From IMG/VR virus record IMGVR_UViG_3300034073_003250, positions 1 through 44,752 of that record: a DNA stretch of 44,752 nt, one strand, 5' to 3'. Below, in pieces: positions 1 through 44,752 of the stretch. The translations under genes and the position numbers were made by a program. Origin of the DNA: a virus. The notes under the pieces are model-generated. The model was not told the DNA's origin and made no database searches. It saw nothing but the letters and a program-made list of their open reading frames with translations. The stretch's first letter is position 1, and every line of letters begins with the position of its first letter.

Positions 1-127
1 CGAAAGAGAAGGGCGATGATGCATACCGCGCCCCACAGAAGCGCTTCGGGTTTCTGACTACGTCGAAGATGAAAAGGCTGATTATCGATCAGCTGGCACA
101 AGATTTGAATCAGCACGCTATCCCGTC
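1..127. repeat. terminal direct repeat, left copy
   Basis: The first 127 bases are identical to 44626-44752. An exact repeat of this length at contig ends is what de Bruijn assemblers leave when a circular or circularly permuted molecule closes at k=127. The repeat lies in the middle of terL and the reading frame is continuous across it (44,625 is divisible by 3), which supports true closure rather than a biological terminal repeat. Confidence 0.95.
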
Positions 128-464
128 TCTCACAGAGGACGACATCTCAGAGATGCGAACATATGTAAGAGACGAAAGAGGGAACACGAACGCGGAAACA
201 GGGTGCTACGATGACCGTGTTATGGCTATGGCGATCGGTAGGTACGTTATGAGGTTTGTAGAGAAAAAGGAGCGTAGAAGCGAGTTTCAGTCTTGCGATA
301 GGTGCCAGTACTACACAGAAAATGCAGATTCAGGAATGCCGGCATGTACGTATTCTAAAAGGCATTGTGCTGGCGATGATTGGTGCGCTGCATTCCGTTT
401 GCGCCCCACATTTGCAGAGGTGCTACAGAGAGAGTTAACCGGGAAAGGAAGGAGAGTCAGATGA
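3..464 (+). CDS. terL: terminase large subunit, C-terminal part (continues from 43455-44752)
   Basis: This is the 3' end of the gene that starts at 43455; joined across the circular junction it encodes 544 residues. This part contains the end of the RNase H-like nuclease domain, including the late motif DDRVMAMAIGRY, where the first aspartate(s) would coordinate catalytic metal. A cysteine-rich stretch follows (CDRCQYYTENADSGMPAC and a later CAGDDWC), which could bind zinc and is not usual in TerL. The gene overlaps groES by ATGA (461-464) and a strong ribosome site, GGAAGGAG, lies inside its last codons. The role is cleavage of concatemeric DNA during packaging. Confidence 0.92.
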   Translation, partial: KEKGDDAYRAPQKRFGFLTTSKMKRLIIDQLAQDLNQHAIPSLTEDDISEMRTYVRDERGNTNAETGCYDDRVMAMAIGRYVMRFVEKKERRSEFQSCDRCQYYTENADSGMPACTYSKRHCAGDDWCAAFRLRPTFAEVLQRELTGKGRRVR

Positions 465-733
465 GAATATTTGGTGATAGGTTTTTGGTTGAGCTGTCGA
501 AAGACGAGAAGAAAGATCTTTTCCTGCAGTACGAACACCGCGAAACGTACAGCAGGAAAAACAGGGGCACGGTGGTAGCCGTCGGTGAGGGTGTGAGTGC
601 TGAATTTGGCATTGGTGTTGGTGATGAGATTCTGTTTGTTGAAAACGGTGCGTTCTGTGTCGAGATGAGCGATACTCAGTTAGTAGTTGATAGGCTAGCG
701 GTGATCGCTAAAATTGAGAAGGAGAAAAAATAA
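461..733 (+). CDS. groES: GroES-like co-chaperonin (Cpn10)
   Basis: The product is 90 residues, close to the 95-97 of bacterial GroES. It starts MRIFGDRFLVEL and carries the family signature RGTVVAVGEG followed by GVGDEILF, the beta-barrel core of Cpn10. Family knowledge: GroES caps the GroEL cavity through a mobile loop. Here the loop region (about residues 14-33) lacks the canonical Gly-Gly-hydrophobic motif and has DLFLQYEHRE instead, suggesting it is matched to the adjacent phage GroEL rather than to the host ring. The start is fixed by the GGAAGGAG site and the ATGA overlap with terL; the stop overlaps groEL as TAATG, so the two are translationally coupled. Confidence 0.88.
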   Translation: MRIFGDRFLVELSKDEKKDLFLQYEHRETYSRKNRGTVVAVGEGVSAEFGIGVGDEILFVENGAFCVEMSDTQLVVDRLAVIAKIEKEKK

Positions 734-2355
734 TGCGTGTAGTTCGTGGTGCTGAGTGTGAGGACATGATCCTAGATGCAGTTGAGAAAATGGCAGACGC
801 AGTAGGCTCTACGATGGGGCCTGGTGGCCGGCTAGTTATGTTTGACAGTGGGTTTCAGCTTGAAGAAGGGAAGCCAATCCCGTCTAAAATGAATCTGTTT
901 CCACAGACGACTAAGGATGGCGTCACGGTGGCCATGCGAGGTATACCCGGTGGAGATGCCAGACAGCCAGCGCTAATGGTTGTACAGAACGCGTTGGCAC
1001 AGTTGCGCGATGCTGGAGACGGTACGACGCTAACAACCGTTTTGTTGCATAGAATGCTATATGAATCGATCATGGTTAAGCGAAAAATGGGGCGTGATTT
1101 CGATGCCCTGGCATTTATAACGTGCCTGGGTGACTATGTGCACCGTATCCAGGAAATCGTGGTCAGCATGGCTAAATCATGCACAGATGACGACATCAGA
1201 AAGATTGCGAAGGTGAGCACCAATGGCGATTATCCGTTGTCTGCAATCATTTCTGAGGCCGTAATCCGCTCAGGTGAGCACGGGAAGATTTTGGTTCAGC
1301 AGACGAAGCGTGGCGGAACACGGTATGAGGTAATCCCTGGGTACTCATTTGAGTCTGGTCTAATGTCGCCAGCATTCAGGAACACACCAACGCATTACGA
1401 GTGCCAAGAAGCCAACGTGTTGGTAACGGATATGGAATTGAGGGTGTTTGGGCGTGATATCGCCCCGATACTATCGAAGTACAATCAGATGTGTGGTGGT
1501 ACATCTGAATCTGAAGCCGTAAACGCCCCACCATTGCTACTGTTTGCGCCTCTGATTGAGGGTGACGCACTTCAATCCTTGAGTGTGATGATGGAAAAAT
1601 CATCCTTGAGAGTTATTCCCGTGAAGCTAGAAGGGTATGCCAGCGTGCAGGAGCATTGCATCCGTGATATTGCAGCGTATACGGGAGCTATTCCAGTGCT
1701 GGATGGCGAAGGTAAGAAATTGGTGGATGTTGGGCCAGAGCATTTTGGAAACGTTGGAAGCGCGAAAATAAGCGTGTTTGACACCATCATTACACCTATG
1801 AACGGCATTACCGTTGATAAGAAGCGCATGGATGAGCTAAACGCGCTTCTAACACACGAAGATGAATTTCACCGTGGGCTAGCTGAAAAATCACTAGCTA
1901 GACTCACGTCTGGGTATGTGAAGATCTTCATTCAGGCTAAGAATGAGACAGAAGGATTGGAGATAGCAGACCGTGTGGACGATGCTATCCGTGCTTGCCG
2001 TGCTGCTAAGAAATCTGGCTATGTGGTTGGTGCTGGATGCGCGTTGTTACACGCATTCGATAAGTTTGCCTCTGAGAAAGGCAAGGATTTTCAGGTGCAA
2101 AAGGTGCTAGAGGAGGCACTATCAGAGCCAGCGCGTAGGATTATCACAAACGCAGGAAAGAAGCCTGAAATTCTAATCGAAAAAGTGCGTGAAGGGGCAG
2201 CATATGCCTACCCAGATTTCTTCCCGATACATACCCAAATGGCTATTGAGAGGGGTATTATTGATCCGGTATTGGTTGTAACTAGTGCGCTAGAGAATTC
2301 ATTCTCAATGATGAAAAATCTATTGCTCACTGAGACCATATTTTTGAAAGACTGA
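733..2355 (+). CDS. groEL: GroEL-like chaperonin (Cpn60)
   Basis: This 540-residue divergent group I chaperonin keeps the nucleotide pocket: TMGPGGR (about 27-33), TKDGVTVA (60-67), AGDGTT with catalytic Asp96, and RVDDA with Asp417 (E. coli D398 equivalent), followed by the ALL-type C-terminal equatorial motif in VGAGCALLHA. ATP hydrolysis is therefore likely retained. Differences from host GroEL: an insertion between the GPGGR and KDG motifs (about 39-58), a divergent apical domain, and no Gly-Gly-Met tail (it ends TETIFLKD). Its place between terL and portal suggests a role in folding capsid or portal subunits. Phage GroELs are known in a few giant phages; a co-transcribed GroES/GroEL pair in a 44-kb genome is uncommon. 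Confidence 0.9.
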   Translation: MRVVRGAECEDMILDAVEKMADAVGSTMGPGGRLVMFDSGFQLEEGKPIPSKMNLFPQTTKDGVTVAMRGIPGGDARQPALMVVQNALAQLRDAGDGTTLTTVLLHRMLYESIMVKRKMGRDFDALAFITCLGDYVHRIQEIVVSMAKSCTDDDIRKIAKVSTNGDYPLSAIISEAVIRSGEHGKILVQQTKRGGTRYEVIPGYSFESGLMSPAFRNTPTHYECQEANVLVTDMELRVFGRDIAPILSKYNQMCGGTSESEAVNAPPLLLFAPLIEGDALQSLSVMMEKSSLRVIPVKLEGYASVQEHCIRDIAAYTGAIPVLDGEGKKLVDVGPEHFGNVGSAKISVFDTIITPMNGITVDKKRMDELNALLTHEDEFHRGLAEKSLARLTSGYVKIFIQAKNETEGLEIADRVDDAIRACRAAKKSGYVVGAGCALLHAFDKFASEKGKDFQVQKVLEEALSEPARRIITNAGKKPEILIEKVREGAAYAYPDFFPIHTQMAIERGIIDPVLVVTSALENSFSMMKNLLLTETIFLKD

Positions 2356-2356
2356 T

Positions 2357-4597
2357 ATGAAAAACCTAGAAAACCACGATCTTTTATTCCATCCGCTTGA
2401 TACAGACGAACAGATGGACTATGTGCAGGATACGGCATACGAACCAGACACCATTGGTCTGGAGTACCGTTATGAGTCTGGCACTATCCCGATTGATGAA
2501 GAATTGGCTAGGCAGGCGATATATGCTGTATCTGGGCGTATTGATGCCACCAAGGCCTACACGCAGGATAGAATAGAGCGCGTAAACCTAAACTGTGGGG
2601 AATCTGGATTGCAGGAAGAGGGAGACTCCCAAACCATTGCTAGGTTCAAGGGAGACGAGACATACGAGGCTGTAGAGGAATGGGTGGATGATATCGTTGG
2701 CGCATTTGAAAACATCGAAGAGAACATCCAGATAAAAGACAGATACGGTGCCATTGAGAAGATGAAGGCGGTTATGATGGAGGTCACCGCTAAAAACGAT
2801 AATGACCCTCAAAACTTTATCACTGAGCTAGGAAGTCAGGCAGGGTTGCCTGCTCAACGCAGAGAAGCGCCTTATTACATCAAGTATGGAGACGCTATCA
2901 AGTCATTCTGCAAGGTCTTAATAGAAAAATCCGGTATCTCAGAGGCTATCGAAGCGTGGGCCACACACGCGGTAACCTCTGGTCTATTTTGCCACAAGAG
3001 AATGCCTGGAACATGCAAAGATCAGCATATCGTTATGCATGATGATTCTGAGTCCACAGGGCTAGGAAAATTTTCAAAACAGGTTACACATGATGAATAT
3101 CTAAAATTCATACCTGTAGACTCACGAAACTTAATCTTCAGAAAGCACCACAAGCGTGGTGACTGGGTTATCGAAAAGATCAATACCCGGTTTTCTGCAT
3201 TGGTATCAAAATGCGTTGATGCTGAAGGAAACGTCTTAAAGAATACGCCGTATGATATAGATATGCTCAAATCCGTTGCAAAACAGATCAAAGAGGGAAA
3301 GAAATTCACCCAATACACGAAAACAATTGATAGTGTACACGCCACATACAACTCAGATATGTCGGATTCTGAGATATTTGATATTGACGGTGATATCGTC
3401 GTGTATGAGGCCCACTTTGTTGATTTTCGCATGCCAGAGAAATATGCAGGTATGCCCAACGCAAAAAGCGTAAAGGCATTGATTAGCCTGGTACAGTTTA
3501 GCGATGAATCATCATCTCAGTTTGTGCCTATTGGTATTGAGCCGTACCGTTTCACAGAGTGTCAGATAGACATTGTGCCATTCATTTTCAGAGATGGCGA
3601 TAGTGCTGGAATGGGACTGCCAGAGGTACTAGAAGATCTTCAGAAAAAGATATGTGATCTATTGGCCTTGCAAGAGGATTTTCTGAAAATGGCGCTGTAT
3701 GGAATCCTGTTTATGGATGAGTCTAAGCTAGTCAATCCAGACGCCATGAATGATTTAAGGCCACGTGATGTTGTACGTGTAAAGAGCTTGAACGGTGCAT
3801 CTATAAACAGCATATACAGCTTCTTTATGCCGCCTATGGAGATGGTTAGCTATGTCAGCAACGCTATCACGTACCTGGAAAATAGATTCGATAGGCTAAC
3901 CAGAAAGGGGCCATCATCGGAGCGTATGACGCCAAAAACAACGGCGACAGAGTTTTCATCAATTGCAGCAGAAAGGAAAAAAAGCGTAAATCGTGTCCTA
4001 AAAAGAATCCGTCCAAGCATAAATTCGTTTGTATCAGATGCATATGCGTTTGCATTGGCCAATATGGAAAAGTCCAGCTATGACCTGGACGTAAAGGCCA
4101 TCACAACAAAGGAGTCACCATCACAAGCCACAAACGGATTTGTACCTGTAGAATACCAAACAAAAACAGTTTCATTCACACTTGAAGAGTTGTTTGCCGA
4201 AGATTTGAAGTTTGAGATCACGGCATTTGAGAATGAAGACGATCTTGCGCTTCAGAAGCAGCAGAACCTTGAATTTGTGAATATGATCGCCACATTTGGG
4301 TTATATGACCAACAGACTGGCCAGCCACGTCAATTTGTAAATGATGCGGGCTCTCCTGTGGAGCTAAACCTATGGGCAATCATAACCAAAATGGCTACGC
4401 AGTTTGGGTATACAGCGGAGGATATCTGGAAAGAGGTTCCTGCTGCTGCCACGCCTGCTGGCCAATCATTAACACCGCCTACCCCCGGCATGCCCAGTCC
4501 GGGGGAGGCGTCCAACCTACAACAAACAACTGATAATTTATCAATGCCAACCCAAGCAAATATGCTTGGCGCAATAGCAGGAGGTCCATTCCAATGA
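2357..4597 (+). CDS. portal protein (podovirus, P22-size)
   Basis: The 746-residue product is close to the size of P22 gp1 (725) and larger than T7 gp8. Portal rings form the unique vertex through which DNA is packaged and ejected and bind TerL and the adaptor. Recognisable is the helical segment around residues 490-580, with YLENRFDRLTRKGPSS and the KTTATEFSSIAAERKKSVNR stretch, which resembles the stem and crown-base helices of podovirus portals. The C-terminus (about 700-746) is Pro/Gln/Gly-rich and probably disordered. It follows groEL by 1 bp and is followed by scaffold and capsid genes, the usual portal position. The assignment rests on size, order and this motif, not on an alignment. 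Confidence 0.82.
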   Translation: MKNLENHDLLFHPLDTDEQMDYVQDTAYEPDTIGLEYRYESGTIPIDEELARQAIYAVSGRIDATKAYTQDRIERVNLNCGESGLQEEGDSQTIARFKGDETYEAVEEWVDDIVGAFENIEENIQIKDRYGAIEKMKAVMMEVTAKNDNDPQNFITELGSQAGLPAQRREAPYYIKYGDAIKSFCKVLIEKSGISEAIEAWATHAVTSGLFCHKRMPGTCKDQHIVMHDDSESTGLGKFSKQVTHDEYLKFIPVDSRNLIFRKHHKRGDWVIEKINTRFSALVSKCVDAEGNVLKNTPYDIDMLKSVAKQIKEGKKFTQYTKTIDSVHATYNSDMSDSEIFDIDGDIVVYEAHFVDFRMPEKYAGMPNAKSVKALISLVQFSDESSSQFVPIGIEPYRFTECQIDIVPFIFRDGDSAGMGLPEVLEDLQKKICDLLALQEDFLKMALYGILFMDESKLVNPDAMNDLRPRDVVRVKSLNGASINSIYSFFMPPMEMVSYVSNAITYLENRFDRLTRKGPSSERMTPKTTATEFSSIAAERKKSVNRVLKRIRPSINSFVSDAYAFALANMEKSSYDLDVKAITTKESPSQATNGFVPVEYQTKTVSFTLEELFAEDLKFEITAFENEDDLALQKQQNLEFVNMIATFGLYDQQTGQPRQFVNDAGSPVELNLWAIITKMATQFGYTAEDIWKEVPAAATPAGQSLTPPTPGMPSPGEASNLQQTTDNLSMPTQANMLGAIAGGPFQ

Positions 4598-4794
4598 TGC
4601 CATATATTTCAAAAGAGCAAGTCTTACTCGCAATTTCAAAGAAAAAGAGAGAAGAAGTAGTTACGCTAATAGAGTCGATGTCTAGTTGGTTAGACGATGA
4701 AACTAAGCTTAAAGAGATTGCTAATAACATCAAGGTATTTAATCAGGCAGAAGAGCTGATTAGATGTGTATTTGAGTCTCTAGAAAGGAAATAA
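4594..4794 (+). CDS. small virion-module protein, unknown
   Basis: A 66-residue protein that starts in an ATGA overlap with the portal stop, so it is probably translationally coupled to it. It is helical and charged, with a stretch of Lys/Arg/Glu (about 11-20), and has no recognisable motif or membrane segment. Its place between portal and scaffold suggests a head-assembly accessory, but nothing in the sequence specifies the function. Confidence 0.6.
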   Translation: MMPYISKEQVLLAISKKKREEVVTLIESMSSWLDDETKLKEIANNIKVFNQAEELIRCVFESLERK

Positions 4795-4795
4795 G

Positions 4796-5794
4796 ATGTT
4801 AAAGGAAGACAATCTACAAGAAGAAGCTCAAGAGGCTTTAAATACTCCTGTAGAGGCAAATGATGATGACGTAGACAATAGTGGCCAAGAAACGCAATCG
4901 TATACTCAAGATCAAGAAGAGCAAAAAGCAGATGCTCAAGAGTCTCAAGACACTAAAGAGGACGAAGAAGATGAGGATGCCATATACAAAACGGCCAAGG
5001 AAAAGCAAAGACAGGCCTTCCTTAACCAAAGAGAGCGCGCCAATAAGCTAAGCGCGCAGCTTGCTAAAATAAGCAAGGAGCTAAAATCAAAGGACCTTGG
5101 CTATATCGATGAAGAAGGAAACGTTGTCATCAAAAACCAAAGCACGTTTCAAGAGGAATCCTCTATCCGTGATCTTGATAATGAGATTTCAAAGATTGAA
5201 CAGGCCTTGGATGATGGCGAGATAAGCGAGATTCGCGCCAAGGCTGAAATAGAGGTACTTACCGCTGAAAAAAGAGAGCTCAAAAAGCAACTAAAAGCCA
5301 AGCAAGAAGAGTTTGGAAAAAAGCAGTCCAATGAATTCTCAGACGAAAAGGATATCCGACAACTATATGCGTCAAAAATACTCTCTGAGTATAAGGACGC
5401 AGATAGACCAGGAACGCCTCTTTATCAAAAGATGGTAGAGATTTATCAGAGAGATAGATCCAGGTTCCCAGACGTTGGTCAAGCCGGTGAGAATTTTGAA
5501 TATCGTTACCTTCTAGCCGTTGAGGCAAATCAAGAATTGGCCTTAGCAAATAGAAGACAAAGACAAGGAGCCCAAAAAGTGAATACACAGAACACACCAA
5601 AGCCACAAGCAACAGCAGGACTTGAAAACCAAGCAGGCTACAAACCAACACAGAAAGAGGTCAGCATAGCAGATAAAAAGCTAGCAGAGGCATTGTCACC
5701 AGATAGTTTAGACAAACTAAAACGGTTTACACAGGCCATTGACAGTAAGAAGAACTTCAAGGGCGCTGAAAACGCCTTTGAAATAGAATTTTAG
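4796..5794 (+). CDS. scaffolding protein
   Basis: The product has 332 residues with a composition typical of scaffolds: a very acidic, Gln/Glu/Asp-rich N-terminus (about 1-65), long coiled-coil segments (about 65-190), a Gln/Asn-rich linker (about 240-280) and a charged helical C-terminus that in the family binds the capsid protein. It lacks membrane or enzymatic motifs. Position between portal and major capsid protein matches podovirus order. Scaffold directs procapsid assembly and leaves before or during packaging. It starts 1 bp after the preceding gene, which supplies the AGAAAGGA ribosome site. Confidence 0.8.
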   Translation: MLKEDNLQEEAQEALNTPVEANDDDVDNSGQETQSYTQDQEEQKADAQESQDTKEDEEDEDAIYKTAKEKQRQAFLNQRERANKLSAQLAKISKELKSKDLGYIDEEGNVVIKNQSTFQEESSIRDLDNEISKIEQALDDGEISEIRAKAEIEVLTAEKRELKKQLKAKQEEFGKKQSNEFSDEKDIRQLYASKILSEYKDADRPGTPLYQKMVEIYQRDRSRFPDVGQAGENFEYRYLLAVEANQELALANRRQRQGAQKVNTQNTPKPQATAGLENQAGYKPTQKEVSIADKKLAEALSPDSLDKLKRFTQAIDSKKNFKGAENAFEIEF

Positions 5795-5803
5795 GAAAAA
5801 AAC

Positions 5804-6571
5804 ATGCCAAGAGGAAGAAAAACAATGAAAAGCATTGACAAGCAAGAAAACGATGTGCTAGAAAAAAAAGATATAGAAGCCCCTCTGGGGACAGGTAACA
5901 GCGAAGCTCCACTACCTGTTGAGCCCAAGAGAACATCTCCTATAAGTCAGTCAGAAATTGATAAAAAACTACAAGAGCTACGTTCGGATATCGTAGATAT
6001 CAATGTGCGCCCCGATACGGTAAGTACGCTTTTAGTAGAAATCTATAGTCAAAAGTATGGATGGGTAGACGTCAAAACAGATCGCGGTAAGGTTGTATCT
6101 GGCAACCGTCATTTTCGATGGATTTCATCTAGTAGTGTACGGATGAATGAAAACGGGGTTTCAATTGCAAAAGGATATACGGTTGTAAATAAAAACCGGT
6201 ATTCGATTGACATAGGAGACGGTAAAAGATTCCAAATTATCAGAACTGCACGTGACGATGATCCTAACGGACAGCACTTTATTGCCGGAGACCTGGTACT
6301 TTGCGAGGTCAAAGGTGAACAGTTTGAAGAGCGAAAGGCAATTGCCCTGTACAAGCATACAAAAGGCGGCCTGGATGCATTTAAAAAACAAAAGGAGATG
6401 ATCGAAAAACGGAAAACCCCTGAGAATATGCAGCAGTTTATGAAAGAGGCTGGCGAAGAGTTGAAAAAGTCAGAGGCAGAAGATATCCGTCGTGGCTTTA
6501 ACACTCAAGCTCAGAAATTCGCAGAACTGAATAAATTACAACAAGAGTTTGACGTTTCGGATCTCGTTTAA
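5804..6571 (+). CDS. head-module protein of unknown function
   Basis: This 255-residue protein is not recognised. Residues 1-60 are charged and low in complexity, residues 65-165 look like a compact beta-rich domain (VKTDRGKVVSGNRHFRWIS onward), and 165-255 is a charged helical region with coiled-coil character. It is the last gene before the internal terminator at 6607, so it belongs with terminase, chaperonin, portal and scaffold rather than with the highly expressed capsid gene. A role in head assembly or as a second scaffold-type factor is inference from position. Confidence 0.6.
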   Translation: MPRGRKTMKSIDKQENDVLEKKDIEAPLGTGNSEAPLPVEPKRTSPISQSEIDKKLQELRSDIVDINVRPDTVSTLLVEIYSQKYGWVDVKTDRGKVVSGNRHFRWISSSSVRMNENGVSIAKGYTVVNKNRYSIDIGDGKRFQIIRTARDDDPNGQHFIAGDLVLCEVKGEQFEERKAIALYKHTKGGLDAFKKQKEMIEKRKTPENMQQFMKEAGEELKKSEAEDIRRGFNTQAQKFAELNKLQQEFDVSDLV

Positions 6572-6606
6572 ATCGTTCTATTTGTTTTAAAAAATCAATA
6601 CAAACT

Positions 6607-6634
6607 GGGCACCTTAGGGTGCCCTTTTGTCTTT
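6607..6634 (+). terminator. rho-independent terminator between scaffold block and capsid block
   Basis: A perfect 7-bp stem GGGCACC/GGTGCCC with loop TTAG is followed directly by TTTTGTCTTT. It sits in the only sizeable gap of the head module, before a strong AAAAGGAG ribosome site for the next gene. It probably lets capsid genes be expressed at a different level from the upstream block. Confidence 0.85.
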
Positions 6635-6649
6635 AAAAGGAGTATATTT

Positions 6650-7159
6650 ATGGCAAACGTAAACGCCCCAAAATCATTTAGGCTGGAAAAGTACGATCCT
6701 GCCTTTGTAAAAGAGTTTGATGCAAGTGCCTCTTTGGCATCTAAGAATGGCGACATTGTCTATCTTGATAGTGCTGGCCGTATTGATGATTCAGCTAGTG
6801 CCGTGGCTGCTGGTGTCCAAATCGGCGCTATTCGGGATGCAGATACAGGTGAAATCAAAACGACTGCAAGCGTTGGGGATAAAGTAACTGTATGCACAGA
6901 TCCAAAAGCGTTGCTGATTGGACTCATATCTACACATGCATTGGCAGACCCATATACTACTAGAAACAGCGGTTTTGATGTAGCTGGAAGCGCAGGTGCG
7001 CAATACATCGATGCCACTGGAACAACATACAAAACATTGCGTGCAATTAGCCCCGCCAGTGAAGAGCCAGATGGACGCCCTTCTGCTGTTGGTGAATACG
7101 CGAAAGTATATTGCCAGTTTGCCCCAGGTGCTCACTTTTTGAACACGCCAAACGCCTAA
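6650..7159 (+). CDS. probable capsid decoration/stabilisation protein
   Basis: The 169-residue product is Ala/Gly/Thr/Asp-rich and beta-rich, with no signal peptide, membrane segment or enzymatic motif. Proteins of this type and size directly upstream of the major capsid gene are usually cement or decoration proteins that bind the mature shell. The segment around residues 25-75 (KNGDIVYLDSAGRI, then TTASVGDKVTVC) resembles small beta-sandwich head proteins. It follows the terminator and has a strong AAAAGGAG site, consistent with high expression. The assignment is by position and composition. Confidence 0.5.
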   Translation: MANVNAPKSFRLEKYDPAFVKEFDASASLASKNGDIVYLDSAGRIDDSASAVAAGVQIGAIRDADTGEIKTTASVGDKVTVCTDPKALLIGLISTHALADPYTTRNSGFDVAGSAGAQYIDATGTTYKTLRAISPASEEPDGRPSAVGEYAKVYCQFAPGAHFLNTPNA

Positions 7160-7180
7160 TAAGAAGGAGGAAAAACTAAC

Positions 7181-8092
7181 ATGATTATGGTAACAACGCA
7201 GTTTGAAAACACTACTCAAAACGTCCCTAAGAACCTGAGATATTTGATGCAGGCAAAGGCCTTTCTGTATGACAAAGAGTACCCTAACATTGTCGATCAG
7301 ATGGATGCAAATTATCAAACTGAAAAGATGATGAACTATGAAGGGCCTGGCGCATTGTCAGAAACCCCAGAAGGTGGAAGTCCTGAAGTTAAATCTTTGA
7401 TTGAGGGTTACACTGAGAGTGTGCATCTTTACCAATACATGATGAGCATGAATATCTCTTATATGCTGCAAGAGTTTGGTAATGTTACTGTTCCATTTTT
7501 GAATATGGTCACTGACTATATCTCTCGCGCTGTTTTGTTGCGCCAAGAGTATACTGGTGCAGCCCCTATCAATAATGGCTTTACCACGGGACTTCCTAAT
7601 AGCACTGGTGGCGATGGCCAGCCATTGTATAGCGCAACACATACGTATCGCGTTGGCACTTCTTACTCAAATCTTTTGTCTGCTGCGGATCTGGACAAAA
7701 CCTCACTTGAAGATGCAATCATTGCAACCCATACGCAGGTTCGTGAAAACAATATCCAGGCAGCCTTGAAGATTGATAGGGTTACAGTTGCACCTCAAAA
7801 CACATTGAAGATCTCAGAGCTTTTGAAATCGACAATGGACCCAGAGTCAGGCAACAACACCTATAACGCTATCCGTGATTTTGGGATTGGGAAGTTTGTG
7901 TCCCATTACATGTCAGACCTGGATCAGTGGGTTGTGGACACCAAAGAAAAGGCCCGCATTATGTACAAGCGCTCAGGTGCAAAAATGTGGTCTAAAACAG
8001 AAGAGAATGGCGATTTGAAAGAGGTTGTTTGTTTGATCACTGGCTCTGGTTTTTACAATCAATTTGCCACGTTTGCTAACCAAGGAGCTTAA
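7181..8092 (+). CDS. major capsid protein (HK97 fold, Mu gpT-like)
   Basis: The product has 303 residues. The central motif GGDGQPLYSATHTYRVG followed by SNLLSAADLD is characteristic of the HK97-fold family around Mu gpT, where DG-x-PLFS-x-x-H precedes the long spine-helix/P-domain segment. An AAGGAGGAAA ribosome site 10 bp upstream supports the start at 7181 rather than the ATG two codons later. It forms the icosahedral shell, assembled on the scaffold and perhaps folded with the phage chaperonin. There is no N-terminal delta domain or protease gene in the module, so maturation is probably without cleavage. Confidence 0.87.
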   Translation: MIMVTTQFENTTQNVPKNLRYLMQAKAFLYDKEYPNIVDQMDANYQTEKMMNYEGPGALSETPEGGSPEVKSLIEGYTESVHLYQYMMSMNISYMLQEFGNVTVPFLNMVTDYISRAVLLRQEYTGAAPINNGFTTGLPNSTGGDGQPLYSATHTYRVGTSYSNLLSAADLDKTSLEDAIIATHTQVRENNIQAALKIDRVTVAPQNTLKISELLKSTMDPESGNNTYNAIRDFGIGKFVSHYMSDLDQWVVDTKEKARIMYKRSGAKMWSKTEENGDLKEVVCLITGSGFYNQFATFANQGA

Positions 8093-8095
8093 TCA

Positions 8096-9076
8096 ATGGG
8101 ATACACAAATTTTCCTAATGGGGCAACTAGCTTTGGTATTCCTTTGCTTGGGGGTGGCGGTATTCCCGCTACCCCTGGCAAGGTGTTTTTTGTTGATTAT
8201 GGGAATGGAAGCGATGCAAACAACGGGTTATCAATCGAAAAGCCATTTAAGACTGTTGCGTATGCCTACTCTCAAGTCAGAACAAATAAGTATGATGTAA
8301 TCTGTTTAATCGGTTCATCTACACACGTCTTGACTGAGATGCTGGACGTAAGCAAAAACCGCGTTATCTTCATCGGATTGGATGGGGCTACCGGTCGTTC
8401 CTATGGTCAATCGGCCAAAATCTCTTTGGGTGTAACTACGTCTGCGACGGATATTGCAACTGTAAAGAACACTGGTATCAGGAACGTGTTCAACAATATC
8501 AAGTTCATCAATGACAACACTGTAGCAGAGGGCATTTATTGCTTTGTAGATGGTGGCGAGTACACCGAGATGGTGAATTGCGAAGTCTATAAATCCACCG
8601 ACATGGATGTTACTGGCGCTGCTGACTTTGTATGTAATGCAGATAGTCCAAACTATGTGAACTGTACATTTGGTTCTACAGCGACTGCGCGGTCTGGGGC
8701 TGTTATCCGTCCAGCTATTTTGTTCACAAAGGGGCTGGCTGGCTCTGGCAAAGTTACCAGAGATGCAACCTTTAAAGAGTGCAAAATCTGGATTAATGCC
8801 TCAAATACAGCTAACCGGTTTGTCTATGGCGCAAATGCTACGGACATTGAACGGTTTGCTCTTTTTGACCGTTGCTTCTTTCTGAACAATGGCGCGTCTG
8901 CAAATGTCCCCGCTCAAAACGTTGCCTTTGGGGCGACATTGACAGTGGGAATGGTATTGCTAAATGATTGCGTTTCTTTGAATGCAGCCACGGCAATGTC
9001 TACGACAACTGGCGTTTTTGTGAATGGATCTGTACCTGCTGCTGCAACAACTGGAATTGCTGTACAGGCGTCATAA
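8096..9076 (+). CDS. parallel beta-helix protein, probable capsid or tail surface protein
   Basis: A 326-residue protein. The stretch VDYGNGSDANNG, then KPFKTVAYA (about 38-60), is the classic entry motif of right-handed parallel beta-helix (pectate-lyase-like) domains, and short repeating beta turns rich in N, C and V follow to about residue 250. The N-terminus is Gly/Pro-rich. Such folds in phages serve as fibres, spikes or capsid-attached adhesins. Its position directly after the capsid gene, before the fibre cassette, leaves both options open. It starts 3 bp after the capsid gene stop and overlaps the next gene by TAATG. Confidence 0.65.
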   Translation: MGYTNFPNGATSFGIPLLGGGGIPATPGKVFFVDYGNGSDANNGLSIEKPFKTVAYAYSQVRTNKYDVICLIGSSTHVLTEMLDVSKNRVIFIGLDGATGRSYGQSAKISLGVTTSATDIATVKNTGIRNVFNNIKFINDNTVAEGIYCFVDGGEYTEMVNCEVYKSTDMDVTGAADFVCNADSPNYVNCTFGSTATARSGAVIRPAILFTKGLAGSGKVTRDATFKECKIWINASNTANRFVYGANATDIERFALFDRCFFLNNGASANVPAQNVAFGATLTVGMVLLNDCVSLNAATAMSTTTGVFVNGSVPAAATTGIAVQAS

Positions 9077-9276
9077 TGAGCACGGGCAAAATAATTCGTG
9101 ACCTAAAGCGTGGTCCTGAGTACAAGTGCAACATCACGGGTGAGTACTTCACCCGTGACCTGCTTGATATGGATCGTAACGGACATGGCTTTGTGTATAA
9201 AAAAATCGGCTCTTGGGTACCTATTGACCAAAGGTGCCCAATCAAGAAAACAAGATTGGGGTACTATGCAAGATGA
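9076..9276 (+). CDS. small protein of the fibre cassette, unknown
   Basis: A 66-residue basic protein starting in a TAATG overlap with the beta-helix gene and ending in an ATGA overlap with the next. It has two cysteines about 35 residues apart (CNITGE and RCPIKK) and no membrane segment. Its codons contain a perfect 10-bp hairpin (9134-9158). No family is recognised. Tight coupling on both sides suggests it works with the fibre proteins. Confidence 0.6.
   Translation: MSTGKIIRDLKRGPEYKCNITGEYFTRDLLDMDRNGHGFVYKKIGSWVPIDQRCPIKKTRLGYYAR
9134..9158 (+). other. perfect 10-bp inverted repeat inside a coding sequence
   Basis: TCACGGGTGA and TCACCCGTGA flank the 5-base loop GTACT. It lies in the middle of the 66-residue gene and would form a stable mRNA hairpin. 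No T-tract follows, so it is not a terminator. Confidence 0.6.
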
Positions 9277-10589
9277 TTAAAAAAATATTGGTATTTGTCT
9301 TTTTGGTCTTGCTGTCAGTAGGTACGCAGGCCACAACATTGAGTGTTGCAACAGACAACATTGTCGCTATTAATCCAAATACGGCCGTAACGGTTACGGC
9401 AAACCTAAGTAAAGCCGTTTGGTTGATTAATACTGGAACCTCACAGGCGTATATCAATGTTTGGGGAAATGCAGCTACAAGCTCAAGCAGAAAGCTTCTC
9501 CCTAACCGTGTTTATGAAATAAGAATGGATTACGATCAATTTTCAATTCTTGGAACCGCGACAGAAAACATTGTCATTATTCAAAAGAAGAGTACAGATG
9601 GACGCGATCTTATAGGCGGTGCCTATATGGACCGACTTACATATGGGGCTGTAACAGATAATGCCATTGTCAGATTTGATGGGACAAGTGGATCTTTTAT
9701 CCAGGGATCTAACGCCAACATTGATGACAATGGCAATTTATCAACAAACAGAGTGTTTTCTAATGCTTTGAGCATAACCTCATCTGGAGGAACAACAACA
9801 CTAACGTCCGCATCTCCTCAAAACATCATTCTCACAGGCTCTTCTACGCAAACGATTGTTCTACCAGATGCAACCACCATGGCAGTAAACGATGAGTTTT
9901 TTATTGTTTGCACATCCACCTCCGCGTCAAACTCAAATATTTTGGCAAATGGAGGTGGTGTAGTTCACGCGCTGAATAATTACTGTTTTGTTCGTTTGAA
10001 ACTGACAGACAACAGCACGGCCGCTGGAACATGGTCGAACGTATTTTTTGGTGCCAGTGCAAACGCGCCCTCCTCTGTAGTGACACGAACAAATGCAGGT
10101 GCTGTCCTGTCGACATCTATGAGTGCAACCACTTTTTTTTCAGGGCCGTCCTTTAGGAGCAGTTCGGCGAGTGGCTCTGTTACAGGTGTTTTAAGAGCAT
10201 CGGCATCGGACATTGTTATAGGCGTAAGAAATGCCGCAAATAACGCAGATTTGACACTGACAAAAGACGCAAACGACGTGATGACCTGGAACGCTCCTTT
10301 GGCGGCTACTCAGATGCGCCCCTCTTCAAACCGAGAAGCTCTTTCCGGGAATAAAACAATTACGGCCACCGCGCCGCAATACCAGTTTCTAGATCCGAAC
10401 GGGTCAAATAGGGATGTGACGCTTCCTGTCGCCGTTTCTGGGATGTTGTTTATTGTTAAAAACATCGGAACCGGTGGGTATACGCTAACTGTAAAAGACA
10501 GCGGTGGATCGGCTATTACTGGCGGCGTAATTGCAAACAGTGTCGTAATGGGGTTTATGTACGACGGCACAGCCTGGCAGTTGATATGA
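9273..10589 (+). CDS. fibre-like protein with N-terminal signal peptide
   Basis: The product has 438 residues. It begins with a textbook Sec signal: MIKK, a hydrophobic core of about 15 residues, then GTQA-TTLS, a likely signal peptidase I site after Ala. The mature part is Ser/Thr/Asn/Ala-rich and beta-rich, with the segment YGAVTDNAIVRFDGTSG (about 130-145), a pattern common in phage tail-fibre shafts. The end (GGYTLTVKDSGGSAITGG to GFMYDGTAWQLI) resembles C-terminal domains of phage structural proteins. The start is set by the ATGA overlap with the preceding gene. A Sec signal on a virion fibre is unexpected, since fibres assemble in the cytoplasm. Confidence 0.65.
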   Translation: MIKKILVFVFLVLLSVGTQATTLSVATDNIVAINPNTAVTVTANLSKAVWLINTGTSQAYINVWGNAATSSSRKLLPNRVYEIRMDYDQFSILGTATENIVIIQKKSTDGRDLIGGAYMDRLTYGAVTDNAIVRFDGTSGSFIQGSNANIDDNGNLSTNRVFSNALSITSSGGTTTLTSASPQNIILTGSSTQTIVLPDATTMAVNDEFFIVCTSTSASNSNILANGGGVVHALNNYCFVRLKLTDNSTAAGTWSNVFFGASANAPSSVVTRTNAGAVLSTSMSATTFFSGPSFRSSSASGSVTGVLRASASDIVIGVRNAANNADLTLTKDANDVMTWNAPLAATQMRPSSNREALSGNKTITATAPQYQFLDPNGSNRDVTLPVAVSGMLFIVKNIGTGGYTLTVKDSGGSAITGGVIANSVVMGFMYDGTAWQLI

Positions 10590-11314
10590 TAAAATCATAC
10601 ACTCCTTTACAGTTAGGTATATGGCCTGGGCAATGCAAATGCTGGCTCCGTCCCGCGGATCTACAGACTGTTGTGGACAGTGGTGGTGGTTCTGTCAGTA
10701 AAGTTTGGGACAAATCGGGAAGAGGTAACAATGTTACGCAGAGCACCGGATCCCGTAGGCCAAGTATCAGTGTTGCGTATCAAAACGGAATGCCGGGGTT
10801 GTCGTTTACACGTGATGGAGTAAATGATGATTGGATGGTTTTTGATTCTAATGACGTGTTCGATGCACCATTTACTGTTTTTGTGGTGGCACAATCAAAT
10901 GTGAATGCTAACGTTACGGGTTTTTTAGGGAGGCAAAACGCTAGCGATCTAGGTTCATTTGTCATTAGGCGAGAATCGAGCGGCGGGGTTTTTAATTCGT
11001 TTTTGTTTGGGACTGGCGGTAGCTCTCAGGTTGCAAAAGCGTCAAATAATAATGTAAACTTGCATGTCGTTACGTACGAAGAAGGCGGGTCGCTTGGATA
11101 TTCTCTAAATAACGGAGGATTTACCTACGGAACGGCGCGATCTGGGTACGATAACAGCATGGTCATATCGGCGGGACTCGGTGCCAGTAGTGGGGCAGGG
11201 GCTAATCCGTTAGATGGGGCTATTTACGAGGTAATTATATATGACGGAATTATGTCAACGGACAGGATTGCCCAATTAAGCCCATATCTAATTAATTTTT
11301 GGAAAATCACATGA
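10586..11314 (+). CDS. concanavalin A-like (LamG-type) protein of the fibre cassette
   Basis: The product has 242 residues and no signal peptide. The motif WLRPADLQTVVDSGGG, then VWDKSGRGNNVTQ (about 20-50), is typical of LamG/concanavalin A-like jelly-roll domains in phage and bacterial surface proteins, as is the late GAIYEVIIYDG motif (about 210-222). The domain usually binds glycans, so a receptor-binding role is plausible. The start overlaps the previous stop (ATGATA) and the stop overlaps the next start. It could be a tail spike tip or a head fibre. Confidence 0.7.
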   Translation: MIKSYTPLQLGIWPGQCKCWLRPADLQTVVDSGGGSVSKVWDKSGRGNNVTQSTGSRRPSISVAYQNGMPGLSFTRDGVNDDWMVFDSNDVFDAPFTVFVVAQSNVNANVTGFLGRQNASDLGSFVIRRESSGGVFNSFLFGTGGSSQVAKASNNNVNLHVVTYEEGGSLGYSLNNGGFTYGTARSGYDNSMVISAGLGASSGAGANPLDGAIYEVIIYDGIMSTDRIAQLSPYLINFWKIT

Positions 11315-11517
11315 AATATAATATCTTTGATACGCGAGAGGCGGCTGAGAATGCAAGGCAATACGATTTTGAGGGATACAAAAGCGATGGTTTTTCTCAA
11401 AATGTGGAGTACTGGACAAACGTTACGTTATATCCGGAAATAAAACAAAAAGGCGGAAAATGGATCTATCCCGTAGTTTCTCATTCGGACGCAAAACACG
11501 AAACAATGGAGTTTTAA
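11311..11517 (+). CDS. small fibre-cassette protein, unknown
   Basis: A 68-residue soluble protein, start ATG overlapping the previous stop (ATGA) and ending directly before the next start. It has many aromatic residues (ARQYDFEGYKSDG, VEYWTNVTLYP, GGKWIYPVVSH). No family is recognised. Coupling to the LamG-type gene suggests a fibre assembly or accessory role. Confidence 0.55.
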   Translation: MKYNIFDTREAAENARQYDFEGYKSDGFSQNVEYWTNVTLYPEIKQKGGKWIYPVVSHSDAKHETMEF

Positions 11518-11703
11518 ATGTATTATATCGCTAAAATGAACGAAAAAGTTATTGCGTACGGAAGGAATCCAGAGCCAGGATCCGGGATCGATGGCGCAGT
11601 AGATGAGTTGTTTGAAGATTTTGAGAGCTATGCCGAAAAACTATCGGAATACGGCATCCCAAATGTGGAACCGATTGAATTCACAGAAGAGGAGAATGCA
11701 TGA
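11518..11703 (+). CDS. small acidic fibre-cassette protein, unknown
   Basis: A 61-residue acidic protein that starts immediately after the preceding stop and overlaps the next gene by ATGA. No motif is recognised. Small acidic proteins beside fibre genes are sometimes assembly chaperones, but nothing here proves it. Confidence 0.5.
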   Translation: MYYIAKMNEKVIAYGRNPEPGSGIDGAVDELFEDFESYAEKLSEYGIPNVEPIEFTEEENA

Positions 11704-14123
11704 AAAAGATAGCACTTAGTTTAGCGTCTTTGCTTTGTGTATCGATGCTGTTTGCGGCATCATACCCAACAATACCATACACCTTCCAGCCAAGGGAAAC
11801 TATCTCCTCCCAAAAAACAAACGACAACAACACCGCTTTGCTGTCAGCATTCTCAAGTGGGCTTTATCGCTACAACTTTAATGAGGCTTATGTAAATAGC
11901 GTCTTGTTTATTACCACAGGGAGGAATATACACAACGTAGCAAACCTGTTTGTATCAGGAAACGCCACGATAGATGGCACATTGACTGTTTCAACGATGA
12001 ATGTGACAACGTCAAGCGCAACTGCAATAACCGCAACGGACGCAACAATTACGAACCTAAACGTGCCAACAATTGCAACAATAAATACGCTTGAGATCAC
12101 ATCTTTAGCTCGTTTTCCAGATGGCACAGCGGCCGCTCCATCTATAGCTGGCGGAGAAAGTCCTTGGAATAACGGGATTTTCTTTGATAATGCAAATAGC
12201 GTTCTTGGGTTTAGCACTGGAGGAACCGAAAGGGCTAGATTTACAAATGCAGGAAGTCTTGGAATTGGAACAACAAATCCGTCAGAGGTTTTACATGTTG
12301 TTGGAAATTCATATGTAACTGGAGTTAGTTATTTTTCATCTGGTACAGAATCGTTGCCATCTGTTGCATTTCAAGGTGATCCCAATACCGGGGCGTGGAA
12401 TCCTGCTGCTGATAATTATTCATTAAGCACTGGTGGCGCAGAGCGATTTAGAGTTAATTCTGCAGGCGCAATAATAGTTGGAGATAGTCCTGGTATTGCC
12501 TTAGGATTTGGCGCAAAGTTAGCCGCAAATAACACATCTGCATTTACTACAGGATTCTCTTTAAATGGATTTCACAATGATGCGTTTGGTCAAACTATTC
12601 AAATATTGAAATCTAGAGCGACAACTCCAGGAGATAAGGCTATTGTCCAAAATAATGATAGGATTGGAAATCTTTATTTTGCAGCAGATGATGGAAACTC
12701 TTATGTTTATGGTACGGCCGCTATATCTTCGTTTGTAGATGGAACCCCAGGTACAATAGATATGCCAGGTCGATTGGTTTTCAGCACCACACCAGATGGT
12801 TCTGGAAGCCCCACTGAACGCATGCGGATTGATAGCACGGGGAATGTGGGAATTGGTACGACTACGCCATCTACAAGATTAAGCGTAAATGGAGTTGGTT
12901 CTTTTGGTTCAGGAGGTGCATCTTTGCCATCTATAACAACAATTGGAGACCTTGACACTGGACTATGGTTTCCTGCGGAAAATGCAGTTGCATTTAGCAC
13001 TAGCGCAAATGAAAGGGTACGTATTAATAATACAGGCGTTGGCATAGGCACAACAAACCCATCATTTCTTTTGGACGTACGCGGTGGAAGCATTAATACA
13101 GATAGTTTTGTCTATACAGACCAGCTAGGATCATTCTCAAGCTCATTAACATTAATGCCAAGTGCCGGAAATAACCTGAACATAAACCTTTCAGGCGCTG
13201 GTGATTTGGCTGTTAATACGAATCAGTTGTATGTTGATACTAGCACAGGGTTTGTGGGTATTGGGACGAGTAGTCCAGGGGCAAAACTAGATGTATCATC
13301 ACAATCAGACGGGGCAGCTATATATATATCATCACAGCAGAATGATAGCTCTCACTCTACAACGGAACCATTTGGAATTCTTGGTTTCTATAGTGCAGAT
13401 GCGTCTACACCTGGAGCTGGTGTTAGGGCTAGTATCTCTTCTGTTTTTGGCAGTTCTGCAGGAGATACGACAAATCTCGCATTCAGTACATCTCATGGAG
13501 CAGCATTATCTGAACGCCTACGCATAACCAGCACGGGGCAGGTGTTGGTGGGACATACCGCAGGGGTAACAACTGGGAGTAGCGACAAGAGGTTTCAGGT
13601 ATCCGGGCTAAACAATGCTGATTCATCGGCGTCTTTCGTGAGATATAGCGCAAATGCGTTTGGAGTTGAGCTTGCGATTGGGAAATCCAGGGGCACTACG
13701 GCGGGGACATACAGTGTTTTGAGCAGTGTTGACCAAATCGGAACACTCGCGTTTTACGGTGCGGATGGCTCAGACTTAGGTTCATTAGCGGCGGCTATAG
13801 ACGCGTATGTCGACGGCACACCAGGAACCAACGACATGCCCGGCCGCTTGGTCTTCAGCACCACAGCGGATGGGGCGTCATCACCGACGGAGAGGATGCG
13901 GATTGATAGTGCGGGGAATGTGGGGATTGGGACGAACGCTCCAAATGCAAATGCGATTCTAGATGTATCATCAACAACAAAAGCCTTTATGCCACCGCGT
14001 ATGACCACAACGCAGAAAAACGCTATTGCGTCTCCAACGGCGGGCATGGTTGTTTATGACACTACACTAAACAAACTGTGTGTCTACACAACTGCATGGG
14101 AAACCATAACCAGTGCGCCATAA
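11700..14123 (+). CDS. large repeat-containing tail fibre/adhesin with signal peptide
   Basis: The product has 807 residues. Residues 1-20 are a Sec signal (MKKIALSLASLLCVSMLFAA, cleavage likely near AAS). The mature part is built of repeated modules ending in ERMRIDSTGNVGIGT or variants (NERVRINNTGVGIGTTNPS, ERLRITSTGQVLVG), a beta-prism shaft pattern common in trimeric phage fibres. A block of about 45 residues from YVDGTPG to NVGIGT occurs twice nearly unchanged (DNA about 12737-12862 and 13811-13936). It ends MVVYDTTLNKLCVYTTAW, a common C-terminal motif of such fibres; no S74 auto-chaperone is visible. Either a virion fibre with an odd leader or an exported surface protein. Confidence 0.75.
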   Translation: MKKIALSLASLLCVSMLFAASYPTIPYTFQPRETISSQKTNDNNTALLSAFSSGLYRYNFNEAYVNSVLFITTGRNIHNVANLFVSGNATIDGTLTVSTMNVTTSSATAITATDATITNLNVPTIATINTLEITSLARFPDGTAAAPSIAGGESPWNNGIFFDNANSVLGFSTGGTERARFTNAGSLGIGTTNPSEVLHVVGNSYVTGVSYFSSGTESLPSVAFQGDPNTGAWNPAADNYSLSTGGAERFRVNSAGAIIVGDSPGIALGFGAKLAANNTSAFTTGFSLNGFHNDAFGQTIQILKSRATTPGDKAIVQNNDRIGNLYFAADDGNSYVYGTAAISSFVDGTPGTIDMPGRLVFSTTPDGSGSPTERMRIDSTGNVGIGTTTPSTRLSVNGVGSFGSGGASLPSITTIGDLDTGLWFPAENAVAFSTSANERVRINNTGVGIGTTNPSFLLDVRGGSINTDSFVYTDQLGSFSSSLTLMPSAGNNLNINLSGAGDLAVNTNQLYVDTSTGFVGIGTSSPGAKLDVSSQSDGAAIYISSQQNDSSHSTTEPFGILGFYSADASTPGAGVRASISSVFGSSAGDTTNLAFSTSHGAALSERLRITSTGQVLVGHTAGVTTGSSDKRFQVSGLNNADSSASFVRYSANAFGVELAIGKSRGTTAGTYSVLSSVDQIGTLAFYGADGSDLGSLAAAIDAYVDGTPGTNDMPGRLVFSTTADGASSPTERMRIDSAGNVGIGTNAPNANAILDVSSTTKAFMPPRMTTTQKNAIASPTAGMVVYDTTLNKLCVYTTAWETITSAP

Positions 14124-14135
14124 GGAGATAAAATT

Positions 14136-14411
14136 ATGAAATTTTTTTTAGTTTTTATATTTTTTTGTTCTACAGTAGTTGCAAGCGAAAAAACACCACC
14201 ATCAATTGTTCTCTATAGAACACTTGAAATAGTAAAAGAGTTACAGGAAGACAATCAGCTTATACTTATGAGCTTAGATATATTATCTAAAGAAGTTAGT
14301 TATCTAAAATTAAGACAAGAAAAATTAGAATCAGATATAAAAATACTAGAATCAGATGTAAATGGATTGCAAATACGTATTTCAGAATCACATATACCAC
14401 AAGAAGATTGA
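14136..14411 (+). CDS. small secreted coiled-coil protein
   Basis: The product has 91 residues, with a signal peptide (MKFFLVFIFFCSTVVAS, cleavage likely after VAS) and a long coiled coil (about 30-85, heptads of L/I/V with K/E). The cysteine at residue 11 is inside the signal, so it is not an obvious lipoprotein. It is markedly AT-rich compared with its neighbours. It is preceded by a strong AAGGAG site and lies between the fibre and adaptor genes. It could span the periplasm; unknown function. Confidence 0.6.
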   Translation: MKFFLVFIFFCSTVVASEKTPPSIVLYRTLEIVKELQEDNQLILMSLDILSKEVSYLKLRQEKLESDIKILESDVNGLQIRISESHIPQED

Positions 14412-14422
14412 GGGCTTAACAA

Positions 14423-15283
14423 ATGATAGTAAATGACGTTTTTAAGCTTTTCTGTGCGATGGTGAGAACCGACATCTATAGCGATATAGAGAGAAAAGAA
14501 TTAGCCTTTAACGAGGGGTATCTTCACCTTGTTGATAAGTGCCTTCAAAAAAACTGTGATATTGAGGAGCTTGTTGTAATCGGACAATCAATAGCAGTAA
14601 CGATAAACCAAAACTATGTTTCTTTGCCTTCAAACTTTTATGCCTTAAAAAAGCTATACAGGAAAGAAGGTACGCTATACCGTGATTTCAGACCTTCTGA
14701 AAACATGACCTTTGAAGATCTAACGGAGTTTGTTTCTGATAGGTTTTTTGACACTACGGATACTGGGGACTTTAGGTTTTTTGCAATCAAGAAGCCGTAT
14801 ATCTATTTTGATCATCACGCATTAGCAACCAATGCAACTGGTCTAAAAATAAACTATATCAAAAATCCAGCATCCGTCTCCTTCTATGACAGTATGCCTA
14901 TCACAAATATAGTAGGCAGCTTTTCTGTTGGGGATATTGTATCTGGACAATCATCAGGTTCTAGTGCAGAGGTAACCGCCGTTGGCTCAGATTATCTCTA
15001 CATAAAATCTTCAACGATCTCGGGCCCGTTTGCTGTTGATGAAGAGATTTCAAACCTAACAGGAGCTACCGCAGACTTAAATGGGGCTATAGATCCAAAG
15101 GTCCAAGAGCTTGAGCTTGGAGACCAATACAAGCTGCTGTTGGCCACCGCTATTTCTTCGATGTATTTGTTTATGGATGATGATATTGAGGGGCAAGCAA
15201 AGGATGCCAGTTTAGACGCGTTAATAGACACACTAAATAACAGGAACGCAAATAAGCAGCGCAAGCGGTGGGGCTATCTATAA
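14423..15283 (+). CDS. head-to-tail adaptor protein (gp6/gp4-like)
   Basis: The product has 286 residues. Helical ends flank an inserted beta domain (about residues 160-225) with FSVGDIVSGQSSGSSAEVTA, then GPFAVDEEISNLTGATADL, the duplicated G-x-S-G-A-T-A motif often found inserted in phage adaptor and baseplate proteins. Order (adaptor, nozzle, ejection proteins) matches short-tailed phages. It probably binds below the portal ring. The stop overlaps the nozzle gene start as TAATG. Assigned from order and the inserted domain. Confidence 0.65.
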   Translation: MIVNDVFKLFCAMVRTDIYSDIERKELAFNEGYLHLVDKCLQKNCDIEELVVIGQSIAVTINQNYVSLPSNFYALKKLYRKEGTLYRDFRPSENMTFEDLTEFVSDRFFDTTDTGDFRFFAIKKPYIYFDHHALATNATGLKINYIKNPASVSFYDSMPITNIVGSFSVGDIVSGQSSGSSAEVTAVGSDYLYIKSSTISGPFAVDEEISNLTGATADLNGAIDPKVQELELGDQYKLLLATAISSMYLFMDDDIEGQAKDASLDALIDTLNNRNANKQRKRWGYL

Positions 15284-16950
15284 TGCTGCGCTTCTCAGGG
15301 CAATCAAAAACCTTTCAAGGTAAGATCATTAATGAGTTTTTAAGCCAGGTGCAGGCATCTGAGACAAATAAACTTGGAGCCCCGCTTGGCCAGTTGTTCT
15401 ACAACAAGAATATGAGCTATTTGTATTCAACTCAAAATGTGTTTCTAAAAACACGTCACGGATCAGACCTAATCCAGGATATCAACGCTAGATCCTATGG
15501 GGCAGGTAACTATACATACAACAATGAATCCGATTATTTTGTGTGGGTAGACTCTATTGGTGATCTTGTTTACCTAGATGAAGACGATTCCATTATCAAT
15601 ATAATTAAATCCGGGATAGGTACATCACAAGCATTTTTCTATATGTATGGCGCTCAAACAAGCTCTGCTCTTTATGGATGTAATGGAACAAATGTATTCA
15701 AGGTAACCGGAGCCGTTCCTGTTTATTCAGACATTGCAAGCTCACCACCGGCCACTATGATTGCCTTTTCAAATATCAGCAAGAGGATGTTTGCCATCCG
15801 GCAAAATAGCCACCGGATAGATTTTACAGAACCACAGGTAGATGCCCTAAACCTCACAAACCTAGAAACGTGGGGAACAGATAACAACGTGAATATAAGC
15901 CCAGACAATGGCTCTGGGATAAAGGCTATCATTGATGATGGGCAGATTATGTATTTTATCAAAGATACTGGGATCTGGGCATTGCCAAACGCCTACGACG
16001 ATCCTACCGATTGGATTTTTCCAAAGCTAAAATCAAACATTGGAACACTAAGCCCAAAGACGGTATGCCGTGCTAAGTATGGGGACCGTGAGGGAATCGT
16101 ATTCCTAGCCTCTGACAAGACGCTTCGTTTCTTTTCGCCTCAAATACGGAGAAACTCAGGGACACTCCCCGACATCATCAGTGACGACACTATCATCATA
16201 AGCAAAAATTTCCAGGAAGTTTTAGACGGTATCCCAGATTTATTGCTTTCAGATTGCGCGGCTTCTTTTTTTGATAATGAGCTCAAGTTAACTGTAGCCA
16301 CCGCAAATGCAAGTCGCTTGAATTACCGTCTAGTAATCGATATGGAAAAGCTTGTAGCCCCACAAGGACGCTCTGATTCCAAGCAGCCCCGATGGTATTT
16401 TGATGATGACGGACTATTTATTACTGATTATGTCATTAGATCATCAAACAACATGCAGTATGGCTTTAACATTGACGGGTACATCTCATTGCTAAACGCA
16501 GAAAACCTTCGCGTAGACGAGGTTCCTACACGGATAGATGCCTCTGGATCTGTTGCAATAGAGTGGGGATTTTACTTATCCTGGTTTAAGTTTTCAGCGT
16601 ACCCGGTTGAGTTGCAAAAGCTTTATGTAAACTACCAGACAGAAGGATACTGGGTATTCAAGTGTGCAGTAAACTCATTTAGCGATGGAGACCCATTTGT
16701 TCCAGACTTTGACAATGCATCGCTCTTTGATTTGCGTCCTTATCAAGGCGGCTCCTTTTATGATATCAGTCAGTTTGATATCAGTCAGTTTTCAGGGAGT
16801 GGGCAAGAGTCTTCTATTATCACGCCAAATAGGAAAGGTCAGTATTTTTTATTTGGGATATATGGAAAAAACAAGGGAGAGACCGCGTCTATTTTTTCAC
16901 TTGCGCCAGTATTCAAAACCATTAGACAATCTGTCATCACAAGGAGATAA
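15283..16950 (+). CDS. tail nozzle / tubular protein (T7 gp12 / P22 gp10-like)
   Basis: A 555-residue protein rich in repeated beta blades (YLDEDDSI, ALYGCNGTNVFKV, MYFIKDTGIWAL, IVFLASDKTLRFF), consistent with the beta-propeller nozzles of podovirus tails. It begins MLRFSGQSK at a TAATG overlap with the adaptor gene; an upstream in-frame start is rejected because it lies inside the adaptor gene. A small direct repeat DISQFDISQF occurs near the C-terminus. The nozzle closes the tail channel and holds fibres. Assigned by size, blades and position. Confidence 0.7.
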   Translation: MLRFSGQSKTFQGKIINEFLSQVQASETNKLGAPLGQLFYNKNMSYLYSTQNVFLKTRHGSDLIQDINARSYGAGNYTYNNESDYFVWVDSIGDLVYLDEDDSIINIIKSGIGTSQAFFYMYGAQTSSALYGCNGTNVFKVTGAVPVYSDIASSPPATMIAFSNISKRMFAIRQNSHRIDFTEPQVDALNLTNLETWGTDNNVNISPDNGSGIKAIIDDGQIMYFIKDTGIWALPNAYDDPTDWIFPKLKSNIGTLSPKTVCRAKYGDREGIVFLASDKTLRFFSPQIRRNSGTLPDIISDDTIIISKNFQEVLDGIPDLLLSDCAASFFDNELKLTVATANASRLNYRLVIDMEKLVAPQGRSDSKQPRWYFDDDGLFITDYVIRSSNNMQYGFNIDGYISLLNAENLRVDEVPTRIDASGSVAIEWGFYLSWFKFSAYPVELQKLYVNYQTEGYWVFKCAVNSFSDGDPFVPDFDNASLFDLRPYQGGSFYDISQFDISQFSGSGQESSIITPNRKGQYFLFGIYGKNKGETASIFSLAPVFKTIRQSVITRR

Positions 16951-16956
16951 AAAACA

Positions 16957-19104
16957 ATGCTAGGGACAGTAACCGAACAATCAAAAGCAACGCCAACACA
17001 ACAACAAGATCCCAACGCAAATGCGCCTATTCCACCTATAGCGCCACAGCAAGCGCCGACAATGCAACCTATGCAACAAACACAAACGACACAGCAGGCG
17101 CCACCACCACCTGCTTTCCAGTACCAACGTCAACCTACCGTGCAAGATTACATCAATGAAGCCAGGAAGCTTGGTCAAGAGCAAATACTTGCATTTAACC
17201 CTATTATTCAGCAACAAGCAGATGAGGCTGGAAAATCTGCAATGAAGCGGTTAATAGGTCAAAATGTGGACCTGTCATCAGGTGTTGGCAAGGACATTGT
17301 TGGAAAACAACTTAAACCCATTTTTGAGCAACAAGCGGCGCAAGCAAATGCACTTGGCGCACAACTGGGAAGCCAGGCTTTGCAGCAATATCAACAAGCT
17401 GACTATAGGAAGCAAGATCAAGATATAGCGCGCGCAAACAACATTATCACAATGATCCAGTCTGGCGGGTATACACCAACAGAAGCGGATCGTGCCTTTT
17501 TGGCATCACAAGGGTACACCGGTGATGTGGCAACAATGCAGTCAGACAACCAAAGATTAAACACCCTACTAGGCTTAATACAAAGTGGTGGATACACGCC
17601 CACTGAGTCAGACAAGGCATTTCTATCATCAAAAGGTATTGGTGGTGAGCTTGGGTCTGTGGAAATGAACCAACAGAGATTAAGCAACCTTCTAAGCTTA
17701 ATACAGCAAGGAAACTACACGCCAACAGAAGCAGATAAGGCATTCTTAGTGTCACAAGGGCTTGGTGGTAAGCTGGTGTCTTTGCCCTCTATAGAGATTG
17801 AGCAGCGCTTTGGCAGAAAAGAAGATGGGACAGCGTTTACCTCACAGCTAGAGGCTGAAGAATATTGGGCACAGCGCGGCTTTAATCGTGATCTTGTAAA
17901 CCAATACGGGATAAATCCCGCAACTGGAAAACCATGGGCATCCGAGCAAGAAGCCTTACTTGGCTGGAAAACGCTAGGGTTTAGGGAAGACGTTCTTTTG
18001 AATTATGGATTAGACCCTCGCACCGGAAAACCATTTACTTCACCACGTGCAGCAGAAGACTACTGGGAAGGTCAGAATTTTAACCGTGAGATTGTTCAAA
18101 GGTTTGGTATAGACCCGAATACCGGGAAGCCATTCCTTTCTGAGCAAGAAGGTTTACGGTATTACGAGAAAGTAAATAACCTAGACGGTTTAGATCTGCA
18201 ACAGAGAAGTGCTCTCCAAAAAATAGCACTAGCTTATGGCGTGAAGCCAGACGGGACTATGTTTGGCTCTGAAAATGAGGCCAAAGAGTTTTGGAATAAA
18301 AAAGAGATTGAGAATAAATTTGGGCTTGATCCTCGCACTGGTCAACAATTTGGTTCTGAAAATGACGCCATTGATTATTGGGATCAACGCGGATTTGATA
18401 AGAAGATTCTTCAGAAATATGGGATATCCGATTCTGGTATTCCATTTACAAACGAAGAGCAAGCTATCGCCTTCTGGAAAGCAAAAGGCTTTGAGCAAGC
18501 TTTGATTGAGAAATACGGCATTGGCCCAGATGGTAAACCACCAAAAACCGAGCAAGAAGGCCAAGCAATGCTGGATGCAAAAGAGCTAGATAGGCTAAAG
18601 CTAAACATCGAAGATAAGGCAATTGCTGACAGAATAAACGATCTTCAAGAGTGGCAGTACTACATGGAGAATGGGCGCACCTACGAGGATGAAATAGCCG
18701 ACATCATAGACACGTCTAAAACATTAGATCAGTGGAAATCATCATTGCCAAAAATACAGGCGCACATTGCCCGATTAGACGAAAGAATTGCCTATGAGGC
18801 TGTTATTAGAAAAGGAGAAACAGCCACAGCTAGATATAGGATGGAGCAATACAAAGAACAGCGAGAAATCCTTAACTCCATGGTCAGGGAAATACAGGCA
18901 GGCGTTATCCCAACGCAGGGGCTGGATTATGCGGGGTTTGATTATGTGGCACAGCAACTCGGACAAGAGCAGCCAACGCTACCAGGACAAGAGGTAATTC
19001 CGACTATCCAGCAAACCCAACAAGACAATAGCAACATACCCGAAATACCGCCGATATCAAATGCTGGAACTATTGGTGGACAAACAAACCCACTTATATA
19101 CTAG
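16957..19104 (+). CDS. repeat-containing internal virion (ejection) protein
   Basis: The product has 715 residues in three zones: a Gln/Pro-rich N-terminus (about 1-55); three copies of a roughly 42-residue module ending GGYTPTEADKAFLxSQG (about 160-275); then about seven copies of a roughly 30-36-residue module of the form YGI-x-P-x-TGKPF-x-S-E-x-EA-x-x-YW (about 280-540). A charged helical C-terminus follows. The modular repeats could form an elongated solenoid. Position after the nozzle and before two more large proteins fits ejection proteins, which leave the virion with the DNA and build a conduit across the envelope. No enzymatic motif is seen. Confidence 0.6.
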   Translation: MLGTVTEQSKATPTQQQDPNANAPIPPIAPQQAPTMQPMQQTQTTQQAPPPPAFQYQRQPTVQDYINEARKLGQEQILAFNPIIQQQADEAGKSAMKRLIGQNVDLSSGVGKDIVGKQLKPIFEQQAAQANALGAQLGSQALQQYQQADYRKQDQDIARANNIITMIQSGGYTPTEADRAFLASQGYTGDVATMQSDNQRLNTLLGLIQSGGYTPTESDKAFLSSKGIGGELGSVEMNQQRLSNLLSLIQQGNYTPTEADKAFLVSQGLGGKLVSLPSIEIEQRFGRKEDGTAFTSQLEAEEYWAQRGFNRDLVNQYGINPATGKPWASEQEALLGWKTLGFREDVLLNYGLDPRTGKPFTSPRAAEDYWEGQNFNREIVQRFGIDPNTGKPFLSEQEGLRYYEKVNNLDGLDLQQRSALQKIALAYGVKPDGTMFGSENEAKEFWNKKEIENKFGLDPRTGQQFGSENDAIDYWDQRGFDKKILQKYGISDSGIPFTNEEQAIAFWKAKGFEQALIEKYGIGPDGKPPKTEQEGQAMLDAKELDRLKLNIEDKAIADRINDLQEWQYYMENGRTYEDEIADIIDTSKTLDQWKSSLPKIQAHIARLDERIAYEAVIRKGETATARYRMEQYKEQREILNSMVREIQAGVIPTQGLDYAGFDYVAQQLGQEQPTLPGQEVIPTIQQTQQDNSNIPEIPPISNAGTIGGQTNPLIY

Positions 19105-19113
19105 GAGACAATC

Positions 19114-20244
19114 ATGCCATTAGCCCGTCAACAGTTACGACAGTATTTCCTTAGAGATTCAGAGCGCGCAAAGGCGGCCGCTGAAAACCATTTTGCGAGG
19201 TCCATGCAGATACCATTGCAACCAAAAGAAGAAAAAAAAGAGCTATCATTTTTAGAACATCTTGGAAACACTGCTGCTGGAGCGGCTTCAGGGTTTGCAC
19301 AAGGCGGGCCAATAGGCGCGGTTGTTGGTGGTGGAAGTGCGCTATATAAAAGCATGAAGACACAGGAGTTTGACCCCATTGGAAGCGCGGTTGGGCCAGC
19401 ATCATTGGTATCGGCTGGAAAAGAGGCTGGCGTTCTAACAGACTCAGGTATAACCCTAGAGGGCGTTGACCCATTAAAAGCAGCGGCATTAGGCAAGGGT
19501 TTTTTGGAGGGTGACGGATTTGGCGCGCTTGGAACAATAGGAACCATTCAACAAGCAGAGCAAAAACGTGCGCTAGAGGCAAAGAAGCTGGCAATGGAAG
19601 GTATTACAAGCGAAACGCTTTATGATAAAAAAATGAATCCAAGAGTTGTAACAAGATCAAAACTTGGCGAAGTGTTAACGATAGATGGGCGAAAGGCCAC
19701 GCCTGAGGATGATCCAATTATTAAAGATTTGAGGCCATTGGAAGCGCTTAAGGAAACAAGGGCTACTATTGAAGGTGAAAAGGAATCTAAAATAAAAGAG
19801 GCGGAGTTAACGATTGCAAAAGAAAGAAACGAAAGAGAATCTAAAAAAATTCAATATGAGAAAGATTTAAAGACAAAGGAGCAAGCTAAAGAAGATGCCG
19901 ACAGAACAGGTTCAAGTGTAACCGTTACGCTTTCAGATGGAACAAAGTACACAGCAAGGCCAGACAAGAAAGTAATGGTTGAGCTTGAAAAACTAAAAGC
20001 AGAAACAGAACGAATATTAAACCAACTCAAAATAGACCCATCAAACTTCGGTATGACCGCAAATGAAATATCACAAGCGGCTATTAAAACACGTGAATTG
20101 AATCCTAAGCTTACTTACGAGCAATCCCTTAAGCAGACAATAAAAGAAATAGAGAAAGCAAACCCAAGGTTGCTTCATCAAAGCATGAGAAAAAAAACAA
20201 GCCCAGCCTCAGCAGTTAAAGACCCATTAGGTTTATTCAGATGA
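19114..20244 (+). CDS. internal virion protein with glycine-rich membrane-active segment
   Basis: The product has 376 residues. After a basic N-terminus, residues 45-75 are Gly/Ala-rich (GNTAAGAASGFAQGGPIGAV), like membrane-inserting segments of ejection proteins; residues 150-300 are a long charged coiled coil (Lys/Glu heptads). It overlaps the next gene by ATGA. Its position in a run of three large proteins after the nozzle matches the T7 gp14-16 or P22 gp7/16/20 clusters. No catalytic motif is visible. Confidence 0.6.
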   Translation: MPLARQQLRQYFLRDSERAKAAAENHFARSMQIPLQPKEEKKELSFLEHLGNTAAGAASGFAQGGPIGAVVGGGSALYKSMKTQEFDPIGSAVGPASLVSAGKEAGVLTDSGITLEGVDPLKAAALGKGFLEGDGFGALGTIGTIQQAEQKRALEAKKLAMEGITSETLYDKKMNPRVVTRSKLGEVLTIDGRKATPEDDPIIKDLRPLEALKETRATIEGEKESKIKEAELTIAKERNERESKKIQYEKDLKTKEQAKEDADRTGSSVTVTLSDGTKYTARPDKKVMVELEKLKAETERILNQLKIDPSNFGMTANEISQAAIKTRELNPKLTYEQSLKQTIKEIEKANPRLLHQSMRKKTSPASAVKDPLGLFR

Positions 20245-23200
20245 AATACACAGAATTCTCCTCAAAAATAAAAGAAAAATATCCAGATTACGCAAATTTA
20301 GACGATGAAGAACTTGCAAGAAAAGTACTTGAGAAATACCCGGATTACAAAAAACTTAATATTGAATTTGATAAAAAAGAGGAAGCGCAACAATCCAAAG
20401 AGCCTATACCGGTGCAGCAAACAATTCAACCACCCGCGCAACCACCATCGCCTGAAAAGACATTGTCTGATTACTGGCCTGGAATAGAGGATGTAAAAGA
20501 TACAGTTAAGGGATTTGCAAAAGGAGCTGTTAGCACGGTATCTGGATTAGGTGGGGCTATGCAGGCAGCATCAAACGCTGGAGTAAAAGGAGTTGGTTCG
20601 CCAAGTCAATCAAATTCTGGAAACATTCCAACTGAAGGAAAGCCAGGTCTTGGAGAAACAATAAACAAGCTAGCTCAGTCTGTAGACAAAAAATACCTTG
20701 AGCTAAAAAATGATGAAGCCCTTTTGCCCAAAATAACTTCTGGCTTTGGTTCTGCTGCGACATTTCTAATCCCCGGTATGGGAGTTGCAGGAACAACATC
20801 AAAGGTGGCTACGGTCGCCCCTCGTGTAGCAGCATGGCTTGGTATAGGTACATCTGCGGTTTTGGAGTCTGCCGTAAACGCAGGAGGTGTTTACAATGAA
20901 GCGCTTAGCCGTGGAATGACAGATGAAGAGGCGAAATCAGCAGCCGGAAAAACGTTTGTGGCTAACCTGCCTGTAAATACAGTTTTAAGCAGATTAAACA
21001 AATTGGTGTTCTCAAAAATGCCAGAAGGGAAAAGGGCTGTATCCGCACTAAAGTCAGCAGGCGAAGAGGCGGCTCAAGAGGGTTTGCAACAGGCTATACA
21101 AAATATATTTTTACATGATCCAGTCCTGCAAGGTGTGCCTGAATCAGCACTTATTGGGGGTATCGTTGGAGGCGGTATAGGTAGCGTTATGTATAGCGCG
21201 GAAACGCCTCAAGATCAAATACAGCCACGGCAAGAAGCACCTCAGTCAAGTCCAGCTGAATTGATGGCAACAGAGCAAGAAATAGAAATCCCAAATAAAG
21301 AAACGCTTTCAATTTCAAGTCCAACCACTGCGCCTATTAAATCTGAAAGGACTAGACAGCCAAAAATCGAAATAAGTCAACAGGTCCCAGTTGTTAACCA
21401 AGGGACTGATACTCAAACAACAAGCGCACAGCCTACAACGCAATCTGTAAGTGAGGATGTAGGGGGAGATTTAAACCTGGACTCAAGAAAGTGGCAGGTA
21501 GATATGCCAACTGAAAAGAGCACAGATAAGACAATCAATAAAACACAAATCATCCGACAAATAACAAAGGATTTTGATATTCCAATTCGTGGGAAGGCTA
21601 CACAGCGGTGGCAAAAAGCAACGCAGGGAACATACAACACAAAAACAGATGTTATAAGGACTAGAACATGGGGAGAGCTTGAGCCATTGGTGCATGAGGT
21701 GGCCCACAAAATAGACTTTTCAAGAAGAAAGAAAAAGAAAGAGGACGGAAAGCCTATTGGGAATTGGTTACTAAAAGAAACACCAGCCCAGAATGAATTG
21801 CGCGCCTTGGACTATGAGCCAAACAAGGGACGAATTCATGAGGGATTTGCTGAATTCATGAGGCATTATCTAACAACAGGAAAAGCACAAGAGCTTGCGC
21901 CAAAATTCTACGACTACTTTACAAAAAAATTTCTACCAGAAAATCCAGATATTGCGGAAAAGGTAGAAAGAAATCGATCAATGCTTGAGATATGGCAACA
22001 ACAAGGTGCGGAAGAGCGCATTAATCAACAAATTGATTTCAGGGGCGAACATGAAAAAATGCCATGGCGGGACAAGTTAACAAAAATAAAAGAAGAAGCA
22101 TATACACAGTTTGTTGACTCCCTATACCCAGTACAAAAAGTAACTAAAGAGGTAGAAAGAAGAATAGGCAAAGAGCTTAGACCCTCAAAGAACCCATTTA
22201 AAATCGCTACAATGCTAAAGAGTAAATCTTTGGCAACAGCAAGATCTTTTGTAATGGATAAGGCCGTAGATGTAAATGGAAATATAGTTGGCCCAGGACT
22301 TCGAGAGGTAATTTCCCCTATACCAAAAGACCAAATGCGAAACTTTATTAAGTACGCTACAGTTAGAAGGGCAAAATTTCTTCATGACAGTAGAGGTATA
22401 GAGACCGGATTTGATATTCGTGATGTAAATTACGTACTAAACAAGTATCAAAACAAAGCCTGGGATGAGGTATCAGATTCACTTACAAATTGGTCAAATA
22501 ATCTAATAAACTACCTTGTAGAATCCGGCGGTCTATCAAAAGAAGCTGCTGAAATTATTAGGAATATGAACCCTATCTACCTCCCCCTTAAAAGGGCTTT
22601 TGCAGAAGAGTTGGAGGTAAGACGTGTAGGGCCGGGTGGTGCAAAGATGGCTAATATGGGCTCTCCAATAAAGAGCATAGGTAATAGTGGTCGTGCTGTG
22701 ATAAACCCATTAGAAAGTCTTATATCTCAGGCATCAGAGATAATATCAAAAGCGAATAGAATGCGTGTTGCTTCCGCAATAGCTGAAGTTGCAAATGAGC
22801 AGGGCGTCGGAGGTTTTATAGAAAGGGTACCAGCTCCATTGGAGGCAAGTCGTTTATCCTTAAAAGAAATAGTCGGGGCTCTTGAAAGTAAAGGTTTAAT
22901 AAAAGAAGGGACGGATAAGGCAGAAATCCCTGATGATGTCTTAACCTTTTTCACGGAATCCCCAGTCTACAAAGGTAAAGACAACATTATAATGATTTGG
23001 AGAAACGGGGAGCGAGAATTTTATGAGGTTCACCCGGACCTAAAAAAGGCTATGGATAGCATAGACCCAATAAAGCTAGGGATTGTTTTAAGGATCATGG
23101 CGCCAGCCACAAGATTATTAAGGCTTGGGGCAACAGGGCTAAGCACTACATTTTCCCTTGTTCATAATCCGATAAGGGACGCATTAGGCTATTCCGCAAC

Positions 23201-24509
23201 ATCAAAGTCAAAAAACGCAAATCCATTACAGCCACTAAAAGGGTTATGGGATAACTACAACAGCCAAGAAGGGGATCTCATATGGCGATACAAGGCCATG
23301 GGAGGGAAAATGTCTGGGCAGGTTGGATTTGACCGGATTTCGTCACAGGCGCTTTTAGATGAAGTCTTAAATGCCAACCTCGGTAAAAAGGGCGTTGCTT
23401 TAAAGGTGGTTAAAAACCCGATACAAACCCTTCGTGAAATACTATCATTCTCAGAACTTGGCCCTAGGGTATCTGAGCTAACAAGACGTTATGAACAGTT
23501 AAAAAAAATCCATCCAGATTGGACAGAGGAAGACGTTTTTATAGAGGCATACAATGATGCTCAAGACGTAACCGTTAACTTCACAAGATCAGGATCTACA
23601 GGTAGAAAAATCAATGAGGCAACGGCCTTTTTCAACGCATCAATACAGGGGCCAAACAAGTTGTATCGTGCGTACAAAGATAATCCGTCGCGCATCATAT
23701 TGGCGGGGCTGCTATTGGTAACATTGCCAAAGCTTGTAGAGTGGTTAATTTTTAAGGATGAAGACTGGTACAACAATCTACCTTATGAATACAAGTACAC
23801 AAACTATTTTATAAAGTTAAGCAATGGGAACATAGTCAGGATACCAACACCTTTTGAGATTGGGATGATATTTGGATCTACGGTGCTTTCTGCATTAGAT
23901 TCGGCTGTTAAGAAAAGCGAAAAACCAGCAAGTGCTATGCTAAACGTTTTGGAAAAAACAATTCCCCCATTAATACCAACCGTACTGAAGCCATGGCTGG
24001 AGGTTTTGGAAAACAAAAACTTTCTTGGTCAACCTATAGAAACACCGGCAGATAGGCGTCTATACGTTACAGAAAGATACAATGAAAATACCATGTATCT
24101 TTCAAGGCTATTTTCAAAAGGCCTTGACAATGTAGGCATATCGCTATCTCCAAAACAAATAGACCACTTGATACATGGGTACACTGGCGGCGTTTTAAAA
24201 CAAGGTGGCGATTTGTCATCTGGAGAGATGGCAGATTTACCATTTTTTGGGAGATTGTTTTTGAGAATGCCAGAAAGACCAAGGCGCCAACTCAATGAGT
24301 TTTATGCTGATTATGAGGTTTTATCTCAAAAAAAAGCCTCTGGCATAGAAACGCCAGAAGAAAATGCAAGATTGATAGAGCTGAAAGCGACAAAGCGGAT
24401 ATTAGATTCTGCAAGAAAAATAGCTAAGAAAAATGAGAATGATGATGAGATTGTTCAAATGCAAATACAAAGGATGGCCGATGCACTAAAACAAGGTGGC
24501 TATGATTAG
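20241..24509 (+). CDS. giant polyvalent internal virion protein with zincin motif and LPD38-like C-terminus
   Basis: The 1422-residue protein is the largest gene. A hydrophobic Gly/Ala region lies at about 155-300. A metallopeptidase-like signature follows: LVHEVAHKID (His485, Glu486, His489), then HEGFAEFMRHYL (around 533), where a downstream Glu could be the third ligand, as in gluzincins. The C-terminal half, from NPIRDALGY to NFTRSGSTGRKINEATAFFNASIQGPN (about 980-1140) with a following hydrophobic helix, matches my memory of large polyvalent protein domain LPD38. These proteins are ejected into the host with the DNA; a protease could cut peptidoglycan crosslinks or host factors. ATGA overlap with the preceding gene. 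Confidence 0.75.
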   Translation: MKYTEFSSKIKEKYPDYANLDDEELARKVLEKYPDYKKLNIEFDKKEEAQQSKEPIPVQQTIQPPAQPPSPEKTLSDYWPGIEDVKDTVKGFAKGAVSTVSGLGGAMQAASNAGVKGVGSPSQSNSGNIPTEGKPGLGETINKLAQSVDKKYLELKNDEALLPKITSGFGSAATFLIPGMGVAGTTSKVATVAPRVAAWLGIGTSAVLESAVNAGGVYNEALSRGMTDEEAKSAAGKTFVANLPVNTVLSRLNKLVFSKMPEGKRAVSALKSAGEEAAQEGLQQAIQNIFLHDPVLQGVPESALIGGIVGGGIGSVMYSAETPQDQIQPRQEAPQSSPAELMATEQEIEIPNKETLSISSPTTAPIKSERTRQPKIEISQQVPVVNQGTDTQTTSAQPTTQSVSEDVGGDLNLDSRKWQVDMPTEKSTDKTINKTQIIRQITKDFDIPIRGKATQRWQKATQGTYNTKTDVIRTRTWGELEPLVHEVAHKIDFSRRKKKKEDGKPIGNWLLKETPAQNELRALDYEPNKGRIHEGFAEFMRHYLTTGKAQELAPKFYDYFTKKFLPENPDIAEKVERNRSMLEIWQQQGAEERINQQIDFRGEHEKMPWRDKLTKIKEEAYTQFVDSLYPVQKVTKEVERRIGKELRPSKNPFKIATMLKSKSLATARSFVMDKAVDVNGNIVGPGLREVISPIPKDQMRNFIKYATVRRAKFLHDSRGIETGFDIRDVNYVLNKYQNKAWDEVSDSLTNWSNNLINYLVESGGLSKEAAEIIRNMNPIYLPLKRAFAEELEVRRVGPGGAKMANMGSPIKSIGNSGRAVINPLESLISQASEIISKANRMRVASAIAEVANEQGVGGFIERVPAPLEASRLSLKEIVGALESKGLIKEGTDKAEIPDDVLTFFTESPVYKGKDNIIMIWRNGEREFYEVHPDLKKAMDSIDPIKLGIVLRIMAPATRLLRLGATGLSTTFSLVHNPIRDALGYSATSKSKNANPLQPLKGLWDNYNSQEGDLIWRYKAMGGKMSGQVGFDRISSQALLDEVLNANLGKKGVALKVVKNPIQTLREILSFSELGPRVSELTRRYEQLKKIHPDWTEEDVFIEAYNDAQDVTVNFTRSGSTGRKINEATAFFNASIQGPNKLYRAYKDNPSRIILAGLLLVTLPKLVEWLIFKDEDWYNNLPYEYKYTNYFIKLSNGNIVRIPTPFEIGMIFGSTVLSALDSAVKKSEKPASAMLNVLEKTIPPLIPTVLKPWLEVLENKNFLGQPIETPADRRLYVTERYNENTMYLSRLFSKGLDNVGISLSPKQIDHLIHGYTGGVLKQGGDLSSGEMADLPFFGRLFLRMPERPRRQLNEFYADYEVLSQKKASGIETPEENARLIELKATKRILDSARKIAKKNENDDEIVQMQIQRMADALKQGGYD

Positions 24510-24552
24510 GTTTTTGTGCTAGATTCTAAAAAAATGCATAAGGAGACACTAC

Positions 24553-25185
24553 TTGTCTTTGACAGAGTTACAGACCGTAAATGACTATCTAGAGCTAGAG
24601 AGCTATGACAATACCAAGATAGATCTTGGTGATGATGTTATGGTCGAAAACTTTACAGAGAGTTTTAGGCAAACCGTACCAAACGAATTACGCCAAAACG
24701 GGGTTAGGTATTGGCATAACAGTTTTGATGTGATTAAAAACGGAAACCACCACATAGTCCACAAAGACAGCATTTTTGCAAAAAAAGAGCCAGGTGCAGA
24801 TGTTGAACTGCTCAATCCTGGCGTTTTAGCCTATCAAGACATTGTTAGCCAAGAATATCTTGGGGCAGAGGTAAGGCGACAAAACTTCTTTGTCGTCGCG
24901 CACAGTGGTATAGATGACATTAAAGAGGGACATATTGTGGTGGTTCGACCACAAGCTTTTGTGCGTGTAAATATAGACAATAGACGGATGTACTACATAC
25001 AGCCTGATAACATTATACTCCACGCTGGCGACCACAAAACAAATCCAGGCCCAAGCTATAGCATGTACCCTCGACATGAATTTAATGGGCTTATGATTAA
25101 AAAGGGAGCTGGAATAATCTCTATATCCAGGAAGAGTGGCGAGTATTGCCTGTGTAAGACATCAGACATTTTAGGGGTGATTTAA
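24553..25185 (+). CDS. late-module protein of unknown function
   Basis: A 210-residue soluble protein. The TTG at 24553 is taken as start because AGGAG lies 7 bp upstream and no ATG is near. No family is recognised. The middle part (about 75-170) looks like a beta-rich domain (HIVVVRPQAFVRVNIDNRR). It lies 2 bp before the lysozyme gene, so it is either the last virion gene or part of the lysis block. Confidence 0.6.
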   Translation: MSLTELQTVNDYLELESYDNTKIDLGDDVMVENFTESFRQTVPNELRQNGVRYWHNSFDVIKNGNHHIVHKDSIFAKKEPGADVELLNPGVLAYQDIVSQEYLGAEVRRQNFFVVAHSGIDDIKEGHIVVVRPQAFVRVNIDNRRMYYIQPDNIILHAGDHKTNPGPSYSMYPRHEFNGLMIKKGAGIISISRKSGEYCLCKTSDILGVI

Positions 25186-25187
25186 CC

Positions 25188-25622
25188 ATGGCGATAAAAG
25201 AGGCTGTTGATCTTATTAAAAGGTATGAGGGATGTAAGCTGGAGGCCTATTTGTGCCCTGCAAATGTATGGACAATTGGCTGGGGTCATACAGGCACTGA
25301 GGTAATAAAAGGATTAAAGATAACACAGGAAGAGGCAGACAGGCTACTTGAGAAGGATATTGAAAGAATTGAATCCACAATCAAGCCAATGATCAAAGTT
25401 CCTGTTAATGAAAACCAGCTTGGGGCTTTGATATCTTTTGCGTATAACCTTGGACCTTATGCGTTAAAGAAGTCAACGCTTTTAAAAATGATAAACGAAG
25501 GTAAGGCAGACGAGGCCGGCCCTCAGTTTAATCGTTGGGTGTATGCAGCAGGGACAAAGCTTTCAGGGCTTGTATCAAGAAGAGAGCTTGAGAGACAGTT
25601 GTTTGAGAAAGAAGTTTCATGA
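25188..25622 (+). CDS. endolysin: phage lysozyme, GH24
   Basis: The product has 144 residues with the T4/P1-type catalytic pattern: Glu14 in RYEG, Cys23 and Thr29 in NVWTIGWGHTG, i.e. E-x8-C-x5-T as in P1 and lambdoid lysozymes where Cys replaces Asp. It hydrolyses the MurNAc-GlcNAc bond of peptidoglycan. No signal peptide or SAR segment is present, so release needs the holin encoded downstream. The later motif ALISFAYNLG is also typical. Length is slightly short (160 usual). The next gene starts in an ATGA overlap. Confidence 0.93.
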   Translation: MAIKEAVDLIKRYEGCKLEAYLCPANVWTIGWGHTGTEVIKGLKITQEEADRLLEKDIERIESTIKPMIKVPVNENQLGALISFAYNLGPYALKKSTLLKMINEGKADEAGPQFNRWVYAAGTKLSGLVSRRELERQLFEKEVS

Positions 25623-25984
25623 CAATCGATATCTCAAGCCTATTTGAAATAGCGGGCTCTGCTGCTGCTGGTGCAGTAAGTGCCATAACTGCAATGTATA
25701 AGCTGTTTGTTCCCAGGGGAGAGGCTAGAGAGTATAGGCGAGGAGTTGATCAACAAAACGCATTGATCTTAAATAGGATACTGAGCGTCGAAACGTCGTT
25801 ATCCAAAGAGGTAAAAGACCACAGAGAAAGCGTAGAAGAACATAGGGCGTTTTTATTTAAGAGGCTGGACAACGTTGAGTTTGCATTATCTAAGGCTATT
25901 ACAAGGGAAACACTAGACGATGTAATGGGGCCATTAAAGGATGATTTGAGAGAAATAAAGCAGCTATTAAGAGGAAGATTATGA
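25619..25984 (+). CDS. lysis-cassette membrane/coiled-coil protein
   Basis: The 121-residue protein has one N-terminal hydrophobic, Ala/Gly-rich segment (about 8-30, EIAGSAAAGAVSAITAMYKLF) followed by a long charged coiled coil to the end. This is the architecture of inner-membrane spanins (Rz-like) or holin-accessory proteins. No lipobox-type outer-membrane spanin was found overlapping it. It overlaps lysozyme by ATGA and the next gene by ATGA, so it belongs to the lysis operon. Confidence 0.6.
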   Translation: MTIDISSLFEIAGSAAAGAVSAITAMYKLFVPRGEAREYRRGVDQQNALILNRILSVETSLSKEVKDHRESVEEHRAFLFKRLDNVEFALSKAITRETLDDVMGPLKDDLREIKQLLRGRL

Positions 25985-26265
25985 AAATAAAAATGCAGGA
26001 ATATATTGGGATAAGAACGGTACAGGCAAAGAAAATGACACGTGGGGAATTCAATGAGGAATACCAAAAGAAAAACCCTTTGAGCGGGAACCCAGAAGAA
26101 GAGGGATATTTGGTTTTGGTTAGGCAGGGATTTGGCTTCTGGCAAAAGAAGGAAGAGTTTGAGCCTCATTTTATTCTTAACGACAATGATATTAGTATAT
26201 TAGATATAAAATCAGCGCTCGAGACGAAACCAGCGGAATTAACTAAATTGAAAGAAGTGAGATAA
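25981..26265 (+). CDS. conserved phage protein, paralogue of the next gene
   Basis: A 94-residue protein that shares its N-terminal half with the next gene: both have YIG(I/V), then MTRGE(F/Y)N, NP-x-x-x-GY, W-x-x-K-x-x-FE. This is a widespread phage N-terminal module of unknown function that I recognise by its YIGV...MTRxEYN...ENPxDEGYLV pattern. Here it stands alone, without the C-terminal domain the neighbour has. A tandem duplication followed by loss of the second domain is likely. Confidence 0.65.
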   Translation: MKIKMQEYIGIRTVQAKKMTRGEFNEEYQKKNPLSGNPEEEGYLVLVRQGFGFWQKKEEFEPHFILNDNDISILDIKSALETKPAELTKLKEVR

Positions 26266-26267
26266 AA

Positions 26268-26723
26268 ATGAATATGAAAACATATATAGGCGTGCAAATG
26301 GTTTCCGCTATGGAGATGACAAGAGGTGAATACAATACGTTCAGAGGTTTGGAAATTCCAGAGAATGAAAACCCTAATGATCCTGGTTATATGGTTAAAT
26401 ATCAAGATGGATATGTTACGTGGGCGCAAAAATATCAATTTGAAAAATTTTGTTTGGAAATTCAAGACGAAACAAAAATAACCATATCTGAAGTGGTAAA
26501 AATGGTAGATGGCGTATCTACTACAAAATTAGATGAAAAAACAACGCTTGTGTCATCTAAAGGGCTCACTGGTTTTGTTACTCATTCTGTTTCTAGTTGC
26601 GTTGATCCTAAAAATTATGATGAAAAAATAGGCAAAGAAATAGGAGAGAAACGCATTCAGGATAAAATATGGGGACACCTTGGCTTTGTTTTGCAATGGG
26701 CAAAAAACGGATTAGGAGCATAA
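26268..26723 (+). CDS. two-domain protein with N4 Gp49/Sf6 Gp66-like C-terminus
   Basis: A 151-residue protein. Residues 1-70 are the YIGV...MTRGEYN module shared with the upstream paralogue. Residues 85-150 (SKGLTGFVTHSVSSCVDPKN, then YDEKIGKEIGEKRIQDKIWG) match the phage N4 Gp49/Sf6 gene 66 family, whose hallmark is a CVDPxNF...EIGxxIA...KIW pattern. The biochemical function of the family is unknown; similar fusions are common near lysis genes. Confidence 0.75.
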   Translation: MNMKTYIGVQMVSAMEMTRGEYNTFRGLEIPENENPNDPGYMVKYQDGYVTWAQKYQFEKFCLEIQDETKITISEVVKMVDGVSTTKLDEKTTLVSSKGLTGFVTHSVSSCVDPKNYDEKIGKEIGEKRIQDKIWGHLGFVLQWAKNGLGA

Positions 26724-26724
26724 C

Positions 26725-27168
26725 ATGATTGACTACACAGAGTTTTTAAACGCATCAGTTAGCTTGGCTTTGACAGCCTTATTATCCCTATTAACATGGG
26801 GAATTAGGTCTGTTATCAAGTACATCAGCAGTCGTAATGCATTAGTGAATCAAATGGTAACAAGCCAGAAATCAGCACTTATTCGCGCTGAAGTTCTAGA
26901 CATTGCAGAGACAGCCGTTCGTTACACCGAGCAGGTATTTGCAGAGCAAATCAAGAAGGCACGAGAAGATGGAAGGCTGACCACCGAAGAGGCAAAGGAG
27001 GCAGTTGGTATTGCCCTTACAGCTGGATTTTCAATGGCAAAGGAAAGAGGGCTTTCCGTTGGCTCAGATACGCTAAGGTATGCCATAGAAGCATCATTAC
27101 AGAAGCTTAAGGTAGAAAAAAAAATGGTGATAGGACAGCCTCAACCATTGGCGTTATCGGAGAAATAA
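26725..27168 (+). CDS. holin, LLH-like, possible -1 frameshift donor
   Basis: The 147-residue product has one transmembrane helix (about 10-30, ASVSLALTALLSLLTWGIRSVI) followed by a charged helical domain with AETAVRYTEQVF and a C-terminal helix, like the LLH (superfamily 6) phage holins. It would form lesions in the inner membrane that free the lysozyme. Near its 3' end a run of nine A (27116-27124, in codons GAA AAA AAA ATG) could allow -1 slippage into the open frame that continues to 27401. In the zero frame it ends shortly after, QPLALSEK. Confidence 0.68.
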   Translation: MIDYTEFLNASVSLALTALLSLLTWGIRSVIKYISSRNALVNQMVTSQKSALIRAEVLDIAETAVRYTEQVFAEQIKKAREDGRLTTEEAKEAVGIALTAGFSMAKERGLSVGSDTLRYAIEASLQKLKVEKKMVIGQPQPLALSEK

Positions 27169-27401
27169 CAGGTATACCGGTTCACCCGGGGTTGCTGATT
27201 ACAGAAAATGGTGGGCAAGTGGCGGCGTTTGTGCCAGTGGCCTCTTTCGGAGAATTATCTATTGAGGCCGTTGCTAATGATTATAGATTTGGAATTGGGG
27301 CAACAAAGCTAATATGGGGCCCTATCCATGCAGGTTTATTTGGAACGTCTGATTATAAGTTTAATTTTGGGGTAGCAGCTGGTATTAATTTTAGGTTTTA
27401 G
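27111..27401 (+). CDS. open -1 frame after the holin, protein-like, possibly a frameshift extension
   Basis: This frame is open from 27111 to the stop at 27401, but the first start codon (TTG, 27192) has no convincing ribosome site and lies inside a protein-like sequence that begins earlier (DRTASTIGVIGEITGIPV). The frame is -1 relative to the holin and begins at the A9 run. The translation is beta-rich, Gly/Ala-rich and ends FNFGVAAGINFRF, with a terminal Phe like outer-membrane barrels. Options: -1 programmed frameshift giving a holin fusion, TTG initiation, or a sequencing indel in the A9 run. The coordinates give the open frame, not a proven start. Confidence 0.45.
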   Translation, partial: GRKKNGDRTASTIGVIGEITGIPVHPGLLITENGGQVAAFVPVASFGELSIEAVANDYRFGIGATKLIWGPIHAGLFGTSDYKFNFGVAAGINFRF

Positions 27402-27411
27402 GAGAGTTAAA

Positions 27412-27774
27412 ATGGAAAATGTTGAGTTTAAAAAACTGCATATAGGGACGGATCGTTTTACTAAGATACTCTATGACCCTTATCACGAGTCCGGCGTACC
27501 TCACCGATACAAAATCATGGATACGACAGGCTCTTTTGAGTTGGGCGATGTGTCTTTCCAAGACGGGCCGGTTCCATTATACGGAATTAATGGTGTTCAC
27601 CATGAGGATCTACTGGCCATCGTGATTGACAGACTGTGCAGGTTTCAAGATGGAAAATTTTCCTGCCGTGAAAACGAGATGGCAGTTACAAAACTAAAAG
27701 AGGCCCTACATTGGCTCAACCAAAGAACTTTGGATCGGCAGAGCAGAGAAGTTGAGGGGACATATAATCCATGA
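27412..27774 (+). CDS. Acb2/Tad1-hairpin-like protein (possible anti-CBASS sponge)
   Basis: A 120-residue protein. The C-terminal half (about 62-120: INGVHHEDLLAIVIDRL, then FSCRENEMAVTKLKEALHWL, then REVEGTYNP) is a two-helix hairpin of the type I recall in the Acb2/Tad1 family, small phage proteins that sequester cyclic nucleotides and block CBASS or Thoeris signalling. The N-terminal half (about 1-60) contains a beta-rich part (YKIMDTTGSFELGDVSFQDGPV) often fused to this hairpin. It is the last clear rightward gene and has a GGAG site 9 bp upstream. The assignment is from pattern memory and not from alignment. Confidence 0.5.
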   Translation: MENVEFKKLHIGTDRFTKILYDPYHESGVPHRYKIMDTTGSFELGDVSFQDGPVPLYGINGVHHEDLLAIVIDRLCRFQDGKFSCRENEMAVTKLKEALHWLNQRTLDRQSREVEGTYNP

Positions 27775-27827
27775 ATCTTTATACAAAAGACGACTGGGGA
27801 GAAGGTGGCGAGTGGGTAGATGGATGA
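27771..27827 (+). CDS. tentative 18-residue micro-ORF
   Basis: It starts in an ATGA overlap with the previous gene and encodes an acidic peptide (MNLYTKDDWGEGGEWVDG). Overlap coupling is the only support; it may simply be untranslated. Confidence 0.25.
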   Translation: MNLYTKDDWGEGGEWVDG

Positions 27828-27891
27828 GGCAACCATATTTTGGTGTTGTTTATTGGCGTTAATGCTTGCCCTTATGGTTCTTTTCCCATAG
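27820..27891 (+). CDS. tentative 23-residue membrane peptide
   Basis: The frame overlaps the preceding micro-ORF by 8 bases and encodes MDEATIFWCCLLALMLALMV plus three residues: a short acidic head and one hydrophobic helix. The ribosome site is weak. It ends at the edge of the structured RNA region. If made, it would be a small inner-membrane peptide. Confidence 0.3.
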   Translation: MDEATIFWCCLLALMLALMVLFP

Positions 27892-27892
27892 C

Positions 27893-28190
27893 TTTTAAAT
27901 CTCAAGCACCCATTCCACAGGCATCCCTAGTCCACATTTCAGTGAACGCCCTGGCGACAGGCTTTGGGATTTGGTGGGAGTTAAACCCTACGTGCTTGAG
28001 ACTTGTGTTGCCTAGCACAATTTTGTTCGCACCGTCCCGGGCTTGATTCCGGGTCTTAGGAATTTCCCAGACTCATACTGGCCGTGGTAGTCTCGCCGCA
28101 ATCCGTTCATTCAACAGACTCGAACTGTCTAAGGTGGCCTAGCTGGCAGCCGTTAATTCCTAGCGTGTCCTTCCACGCCGCCGGTGCATT
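27893..28190 (+). ncRNA. candidate structured RNA, about 300 nt, two domains
   Basis: No convincing gene occupies this stretch, which looks more GC-rich than its flanks. Domain I (27900-28001) is closed by a 10-bp stem TCTCAAGCAC/GTGCTTGAGA. A linker hairpin follows: TTGTGTT/AGCACAA with loop GCCT (28003-28020). Domain II (28029-28187) is closed by GCACCG/CGGTGC and holds a hairpin CCCGGG/TCCGGG, an arm closed by TAGGAATT (28057-28064)/AATTCCTA (28155-28162) and a hairpin GCGTG/CACGC (28163-28178). At least three stems contain or extend by G-U pairs that would be A-C mismatches on the other strand, favouring plus-strand transcription. It does not show RNase P or tmRNA signatures. Function unknown. 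Confidence 0.6.
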
Positions 28191-28218
28191 ATTAATTTAC
28201 ACTATGTTGTTTTTTGAA

Positions 28219-28698
28219 TCAAGAATGTGTCAGCTTATCAAGGTCTACAATCTCCTGTATTGTAAAAAAAGCCTCTGCATTCTTTTTTATTTCCTTATAG
28301 ATAGCAAATAATTCCCGTATTTTGGCAACGGTATCAAGATTAAGAGAATTGAACCACAGCCTTTTAGAATATGCATAATCAAGCGCATCTTCGTGGTCTT
28401 CGCAGATTATTTGGTGATAAAGATCAAATTTCAGAATAGACACAATTTGAATGTCTCTTGCGGCATCTTTTTTATAGCTTTCCACTATGTCAAAAAAACA
28501 TGGCATAATGAATGTCCAGACATCACCAAGGGCCATATCGGTTGGCTCCCATGGTTTTTTATTTGCCGGTGCTGTTCTTTGAAGGTGGATTTCGCCCTTC
28601 ACGCAAAATACATTAGAAAAAGGATGAAGCGCTCTCTTGCTTTCTTCAGATATAAATAACCGCATGTTATGTGTTTTAAGGTATTCTTTGAGTATCAT
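28219..28698 (-). CDS. early-region protein of unknown function
   Basis: A 159-residue soluble protein, the last (promoter-distal) gene of the leftward block. It is helical and rich in charged and aromatic residues, with FSNVFCVKGEIHLQ and a helical C-terminus (about 90-155). No family is recognised. It ends about 30 bp from the structured RNA region; no terminator with a T-tract is visible after it. Confidence 0.6.
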   Translation of the reverse strand: MILKEYLKTHNMRLFISEESKRALHPFSNVFCVKGEIHLQRTAPANKKPWEPTDMALGDVWTFIMPCFFDIVESYKKDAARDIQIVSILKFDLYHQIICEDHEDALDYAYSKRLWFNSLNLDTVAKIRELFAIYKEIKKNAEAFFTIQEIVDLDKLTHS

Positions 28699-28749
28699 TC
28701 ACTTACTCCCATATCTTTACAAACTTGGTGCCACTGTGATGTATGCATA

Positions 28750-28998
28750 TCACTCCGCTTCCGACAACATTACTTGTTCCGAGGATCGTAACGCACCGAT
28801 ACATTCGAAATATGGGCCTGAATAACTACGACGCATGTCAGAACCTTCATGTGTTCTTTTAACGGTTATCACAATGACACTTGAGAACTCATGCGCTCTG
28901 GCTAATAGATTATTTGCCATGTCTTTTATATCATCAATATGTTGTTTCCTCTCCCTAATGTCATCAAAACTATCGTTATGTTCAATAGCATCAATCAT
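28750..28998 (-). CDS. small early protein, unknown
   Basis: An 82-residue acidic helical protein with HNDSFDDIRERKQHIDDIKD at the start, without motifs or membrane segment. The ribosome site is weak (a GGAG lies about 11 bp upstream). No family is recognised. A gap of about 50 bp separates it from the next leftward gene and nothing is visible in it. Confidence 0.5.
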   Translation of the reverse strand: MIDAIEHNDSFDDIRERKQHIDDIKDMANNLLARAHEFSSVIVITVKRTHEGSDMRRSYSGPYFECIGALRSSEQVMLSEAE

Positions 28999-29041
28999 AG
29001 TTTCACTCCAATCTTCTCAAAAATATTAAATACGATTTTAC

Positions 29042-29269
29042 TTAATCATCCAAACAATTGCACAACATAGATAGCTCCTCCATGTACCAAAGCGCTTTTT
29101 GGATGTCTTCGTTCTCATCAACCTTTTTTCCTGCTCGAAACAAATATTTTAAAACATTCCCTTTCAAAAACCCCTTTAACTGCTCTGGTGGCAACTTGGC
29201 CTTTAGAATATCAATAACCTCAATCCCACCATCTGTATAGTGTGGCGGGTGGTTTATCATGTCGGTCAT
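29042..29269 (-). CDS. DUF3310 family protein (T7 gp1.7 domain type)
   Basis: The product has 75 residues. The family signature is complete: NHPPHYTDGGIEVIDIL, then GNVLKYLFRAGKK, then DIQKALWYMEEL. DUF3310 is found alone or in T7 gp1.7, a nucleotide kinase, and often lies in phage nucleotide or replication modules; a stand-alone function is unknown. The start overlaps the stop of the upstream gene, typical of this densely coupled operon. Confidence 0.88.
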   Translation of the reverse strand: MTDMINHPPHYTDGGIEVIDILKAKLPPEQLKGFLKGNVLKYLFRAGKKVDENEDIQKALWYMEELSMLCNCLDD

Positions 29270-29541
29270 ACAAGCTTTACTCCAATCTTCTCAAAAACAT
29301 CAAACACGATTTCACCTGGCGCAGACATGGGATGCTGAACCAGAGAAACCTGGTGGCATTTGCAGCAGGCCCATTCTGTCTTTCCGTCCTCTCGCCTATC
29401 CCCGATCTCCGATACACGGAACTGGTGGGCGCATAGATCTGGATCATCCAGGAGCATCATTAGTCGGTTGGATAGTCTTGGCCATTTGTTTTTGAGGCGC
29501 ATTGCTGCGCCTCTTATTGTTACTTTGTGGTGGTATTTCAT
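29266..29541 (-). CDS. small putative zinc-binding protein
   Basis: A 91-residue basic protein. Residues 37-68 contain C-x-H, then WACCKCHQ, so Cys/His pairs could bind one zinc ion. It overlaps both neighbours by 4 bp. No family is recognised; similar small phage proteins with a CAHQFRVSEIGDRR-like motif occur but have no known function. Confidence 0.6.
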   Translation of the reverse strand: MKYHHKVTIRGAAMRLKNKWPRLSNRLMMLLDDPDLCAHQFRVSEIGDRREDGKTEWACCKCHQVSLVQHPMSAPGEIVFDVFEKIGVKLV

Positions 29542-30233
29542 CTTGTATCAATCCCAAATCCGTTTGAATCAACCATTTTCATATTGTTTTTTTCAAGTAC
29601 TATTTTTTTAAGATCAAAATAAGTCAGCCCGTGACCGTATCTGATATCTCTAAAACTCTCAGGACATAGCTCAAGGCCGCAAGAAGGAGACCGTATGTCT
29701 TCAAGGCCCTCTTTCCATGTCCTGTTGCCTGGGAAACTGTCGCAGACAGAATAAGAGCACACAACCGGGTGCTTATTGCTTCTTTCCAGAAATTCAATAA
29801 CGGACTCCCAACACCTCCCTTCTCTGAGCAAGTTTTGTTCCAGGCCATCACGAATTATTTTTGCCAGCCATTTTCTGTTGTGCCCCTCAACGTAGCAATG
29901 GACCTCACATTGCCCGTGTAGGCGAGCCATAAGCACAATGACATCAGAACCAATAGCAATAGCAGTGTTTAGAGATAGGTGCCACTTATCATAGAGCTCC
30001 CCGTCTATATTAATGTTAAGGCCCAATGGGCCAGTTAACCATATTCGGACGTCTTCATAGCGTTTACCTCGTTCTGGGGGATATACCTTCAATATCCAAT
30101 GATCGAAAAATGACTCGTTGTAATAAATAGAACCCATTGATACGCTGGAAACTAGGATTTCCATGTATGCACGCTCTGATCCAGAAAGTCTAACCCCCTT
30201 TGAATAAGGGGAGTGGAAAAATATTGAGCTCAT
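29538..30233 (-). CDS. early-region protein of unknown function (231 aa)
   Basis: A 231-residue protein, mixed alpha/beta, with eight cysteines, several in the last third (VVCSYSVCDS, SPSCGLELC). There is no membrane segment, P-loop or HTH. It overlaps the genes on both sides by 4 bp. It is not recognised; the Cys pattern could bind zinc but spacing is irregular. Confidence 0.6.
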   Translation of the reverse strand: MSSIFFHSPYSKGVRLSGSERAYMEILVSSVSMGSIYYNESFFDHWILKVYPPERGKRYEDVRIWLTGPLGLNINIDGELYDKWHLSLNTAIAIGSDVIVLMARLHGQCEVHCYVEGHNRKWLAKIIRDGLEQNLLREGRCWESVIEFLERSNKHPVVCSYSVCDSFPGNRTWKEGLEDIRSPSCGLELCPESFRDIRYGHGLTYFDLKKIVLEKNNMKMVDSNGFGIDTR

Positions 30234-30538
30234 AACCCCATCTCCAAACCGGTCGAATTCGACCTCTTTCTCTTTTTTATTTTGTAGTTTTTTTCTTCTG
30301 CATATTCAATCATTACGCATTCTTCTTTTGAAGATTTAATCGTTATGCATTCTTCGGTTAATTTTTCAGCTACTTCTTTTGCAGCAGCGACGAGAGATTC
30401 TGAAACAATATTAATCAAACTTCGGATTTGGTCTTCGGTTAGATTTAGCTCGATTTTCCCATGCTCTCCTTTTATGTCTATGGTCCCGTTGTGCGATCCA
30501 TCGAAGAGCCTGTATATGTGTAAACGCTCAAAATTCAT
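30230..30538 (-). CDS. small early protein, unknown
   Basis: A 102-residue helical protein with an amphipathic Ala/Glu-rich stretch (about 40-62) and a basic tail KKRKRSNSTGLEMGL. The tail shares SNSTGLE with the C-terminus of the upstream YopX-like protein; the shared codons contain the 12-bp palindrome GTCGAATTCGAC. Overlaps both neighbours by 4 bp. Confidence 0.55.
   Translation of the reverse strand: MNFERLHIYRLFDGSHNGTIDIKGEHGKIELNLTEDQIRSLINIVSESLVAAAKEVAEKLTEECITIKSSKEECVMIEYAEEKNYKIKKRKRSNSTGLEMGL
30252..30263. repeat. 12-bp palindrome GTCGAATTCGAC, copy 1
   Basis: A perfect palindrome embedded in a roughly 20-bp repeat (TCCAAACC plus palindrome) that recurs at 30557-30568, each at the 3' end of a gene. 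It could be a protein-binding site or a recently duplicated segment. Confidence 0.6.
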
Positions 30539-31032
30539 ACCTCACCCTCCAAACCTGTCGAATTCGACACCTTTAAGAGGCGGTCGTGGATTGAGCCTGC
30601 AATCTCTGTTTGAGATTGATAGTGATTATCCGGTGTCATCTCATATAGAGACTCTGGTCCAATCGTGTCTCTTTCGTATACAAAAGCAGCCGCGGTTTTG
30701 GACCATTTGACAATAAGCTTAACTCCCATTGTCCACTTATCCCTATGGCCCTCATCATATGGCCAGTAGTGCAAGATGTCCCACTCGAAGATTTTTTTAC
30801 CATCTTTATCTGTGAGTCCAATCCATTGACCCAACGTTTCTGGGATGATCTCGTGAGCATCTACCATGTCCCGTGTTTCGGTTTGCGTGCGATACGAAAG
30901 ATTTAGAACGGTTCTGATAGAGTTTTCTACAGTGATGAACGGGGTATCTCCCTGGTAGCAGATGCCACCATACACCCAATCGCCGGTTTCTTTCGATATA
31001 CCCCTGAATAGATATCTATTTTCAGTTTTCAT
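30535..31032 (-). CDS. YopX-family phage protein
   Basis: The product has 165 residues from MKTENRY. The family pattern is present: YLFRGISKETGDWVYG at the start, then ETLGQWIGLTDKDGKKIFEW (about 75-95), the YopX hallmark GQxTGLxDKNGxxIxExD. YopX proteins are common in phages and plasmids; function is unknown although they are thought to act in regulation. The upstream in-frame TTG/GTG starts lie inside the previous gene, so the ATG at 31032 is preferred. It ends SNSTGLEGEV. Confidence 0.85.
   Translation of the reverse strand: MKTENRYLFRGISKETGDWVYGGICYQGDTPFITVENSIRTVLNLSYRTQTETRDMVDAHEIIPETLGQWIGLTDKDGKKIFEWDILHYWPYDEGHRDKWTMGVKLIVKWSKTAAAFVYERDTIGPESLYEMTPDNHYQSQTEIAGSIHDRLLKVSNSTGLEGEV
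30557..30568. repeat. 12-bp palindrome GTCGAATTCGAC, copy 2
   Basis: Second copy of the palindrome at 30252, in the last codons of the YopX-family gene, in the same reading phase and with the same flank TCCAAACC. Confidence 0.6.
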
Positions 31033-31252
31033 TTTTTTCTTTCTTTTCTCTAGGTGAAACAGAAAGCACAAATTTCTCACCATTAATTGCTACCAGTAGA
31101 GAGCCTGTATTTTTAACATATTCAGTGACGGCATAAATGCAGATATCCGTCACATCTTGTTTGTTTTTTCCAAACAACCCGGGTTTCATTGGCACACCCG
31201 CATAAATGCGACCACTGACAGGGGAACAGGCTATTGCGATATTATTTTTCAT
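31022..31252 (-). CDS. small early protein, unknown
   Basis: A 76-residue protein from MKNNIAIACSP. The start is taken at 31252, which overlaps the upstream stop by 11 bp; the longer frame extends into the upstream gene. It is beta/alpha with a charged tail PREKKEKNEN and no membrane segment. Not recognised. Confidence 0.5.
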   Translation of the reverse strand: MKNNIAIACSPVSGRIYAGVPMKPGLFGKNKQDVTDICIYAVTEYVKNTGSLLVAINGEKFVLSVSPREKKEKNEN

Positions 31253-31445
31253 TTTGCTTCTCCCTGAACATAAAGAATAAAGCCGCCAAACATGTCGGAA
31301 TACCAAAACAGATAGCTTGCAGCACACCCATCGTTTTCCCTACCCATACCCATAGGGCGAAGGACTGCATTAAAATAAAGACTGCAATAGTAAGGGCAAG
31401 TACCTTTTCAAATTCGCTGAGGCTATTTGTATTTTTAAACTTCAT
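31242..31445 (-). CDS. small membrane protein, two TM helices
   Basis: A 67-residue protein with two hydrophobic segments (about 15-35 and 38-58) separated by GKTMG, a charged N-terminus and basic tail FREKQNEK. It lies between small coupled genes and overlaps each by about 10 bp. Function unknown; small early membrane proteins often act in superinfection exclusion, which is speculation here. Confidence 0.55.
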   Translation of the reverse strand: MKFKNTNSLSEFEKVLALTIAVFILMQSFALWVWVGKTMGVLQAICFGIPTCLAALFFMFREKQNEK

Positions 31446-31647
31446 TTTGGTTTTCCTTTTCGCAAATCATGCCTAGATACATAATCGCAATTTTTTCAGC
31501 GATATCTTTCGCTATCTCAAAGTTCACGAATTCACAAATCTGGTTTTGACTGACCTCAACACGAAACTCATCTGTTTCGTTTTTGATATCGAGGTATCCC
31601 TCATAACCGCTTGTGCTTGCGGTTATGTTTATTTTTTCAACCTTCAT
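31435..31647 (-). CDS. small early protein, unknown
   Basis: A 70-residue protein from MKVEKINITAST. The start is the ATGA overlap with the DUF551 gene. Its layout (beta strands, then a helix QICEFVNFEIAKDIAEKIA) resembles that of the 102-residue protein at 30230 (IDIKGEHGKIELNLTEDQI, SLVAAAKEVAEKL), suggesting distant paralogues. Confidence 0.5.
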   Translation of the reverse strand: MKVEKINITASTSGYEGYLDIKNETDEFRVEVSQNQICEFVNFEIAKDIAEKIAIMYLGMICEKENQNEV

Positions 31648-31790
31648 TTTATTTTTCCTTCGCCACACACCCATGCGCCCGGACTATAATATAAATCATT
31701 GTATCGTCCCTGGATCATTCCGTAGTTTGTAGTAAAAATCAGTACCTCTGTCCCATCTTTCGGTGCAGTTTCAATTGGTCTCCATTTCAT
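31644..31790 (-). CDS. DUF551-like protein
   Basis: A 48-residue protein beginning MKWRPIETAPKDGTEVLIFT, the hallmark of DUF551-type phage proteins (WxPIETAPKDG). It ends WVCGEGKIK, likely shorter than the usual 60-90 residues. Coupled to both neighbours (3 bp after the upstream stop, ATGA to the next). Function of the family is unknown. Confidence 0.75.
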   Translation of the reverse strand: MKWRPIETAPKDGTEVLIFTTNYGMIQGRYNDLYYSPGAWVCGEGKIK

Positions 31791-31792
31791 CG

Positions 31793-32305
31793 TTACCATT
31801 TGAATGTCTCCGCATCTAGATATACCTGGCAGTGTCGACGGCTCGTCATTTCGGGTTCATTTTTTGGATAAATCGAACTAGGCGCAATTCTTATAAACAT
31901 ACGCCAGCAATGCTCTGTTGATACAGTCCCTCGGTGCTCGTCCAATTGCGTAAATTCAGTGAATTCACCCGGAACAATTTTCCTTCCATCTCTAAATTCT
32001 GTTATAGGTGGTCCAGAGACAAGCAGATACATTTTTTGAGAGGCATCTATGCGATCCATCATCTGTTTCCCGTCAGAACCTCTAGGGACTAGATCCAAAT
32101 GCCACCCAGGTATGCATGGGAATTGGCCGGGCATCAGCATGTGCACTTTTATATCAATAGTGTAGCTCGGCTCTGGAAGCGTTTCGATGAAACGAATCAC
32201 AAACAATCCAACATGTTTATTCCAGCGCAAAACATCCAGAAAAGATGCCTTAATTAGCCCGCAATCCAGTGTTTTTAAAAACGATTGTTCAAATATAAAA
32301 TTCAT
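31793..32305 (-). CDS. phage protein with cupin/2OG-oxygenase-like residues
   Basis: The product has 170 residues. The segment MLMPGQFPCIPGWHLDLVPR (about 58-77), then SGPPITEFRDGRKI, then STEHCWRMFIRIAP is a conserved phage arrangement. HLD would give the HxD metal site and the later His and Arg the distal ligand and 2-oxoglutarate anchor of an Fe(II) oxygenase, in a double-stranded beta-helix. That reading is inference from motif spacing. It starts in an ATGA overlap with the endonuclease gene. Confidence 0.5.
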   Translation of the reverse strand: MNFIFEQSFLKTLDCGLIKASFLDVLRWNKHVGLFVIRFIETLPEPSYTIDIKVHMLMPGQFPCIPGWHLDLVPRGSDGKQMMDRIDASQKMYLLVSGPPITEFRDGRKIVPGEFTEFTQLDEHRGTVSTEHCWRMFIRIAPSSIYPKNEPEMTSRRHCQVYLDAETFKW

Positions 32306-32721
32306 TTTTTTGTCCCTTGTATAAAAAACCTAACATTATCAACAAATTTTGCCGGGTCCCGCTTCATCTCTGATACAGAAATCCTCATTACCGCCCACCC
32401 AATACGCGCTGCGGTGTTTAGCTTCTCTCTATCGCCATCCGTGTTATGCCTACCACCACCGGCCATCCACTGGCCGCCGTCGATCTCTAGAGCTTTTTTT
32501 GAATCCGGCCACGCGAAATCAAAACGCCAATCACGCAATCCGGCATCTTTGAGTCGTTTTCTAACACCAGGCCCATCACCAACGATAACAGCGCAAAACC
32601 GGTATTCCTGCCACATGCCATTGAGCAACCCAGGCGCCAGCATTCTGATGTAGTTCATCGCGGTATGTGATTCATCTACGCGAGGTATTCGCAATGGCTT
32701 TTTACAGTTCTTTTTTATCAT
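32302..32721 (-). CDS. PD-(D/E)XK endonuclease-like protein
   Basis: The product has 139 residues from MIKKNCKKP. The catalytic pattern is visible: WRFDFAWPDSKKALEIDGGQ (about 69-88), i.e. D-x-n-E-x-D as in VSR/DUF559-type nucleases, followed by GGRHNTDGDREKLN. Proteins of this form in phage replication modules act as structure-specific or Holliday-junction-type nucleases. The start at 32721 has GAGGA 8 bp upstream; the ATG five codons earlier lies further inside the preceding gene. Confidence 0.75.
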   Translation of the reverse strand: MIKKNCKKPLRIPRVDESHTAMNYIRMLAPGLLNGMWQEYRFCAVIVGDGPGVRKRLKDAGLRDWRFDFAWPDSKKALEIDGGQWMAGGGRHNTDGDREKLNTAARIGWAVMRISVSEMKRDPAKFVDNVRFFIQGTKK

Positions 32722-32908
32722 TTGATGAATCCTCATCGCACTCTTTGCGTAGCGTCAAAATCGCGCTTGCCAAATCCCGTGCACCAGACCGATACCCAAT
32801 TCTGTATTCTTTGTTCGCTCTATCTTTTTCTTCCAAGTAAAGATGCATCAATACCCCTAAACACACAAGAGGTAACAGAGACATTAAAGTGCGAATAATT
32901 TCAATCAT
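32702..32908 (-). CDS. small membrane-anchored protein
   Basis: A 68-residue protein with one N-terminal hydrophobic helix (about 5-24, LMSLLPLVCLGVLMHLYL) and a charged cytoplasmic or periplasmic part. It overlaps the upstream gene by 4 bp and the downstream one by 20 bp. Not recognised. Confidence 0.5.
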   Translation of the reverse strand: MIEIIRTLMSLLPLVCLGVLMHLYLEEKDRANKEYRIGYRSGARDLASAILTLRKECDEDSSNDKKEL

Positions 32909-33096
32909 TCTTTTTTCCCTCTAAACTGACATCCGTATTTTTCTAAAAGTCTCCTGTCAAACTTATAGCAAGCACAATTGTGAGTTTTATTTTTTCTCTT
33001 TTCGTTTAAATAAAGATTAAAAATGTAAACGTTAATAAAAACTCCAGCAAGGAAACTCATAATGCAGCACACAAAATAGATCAAATCATAAGGCAT
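32905..33096 (-). CDS. small membrane protein
   Basis: A 63-residue protein with a hydrophobic helix at 5-28 (IYFVCCIMSFLAGVFINVYIF) and a basic, Cys-containing tail (THNCACYKFD). Follows the upstream gene closely. Not recognised. Confidence 0.5.
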   Translation of the reverse strand: MPYDLIYFVCCIMSFLAGVFINVYIFNLYLNEKRKNKTHNCACYKFDRRLLEKYGCQFRGKKE

Positions 33097-33099
33097 TTT

Positions 33100-33291
33100 T
33101 TACACTCTCCAATACTTCTGGCCACATCGCTGGCATATAGCGTTAAATGGCCGAGATTCCCCACCTTCGGACTTATGCTTCATCGGCGATAAAATACCAG
33201 TCACATTTCCAAAACAATCCCTAACCTGACACGTGTTTGCAGTTGGTCCAACCGGACGAACAGGGGCCATAGCATTTTTCTGTTTTTTCAT
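33100..33291 (-). CDS. small zinc-ribbon-like protein
   Basis: A 63-residue basic protein from MKKQKNAMAP. The TTG six codons upstream is rejected because GGAG of that stretch is the ribosome site for 33291. It has four cysteines (CQVRDC, ICQRCGQKYW); the second pair is CxxC and a single zinc site is plausible. A 165-bp gap without a gene separates it from the initiator gene; that gap is AT-rich and may hold a weak promoter, but none is convincing. Confidence 0.55.
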   Translation of the reverse strand: MKKQKNAMAPVRPVGPTANTCQVRDCFGNVTGILSPMKHKSEGGESRPFNAICQRCGQKYWRV

Positions 33292-33456
33292 TTTTTTTGT
33301 TATCTCCAAGTTTTTTTGTAAACAATTGCCAATGGATGAAAATTAAAACACCGCCATTTGCCGAAAAATTCTAAGCAAATCAAATTTTATATACCCTTTC
33401 GATTGGTGATAGCTGTTATCAAAAAATAGAGCTCTATATCAAACAATAAAGCCAAA

Positions 33457-34452
33457 TCACGCTACTGACCTCATAACCTCGTCGATAAACGGGGCGTAAA
33501 TCCACGGCGTGTCGGGTCCATTTTCCGATCCAGCCAGTCGTTTAGCCTCGATTAGAACGGACTTTCTGCGGTCAATGGTCAGTGAATCGTACTCACGCAA
33601 CACGGACTGGTACCGAACTCGCACCTCATCGCCCTCTGCGATGTCGGACGCTTTCCGATCCGCAACACGTTTTTCCTCAATGGCGCTCTTCTCACGTCGC
33701 TGAATCTCCAGCTCTCCAGCTTGGCATTCGTCCTCCCATCGGGATACCTCCTCGTTGTCCTTTCTCCAACAATCACGTAGATAGCCACGCAAGCTATACT
33801 CGTTTTTTATCAGCGTTCCAAGCTTCCTGCGGGTGTCGACAACGCGACCAATCAGGATTTCGACTGACTGCGGGATAGGAATCCAGCCCGTATTCCCGGT
33901 TGTTGGGCCTTGCTCTGAATTTTCAAAAAAAGCGGCGGCTGTACTTTTTGTAGCAGCTTGCTGCTTTTTTTGTTCTTCTCTTCTCTTCTCTTCTCTTAAA
34001 AGAGGGAGCGACGCTATCGTAGACGCTGTAGACGCGTCTACAGCGTCTACACAAGCGTCTACACAAGCGTCTACATGTAGACGCTCTGTAGACGCTAATT
34101 GTAGACGTTTTTGCGCTCTATAGCGCGCTTGTCGCTGTGTTTTGAGGCTGCGGGCTTTTTCTGTCTTTCCAGAACGCTCTTCAAAGTTTGGAACCGTGAT
34201 TTTCTCATTTTCGTTGTCGATAATGAGCCAGCCAGCATTTTCAAGTGCTTTTGCAAATCCATGTAGACGCATGTAGACGTCTACATCAGCGTCTACAGCG
34301 TCTACAACACCGTCTACAGAATTCTTATCAACCCATATCCAAAACCGGATAAGTTTTCCAATTACATCGTCTGTAGAAACGCCTAGAATCCGCGCTAATT
34401 TGAGCACCTCTGGCTTTTCTGGCGTTGCATGATCAATCGGTATCCAACTCAT
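33457..34452 (-). CDS. DnaD/O-like replication initiator with embedded iterons
   Basis: The product has 331 residues. Residues 1-95 (IDHATPEKPEVLKLARILGV, KLIRFWIWVDKN, ALENAGWLII, FEERSGKTEKARSLK) match the winged-helix N-terminal domain of phage DnaD/replisome-organiser proteins. The middle (about 110-165) is low complexity, with repeats of Val-Asp-Ala encoded by iterons and an EKRREEQKK stretch. The C-terminal part is helical. By analogy with lambda O, the protein would bind the iterons inside its own gene and recruit the host helicase; no helicase or loader gene is visible. Confidence 0.7.
   Translation of the reverse strand: MSWIPIDHATPEKPEVLKLARILGVSTDDVIGKLIRFWIWVDKNSVDGVVDAVDADVDVYMRLHGFAKALENAGWLIIDNENEKITVPNFEERSGKTEKARSLKTQRQARYRAQKRLQLASTERLHVDACVDACVDAVDASTASTIASLPLLREEKRREEQKKQQAATKSTAAAFFENSEQGPTTGNTGWIPIPQSVEILIGRVVDTRRKLGTLIKNEYSLRGYLRDCWRKDNEEVSRWEDECQAGELEIQRREKSAIEEKRVADRKASDIAEGDEVRVRYQSVLREYDSLTIDRRKSVLIEAKRLAGSENGPDTPWIYAPFIDEVMRSVA
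33976..33995. repeat. pentanucleotide repeat TTCTC x4
   Basis: Four perfect TTCTC units lie inside the initiator gene. A unit not divisible by 3 would shift the frame if copy number changed. Confidence 0.6.
34019..34318. repeat. iteron origin: fifteen TGTAGACGC repeats in two clusters
   Basis: Nine copies of the 9-bp motif (or its complement GCGTCTACA, allowing one mismatch) lie at 34019-34108 and six at 34262-34318. Some are back to back, giving perfect palindromes of 16 bp (34027-34042) and 14 bp (34272-34285). Both orientations occur. They lie within the initiator gene, as lambda ori lies within O, and are read there as Val-Asp-Ala repeats. Known analogy: initiators bind iterons to unwind a nearby AT-rich region. 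Confidence 0.85.
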
Positions 34453-34456
34453 AGAG

Positions 34457-34600
34457 CTACCTCAAAACCAAAACAGCTAAAACCAATAAGAACGACATCG
34501 CGAACATTTGAAAAGACACAGACCGCGTGGCCCGTGTAGGGCCCGTTGTAGCTGATATAGATAAGGCTAGAATGCGAGATCTAGTTGATGTCTGTTTCAT
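34457..34600 (-). CDS. small single-TM protein
   Basis: A 47-residue protein starting in an ATGA overlap with the zinc-finger gene. A basic Ser/Thr/Arg-rich N-terminus (MKQTSTRSR) is followed by a C-terminal hydrophobic helix (MFAMSFLLVLAVLVL). Its stop region supplies the GAGG site of the initiator gene. Not recognised. Confidence 0.5.
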   Translation of the reverse strand: MKQTSTRSRILALSISATTGPTRATRSVSFQMFAMSFLLVLAVLVLR

Positions 34601-34770
34601 TTTGAAAGCCCTTCTTTCTTCTCAGTGAGATCTTCTTTTCTTTTTTTAGCTCTATGTTTAGCCGCGCATGATAGGCTACAGCATCTAGCCCAACCTCGGT
34701 TTCTCTCAGACGCCTTTGCCTTGAATGGTTTTTTGCAGATATCGCAATTCGCCTCTATTTTATTAGCCAT
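34597..34770 (-). CDS. small zinc-finger protein
   Basis: A 57-residue very basic protein with C-x2-C (CDICKK) and CCSLSC, a likely four-Cys zinc site, like small phage treble-clef proteins. It has a strong TTAAGGAG site upstream. It probably binds nucleic acid; target unknown. Confidence 0.65.
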   Translation of the reverse strand: MANKIEANCDICKKPFKAKASERNRGWARCCSLSCAAKHRAKKRKEDLTEKKEGLSK

Positions 34771-34779
34771 AATAACTCC

Positions 34780-34893
34780 TTAATTCAGACCGTGAGTGGT
34801 CGTTACCTTACTGCCATTAAACTTCATCACATAAAACATAACAGGCACTCTAAAGCGTGGCTTTATGCGTGTAATGGACATGTATATAGGCAT
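34780..34893 (-). CDS. tentative 37-residue ORF
   Basis: Starts in a TAATG overlap with ssb and encodes a basic peptide (MPIYMSITRIKPRFRVPVMF plus 17 residues). Support is only the overlap and the following ribosome site. Unknown. Confidence 0.4.
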   Translation of the reverse strand: MPIYMSITRIKPRFRVPVMFYVMKFNGSKVTTTHGLN

Positions 34894-35348
34894 TAAAACG
34901 GAACATCGTCAGATTCTTGTGCATCTAAATCAGATGGGGACAGATCTTGGAAAATTTCAAAATCCTCACTCCTGAAATTAGCCAGGTTCATAAACGTTTT
35001 TCCTGACATTTCTTTTGTTTGTTCCACCACATCAGCGACAAACTTTTTTCCAACCAATGATTTTTCGTTTATTGGTGATTTTAAAACCTTTTTACCGTCA
35101 ACCTCTTCGTACATGTCGTGGAATAGGGTTAGGAAAAATTTTAAAAACTTGGACCAATCATTTTGGTTTTCACGGTCCCTGAAAAAACGCTGACGCATTC
35201 TTGCGCCTCTATACATTCCAGAGCTTACCTCTGCAACGATATCTAGGTTTTCCGAAAGCGCCACCTCCTTTATTACAAACACCTGGTTTTGTATTGGGTG
35301 GTTAATAACGGGGCGGTCCTCATACGTACGATTTTCAAAATGTAACAT
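34893..35348 (-). CDS. ssb: single-stranded DNA-binding protein
   Basis: A 151-residue protein ending DAQESDDVPF, an acidic tip of the DDIPF type by which SSBs recruit partner proteins. The N-terminal two thirds are beta-rich, as expected for an OB fold, though the sequence is divergent from E. coli SSB. Directly downstream of the Sak4-like gene, forming a replication and recombination block. It covers single strands in replication and annealing. Confidence 0.72.
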   Translation of the reverse strand: MLHFENRTYEDRPVINHPIQNQVFVIKEVALSENLDIVAEVSSGMYRGARMRQRFFRDRENQNDWSKFLKFFLTLFHDMYEEVDGKKVLKSPINEKSLVGKKFVADVVEQTKEMSGKTFMNLANFRSEDFEIFQDLSPSDLDAQESDDVPF

Positions 35349-35349
35349 T

Positions 35350-36312
35350 TTATTCTCCTTCTTTAACTGCTGTTAGTTTTTCAATTTGTTCAAAGCATTG
35401 GCGACTGATATCTTCAGTCACCTTTGGGTTGTTGATGACCGTGTTGAGATACGTGATATCCGTGATCTCAGTCACAGCGAACCCCTTATAGATCCCATTC
35501 TGGAAGACATATACACCTGACGGTGCAGCGGCCTTTCTTGGTGATACGTCAATAGTAACTATGTTTGCAGCGGCTATTTTTTTGTCTAGCTCTGAATCTA
35601 ACACCTGCTCTGGAGCTACAATTTGTTTTTTCGCAGCGCCAGAACTCAACCAATCAGCCAGTGACTCACCCATTTCATGGGTTGGTTTATCAATGATTTT
35701 GTCTTGATACTTTCCAGTCCGGTCCTTTATGAATGTCACATAGTGCTCTGGCGTAATCTCCATGAGCATATCAAATTCATATTCAATGCCTTTCCCTTGC
35801 TCTGGAGCCAATCCAACACGCATTGGGCGACTCTTTCCACCATCGCTAGATACCGTCCACTCTGTTTTAGAGCGGATTGTTGCGATTATGTGTCCATCAA
35901 ATGATAGAAGAGATCTTAAAAACCTCTTTTGAAGCGGAGTACCCTCGGACCAAGCAGACCAGGAGTTCCCCTTGTATTTGCTAAATGCCAATTTATCTAC
36001 CATCTCAATCAGTTCTTGCCAAGCATGGCTAATTGAGTCAATTATCAACACGCTGTATTTTCCAGACGCGTAATCAATGAATCTGCAATAACCGTCTATA
36101 GATGTGTCCGTTAATTCCGCAACGTCAAAATCAAACCTATCTGCATATTTAGACGCTGAGCCACGTTCGGTATCTATGACTGCGATTTTACCGCCAACTC
36201 TCCCAATGATTCCCGTTGCAATAGATAGGCTGGTATATGTTTTTCCAGAACCAGACGGGCCAAATATAGCCAGCCTCAATTTTGACTGCGATTTTTCTGC
36301 TTTATTAAACAT
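35350..36312 (-). CDS. Sak4-like RecA-family ATPase (recombination)
   Basis: The product has 320 residues from MFNKAEKSQS. Walker A is GPSGSGKTYT (about 19-28) and Walker B is SVLIIDSISHAWQE (about 87-100); the core LRLAIFGPSGSGK is typical of phage AAA/Sak4-type proteins that support single-strand annealing. A later IIATIRSKTEW segment (about 147-157) belongs to the same fold. The upstream start (36372) is rejected because it lies inside the Gp157-type gene. It probably works with the adjacent SSB and with Gp157. Confidence 0.85.
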   Translation of the reverse strand: MFNKAEKSQSKLRLAIFGPSGSGKTYTSLSIATGIIGRVGGKIAVIDTERGSASKYADRFDFDVAELTDTSIDGYCRFIDYASGKYSVLIIDSISHAWQELIEMVDKLAFSKYKGNSWSAWSEGTPLQKRFLRSLLSFDGHIIATIRSKTEWTVSSDGGKSRPMRVGLAPEQGKGIEYEFDMLMEITPEHYVTFIKDRTGKYQDKIIDKPTHEMGESLADWLSSGAAKKQIVAPEQVLDSELDKKIAAANIVTIDVSPRKAAAPSGVYVFQNGIYKGFAVTEITDITYLNTVINNPKVTEDISRQCFEQIEKLTAVKEGE

Positions 36313-36319
36313 TATCTGT

Positions 36320-36880
36320 TTATCCTTTCGGAAACGTAAACCGGCGAGAAAACGACACTTTAACACCATCAACTATCTCGCCAGTAACCGTGTTGATGAT
36401 TTTGTTACCCTCTAGAATAAACTCCTTTGCTTCTAGTTTTTTCTTTAAATAATCCTCAAATTTTTCTCTTGAGAATTTAGGTGGAGGCGTAATCATAAAC
36501 GCCTCATCAGACATGAAATCCTCTCCAGGCGAATAATCCGGGGATTGTTTTGTAGCTGAGAATGTCCCAACGTCGGGAATTTCCACCTTAAAACCACCGG
36601 TCTTTGTCACGAGGCTCTCGCTGTTTACCAAAGCCTCCTTTAAAAACAGTTTAAACCTCTCCGCCTTTTCCTTTTTCTTATCAATCACAAAGTCGTACTT
36701 CTCGGAGATAGAATCCCTGAGGGTCTTAATCTGCTCTATCTCCGACTCCATGCGCCGAAGCGCTAAGAGATACCGACGAAAAAAAGATACGTCCTGTGGC
36801 TGCGGTAATTCAGCCACATCAACATCGTTTAAATCTGGAACATCATCCTCAATGTCAAGTTGGCATGTCTGCGTCATCAT
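36320..36880 (-). CDS. Gp157-like protein (recombination-module nuclease inhibitor-type)
   Basis: A 186-residue protein. A coiled coil (about 32-80) is followed by a compact domain with GGFKVEIPDVGTFSA, then FSREKFEDYLKKKLE, the arrangement of Siphovirus Gp157/Gam-like proteins, which accompany SSAPs and SSBs. The biochemical role is not settled; protecting DNA ends from host nuclease is the usual suggestion. Two ATGs begin it; the upstream one (36880) has GAGG at a slightly long spacing. Confidence 0.7.
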   Translation of the reverse strand: MMTQTCQLDIEDDVPDLNDVDVAELPQPQDVSFFRRYLLALRRMESEIEQIKTLRDSISEKYDFVIDKKKEKAERFKLFLKEALVNSESLVTKTGGFKVEIPDVGTFSATKQSPDYSPGEDFMSDEAFMITPPPKFSREKFEDYLKKKLEAKEFILEGNKIINTVTGEIVDGVKVSFSRRFTFPKG

Positions 36881-36947
36881 CTAAAATATCCTCTCTTTTT
36901 ATGATGTCCATAAGTAGTGCAAGCTCATATTCTGGGTCATCGTTCAT
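36855..36947 (-). CDS. 30-residue acidic ORF
   Basis: Encodes MNDDPEYELALLMDIIKRED plus ten residues, very acidic, with a good AGAGGAAA site 6 bp upstream. Overlaps the Gp157-like gene. Function unknown. Confidence 0.45.
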   Translation of the reverse strand: MNDDPEYELALLMDIIKREDILDDDADMPT

Positions 36948-36950
36948 TTG

Positions 36951-37157
36951 CTAATTTCCTCTCTGATTTCTTTTTATCTCCTCTATTTTTTTTATCTCCT
37001 CTATTTTTTTTATCTCCTCTATAAGAGAGGAGCTGTCTACGCTATCCACTAAATCAAGATTTGAATATGTTTCCCCAGGTTTAAAAAGTGGAGACGCATC
37101 CTGTAAAGGCTCTCCATCTGCATAATAAAAAAATCTGCCACTGCCACTACCGCTCAT
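36951..37157 (-). CDS. small protein with tandem EEIKKI repeats
   Basis: A 68-residue protein with an N-terminal SGSGSG stretch and a helical C-terminus made of an 18-bp tandem repeat that reads EEIKKI three times. It overlaps the next upstream gene by 4 bp. Not recognised; likely a coiled coil. Confidence 0.5.
   Translation of the reverse strand: MSGSGSGRFFYYADGEPLQDASPLFKPGETYSNLDLVDSVDSSSLIEEIKKIEEIKKIEEIKRNQRGN
36976..37021. repeat. 18-bp tandem repeat (about 2.5 copies)
   Basis: The unit ATCTCCTCTATTTTTTTT recurs at 36976, 36994 and 37012. In frame it encodes EEIKKI, so copy-number change keeps the reading frame. Confidence 0.8.
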
Positions 37158-37435
37158 TTGTCAATCCTGGCCACAGCCATGCCAAGAAGCTCAACAAGGG
37201 GTTTGTATTTTTTACTACCGTACTCATTTTCCGGTGCTAATCCAAGAAAGCCCGTCATGAATTCCTGAGCGAATACTATATCCTTCTCAACCTGCTTCTT
37301 TTCGGCTTTGATTTCTTCCACGTCCTGCTTGATTTTTTTGTACTGATATCGACCATTCTGGATGCATTTAATGATCTCATTTTTAGAGACCTTGTTAAAA
37401 TTAAACCCAGCTTCAAATAACTCATCAATATTCAT
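37154..37435 (-). CDS. coiled-coil protein, unknown
   Basis: A 93-residue protein with a long Lys/Glu-rich helix (about 30-55, KKIKQDVEEIKAEKKQVEKD). The N-terminus MNIDELFEAGFNFNKVSKNE is a pattern seen in small early phage proteins. It has a TAAACTCCTG-type (AGGAG) ribosome site. No function is known. Confidence 0.5.
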   Translation of the reverse strand: MNIDELFEAGFNFNKVSKNEIIKCIQNGRYQYKKIKQDVEEIKAEKKQVEKDIVFAQEFMTGFLGLAPENEYGSKKYKPLVELLGMAVARIDK

Positions 37436-37468
37436 TGCTAAACTCCTGTTTTTTAATTCAATCTGCCA

Positions 37469-37621
37469 CTACCGATCGCCCCTAAACCAATCCTCCTCTA
37501 CATCATCAAACCAACGCACGCTCGACCTGGCAGGAAGGCAATCATCGCATACCCATGGCATGCCCATGTCTTCCTCGCCATGTGACCTGTACCCGCACTC
37601 TGGACAATGCACGGGAATCAC
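37469..37621 (-). CDS. small zinc-ribbon protein, GTG start
   Basis: The 50-residue product has CPEC near the start and CDDC about 16 residues later, a four-Cys zinc ribbon. The GTG start overlaps the upstream stop (GTGA). An acidic C-terminus WFDDVEEDWFRGDR follows. Likely a small nucleic-acid-binding or adaptor protein. Confidence 0.55.
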   Translation of the reverse strand: MIPVHCPECGYRSHGEEDMGMPWVCDDCLPARSSVRWFDDVEEDWFRGDR

Positions 37622-37920
37622 AGGAGACCCAAAATGCGTCGGCAAATAGACTGCCGTTTTTTGGGCGTGAGACCGCCTTTATTTAGCGCGGCAAACAAGG
37701 GCTTTAGGTGCTCGTCCATCCCCTCAAATGATTTATTCTGCCAAGAATCCGGGACGGCATTCCAAAACTCACATGAGCCAGAAGATACCCGCGTGACGCG
37801 TGGTACCAAAACCTCGATGCCTTTTCTACTCCCCTGGACAAGATCAAATCCGGTCATTACAGTATTCATACACAATCTCCCATTCTCACCCGGTTCGCAG
37901 CCGGGTGGGTAACTACTCAT
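37618..37920 (-). CDS. early protein, unknown
   Basis: A 100-residue protein from MSSYPPGCEPG, with GCAGAGG just upstream. It ends KKRQSICRRILGLL. The longer frame from 37950 lacks a ribosome site. Mixed alpha/beta, no motif recognised. Its stop overlaps the GTG of the next gene. Confidence 0.5.
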   Translation of the reverse strand: MSSYPPGCEPGENGRLCMNTVMTGFDLVQGSRKGIEVLVPRVTRVSSGSCEFWNAVPDSWQNKSFEGMDEHLKPLFAALNKGGLTPKKRQSICRRILGLL

Positions 37921-38002
37921 CCTCTGCCGTAGCAACACATAGCAGCCCAAAAATGACCGCTATCGCCACAACTACACCAACAAAGACGGCCAAGATTTTC
38001 AC
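37913..38002 (-). CDS. 29-residue membrane peptide, GTG start
   Basis: A strong AGAGAGGAG site precedes GTG-AAA-ATC at 38002. The product is one hydrophobic helix (KILAVFVGVVVAIAVIFGLL) with an acidic tail ATAEDE. A longer version from the ATG at 38038 is possible but lacks a ribosome site. Unknown function. Confidence 0.45.
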   Translation of the reverse strand: MKILAVFVGVVVAIAVIFGLLCVATAEDE

Positions 38003-38036
38003 GAAACAAACTCCTCTCTCTAAACTCTGCTTGCGC

Positions 38037-38089
38037 ATGAGTGACAGCGGGGTGGAAAGTGGGAGAGAACCATTCCCGCTGTCATTCAT
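38037..38089 (-). other. 15-bp inverted repeat below the repressor gene
   Basis: Arms 38037-38051 (ATGAGTGACAGCGGG) and 38075-38089 match in 14 of 15 positions around a 23-base loop. It lies just downstream of the repressor-like gene. No T-tract follows on the minus strand, so it is not a standard terminator; it could be an operator or an attenuator hairpin. Confidence 0.6.
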
Positions 38090-38096
38090 ACGTAAG

Positions 38097-38318
38097 CTAC
38101 ACATCGTAAAAAAGCACACATCTTTCCTCTAGAGACATTCCCATAGCATTGAGCATTTTGATTGCGTTTTTCCTTCCACAGAAAACTGGTGAAGTTGGAT
38201 TTTTTGCAAGTGTAATCCAGTTGGGATGAACGCCAGCTATGCGGGCCAATTCAGTTTGACTGAGAAGGTTCTTGGCCAGCCACGCATTCAAAAACTCTGT
38301 TTTTATTTTTAATCTCAT
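38097..38318 (-). CDS. HTH repressor-like protein, predicted leaderless mRNA
   Basis: The product has 73 residues from MRLKIKTEF. A helix-turn-helix is visible at about 20-42 (SQTELARIAGVHPNWITLAK), of the Cro/CI (XRE) type, without a C-terminal oligomerisation domain, so it is Cro-sized. The start at 38318 is chosen because the -10 hexamer of an excellent promoter (38326-38331) places the transcription start on or next to this ATG; the ATG at 38327 overlaps the -10 box. Lambda cI from PRM has the same leaderless arrangement. Four 11-bp repeats lie upstream. Confidence 0.65.
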   Translation of the reverse strand: MRLKIKTEFLNAWLAKNLLSQTELARIAGVHPNWITLAKNPTSPVFCGRKNAIKMLNAMGMSLEERCVLFYDV

Positions 38319-38325
38319 AACTGAC

Positions 38326-38355
38326 ATTATAGCCCTCCACACTCTGAATTGTCAA
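38326..38355 (-). promoter_or_regulatory. sigma70 promoter of the repressor-like gene
   Basis: On the minus strand TTGACA (38350-38355) and TATAAT (38326-38331) are perfect consensus hexamers 18 bp apart. The expected start, 7 bases after the -10 box, is the A of the ATG at 38318. Confidence 0.8.
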
Positions 38356-38358
38356 TAA

Positions 38359-38402
38359 TTAATTTGGTATTAATTTGGTATTAATTTGGTATTAATTTGG
38401 TA
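38359..38402. repeat. four exact 11-bp tandem repeats upstream of the repressor promoter
   Basis: TTAATTTGGTA is repeated four times without a mismatch, ending 4 bp from the -35 box. The 11-bp period places all copies on about the same DNA face. Candidates: operator array for the adjacent HTH protein, or an UP element. A weak plus-strand promoter may also be read from TTGGTA toward TCTAAT (38409-38414). Confidence 0.8.
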
Positions 38403-38439
38403 TTCCGGTCTAATAAAAATCGTGATAGCATTCAAATGC

Positions 38440-38516
38440 GCACACGTAGCTCCAATAGGTTAGAGCCTGGTTCCTAATTTATTCCAGTGTTGTGGGTTCG
38501 AGTCCCACCGGGTGCG
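38440..38516 (+). tRNA. tRNA-Arg-like gene with distorted anticodon arm
   Basis: Acceptor GCACACG/CGGGTGC (one A-G mismatch), D-arm GCTC/GAGC, and a perfect T-arm GTGGG-TTCGAGT-CCCAC, whose sequence resembles bacterial tRNA-Arg(UCU/CCU). The anticodon stem is only CTGG/CCAG, with a 13-base interval (38471-38483) instead of 9, so the anticodon is uncertain (CCT is possible in TTCCTAA). The discriminator is G and CCA is not encoded. It may be a degenerate tRNA, a tRNA mimic, or an attachment-site relic. Confidence 0.55.
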
Positions 38517-38541
38517 CAATTAAACGAAAAGAGTAGAAAAA

Positions 38542-39120
38542 CTATCTCGCCTTTCTCCTATTCTCTCCGTTAATCCTATCCGCACACCGTGGGCACCAGC
38601 TGTTAGACTTTTTCATGGAATGCCAGATAGTGTCCCATTTATGCCCGTATGCACACTCCCAATCATACCGCCCCCTTACGCCATGGTAGCTATCAGAAAG
38701 ACATTTGCCGCCGTTTTTAGCAGCATAAACCTGTAGATCGACCAAGCTTTCCTTGTATTTCCCAGTCATGTGGCCGGGGCATTTCAGGCAGCACCTACCC
38801 TCCATTGTGTGGTCTACGCGACGGCGCATATAGTGCCCATTTTGGCAGGATATCATTATTGTTTCGTTTGCAAATATGGGGGCCATGAGCTCAATCGGCG
38901 TTGGTTTCCTGGGTCGTTTTTCCGAATCTGGAAACACCCACAATGACCATCCGCGCTTCTCCAGGAACCGCGCAACGTCTATGAATTTGTACAGCAACTC
39001 TCCTTTCTTTCTGGAGAATCCCGATGGTTGTTTTTTCACAGGCGGGCCCCAGCCTATGAATTTTTTGGGGTTTGTAGTGTATTTTTTTACCCAGCCGGGC
39101 TGTGGCGTTGGGCTAAACAT
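38542..39120 (-). CDS. zinc-ribbon protein (DUF723-like C-terminus)
   Basis: The product has 192 residues. Residues 105-130 contain CQNGHYMRRRVDHTMEGRC, then CLKC, and the C-terminal part GKCLSDSYHGVRGRYDWEC, GHKWDTIWHSMKKSNSWCPRC is the typical GH-x-W...W-C-x-x-C zinc-ribbon found in homing-endonuclease and DUF723-type proteins. It probably binds DNA; no catalytic domain is visible. Overlaps the upstream gene by 8 bp. Confidence 0.65.
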   Translation of the reverse strand: MFSPTPQPGWVKKYTTNPKKFIGWGPPVKKQPSGFSRKKGELLYKFIDVARFLEKRGWSLWVFPDSEKRPRKPTPIELMAPIFANETIMISCQNGHYMRRRVDHTMEGRCCLKCPGHMTGKYKESLVDLQVYAAKNGGKCLSDSYHGVRGRYDWECAYGHKWDTIWHSMKKSNSWCPRCADRINGENRRKAR

Positions 39121-39595
39121 TGTTCTCTCCAGTCCTCTTTTCTATTTCTGCCGATTCCATTTCAACCGCCATTTTGGCCAGGCGATATGTTTTTTCTATC
39201 CGATCAAAACGGTCTGTCCCCCTTGGGGTTTCGTACGTTTCCTCAGATGCAAAAAATGCATCCCATTCCTGAATCGTTTTTTGCTTGCATCCTACCCTCA
39301 CCAATTTTTCTTTCGAGTTGTAAAAGACAAGCCACCTGCACCGGCCTGTCTGTATCCAGCCGTCCTCCCAAGTGCCGTTTTTCCACGTGCCGTTTTCCCA
39401 AGTGCCGTTTTTCCACGTGCCGTTTTCCCAAGTGCCATCCTCCCAAGTGCCGGATTTCCACGTGCCTGAGACAAAAACAATCTCGCCGCCGTCGGTTGTT
39501 TTTATGTGAGCGTTTTTTAACACTGCCAATTTCAACCAGGGGGCGGCTGTTTCTACTGCGTTAACATCTGTGATCGGGCTGTATTTATTTTTCAT
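39113..39595 (-). CDS. GTW-pentapeptide-repeat protein
   Basis: The product has 160 residues from MKNKYSPI, with a GGAGAT site upstream. Residues 45-80 are seven consecutive pentapeptides GTWxx (GTWKN, GTWEN, GTWED), encoded by a 15-bp DNA repeat. They resemble a right-handed beta-helix of the pentapeptide-repeat kind, with Trp stacked on one face. The following part (CRWLVFYNSKEKLVRVGC) is a small beta domain. Some pentapeptide-repeat proteins mimic DNA; whether this one does is not shown. Confidence 0.65.
   Translation of the reverse strand: MKNKYSPITDVNAVETAAPWLKLAVLKNAHIKTTDGGEIVFVSGTWKSGTWEDGTWENGTWKNGTWENGTWKNGTWEDGWIQTGRCRWLVFYNSKEKLVRVGCKQKTIQEWDAFFASEETYETPRGTDRFDRIEKTYRLAKMAVEMESAEIEKRTGENNV
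39362..39475. repeat. 15-bp coding tandem repeat (seven copies)
   Basis: A unit of the form CCCAAGTGCCGTTTT alternates with TCCACGTGCCGTTTT, giving a 30-bp higher-order period; each unit is one pentapeptide of the GTW protein. Confidence 0.8.
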
Positions 39596-39599
39596 TTTT

Positions 39600-39932
39600 T
39601 TATCTCCTTTTTTGTTGCTCCTCTTGAGCTGCAAGGTAAATTTCTAAAAAACTGCCATCCATAACTTCGGAAAAAAATGAGTCAGAAAAACATCCGCCGG
39701 CGTCACGCGTGTGAATGGCGAGACGCTCTACACCGTCCCAAAACTCATCAGAGCTCACATCGTGCTGAATGGCAGACATGAGCATGGTTTCTAGCATACC
39801 CCGTTTGTTTTTTTTTGTTTTTGATAGTGGGTGGCGCCCTGCTACGGAAAAAAGAGACTGTTTGCCATTTTTTTTCCGATGTCTCATCACCCTCGCAATA
39901 CACTTTTCCCTGAATTCAATATCCATATCCAT
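39600..39932 (-). CDS. early protein, unknown
   Basis: A 110-residue protein starting MDMDIEFREK, overlapping the upstream stop by 17 bp; a TTG five codons earlier is possible. It has a basic region (RHRKKNGKQS, KTKKNKRG) and an acidic helical C-terminus. The pattern HPLSKTKKNKRGMLETML resembles small phage proteins of unknown function. Confidence 0.5.
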   Translation of the reverse strand: MDMDIEFREKCIARVMRHRKKNGKQSLFSVAGRHPLSKTKKNKRGMLETMLMSAIQHDVSSDEFWDGVERLAIHTRDAGGCFSDSFFSEVMDGSFLEIYLAAQEEQQKRR

Positions 39933-40254
39933 AGCCGCTTTCTTCAAACGGGTAACACCAGTCGAACAACCCTCTATGTTTTAGCTCTACCAATAGGTCT
40001 CCAACGTCTCTAATATCCCGTGAGGTTAAATTTACTTTTTTTCTGATAGCCGTTCGTATAACCGGGCCAATGAATTTATACTCAAATCTGGAGCCATCTA
40101 CTGACCCCAAATGGCGATGTATAATCAGGTCTCCATTTGGTATCAGTCCGCTTCCAATGTAGAACCCCTCGTCCCTGTTCCAAAACATGCATGGGTTGTG
40201 CACCGATGGCGTTTCCAAGCAGGCGTTTTTATAGTCTCTAAATGATAGTTTCAT
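39916..40254 (-). CDS. early protein, unknown
   Basis: A 112-residue protein with mixed alpha/beta layout (GFYIGSGLIPNGDLIIHRHL, then EYKFIGPVIRTAIRKKV) and a GYGYGY tail. Not recognised. Neighbouring genes overlap or follow closely, so it belongs to the leftward operon. Confidence 0.5.
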   Translation of the reverse strand: MKLSFRDYKNACLETPSVHNPCMFWNRDEGFYIGSGLIPNGDLIIHRHLGSVDGSRFEYKFIGPVIRTAIRKKVNLTSRDIRDVGDLLVELKHRGLFDWCYPFEESGYGYGY

Positions 40255-40273
40255 TTTTTATTCCTCCTCTACA

Positions 40274-40891
40274 TCAACAACATTTTTTCAGATGGTATTT
40301 ATCAATATCATCAAACGTAATCCCCCTAAAAAAACTAGGGAGAGATTTTTCAAATCTATTTGGGTCTGTATATGTAAACCCGGGATAGCCGGGGCTTCCG
40401 TATACCCGGCGTTCTACATCTCCATTTCTACAGAGCCTCCAGTATTCGTGTTTTCCGTCGTTTTTGTCGTATTCTCTATACTCCAGGACCCACGCTATGG
40501 CGGGCCCCTTTCCCCCGGTATGCAGGGAATAAAGAGACCAGTAACCTATTCTATAATGATTGCCGTGCCAGCGGCTCATGAATTCCCTGAGCACGTCGAG
40601 CTTGCAAAAATGCGGGGTATATCGTTTTCTGAGGATGGTAACGGTCGTATACGTACTGCCACCTTTTTCAAGTCGCGCTACCTCTGTTGCCTCATCCTCC
40701 TCCTCCGTCACCTCCCATTCTGTTTTTATTTTTGTGCACGTGTCGAAAAAAAACACGTGTGGCGGTAAATACGGTGCGTAGGGAATATCCCAAGGCCAGT
40801 CACGAATCCCAAAATATGTTCTTTCCACCAGATGGTGCACCCCAACCCCTGGCCAACCACCGATACGATATACACGCTCTACATTGCCCAT
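40274..40891 (-). CDS. early protein, unknown, behind double-hairpin leader
   Basis: A 205-residue protein, rich in Tyr/Trp/Gly, with RIGYWSLYSLHTGGKGPAIA and PPHVFFFDTC. It has an AGGGAGGA site that is part of the repeated leader at 40898-40955. No family is recognised. Confidence 0.55.
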   Translation of the reverse strand: MGNVERVYRIGGWPGVGVHHLVERTYFGIRDWPWDIPYAPYLPPHVFFFDTCTKIKTEWEVTEEEDEATEVARLEKGGSTYTTVTILRKRYTPHFCKLDVLREFMSRWHGNHYRIGYWSLYSLHTGGKGPAIAWVLEYREYDKNDGKHEYWRLCRNGDVERRVYGSPGYPGFTYTDPNRFEKSLPSFFRGITFDDIDKYHLKKCC

Positions 40892-40897
40892 TTCTAT

Positions 40898-40955
40898 TCC
40901 TCCCTACTTAGTTTCATCCCCGGTAATTTCGGGAATAAAGGCCCCGTAGGGGGCT
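40898..40955 (-). promoter_or_regulatory. repeated double-hairpin leader, copy B
   Basis: On the minus strand: TAG stop, then hairpin GCCCC-CTAC-GGGGC, then hairpin ATTCCCG/CGGGGAT with 7-base loop AAATTAC, then AACTAAGTAGGGAGGA ending in the ribosome site. The first hairpin and the last 16 bases are identical to copy A at 41690-41747; the second stem differs in sequence but keeps the 7-base loop. Confidence 0.75.
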
Positions 40956-41289
40956 ATAATTCCGATAATATTTCCACGATTCTGTCGAATGTGCGCCATG
41001 ACTCAAGGCATTCCAACATCGTAGAGACCCTCTCTGGTTCCGGGACATCGTCCCACCCGTCGCCAAATGAGCAGGCGTCTATGATCTCCAGCTCACCGAT
41101 GTCTCGGGACGTGTCGTAATATCCGGACGTGGAGACGAAAAACGAGTCTACCTCCTCACGCCTCTGGTCTGTGTACCTAGCGTACAGAGCGAGGAATGAT
41201 CCGGGTCGCACCTGAACACCACCGAGCGCCGAGAGATATGCCTCGGCAAGGTCTTTTTTTAATTCCTGGGTCCATTCAAAGTTTTTCAT
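40954..41289 (-). CDS. early protein, unknown
   Basis: A 111-residue acidic protein from MKNFEWTQEL, ribosome site GAGGATTAAC. The TAG stop is the first base of the downstream leader element. Contains FALARY-like helix (LALYARYTDQRREEVDSF). Not recognised. Confidence 0.5.
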   Translation of the reverse strand: MKNFEWTQELKKDLAEAYLSALGGVQVRPGSFLALYARYTDQRREEVDSFFVSTSGYYDTSRDIGELEIIDACSFGDGWDDVPEPERVSTMLECLESWRTFDRIVEILSEL

Positions 41290-41290
41290 G

Positions 41291-41683
41291 TTAATCCTCC
41301 CAAAAATAACGCGCGCCTCTGGCGCGTATGCGACGCTCTCTCTCACGTGCGGTGCGTTTCTCATGCGCGGCTATTAGTCTCGGGAGAGCCTCGCCAGCCA
41401 TCTCACGTGCTGAATTCTCAGCGCGTGATAGTGACTCCTCTGAGAACCCGCGACACTGAATGAGAAATTCCCTATCCTCGCGGCTCAGAGTCGGCCCCAT
41501 ATATTTATATCCGCCATCCGAGGCGGACTCTAAATATATGCCCGCGTGTTTGGTGGTTCGCGAGAGACCCCCGGAGCCGGGGATGACCGTCCCAACGAGA
41601 GGCGCATTCGCCTGTCTCCAGACGAGGGCGTAACCGACGCTCCGTCCGTCGTAGCAGTAATTCTCAGCGAGCCAATATTCCAT
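41291..41683 (-). CDS. early protein, unknown, behind double-hairpin leader
   Basis: A 130-residue protein: beta-rich front part (MEYWLAENYCYDGRSVGYAL, LVGTVIPGSGGLS) and an Arg/Glu-rich helical tail (AAHEKRTARERERRIRARGA). Preceded by leader copy A. Its stop lies 1 bp from the next gene. No family is recognised. Confidence 0.5.
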   Translation of the reverse strand: MEYWLAENYCYDGRSVGYALVWRQANAPLVGTVIPGSGGLSRTTKHAGIYLESASDGGYKYMGPTLSREDREFLIQCRGFSEESLSRAENSAREMAGEALPRLIAAHEKRTARERERRIRARGARYFWED

Positions 41684-41689
41684 TTTATT

Positions 41690-41747
41690 TCCTCCCTACT
41701 TAGTTACCACGCACTGATTGTGTGCGTGGTAGGCCCCGTAGGGGGCT
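41690..41747 (-). promoter_or_regulatory. repeated double-hairpin leader, copy A
   Basis: On the minus strand: the TAG stop of the upstream gene is followed by hairpin GCCCC-CTAC-GGGGC, a second hairpin TACCACGCAC/GTGCGTGGTA with loop ACAATCA (10 bp), then AACTAAGTAGGGAGGA with the ribosome site. Same architecture as copy B. Possible roles: RNA processing, attenuation or mRNA stabilisation. Confidence 0.75.
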
Positions 41748-41964
41748 AGTCCCGCCACGTGTCGCGACTTTTTTCTATGCGACGCAACCCATTGTGGGGG
41801 ATGAATTCATAGCGTTTGCTGCCATCCAGGCTCTCCAGATGATAGATGTCTGGGAGACCGTCCTTGATGACCTCTACGGAGACCACACGAAGCGTCATGA
41901 AACCAATTTTCACTACTGCACCGATTTCCCAGTTTTTATTTTTAGCCAGCTTCGTGTTTACCAT
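41746..41964 (-). CDS. small early protein, unknown
   Basis: A 72-residue basic protein with IGFMTLRVVSVEVIKDG and GSKRYEFIPHNGLRRI, a small beta-rich domain seen in phage hypothetical proteins. Preceded by GGGAGATG. Function unknown. Confidence 0.55.
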   Translation of the reverse strand: MVNTKLAKNKNWEIGAVVKIGFMTLRVVSVEVIKDGLPDIYHLESLDGSKRYEFIPHNGLRRIEKSRDTWRD

Positions 41965-42004
41965 TTTACATCTCCCGTTTCTAATCCGCTGATTGCGGTA
42001 GTGT

Positions 42005-42019
42005 TAAAACTGAATCATC
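42005..42019. repeat. 15-bp repeat TAAAACTGAATCATC, copy 1
   Basis: An exact 15-bp match to 42360-42374. One copy is in the leader of each of two early genes on the minus strand. Possible regulator or antisense target. Confidence 0.55.
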
Positions 42020-42164
42020 TATTTAATAGATAGACGCGTTTCCGACGTTTTTCCTTCCTACGTTTTCGCAGATTGGATTTTTTCTCCGATCTACGTATAC
42101 GCGCCTGTTTTCTCTGTTTTTTTCTCCCCCTCGTTTTTGAGTTTTTGTTTCTCCCCGCGCTCAT
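42015..42164 (-). CDS. 49-residue Arg/Lys-rich peptide
   Basis: Starts in an ATGA overlap with the preceding gene and is about half Arg or Lys (MSAGRNKNSKTRGRKKQRKQ, later RRKEKRRKR). The arrangement, second gene from the leftward promoter, recalls lambda N (Arg-rich RNA-binding antiterminator). Homology is not visible and a chance basic frame cannot be excluded. Confidence 0.5.
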   Translation of the reverse strand: MSAGRNKNSKTRGRKKQRKQARIRRSEKKSNLRKRRKEKRRKRVYLLNR

Positions 42165-42334
42165 TTTGCGGGGATCACCAAAACGTGCTCATCATCAAGA
42201 CTATTTACCATGTCAATTAACATTGACAAATTAAAACCTTCTGGCGTCTCGCCGATGACGTCCCCCTTTTGGTACACGTAAAATCCCTGCATGTCATCTA
42301 CAGTGCTGAATTCAGAGCGTTTGCGTATTTCCAT
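42161..42334 (-). CDS. 57-residue early protein, first gene of the leftward operon
   Basis: An AGGAGGATTTGAT ribosome site precedes ATG at 42334. It is acidic with an alpha/beta layout (MQGFYVYQKGDVIGETPEGF). It lies directly below the strong promoter at 42420. Not recognised. Confidence 0.55.
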   Translation of the reverse strand: MEIRKRSEFSTVDDMQGFYVYQKGDVIGETPEGFNLSMLIDMVNSLDDEHVLVIPAK

Positions 42335-42359
42335 ATCAAATCCTCCTAATTATAAATTA

Positions 42360-42374
42360 TAAAACTGAATCATC
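42360..42374. repeat. 15-bp repeat TAAAACTGAATCATC, copy 2
   Basis: Exact copy of the repeat at 42005-42019, here in the leader of the first leftward gene, about 45 bp below the promoter. Confidence 0.55.
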
Positions 42375-42419
42375 AAGCCGTCTGCCCGTACTCAATGCCG
42401 TTTCGAGCTCGATGAACAC

Positions 42420-42448
42420 ATTATACATCGACATGTTTACATTGTCAA
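42420..42448 (-). promoter_or_regulatory. consensus sigma70 promoter of the leftward early operon
   Basis: On the minus strand TTGACA (42443-42448) and TATAAT (42420-42425) are perfect hexamers 17 bp apart, the ideal spacing. It reads into the 57-residue gene at 42334. It is the analogue of lambda pL. Confidence 0.88.
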
Positions 42449-42471
42449 CAAGTATTTTTTACACTGTCAAC
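42436..42471. repeat. two operator-like direct repeats, 22 bp apart
   Basis: TTTACATTGTCAAC (42436-42449) and TTTACACTGTCAAC (42458-42471) match in 13 of 14 positions and begin exactly 22 bp apart, two helical turns, overlapping the leftward -35 box. A regulator bound here would repress the early promoter; the HTH protein at 42525 is the closest candidate. A weak rightward promoter (TTTACA, 17 bp, TATGTG at 42481) lies within the same block. Confidence 0.65.
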
Positions 42472-42524
42472 GCAAACGCATATGTGCTAAACTGAGCTCA
42501 AAAATCAAAAATGAGGCTGAAAAA

Positions 42525-42707
42525 ATGGAAAAAATAGATTTCGAAAAATTCAAAATAGATATATCGAAATATATCGATAAATGCGAGTCGCTGACAGAGC
42601 TAGCAGACTCGCTAGGAATGTCGAAACAGTGTCTAGACAGACGATTAGCGCGTGCGGGCTATAGACTAGTCGCACACGTGAAACTATCGCTAGAGAGACG
42701 CGATTAA
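42525..42707 (+). CDS. 60-residue HTH protein (Cro-like regulator)
   Basis: The only rightward gene next to the divergent early promoter region, with GAGG 8 bp upstream. Residues 20-45 (ESLTELADSLGMSKQCLDRR) form a helix-turn-helix. It probably binds the 22-bp-spaced repeats and controls the leftward and rightward promoters. No lambda Cro homology can be shown by eye. Confidence 0.6.
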   Translation: MEKIDFEKFKIDISKYIDKCESLTELADSLGMSKQCLDRRLARAGYRLVAHVKLSLERRD

Positions 42708-42995
42708 ACGTGTCTGTGCGTCTGTGTGTGATGAGCTGTGAGAGATGTGAGAGATGTGAGACAGATATGTAATCATCACCTCGCCACGCCACTCACGCGA
42801 AACAGCTGGGGGATATGGGGGATAGCATACGTACATGTCTAGCGAGTCTCTCTGTGTCTGCGATGCTGTAGTGCTCTAGCGAGACCGTGCATAGAACGTT
42901 ATGCACTCACGCGAGCTGGAACCATCGAAATTATGGTAGCCGAAAAGATGGGAAAACTGTCAAATGGATATTTTCTGTTATATCGCGATATGAGG
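42708..42995. other. gene-free stretch with small repeats and one inverted repeat
   Basis: No convincing gene. It holds GAGATGTGA repeats (about 42735-42758), two ACTCACGCGA copies (42790 and 42904), a perfect 7-bp inverted repeat GTGCATA/TATGCAC (42887-42906, 6-base spacer) and the palindrome TATCGCGATA (42981-42990). It may contain packaging, partition or regulatory sites. Confidence 0.5.
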
Positions 42996-43082
42996 TGTGG
43001 ATAACCTGTGGATGATGTGGATAAGCGTGTGGATAACGTTGTGGATAAATAGGCTTGACTATGTGCATAAACCTGTGGATAA
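42996..43082 (+). other. DnaA-box cluster, candidate replication origin
   Basis: Five perfect TGTGGATAA boxes (complement of TTATCCACA) start at 42996, 43016, 43028, 43040 and 43074, with near-consensus TGTGGATGA at 43007 and TGTGCATAA at 43062, all in one orientation. Spacings of 11, 9, 12, 12, 22 and 12 bp approximate helical phase. An AT-rich stretch precedes it (TTTTCTGTTATATCG). The pattern is what host DnaA would use to open an origin, or to be titrated. Confidence 0.8.
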
Positions 43083-43091
43083 CTATAGGCA

Positions 43092-43451
43092 ATGGGCACA
43101 AAACATGTGAATAACACGTTCAAGAAGCTTTCTGTACCCGCACTGACAGAGAATGATACTACTGTAGATGTGCGTGTCGCTAACGAGTCGCTGAGAGCAG
43201 CGATAGCAGATAGATGCAGTGCTGAGCAGATAGCTACAGCGATAGCGGACGCGATGCATGCGACGAAAATGTTTCATAGCCGGAGTACCGGAGTGCTAGA
43301 GATCCCGGATCACGATATACGCCTAAAAGCGGTTAAGTTGGCAGCACAGCTAGCATACGATGCTAAGCTGGCTAGCGAGAGCGGGGAGACGAAAATAACG
43401 CTCATAATGGACTCCCTAAGGGGCGTTCTAGGCTCTGTAGAGCTGAGGTGA
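43092..43451 (+). CDS. terS: terminase small subunit
   Basis: The 119-residue product lies immediately before terL. The C-terminal half (ADAMHATKMFHSRSTGVLEI, then PDHDIRLKAVKLAAQL) has the EIPDHxxRLKA pattern of many small terminases that bind the packaging site and activate TerL. The start is uncertain: ATG at 43092 has a poor ribosome site, GTG at 43107 is an alternative. A weak promoter (TTGACT at 43055) lies among the DnaA boxes. Confidence 0.72.
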   Translation: MGTKHVNNTFKKLSVPALTENDTTVDVRVANESLRAAIADRCSAEQIATAIADAMHATKMFHSRSTGVLEIPDHDIRLKAVKLAAQLAYDAKLASESGETKITLIMDSLRGVLGSVELR

Positions 43452-43454
43452 TGC

Positions 43455-44752
43455 ATGCGTGTTTTCGAGACTATGCCTCTGTTTTCGATGTTCCATGTAC
43501 CGCCCCTTGGTGGTGGAGAGGCAGGCCCGCTACAGCTCTGGGAGAGCCAGAAAACGTTTATACGGGACTATCTGCACGTGTACCAGTACCTCGCAGTGCT
43601 AAAAGCACGGCAGATGGGATTTACGACGATGATAGCGCTAGACACGTTCATCCAGGCATCGCTGATACCAGGCTATCTGGCTGGCTGGGTGTCGAAGTCG
43701 GAGGAGGCTAGTGTGGAAGCATTGGCGAAAATAAAGCGCACACTCGCACGCTCACCATTGGAGACACGATCTCTATTTGCATGTGAGGCTGGGGTGACGA
43801 AAATATCGTTCCCCAACGGGTCTGAGATACACGCACACAGCACGAAAGGCGGCAGGTCATTCTCGTATCACCGCGCGATTATAGATGAGGCTGGAGAGAT
43901 GAACGGTAGCGACTGTGTAGACCTCCAGGAGATCCTCGCTGCGATGATACCGACGCTCTCACAGACTGGTGGACAGGCGATAGTGTTGGGCACAAATAAA
44001 CCGAACGCAACGACGTTTAAACGACTGATTCTAGACGCGAAAAAACAGGCTAGCATATTCCGACTCTTCTTCTTCTCTTGCCACGATCAGCCAGGGTTCG
44101 ACGATGCAGCAAGGGAACGGAAACTGTTGGAGCTGGGAGGGGATAGGGACACGCTCAATAGGGAGTACCCGCGCACTGTAGAGGAGGCACTGATGGGCTC
44201 TAGTGCGCAGCGTTTCGCTCAGGACGCACTAAGGTGGTACGAGGAAAACGGGCAGGCTAAATGCATCGTACGTGGAAATATAGACAGCACTGGGCGTGTG
44301 GAAAAGCGGGATGACGGGAATATGTCGTTCTACCGACGATTTTACCCCGGAAACTCGTACATCATCGCAGCCGACGTAGCGGAGGGTTTGGAGCACGGGG
44401 ATTACTCGTGTGCGAAGATTTTCGACTCTATCACAGAGGAATTGGTGGCAGAATGGCACGGTCATATAGAGCACGCGGAATTTGGCAGTATACTAGCGAT
44501 TATCGGTCGTAGGTACACGAATGCGTATATCGTCGTCGAGGCTAATAACCATGGGGTAGCTACACTGGAGAGGCTAATCACTACTGAGGAATACCCACAG
44601 GAATTAATCCACGTGTCTAACTACGCGAAAGAGAAGGGCGATGATGCATACCGCGCCCCACAGAAGCGCTTCGGGTTTCTGACTACGTCGAAGATGAAAA
44701 GGCTGATTATCGATCAGCTGGCACAAGATTTGAATCAGCACGCTATCCCGTC
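43455..44752 (+). CDS. terL: terminase large subunit, N-terminal and central part (runs off the window end)
   Basis: It starts 3 bp after terS and continues at positions 3-464 of this window, 544 residues in all. Residues 50-58 (KARQMGFTT) form the variant Walker A found in terminases, IIDEAGE (Asp144-Glu145) is Walker B, and IIAADVAEG (Asp307) begins the RNase H-like nuclease, with YIVVEANNHG supplying a second acidic ligand. It powers DNA translocation and cuts concatemers. Codon use is richer in GC than the structural genes, so the terminase block may have a different origin. Confidence 0.93.
   Translation, partial: MRVFETMPLFSMFHVPPLGGGEAGPLQLWESQKTFIRDYLHVYQYLAVLKARQMGFTTMIALDTFIQASLIPGYLAGWVSKSEEASVEALAKIKRTLARSPLETRSLFACEAGVTKISFPNGSEIHAHSTKGGRSFSYHRAIIDEAGEMNGSDCVDLQEILAAMIPTLSQTGGQAIVLGTNKPNATTFKRLILDAKKQASIFRLFFFSCHDQPGFDDAARERKLLELGGDRDTLNREYPRTVEEALMGSSAQRFAQDALRWYEENGQAKCIVRGNIDSTGRVEKRDDGNMSFYRRFYPGNSYIIAADVAEGLEHGDYSCAKIFDSITEELVAEWHGHIEHAEFGSILAIIGRRYTNAYIVVEANNHGVATLERLITTEEYPQELIHVSNYAKEKGDDAYRAPQKRFGFLTTSKMKRLIIDQLAQDLNQHAIP
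44626..44752. repeat. terminal direct repeat, right copy
   Basis: Identical to positions 1-127; see the left copy. Unique genome length is therefore 44,625 bp. Confidence 0.95.

Follow-up and report, generated by a model that had tools for sequence, protein, structure and literature searches.

A folded intergenic spacer where the late and early operons of a GroEL-carrying phage converge, possibly a structured 3' end shared by both

The window, by which we mean the whole stretch of 44,752 nucleotides analysed here, is a phage genome. Its first and last 127 bases, positions 1-127 and 44626-44752, are identical repeats, so that the genome appears to be complete at 44,625 bp and either circular or circularly permuted, with the terminase gene spanning the join of the record's ends. 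The plus strand carries genes for a GroEL-like chaperonin, portal, Mu-gpT-like capsid, tail, endolysin and holin-like proteins, and the minus strand, from 28698 onward, carries genes for DUF3310, replication-initiation and Sak4-like proteins. These plus-strand (late) and minus-strand (early) gene sets meet head-on at 27892-28218, and the ORF lists thus place the convergence of the two operons where the initial annotation had put it. The features concerned are as follows.

733-2355, plus strand: GroEL-like chaperonin gene (phrog_5725), located between terminase and portal
27412-27774, plus strand: PHROG 2428 gene, 120 aa, the last well-supported gene of the plus operon
27771-27827, plus strand: tiny ORF, one of two overlapping tiny ORFs between the 27412-27774 gene and the spacer
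27820-27891, plus strand: hydrophobic 23-aa ORF (MDEATIFWCCLLALMLALMVLFP), apparently closing the plus operon, with a stop codon that abuts the spacer
27892-28218, either strand: intergenic spacer of 327 bp, delimited by ORF lists, coding scores and composition
28219-28698, minus strand: gene without a known family that lies farthest downstream in the minus (early) operon

The product of the 27412-27774 gene matches the Acb2/Tad1 hairpin domain (PF24729) below threshold, at E 1.4e-4 and 22.4 bits vs a cut-off of 27, and is possibly an anti-CBASS/anti-Thoeris sponge; an otherwise unrelated phage contig shares only this gene, at 51% identity. The best PHROGs match of the 23-aa ORF that follows reaches only E 0.044.

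The region had been described as about 300 bases without a convincing gene, and this description is upheld for 27892-28218. A hexamer coding score trained on the genome's long genes assigned +61 and +67 to the flanking genes, -8 and -31 to the plus-strand ORFs over the spacer, and -4 to a 38-aa minus-strand ORF within it, and the spacer ORFs had no match in Pfam or PHROGs even at E 10. We looked for a clear protein-coding signal in any one frame using these three resources and found none. One further ORF deserves mention.

28110-28012, minus strand: 32-aa ORF, hexamer score +7.1 (weakly positive), inside domain A and the linker described below, no family match

That the spacer encodes a short protein, such as the product of this ORF, is very improbable: the weakly positive score speaks for it, but the ORF is very short and has no clear ribosome-binding site, the other spacer ORFs score negative, and searches built partly on its peptides gave no relative. 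The GC content over the folded part of the spacer is about 53%, vs 43.7% genome-wide. The tetranucleotide CTAG occurs four times in the 299-bp element (27926-28163), a 5.4-fold enrichment over the genome, and all four copies read CCTAG on plus.

Stems of 10, 8 and 6 bp with internal hairpins, as first annotated, are present in the spacer, and the fold comprises the following parts.

27900-27909/27992-28001, both strands: 10-bp stem, a Watson-Crick inverted repeat (I1)
28057-28064/28155-28162, both strands: 8-bp stem, in the MFE of plus and minus
28029-28034/28182-28187, both strands: 6-bp closing stem, in the MFE of plus and minus
28036-28053, 28163-28178 and 28003-28020: inner hairpins of the computed fold
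28003-28020: linker hairpin TTGTG(TT)..(AG)CACAA, 7 bp with one G-U on plus, 5 bp on minus
27895-28006, minus strand: domain B, long-stemmed (the 3' domain on minus), from folding and inverted repeat I1

Domain A (28029-28187, which on the minus strand would be the 5' domain) is a compact four-way junction made up of the 6-bp closing stem, hairpin 28163-28178, the 8-bp stem and hairpin 28036-28053; its stems are common to the MFE of both strands, and on the minus strand it folds with a z of -2.83. Within the spacer fold, domain B is defined best when read on minus (z -3.76, 0 of 200 shuffles as low, MFE identical to the centroid), with a 13-bp stem containing one G-U pair (28004-27992/27909-27897) and inner stems at 27977-27974/27918-27915, 27970-27966/27927-27923 and 27947-27942/27935-27930. 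The stems nest without conflict across the full length of the spacer, and the two domains tile all of it. The main stems fold on both strands because they are Watson-Crick inverted repeats, as expected for an element that is used from both sides.

The initial annotation had argued for the plus strand on the grounds that three stems use G-U pairs working only on that strand. This argument did not hold, since both strands have wobble-dependent stems and each both gains and loses some of them. The plus fold contains 82 pairs, 6 of them G-U, and the minus fold 92, 11 of them G-U; gains confined to the minus strand are the extension of the 10-bp stem to 13 bp by one G-U pair, an 8-bp hairpin at 28120-28100 with two G-U pairs, and the stem 27947-27942/27935-27930. 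The minus strand folds to -106.9 kcal/mol (0 of 400 shuffles as low; z -2.8 to -3.2) and the plus strand to -95.8 kcal/mol (4% of shuffles as low; z -1.4 to -1.9). The minus strand is therefore the better folder, but a difference in fold energy between strands as large as this one is matched by 11% of shuffles and lies within chance. The strand cannot be told from a few G-U pairs; a functional RNA in the spacer is possible, and the plus-strand argument for one is not supported.

We also searched for signals that could start or end a transcript. No intrinsic terminator (a GC-rich hairpin followed by a T run) was found on either strand in 27780-28330, and scanning the same interval for promoters matching at least 9 of 12 positions found none. 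Reading the sequence directly gave one weaker match.

28222-28194, minus strand: weak promoter-like match TTGATT-17-TAAATT, 8/12, below the scanner threshold of 9

This match, which we treat as a lead only, lies upstream of the stem that closes domain A, about 7 nt away, such that a transcript driven by it would start near the first base of that stem. A perfect consensus promoter is present in the early region (42448-42420, minus strand), so promoters of this phage need not be weak.

These observations bear on one alternative, that the minus strand of the spacer gives rise to a free-standing noncoding RNA some 290 nt long, which would run from about 28187 to about 27897, have the four-way junction as its 5' domain and the long-stemmed part as its 3' domain, and serve in the infected cell as a scaffold or as a trans-acting RNA. 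We consider this unlikely. The minus strand folds best, its private G-U pairs give a long stem of 13 bp, no part of the spacer is left uncovered by the two domains, and a weak promoter-like match is suitably spaced upstream, yet that match is sub-threshold in a phage that has a perfect promoter elsewhere, there is no terminator at the 3' end, the energy difference between the strands is within chance, and neither a homologue in the collections searched nor an Rfam match was found. The bolder proposal that the spacer represents a new class of ~290-nt minus-strand phage RNA, with compact four-way-junction and long-stem domains and known from one member of a GroEL-carrying phage lineage, is more doubtful still.

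How exceptional the fold is depends on the comparison. Watson-Crick stems of at least 10 and at least 8 bp occur together in 1.1% of shuffles of the spacer, but stem pairs as long are present in 20 of 297 genome windows (6.7%), and 25 of 302 genome windows of 296 nt (8%) have a z of -2.8 or lower, although this comparison is imperfect in that most windows are coding and codon use also shapes their folding. Among 120-nt windows, 44 of 992 have a z below -3, and the best such window over the spacer reaches only -2.59. The spacer fold is moderately exceptional vs its own shuffles and unexceptional vs the rest of the genome, and the fold alone no longer counts as evidence because comparable folds are common among genome windows. 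The window counts, together with the lack of any conservation found, favour a second alternative, in which the spacer is ordinary, non-functional or decaying, and its GC-rich sequence folds as many other parts of the genome do. We regard this as a realistic but not the likeliest explanation, since phage genomes are compact, yet 327 bp with raised GC have been kept here, the stems nest free of conflict over the full length, and none of 400 shuffles with the same composition folds as low as the minus strand. If it is correct, the spacer illustrates how widespread stable folds with nested stems are in this genome. No fold in the genome is stronger than that at 34010-34321 (z about -8 on either strand), inside the replication-initiation gene, where it is caused by GTCTAC/GTAGAC-rich inverted and direct repeats encoding VDA-rich repeats.

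The spacer was initially said to lack signatures of RNase P, tmRNA and tRNA, and our searches agree, in that no Rfam family, tRNA or tmRNA was found there; the Rfam covariance-model check proposed at that stage likewise gave no match in the spacer. Rfam 15, whose families include GOLLD, ROOL, RNase P, tmRNA, tRNA, 6S, group I/II introns, HEARO and pRNA, matched at gathering threshold only a tRNA-like gene at 38440-38516 in the whole window, the spacer had no meaningful match at permissive E-values, and ARAGORN called no tRNA or tmRNA gene anywhere in the window. Two motif-level resemblances were considered and dropped, a minus-strand hairpin that is T-loop-like (GACAG-UUCGAGU-CUGUU) and a group I intron-like arrangement (AGACU/AGUCU interleaved with GGCC/GGCC): the intervening stretch is too short, and neither an interrupted exon nor an intron model match was found.

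The tRNA-like gene (plus strand, Rfam tRNA 35 bits, not called by ARAGORN) combines well-formed D and T arms with an anticodon stem of only 4 bp and an anticodon loop of 13 nt (TTCCTAATTTATT), and could be a decayed or unusual phage tRNA. Just upstream of it, at about 38358-38405, are four tandem, iteron-like copies of the 11-nt unit ATTAATTTGGT, a possible replication origin. Farther on, the minus-strand gene 39113-39634 encodes a protein with five-residue repeats (GTWENGTWKNGTWEDG...) that derive from 15-bp direct repeats at 39359-39466.

Relatives of the phage proved to be few and remote. Single-sequence scans with the portal, capsid and neighbouring genes detected no close kin; the portal, the 8096-9076 protein and the tail protein 15268-16950 had no match among the phage records; and terminase scans detected remote kin only, the nearest terminase being 36% identical. 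That terminase belongs to the best relative, IMGVR_UViG_3300035698_003942 (G017, also L101), in which the genes for terminase, GroEL, portal, capsid and tail follow one another as they do here, such that GroEL lies between terminase and portal in this distant phage as well (GroEL 28% identical). The G017 record is 21.9 kb long and holds only the late module, as far as the homologue of gene 16957-19104, ending before the convergence point. A second relative (JAHFKK010000008.1), reached via alignment A7 and ~50% identical in the 8096-9076 protein, is a 15.6-kb contig that also ends before the spacer region; it is binned in a Candidatus Gottesmanbacteria groundwater MAG, which reflects either misbinning or a hint at host or habitat.

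Searches with the spacer itself gave a similar picture. Using blastn (word 11, E up to 10), we found no homologue among 50,697 phage records and only chance matches of 21-29 bp among 72,556 plasmids, and blastn against 380 genomes of the phylum of the MAG holding the second relative returned two matches of 30-33 bp, which we took as chance. Degenerate pattern scans of 2.9 million viral contigs (two scans) and of GTDB genomes (one scan), each using six 24-nt patterns from the translated frames of the spacer, yielded no confirmed relative, with confirmation by tblastn, a step at which an RNA relative carrying indels might be lost. The two covariance models, R1 for domain B and R2 for domain A, are weak because each was built from a single sequence; run on the window and on about 50 phage records of kin and distant phages, they matched only the spacer itself, except for one weak R2 match (E 3.5). 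Because the kin records stop short of the convergence point, the absence of homologues says little about conservation; it mostly reflects a want of suitable records and is not evidence against conservation of the element.

Our leading, though tentative, reading is that the spacer is a structured untranslated 3' end common to the two converging transcription units. The mRNA of whichever operon is being transcribed would end in, or run into, the spacer stems. Self-complementary and able to form whichever strand is read, these stems (10/13, 8, 6, 5 and 5 bp) would guard the message against 3' exonucleases, stabilising the transcripts, and would help to keep the two head-on transcripts apart. Intrinsic termination by a hairpin plus T run is not part of the proposed mechanism because no such terminator was found. 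What we observe is that the spacer lies between convergent operons, that it contains the stems and that no convincing gene occupies it; transcription through it, 3'-end formation within it and protection of the message are what we infer. Convergent genes ending on each side, a minus fold below 400 of 400 shuffles, a plus fold below about 96% of them, a well-defined domain B and a GC content of the folded part above that of the genome argue for a shared 3' end, and the lack of a terminator and of a homologue, and an energy and stem lengths usual for this genome, argue against it.

Among the rivals to the shared 3' end, the free-standing minus-strand RNA is the most interesting and the plain spacer the sober one, and overall the spacer is a modest, unproven RNA candidate. 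Should it act as a functional RNA, this poorly known phage lineage would possess an RNA element not yet characterised, in which a single set of inverted repeats serves two head-on transcripts.

Several known systems invite comparison. The packaging RNA (pRNA) of phi29, about 170 nt long, belongs to phi29-like phages and is, as the spacer may be, a structured RNA encoded by a phage; the spacer differs in having no Rfam match and in lying about 15 kb from the packaging genes of its phage. RNA anti-CRISPRs (Racrs) are solitary CRISPR-repeat mimics (PMC10651486). The spacer resembles them as a phage-encoded RNA candidate near a gene with a weak anti-defence match (27412-27774), but it matches no CRISPR repeat family and its fold is much larger than one repeat. 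GOLLD and ROOL are large phage and prophage RNAs of unknown function, many GOLLD RNAs exceeding 800 nt (PMC12286853). Like them, the spacer is a candidate structured RNA in a phage without a known protein partner; unlike them, it is about 300 nt long, lies away from a tRNA island, matches neither Rfam model and has no known relatives. The structured 3' UTRs of phage and bacterial operons form stable stem-loops at mRNA 3' ends. The spacer departs from them in being common to two convergent operons, in its ~300-nt length and several domains, and in having no hairpin-plus-T-run terminator, and it resembles them in following the last gene, in its stable stems and in carrying no clear coding signal.
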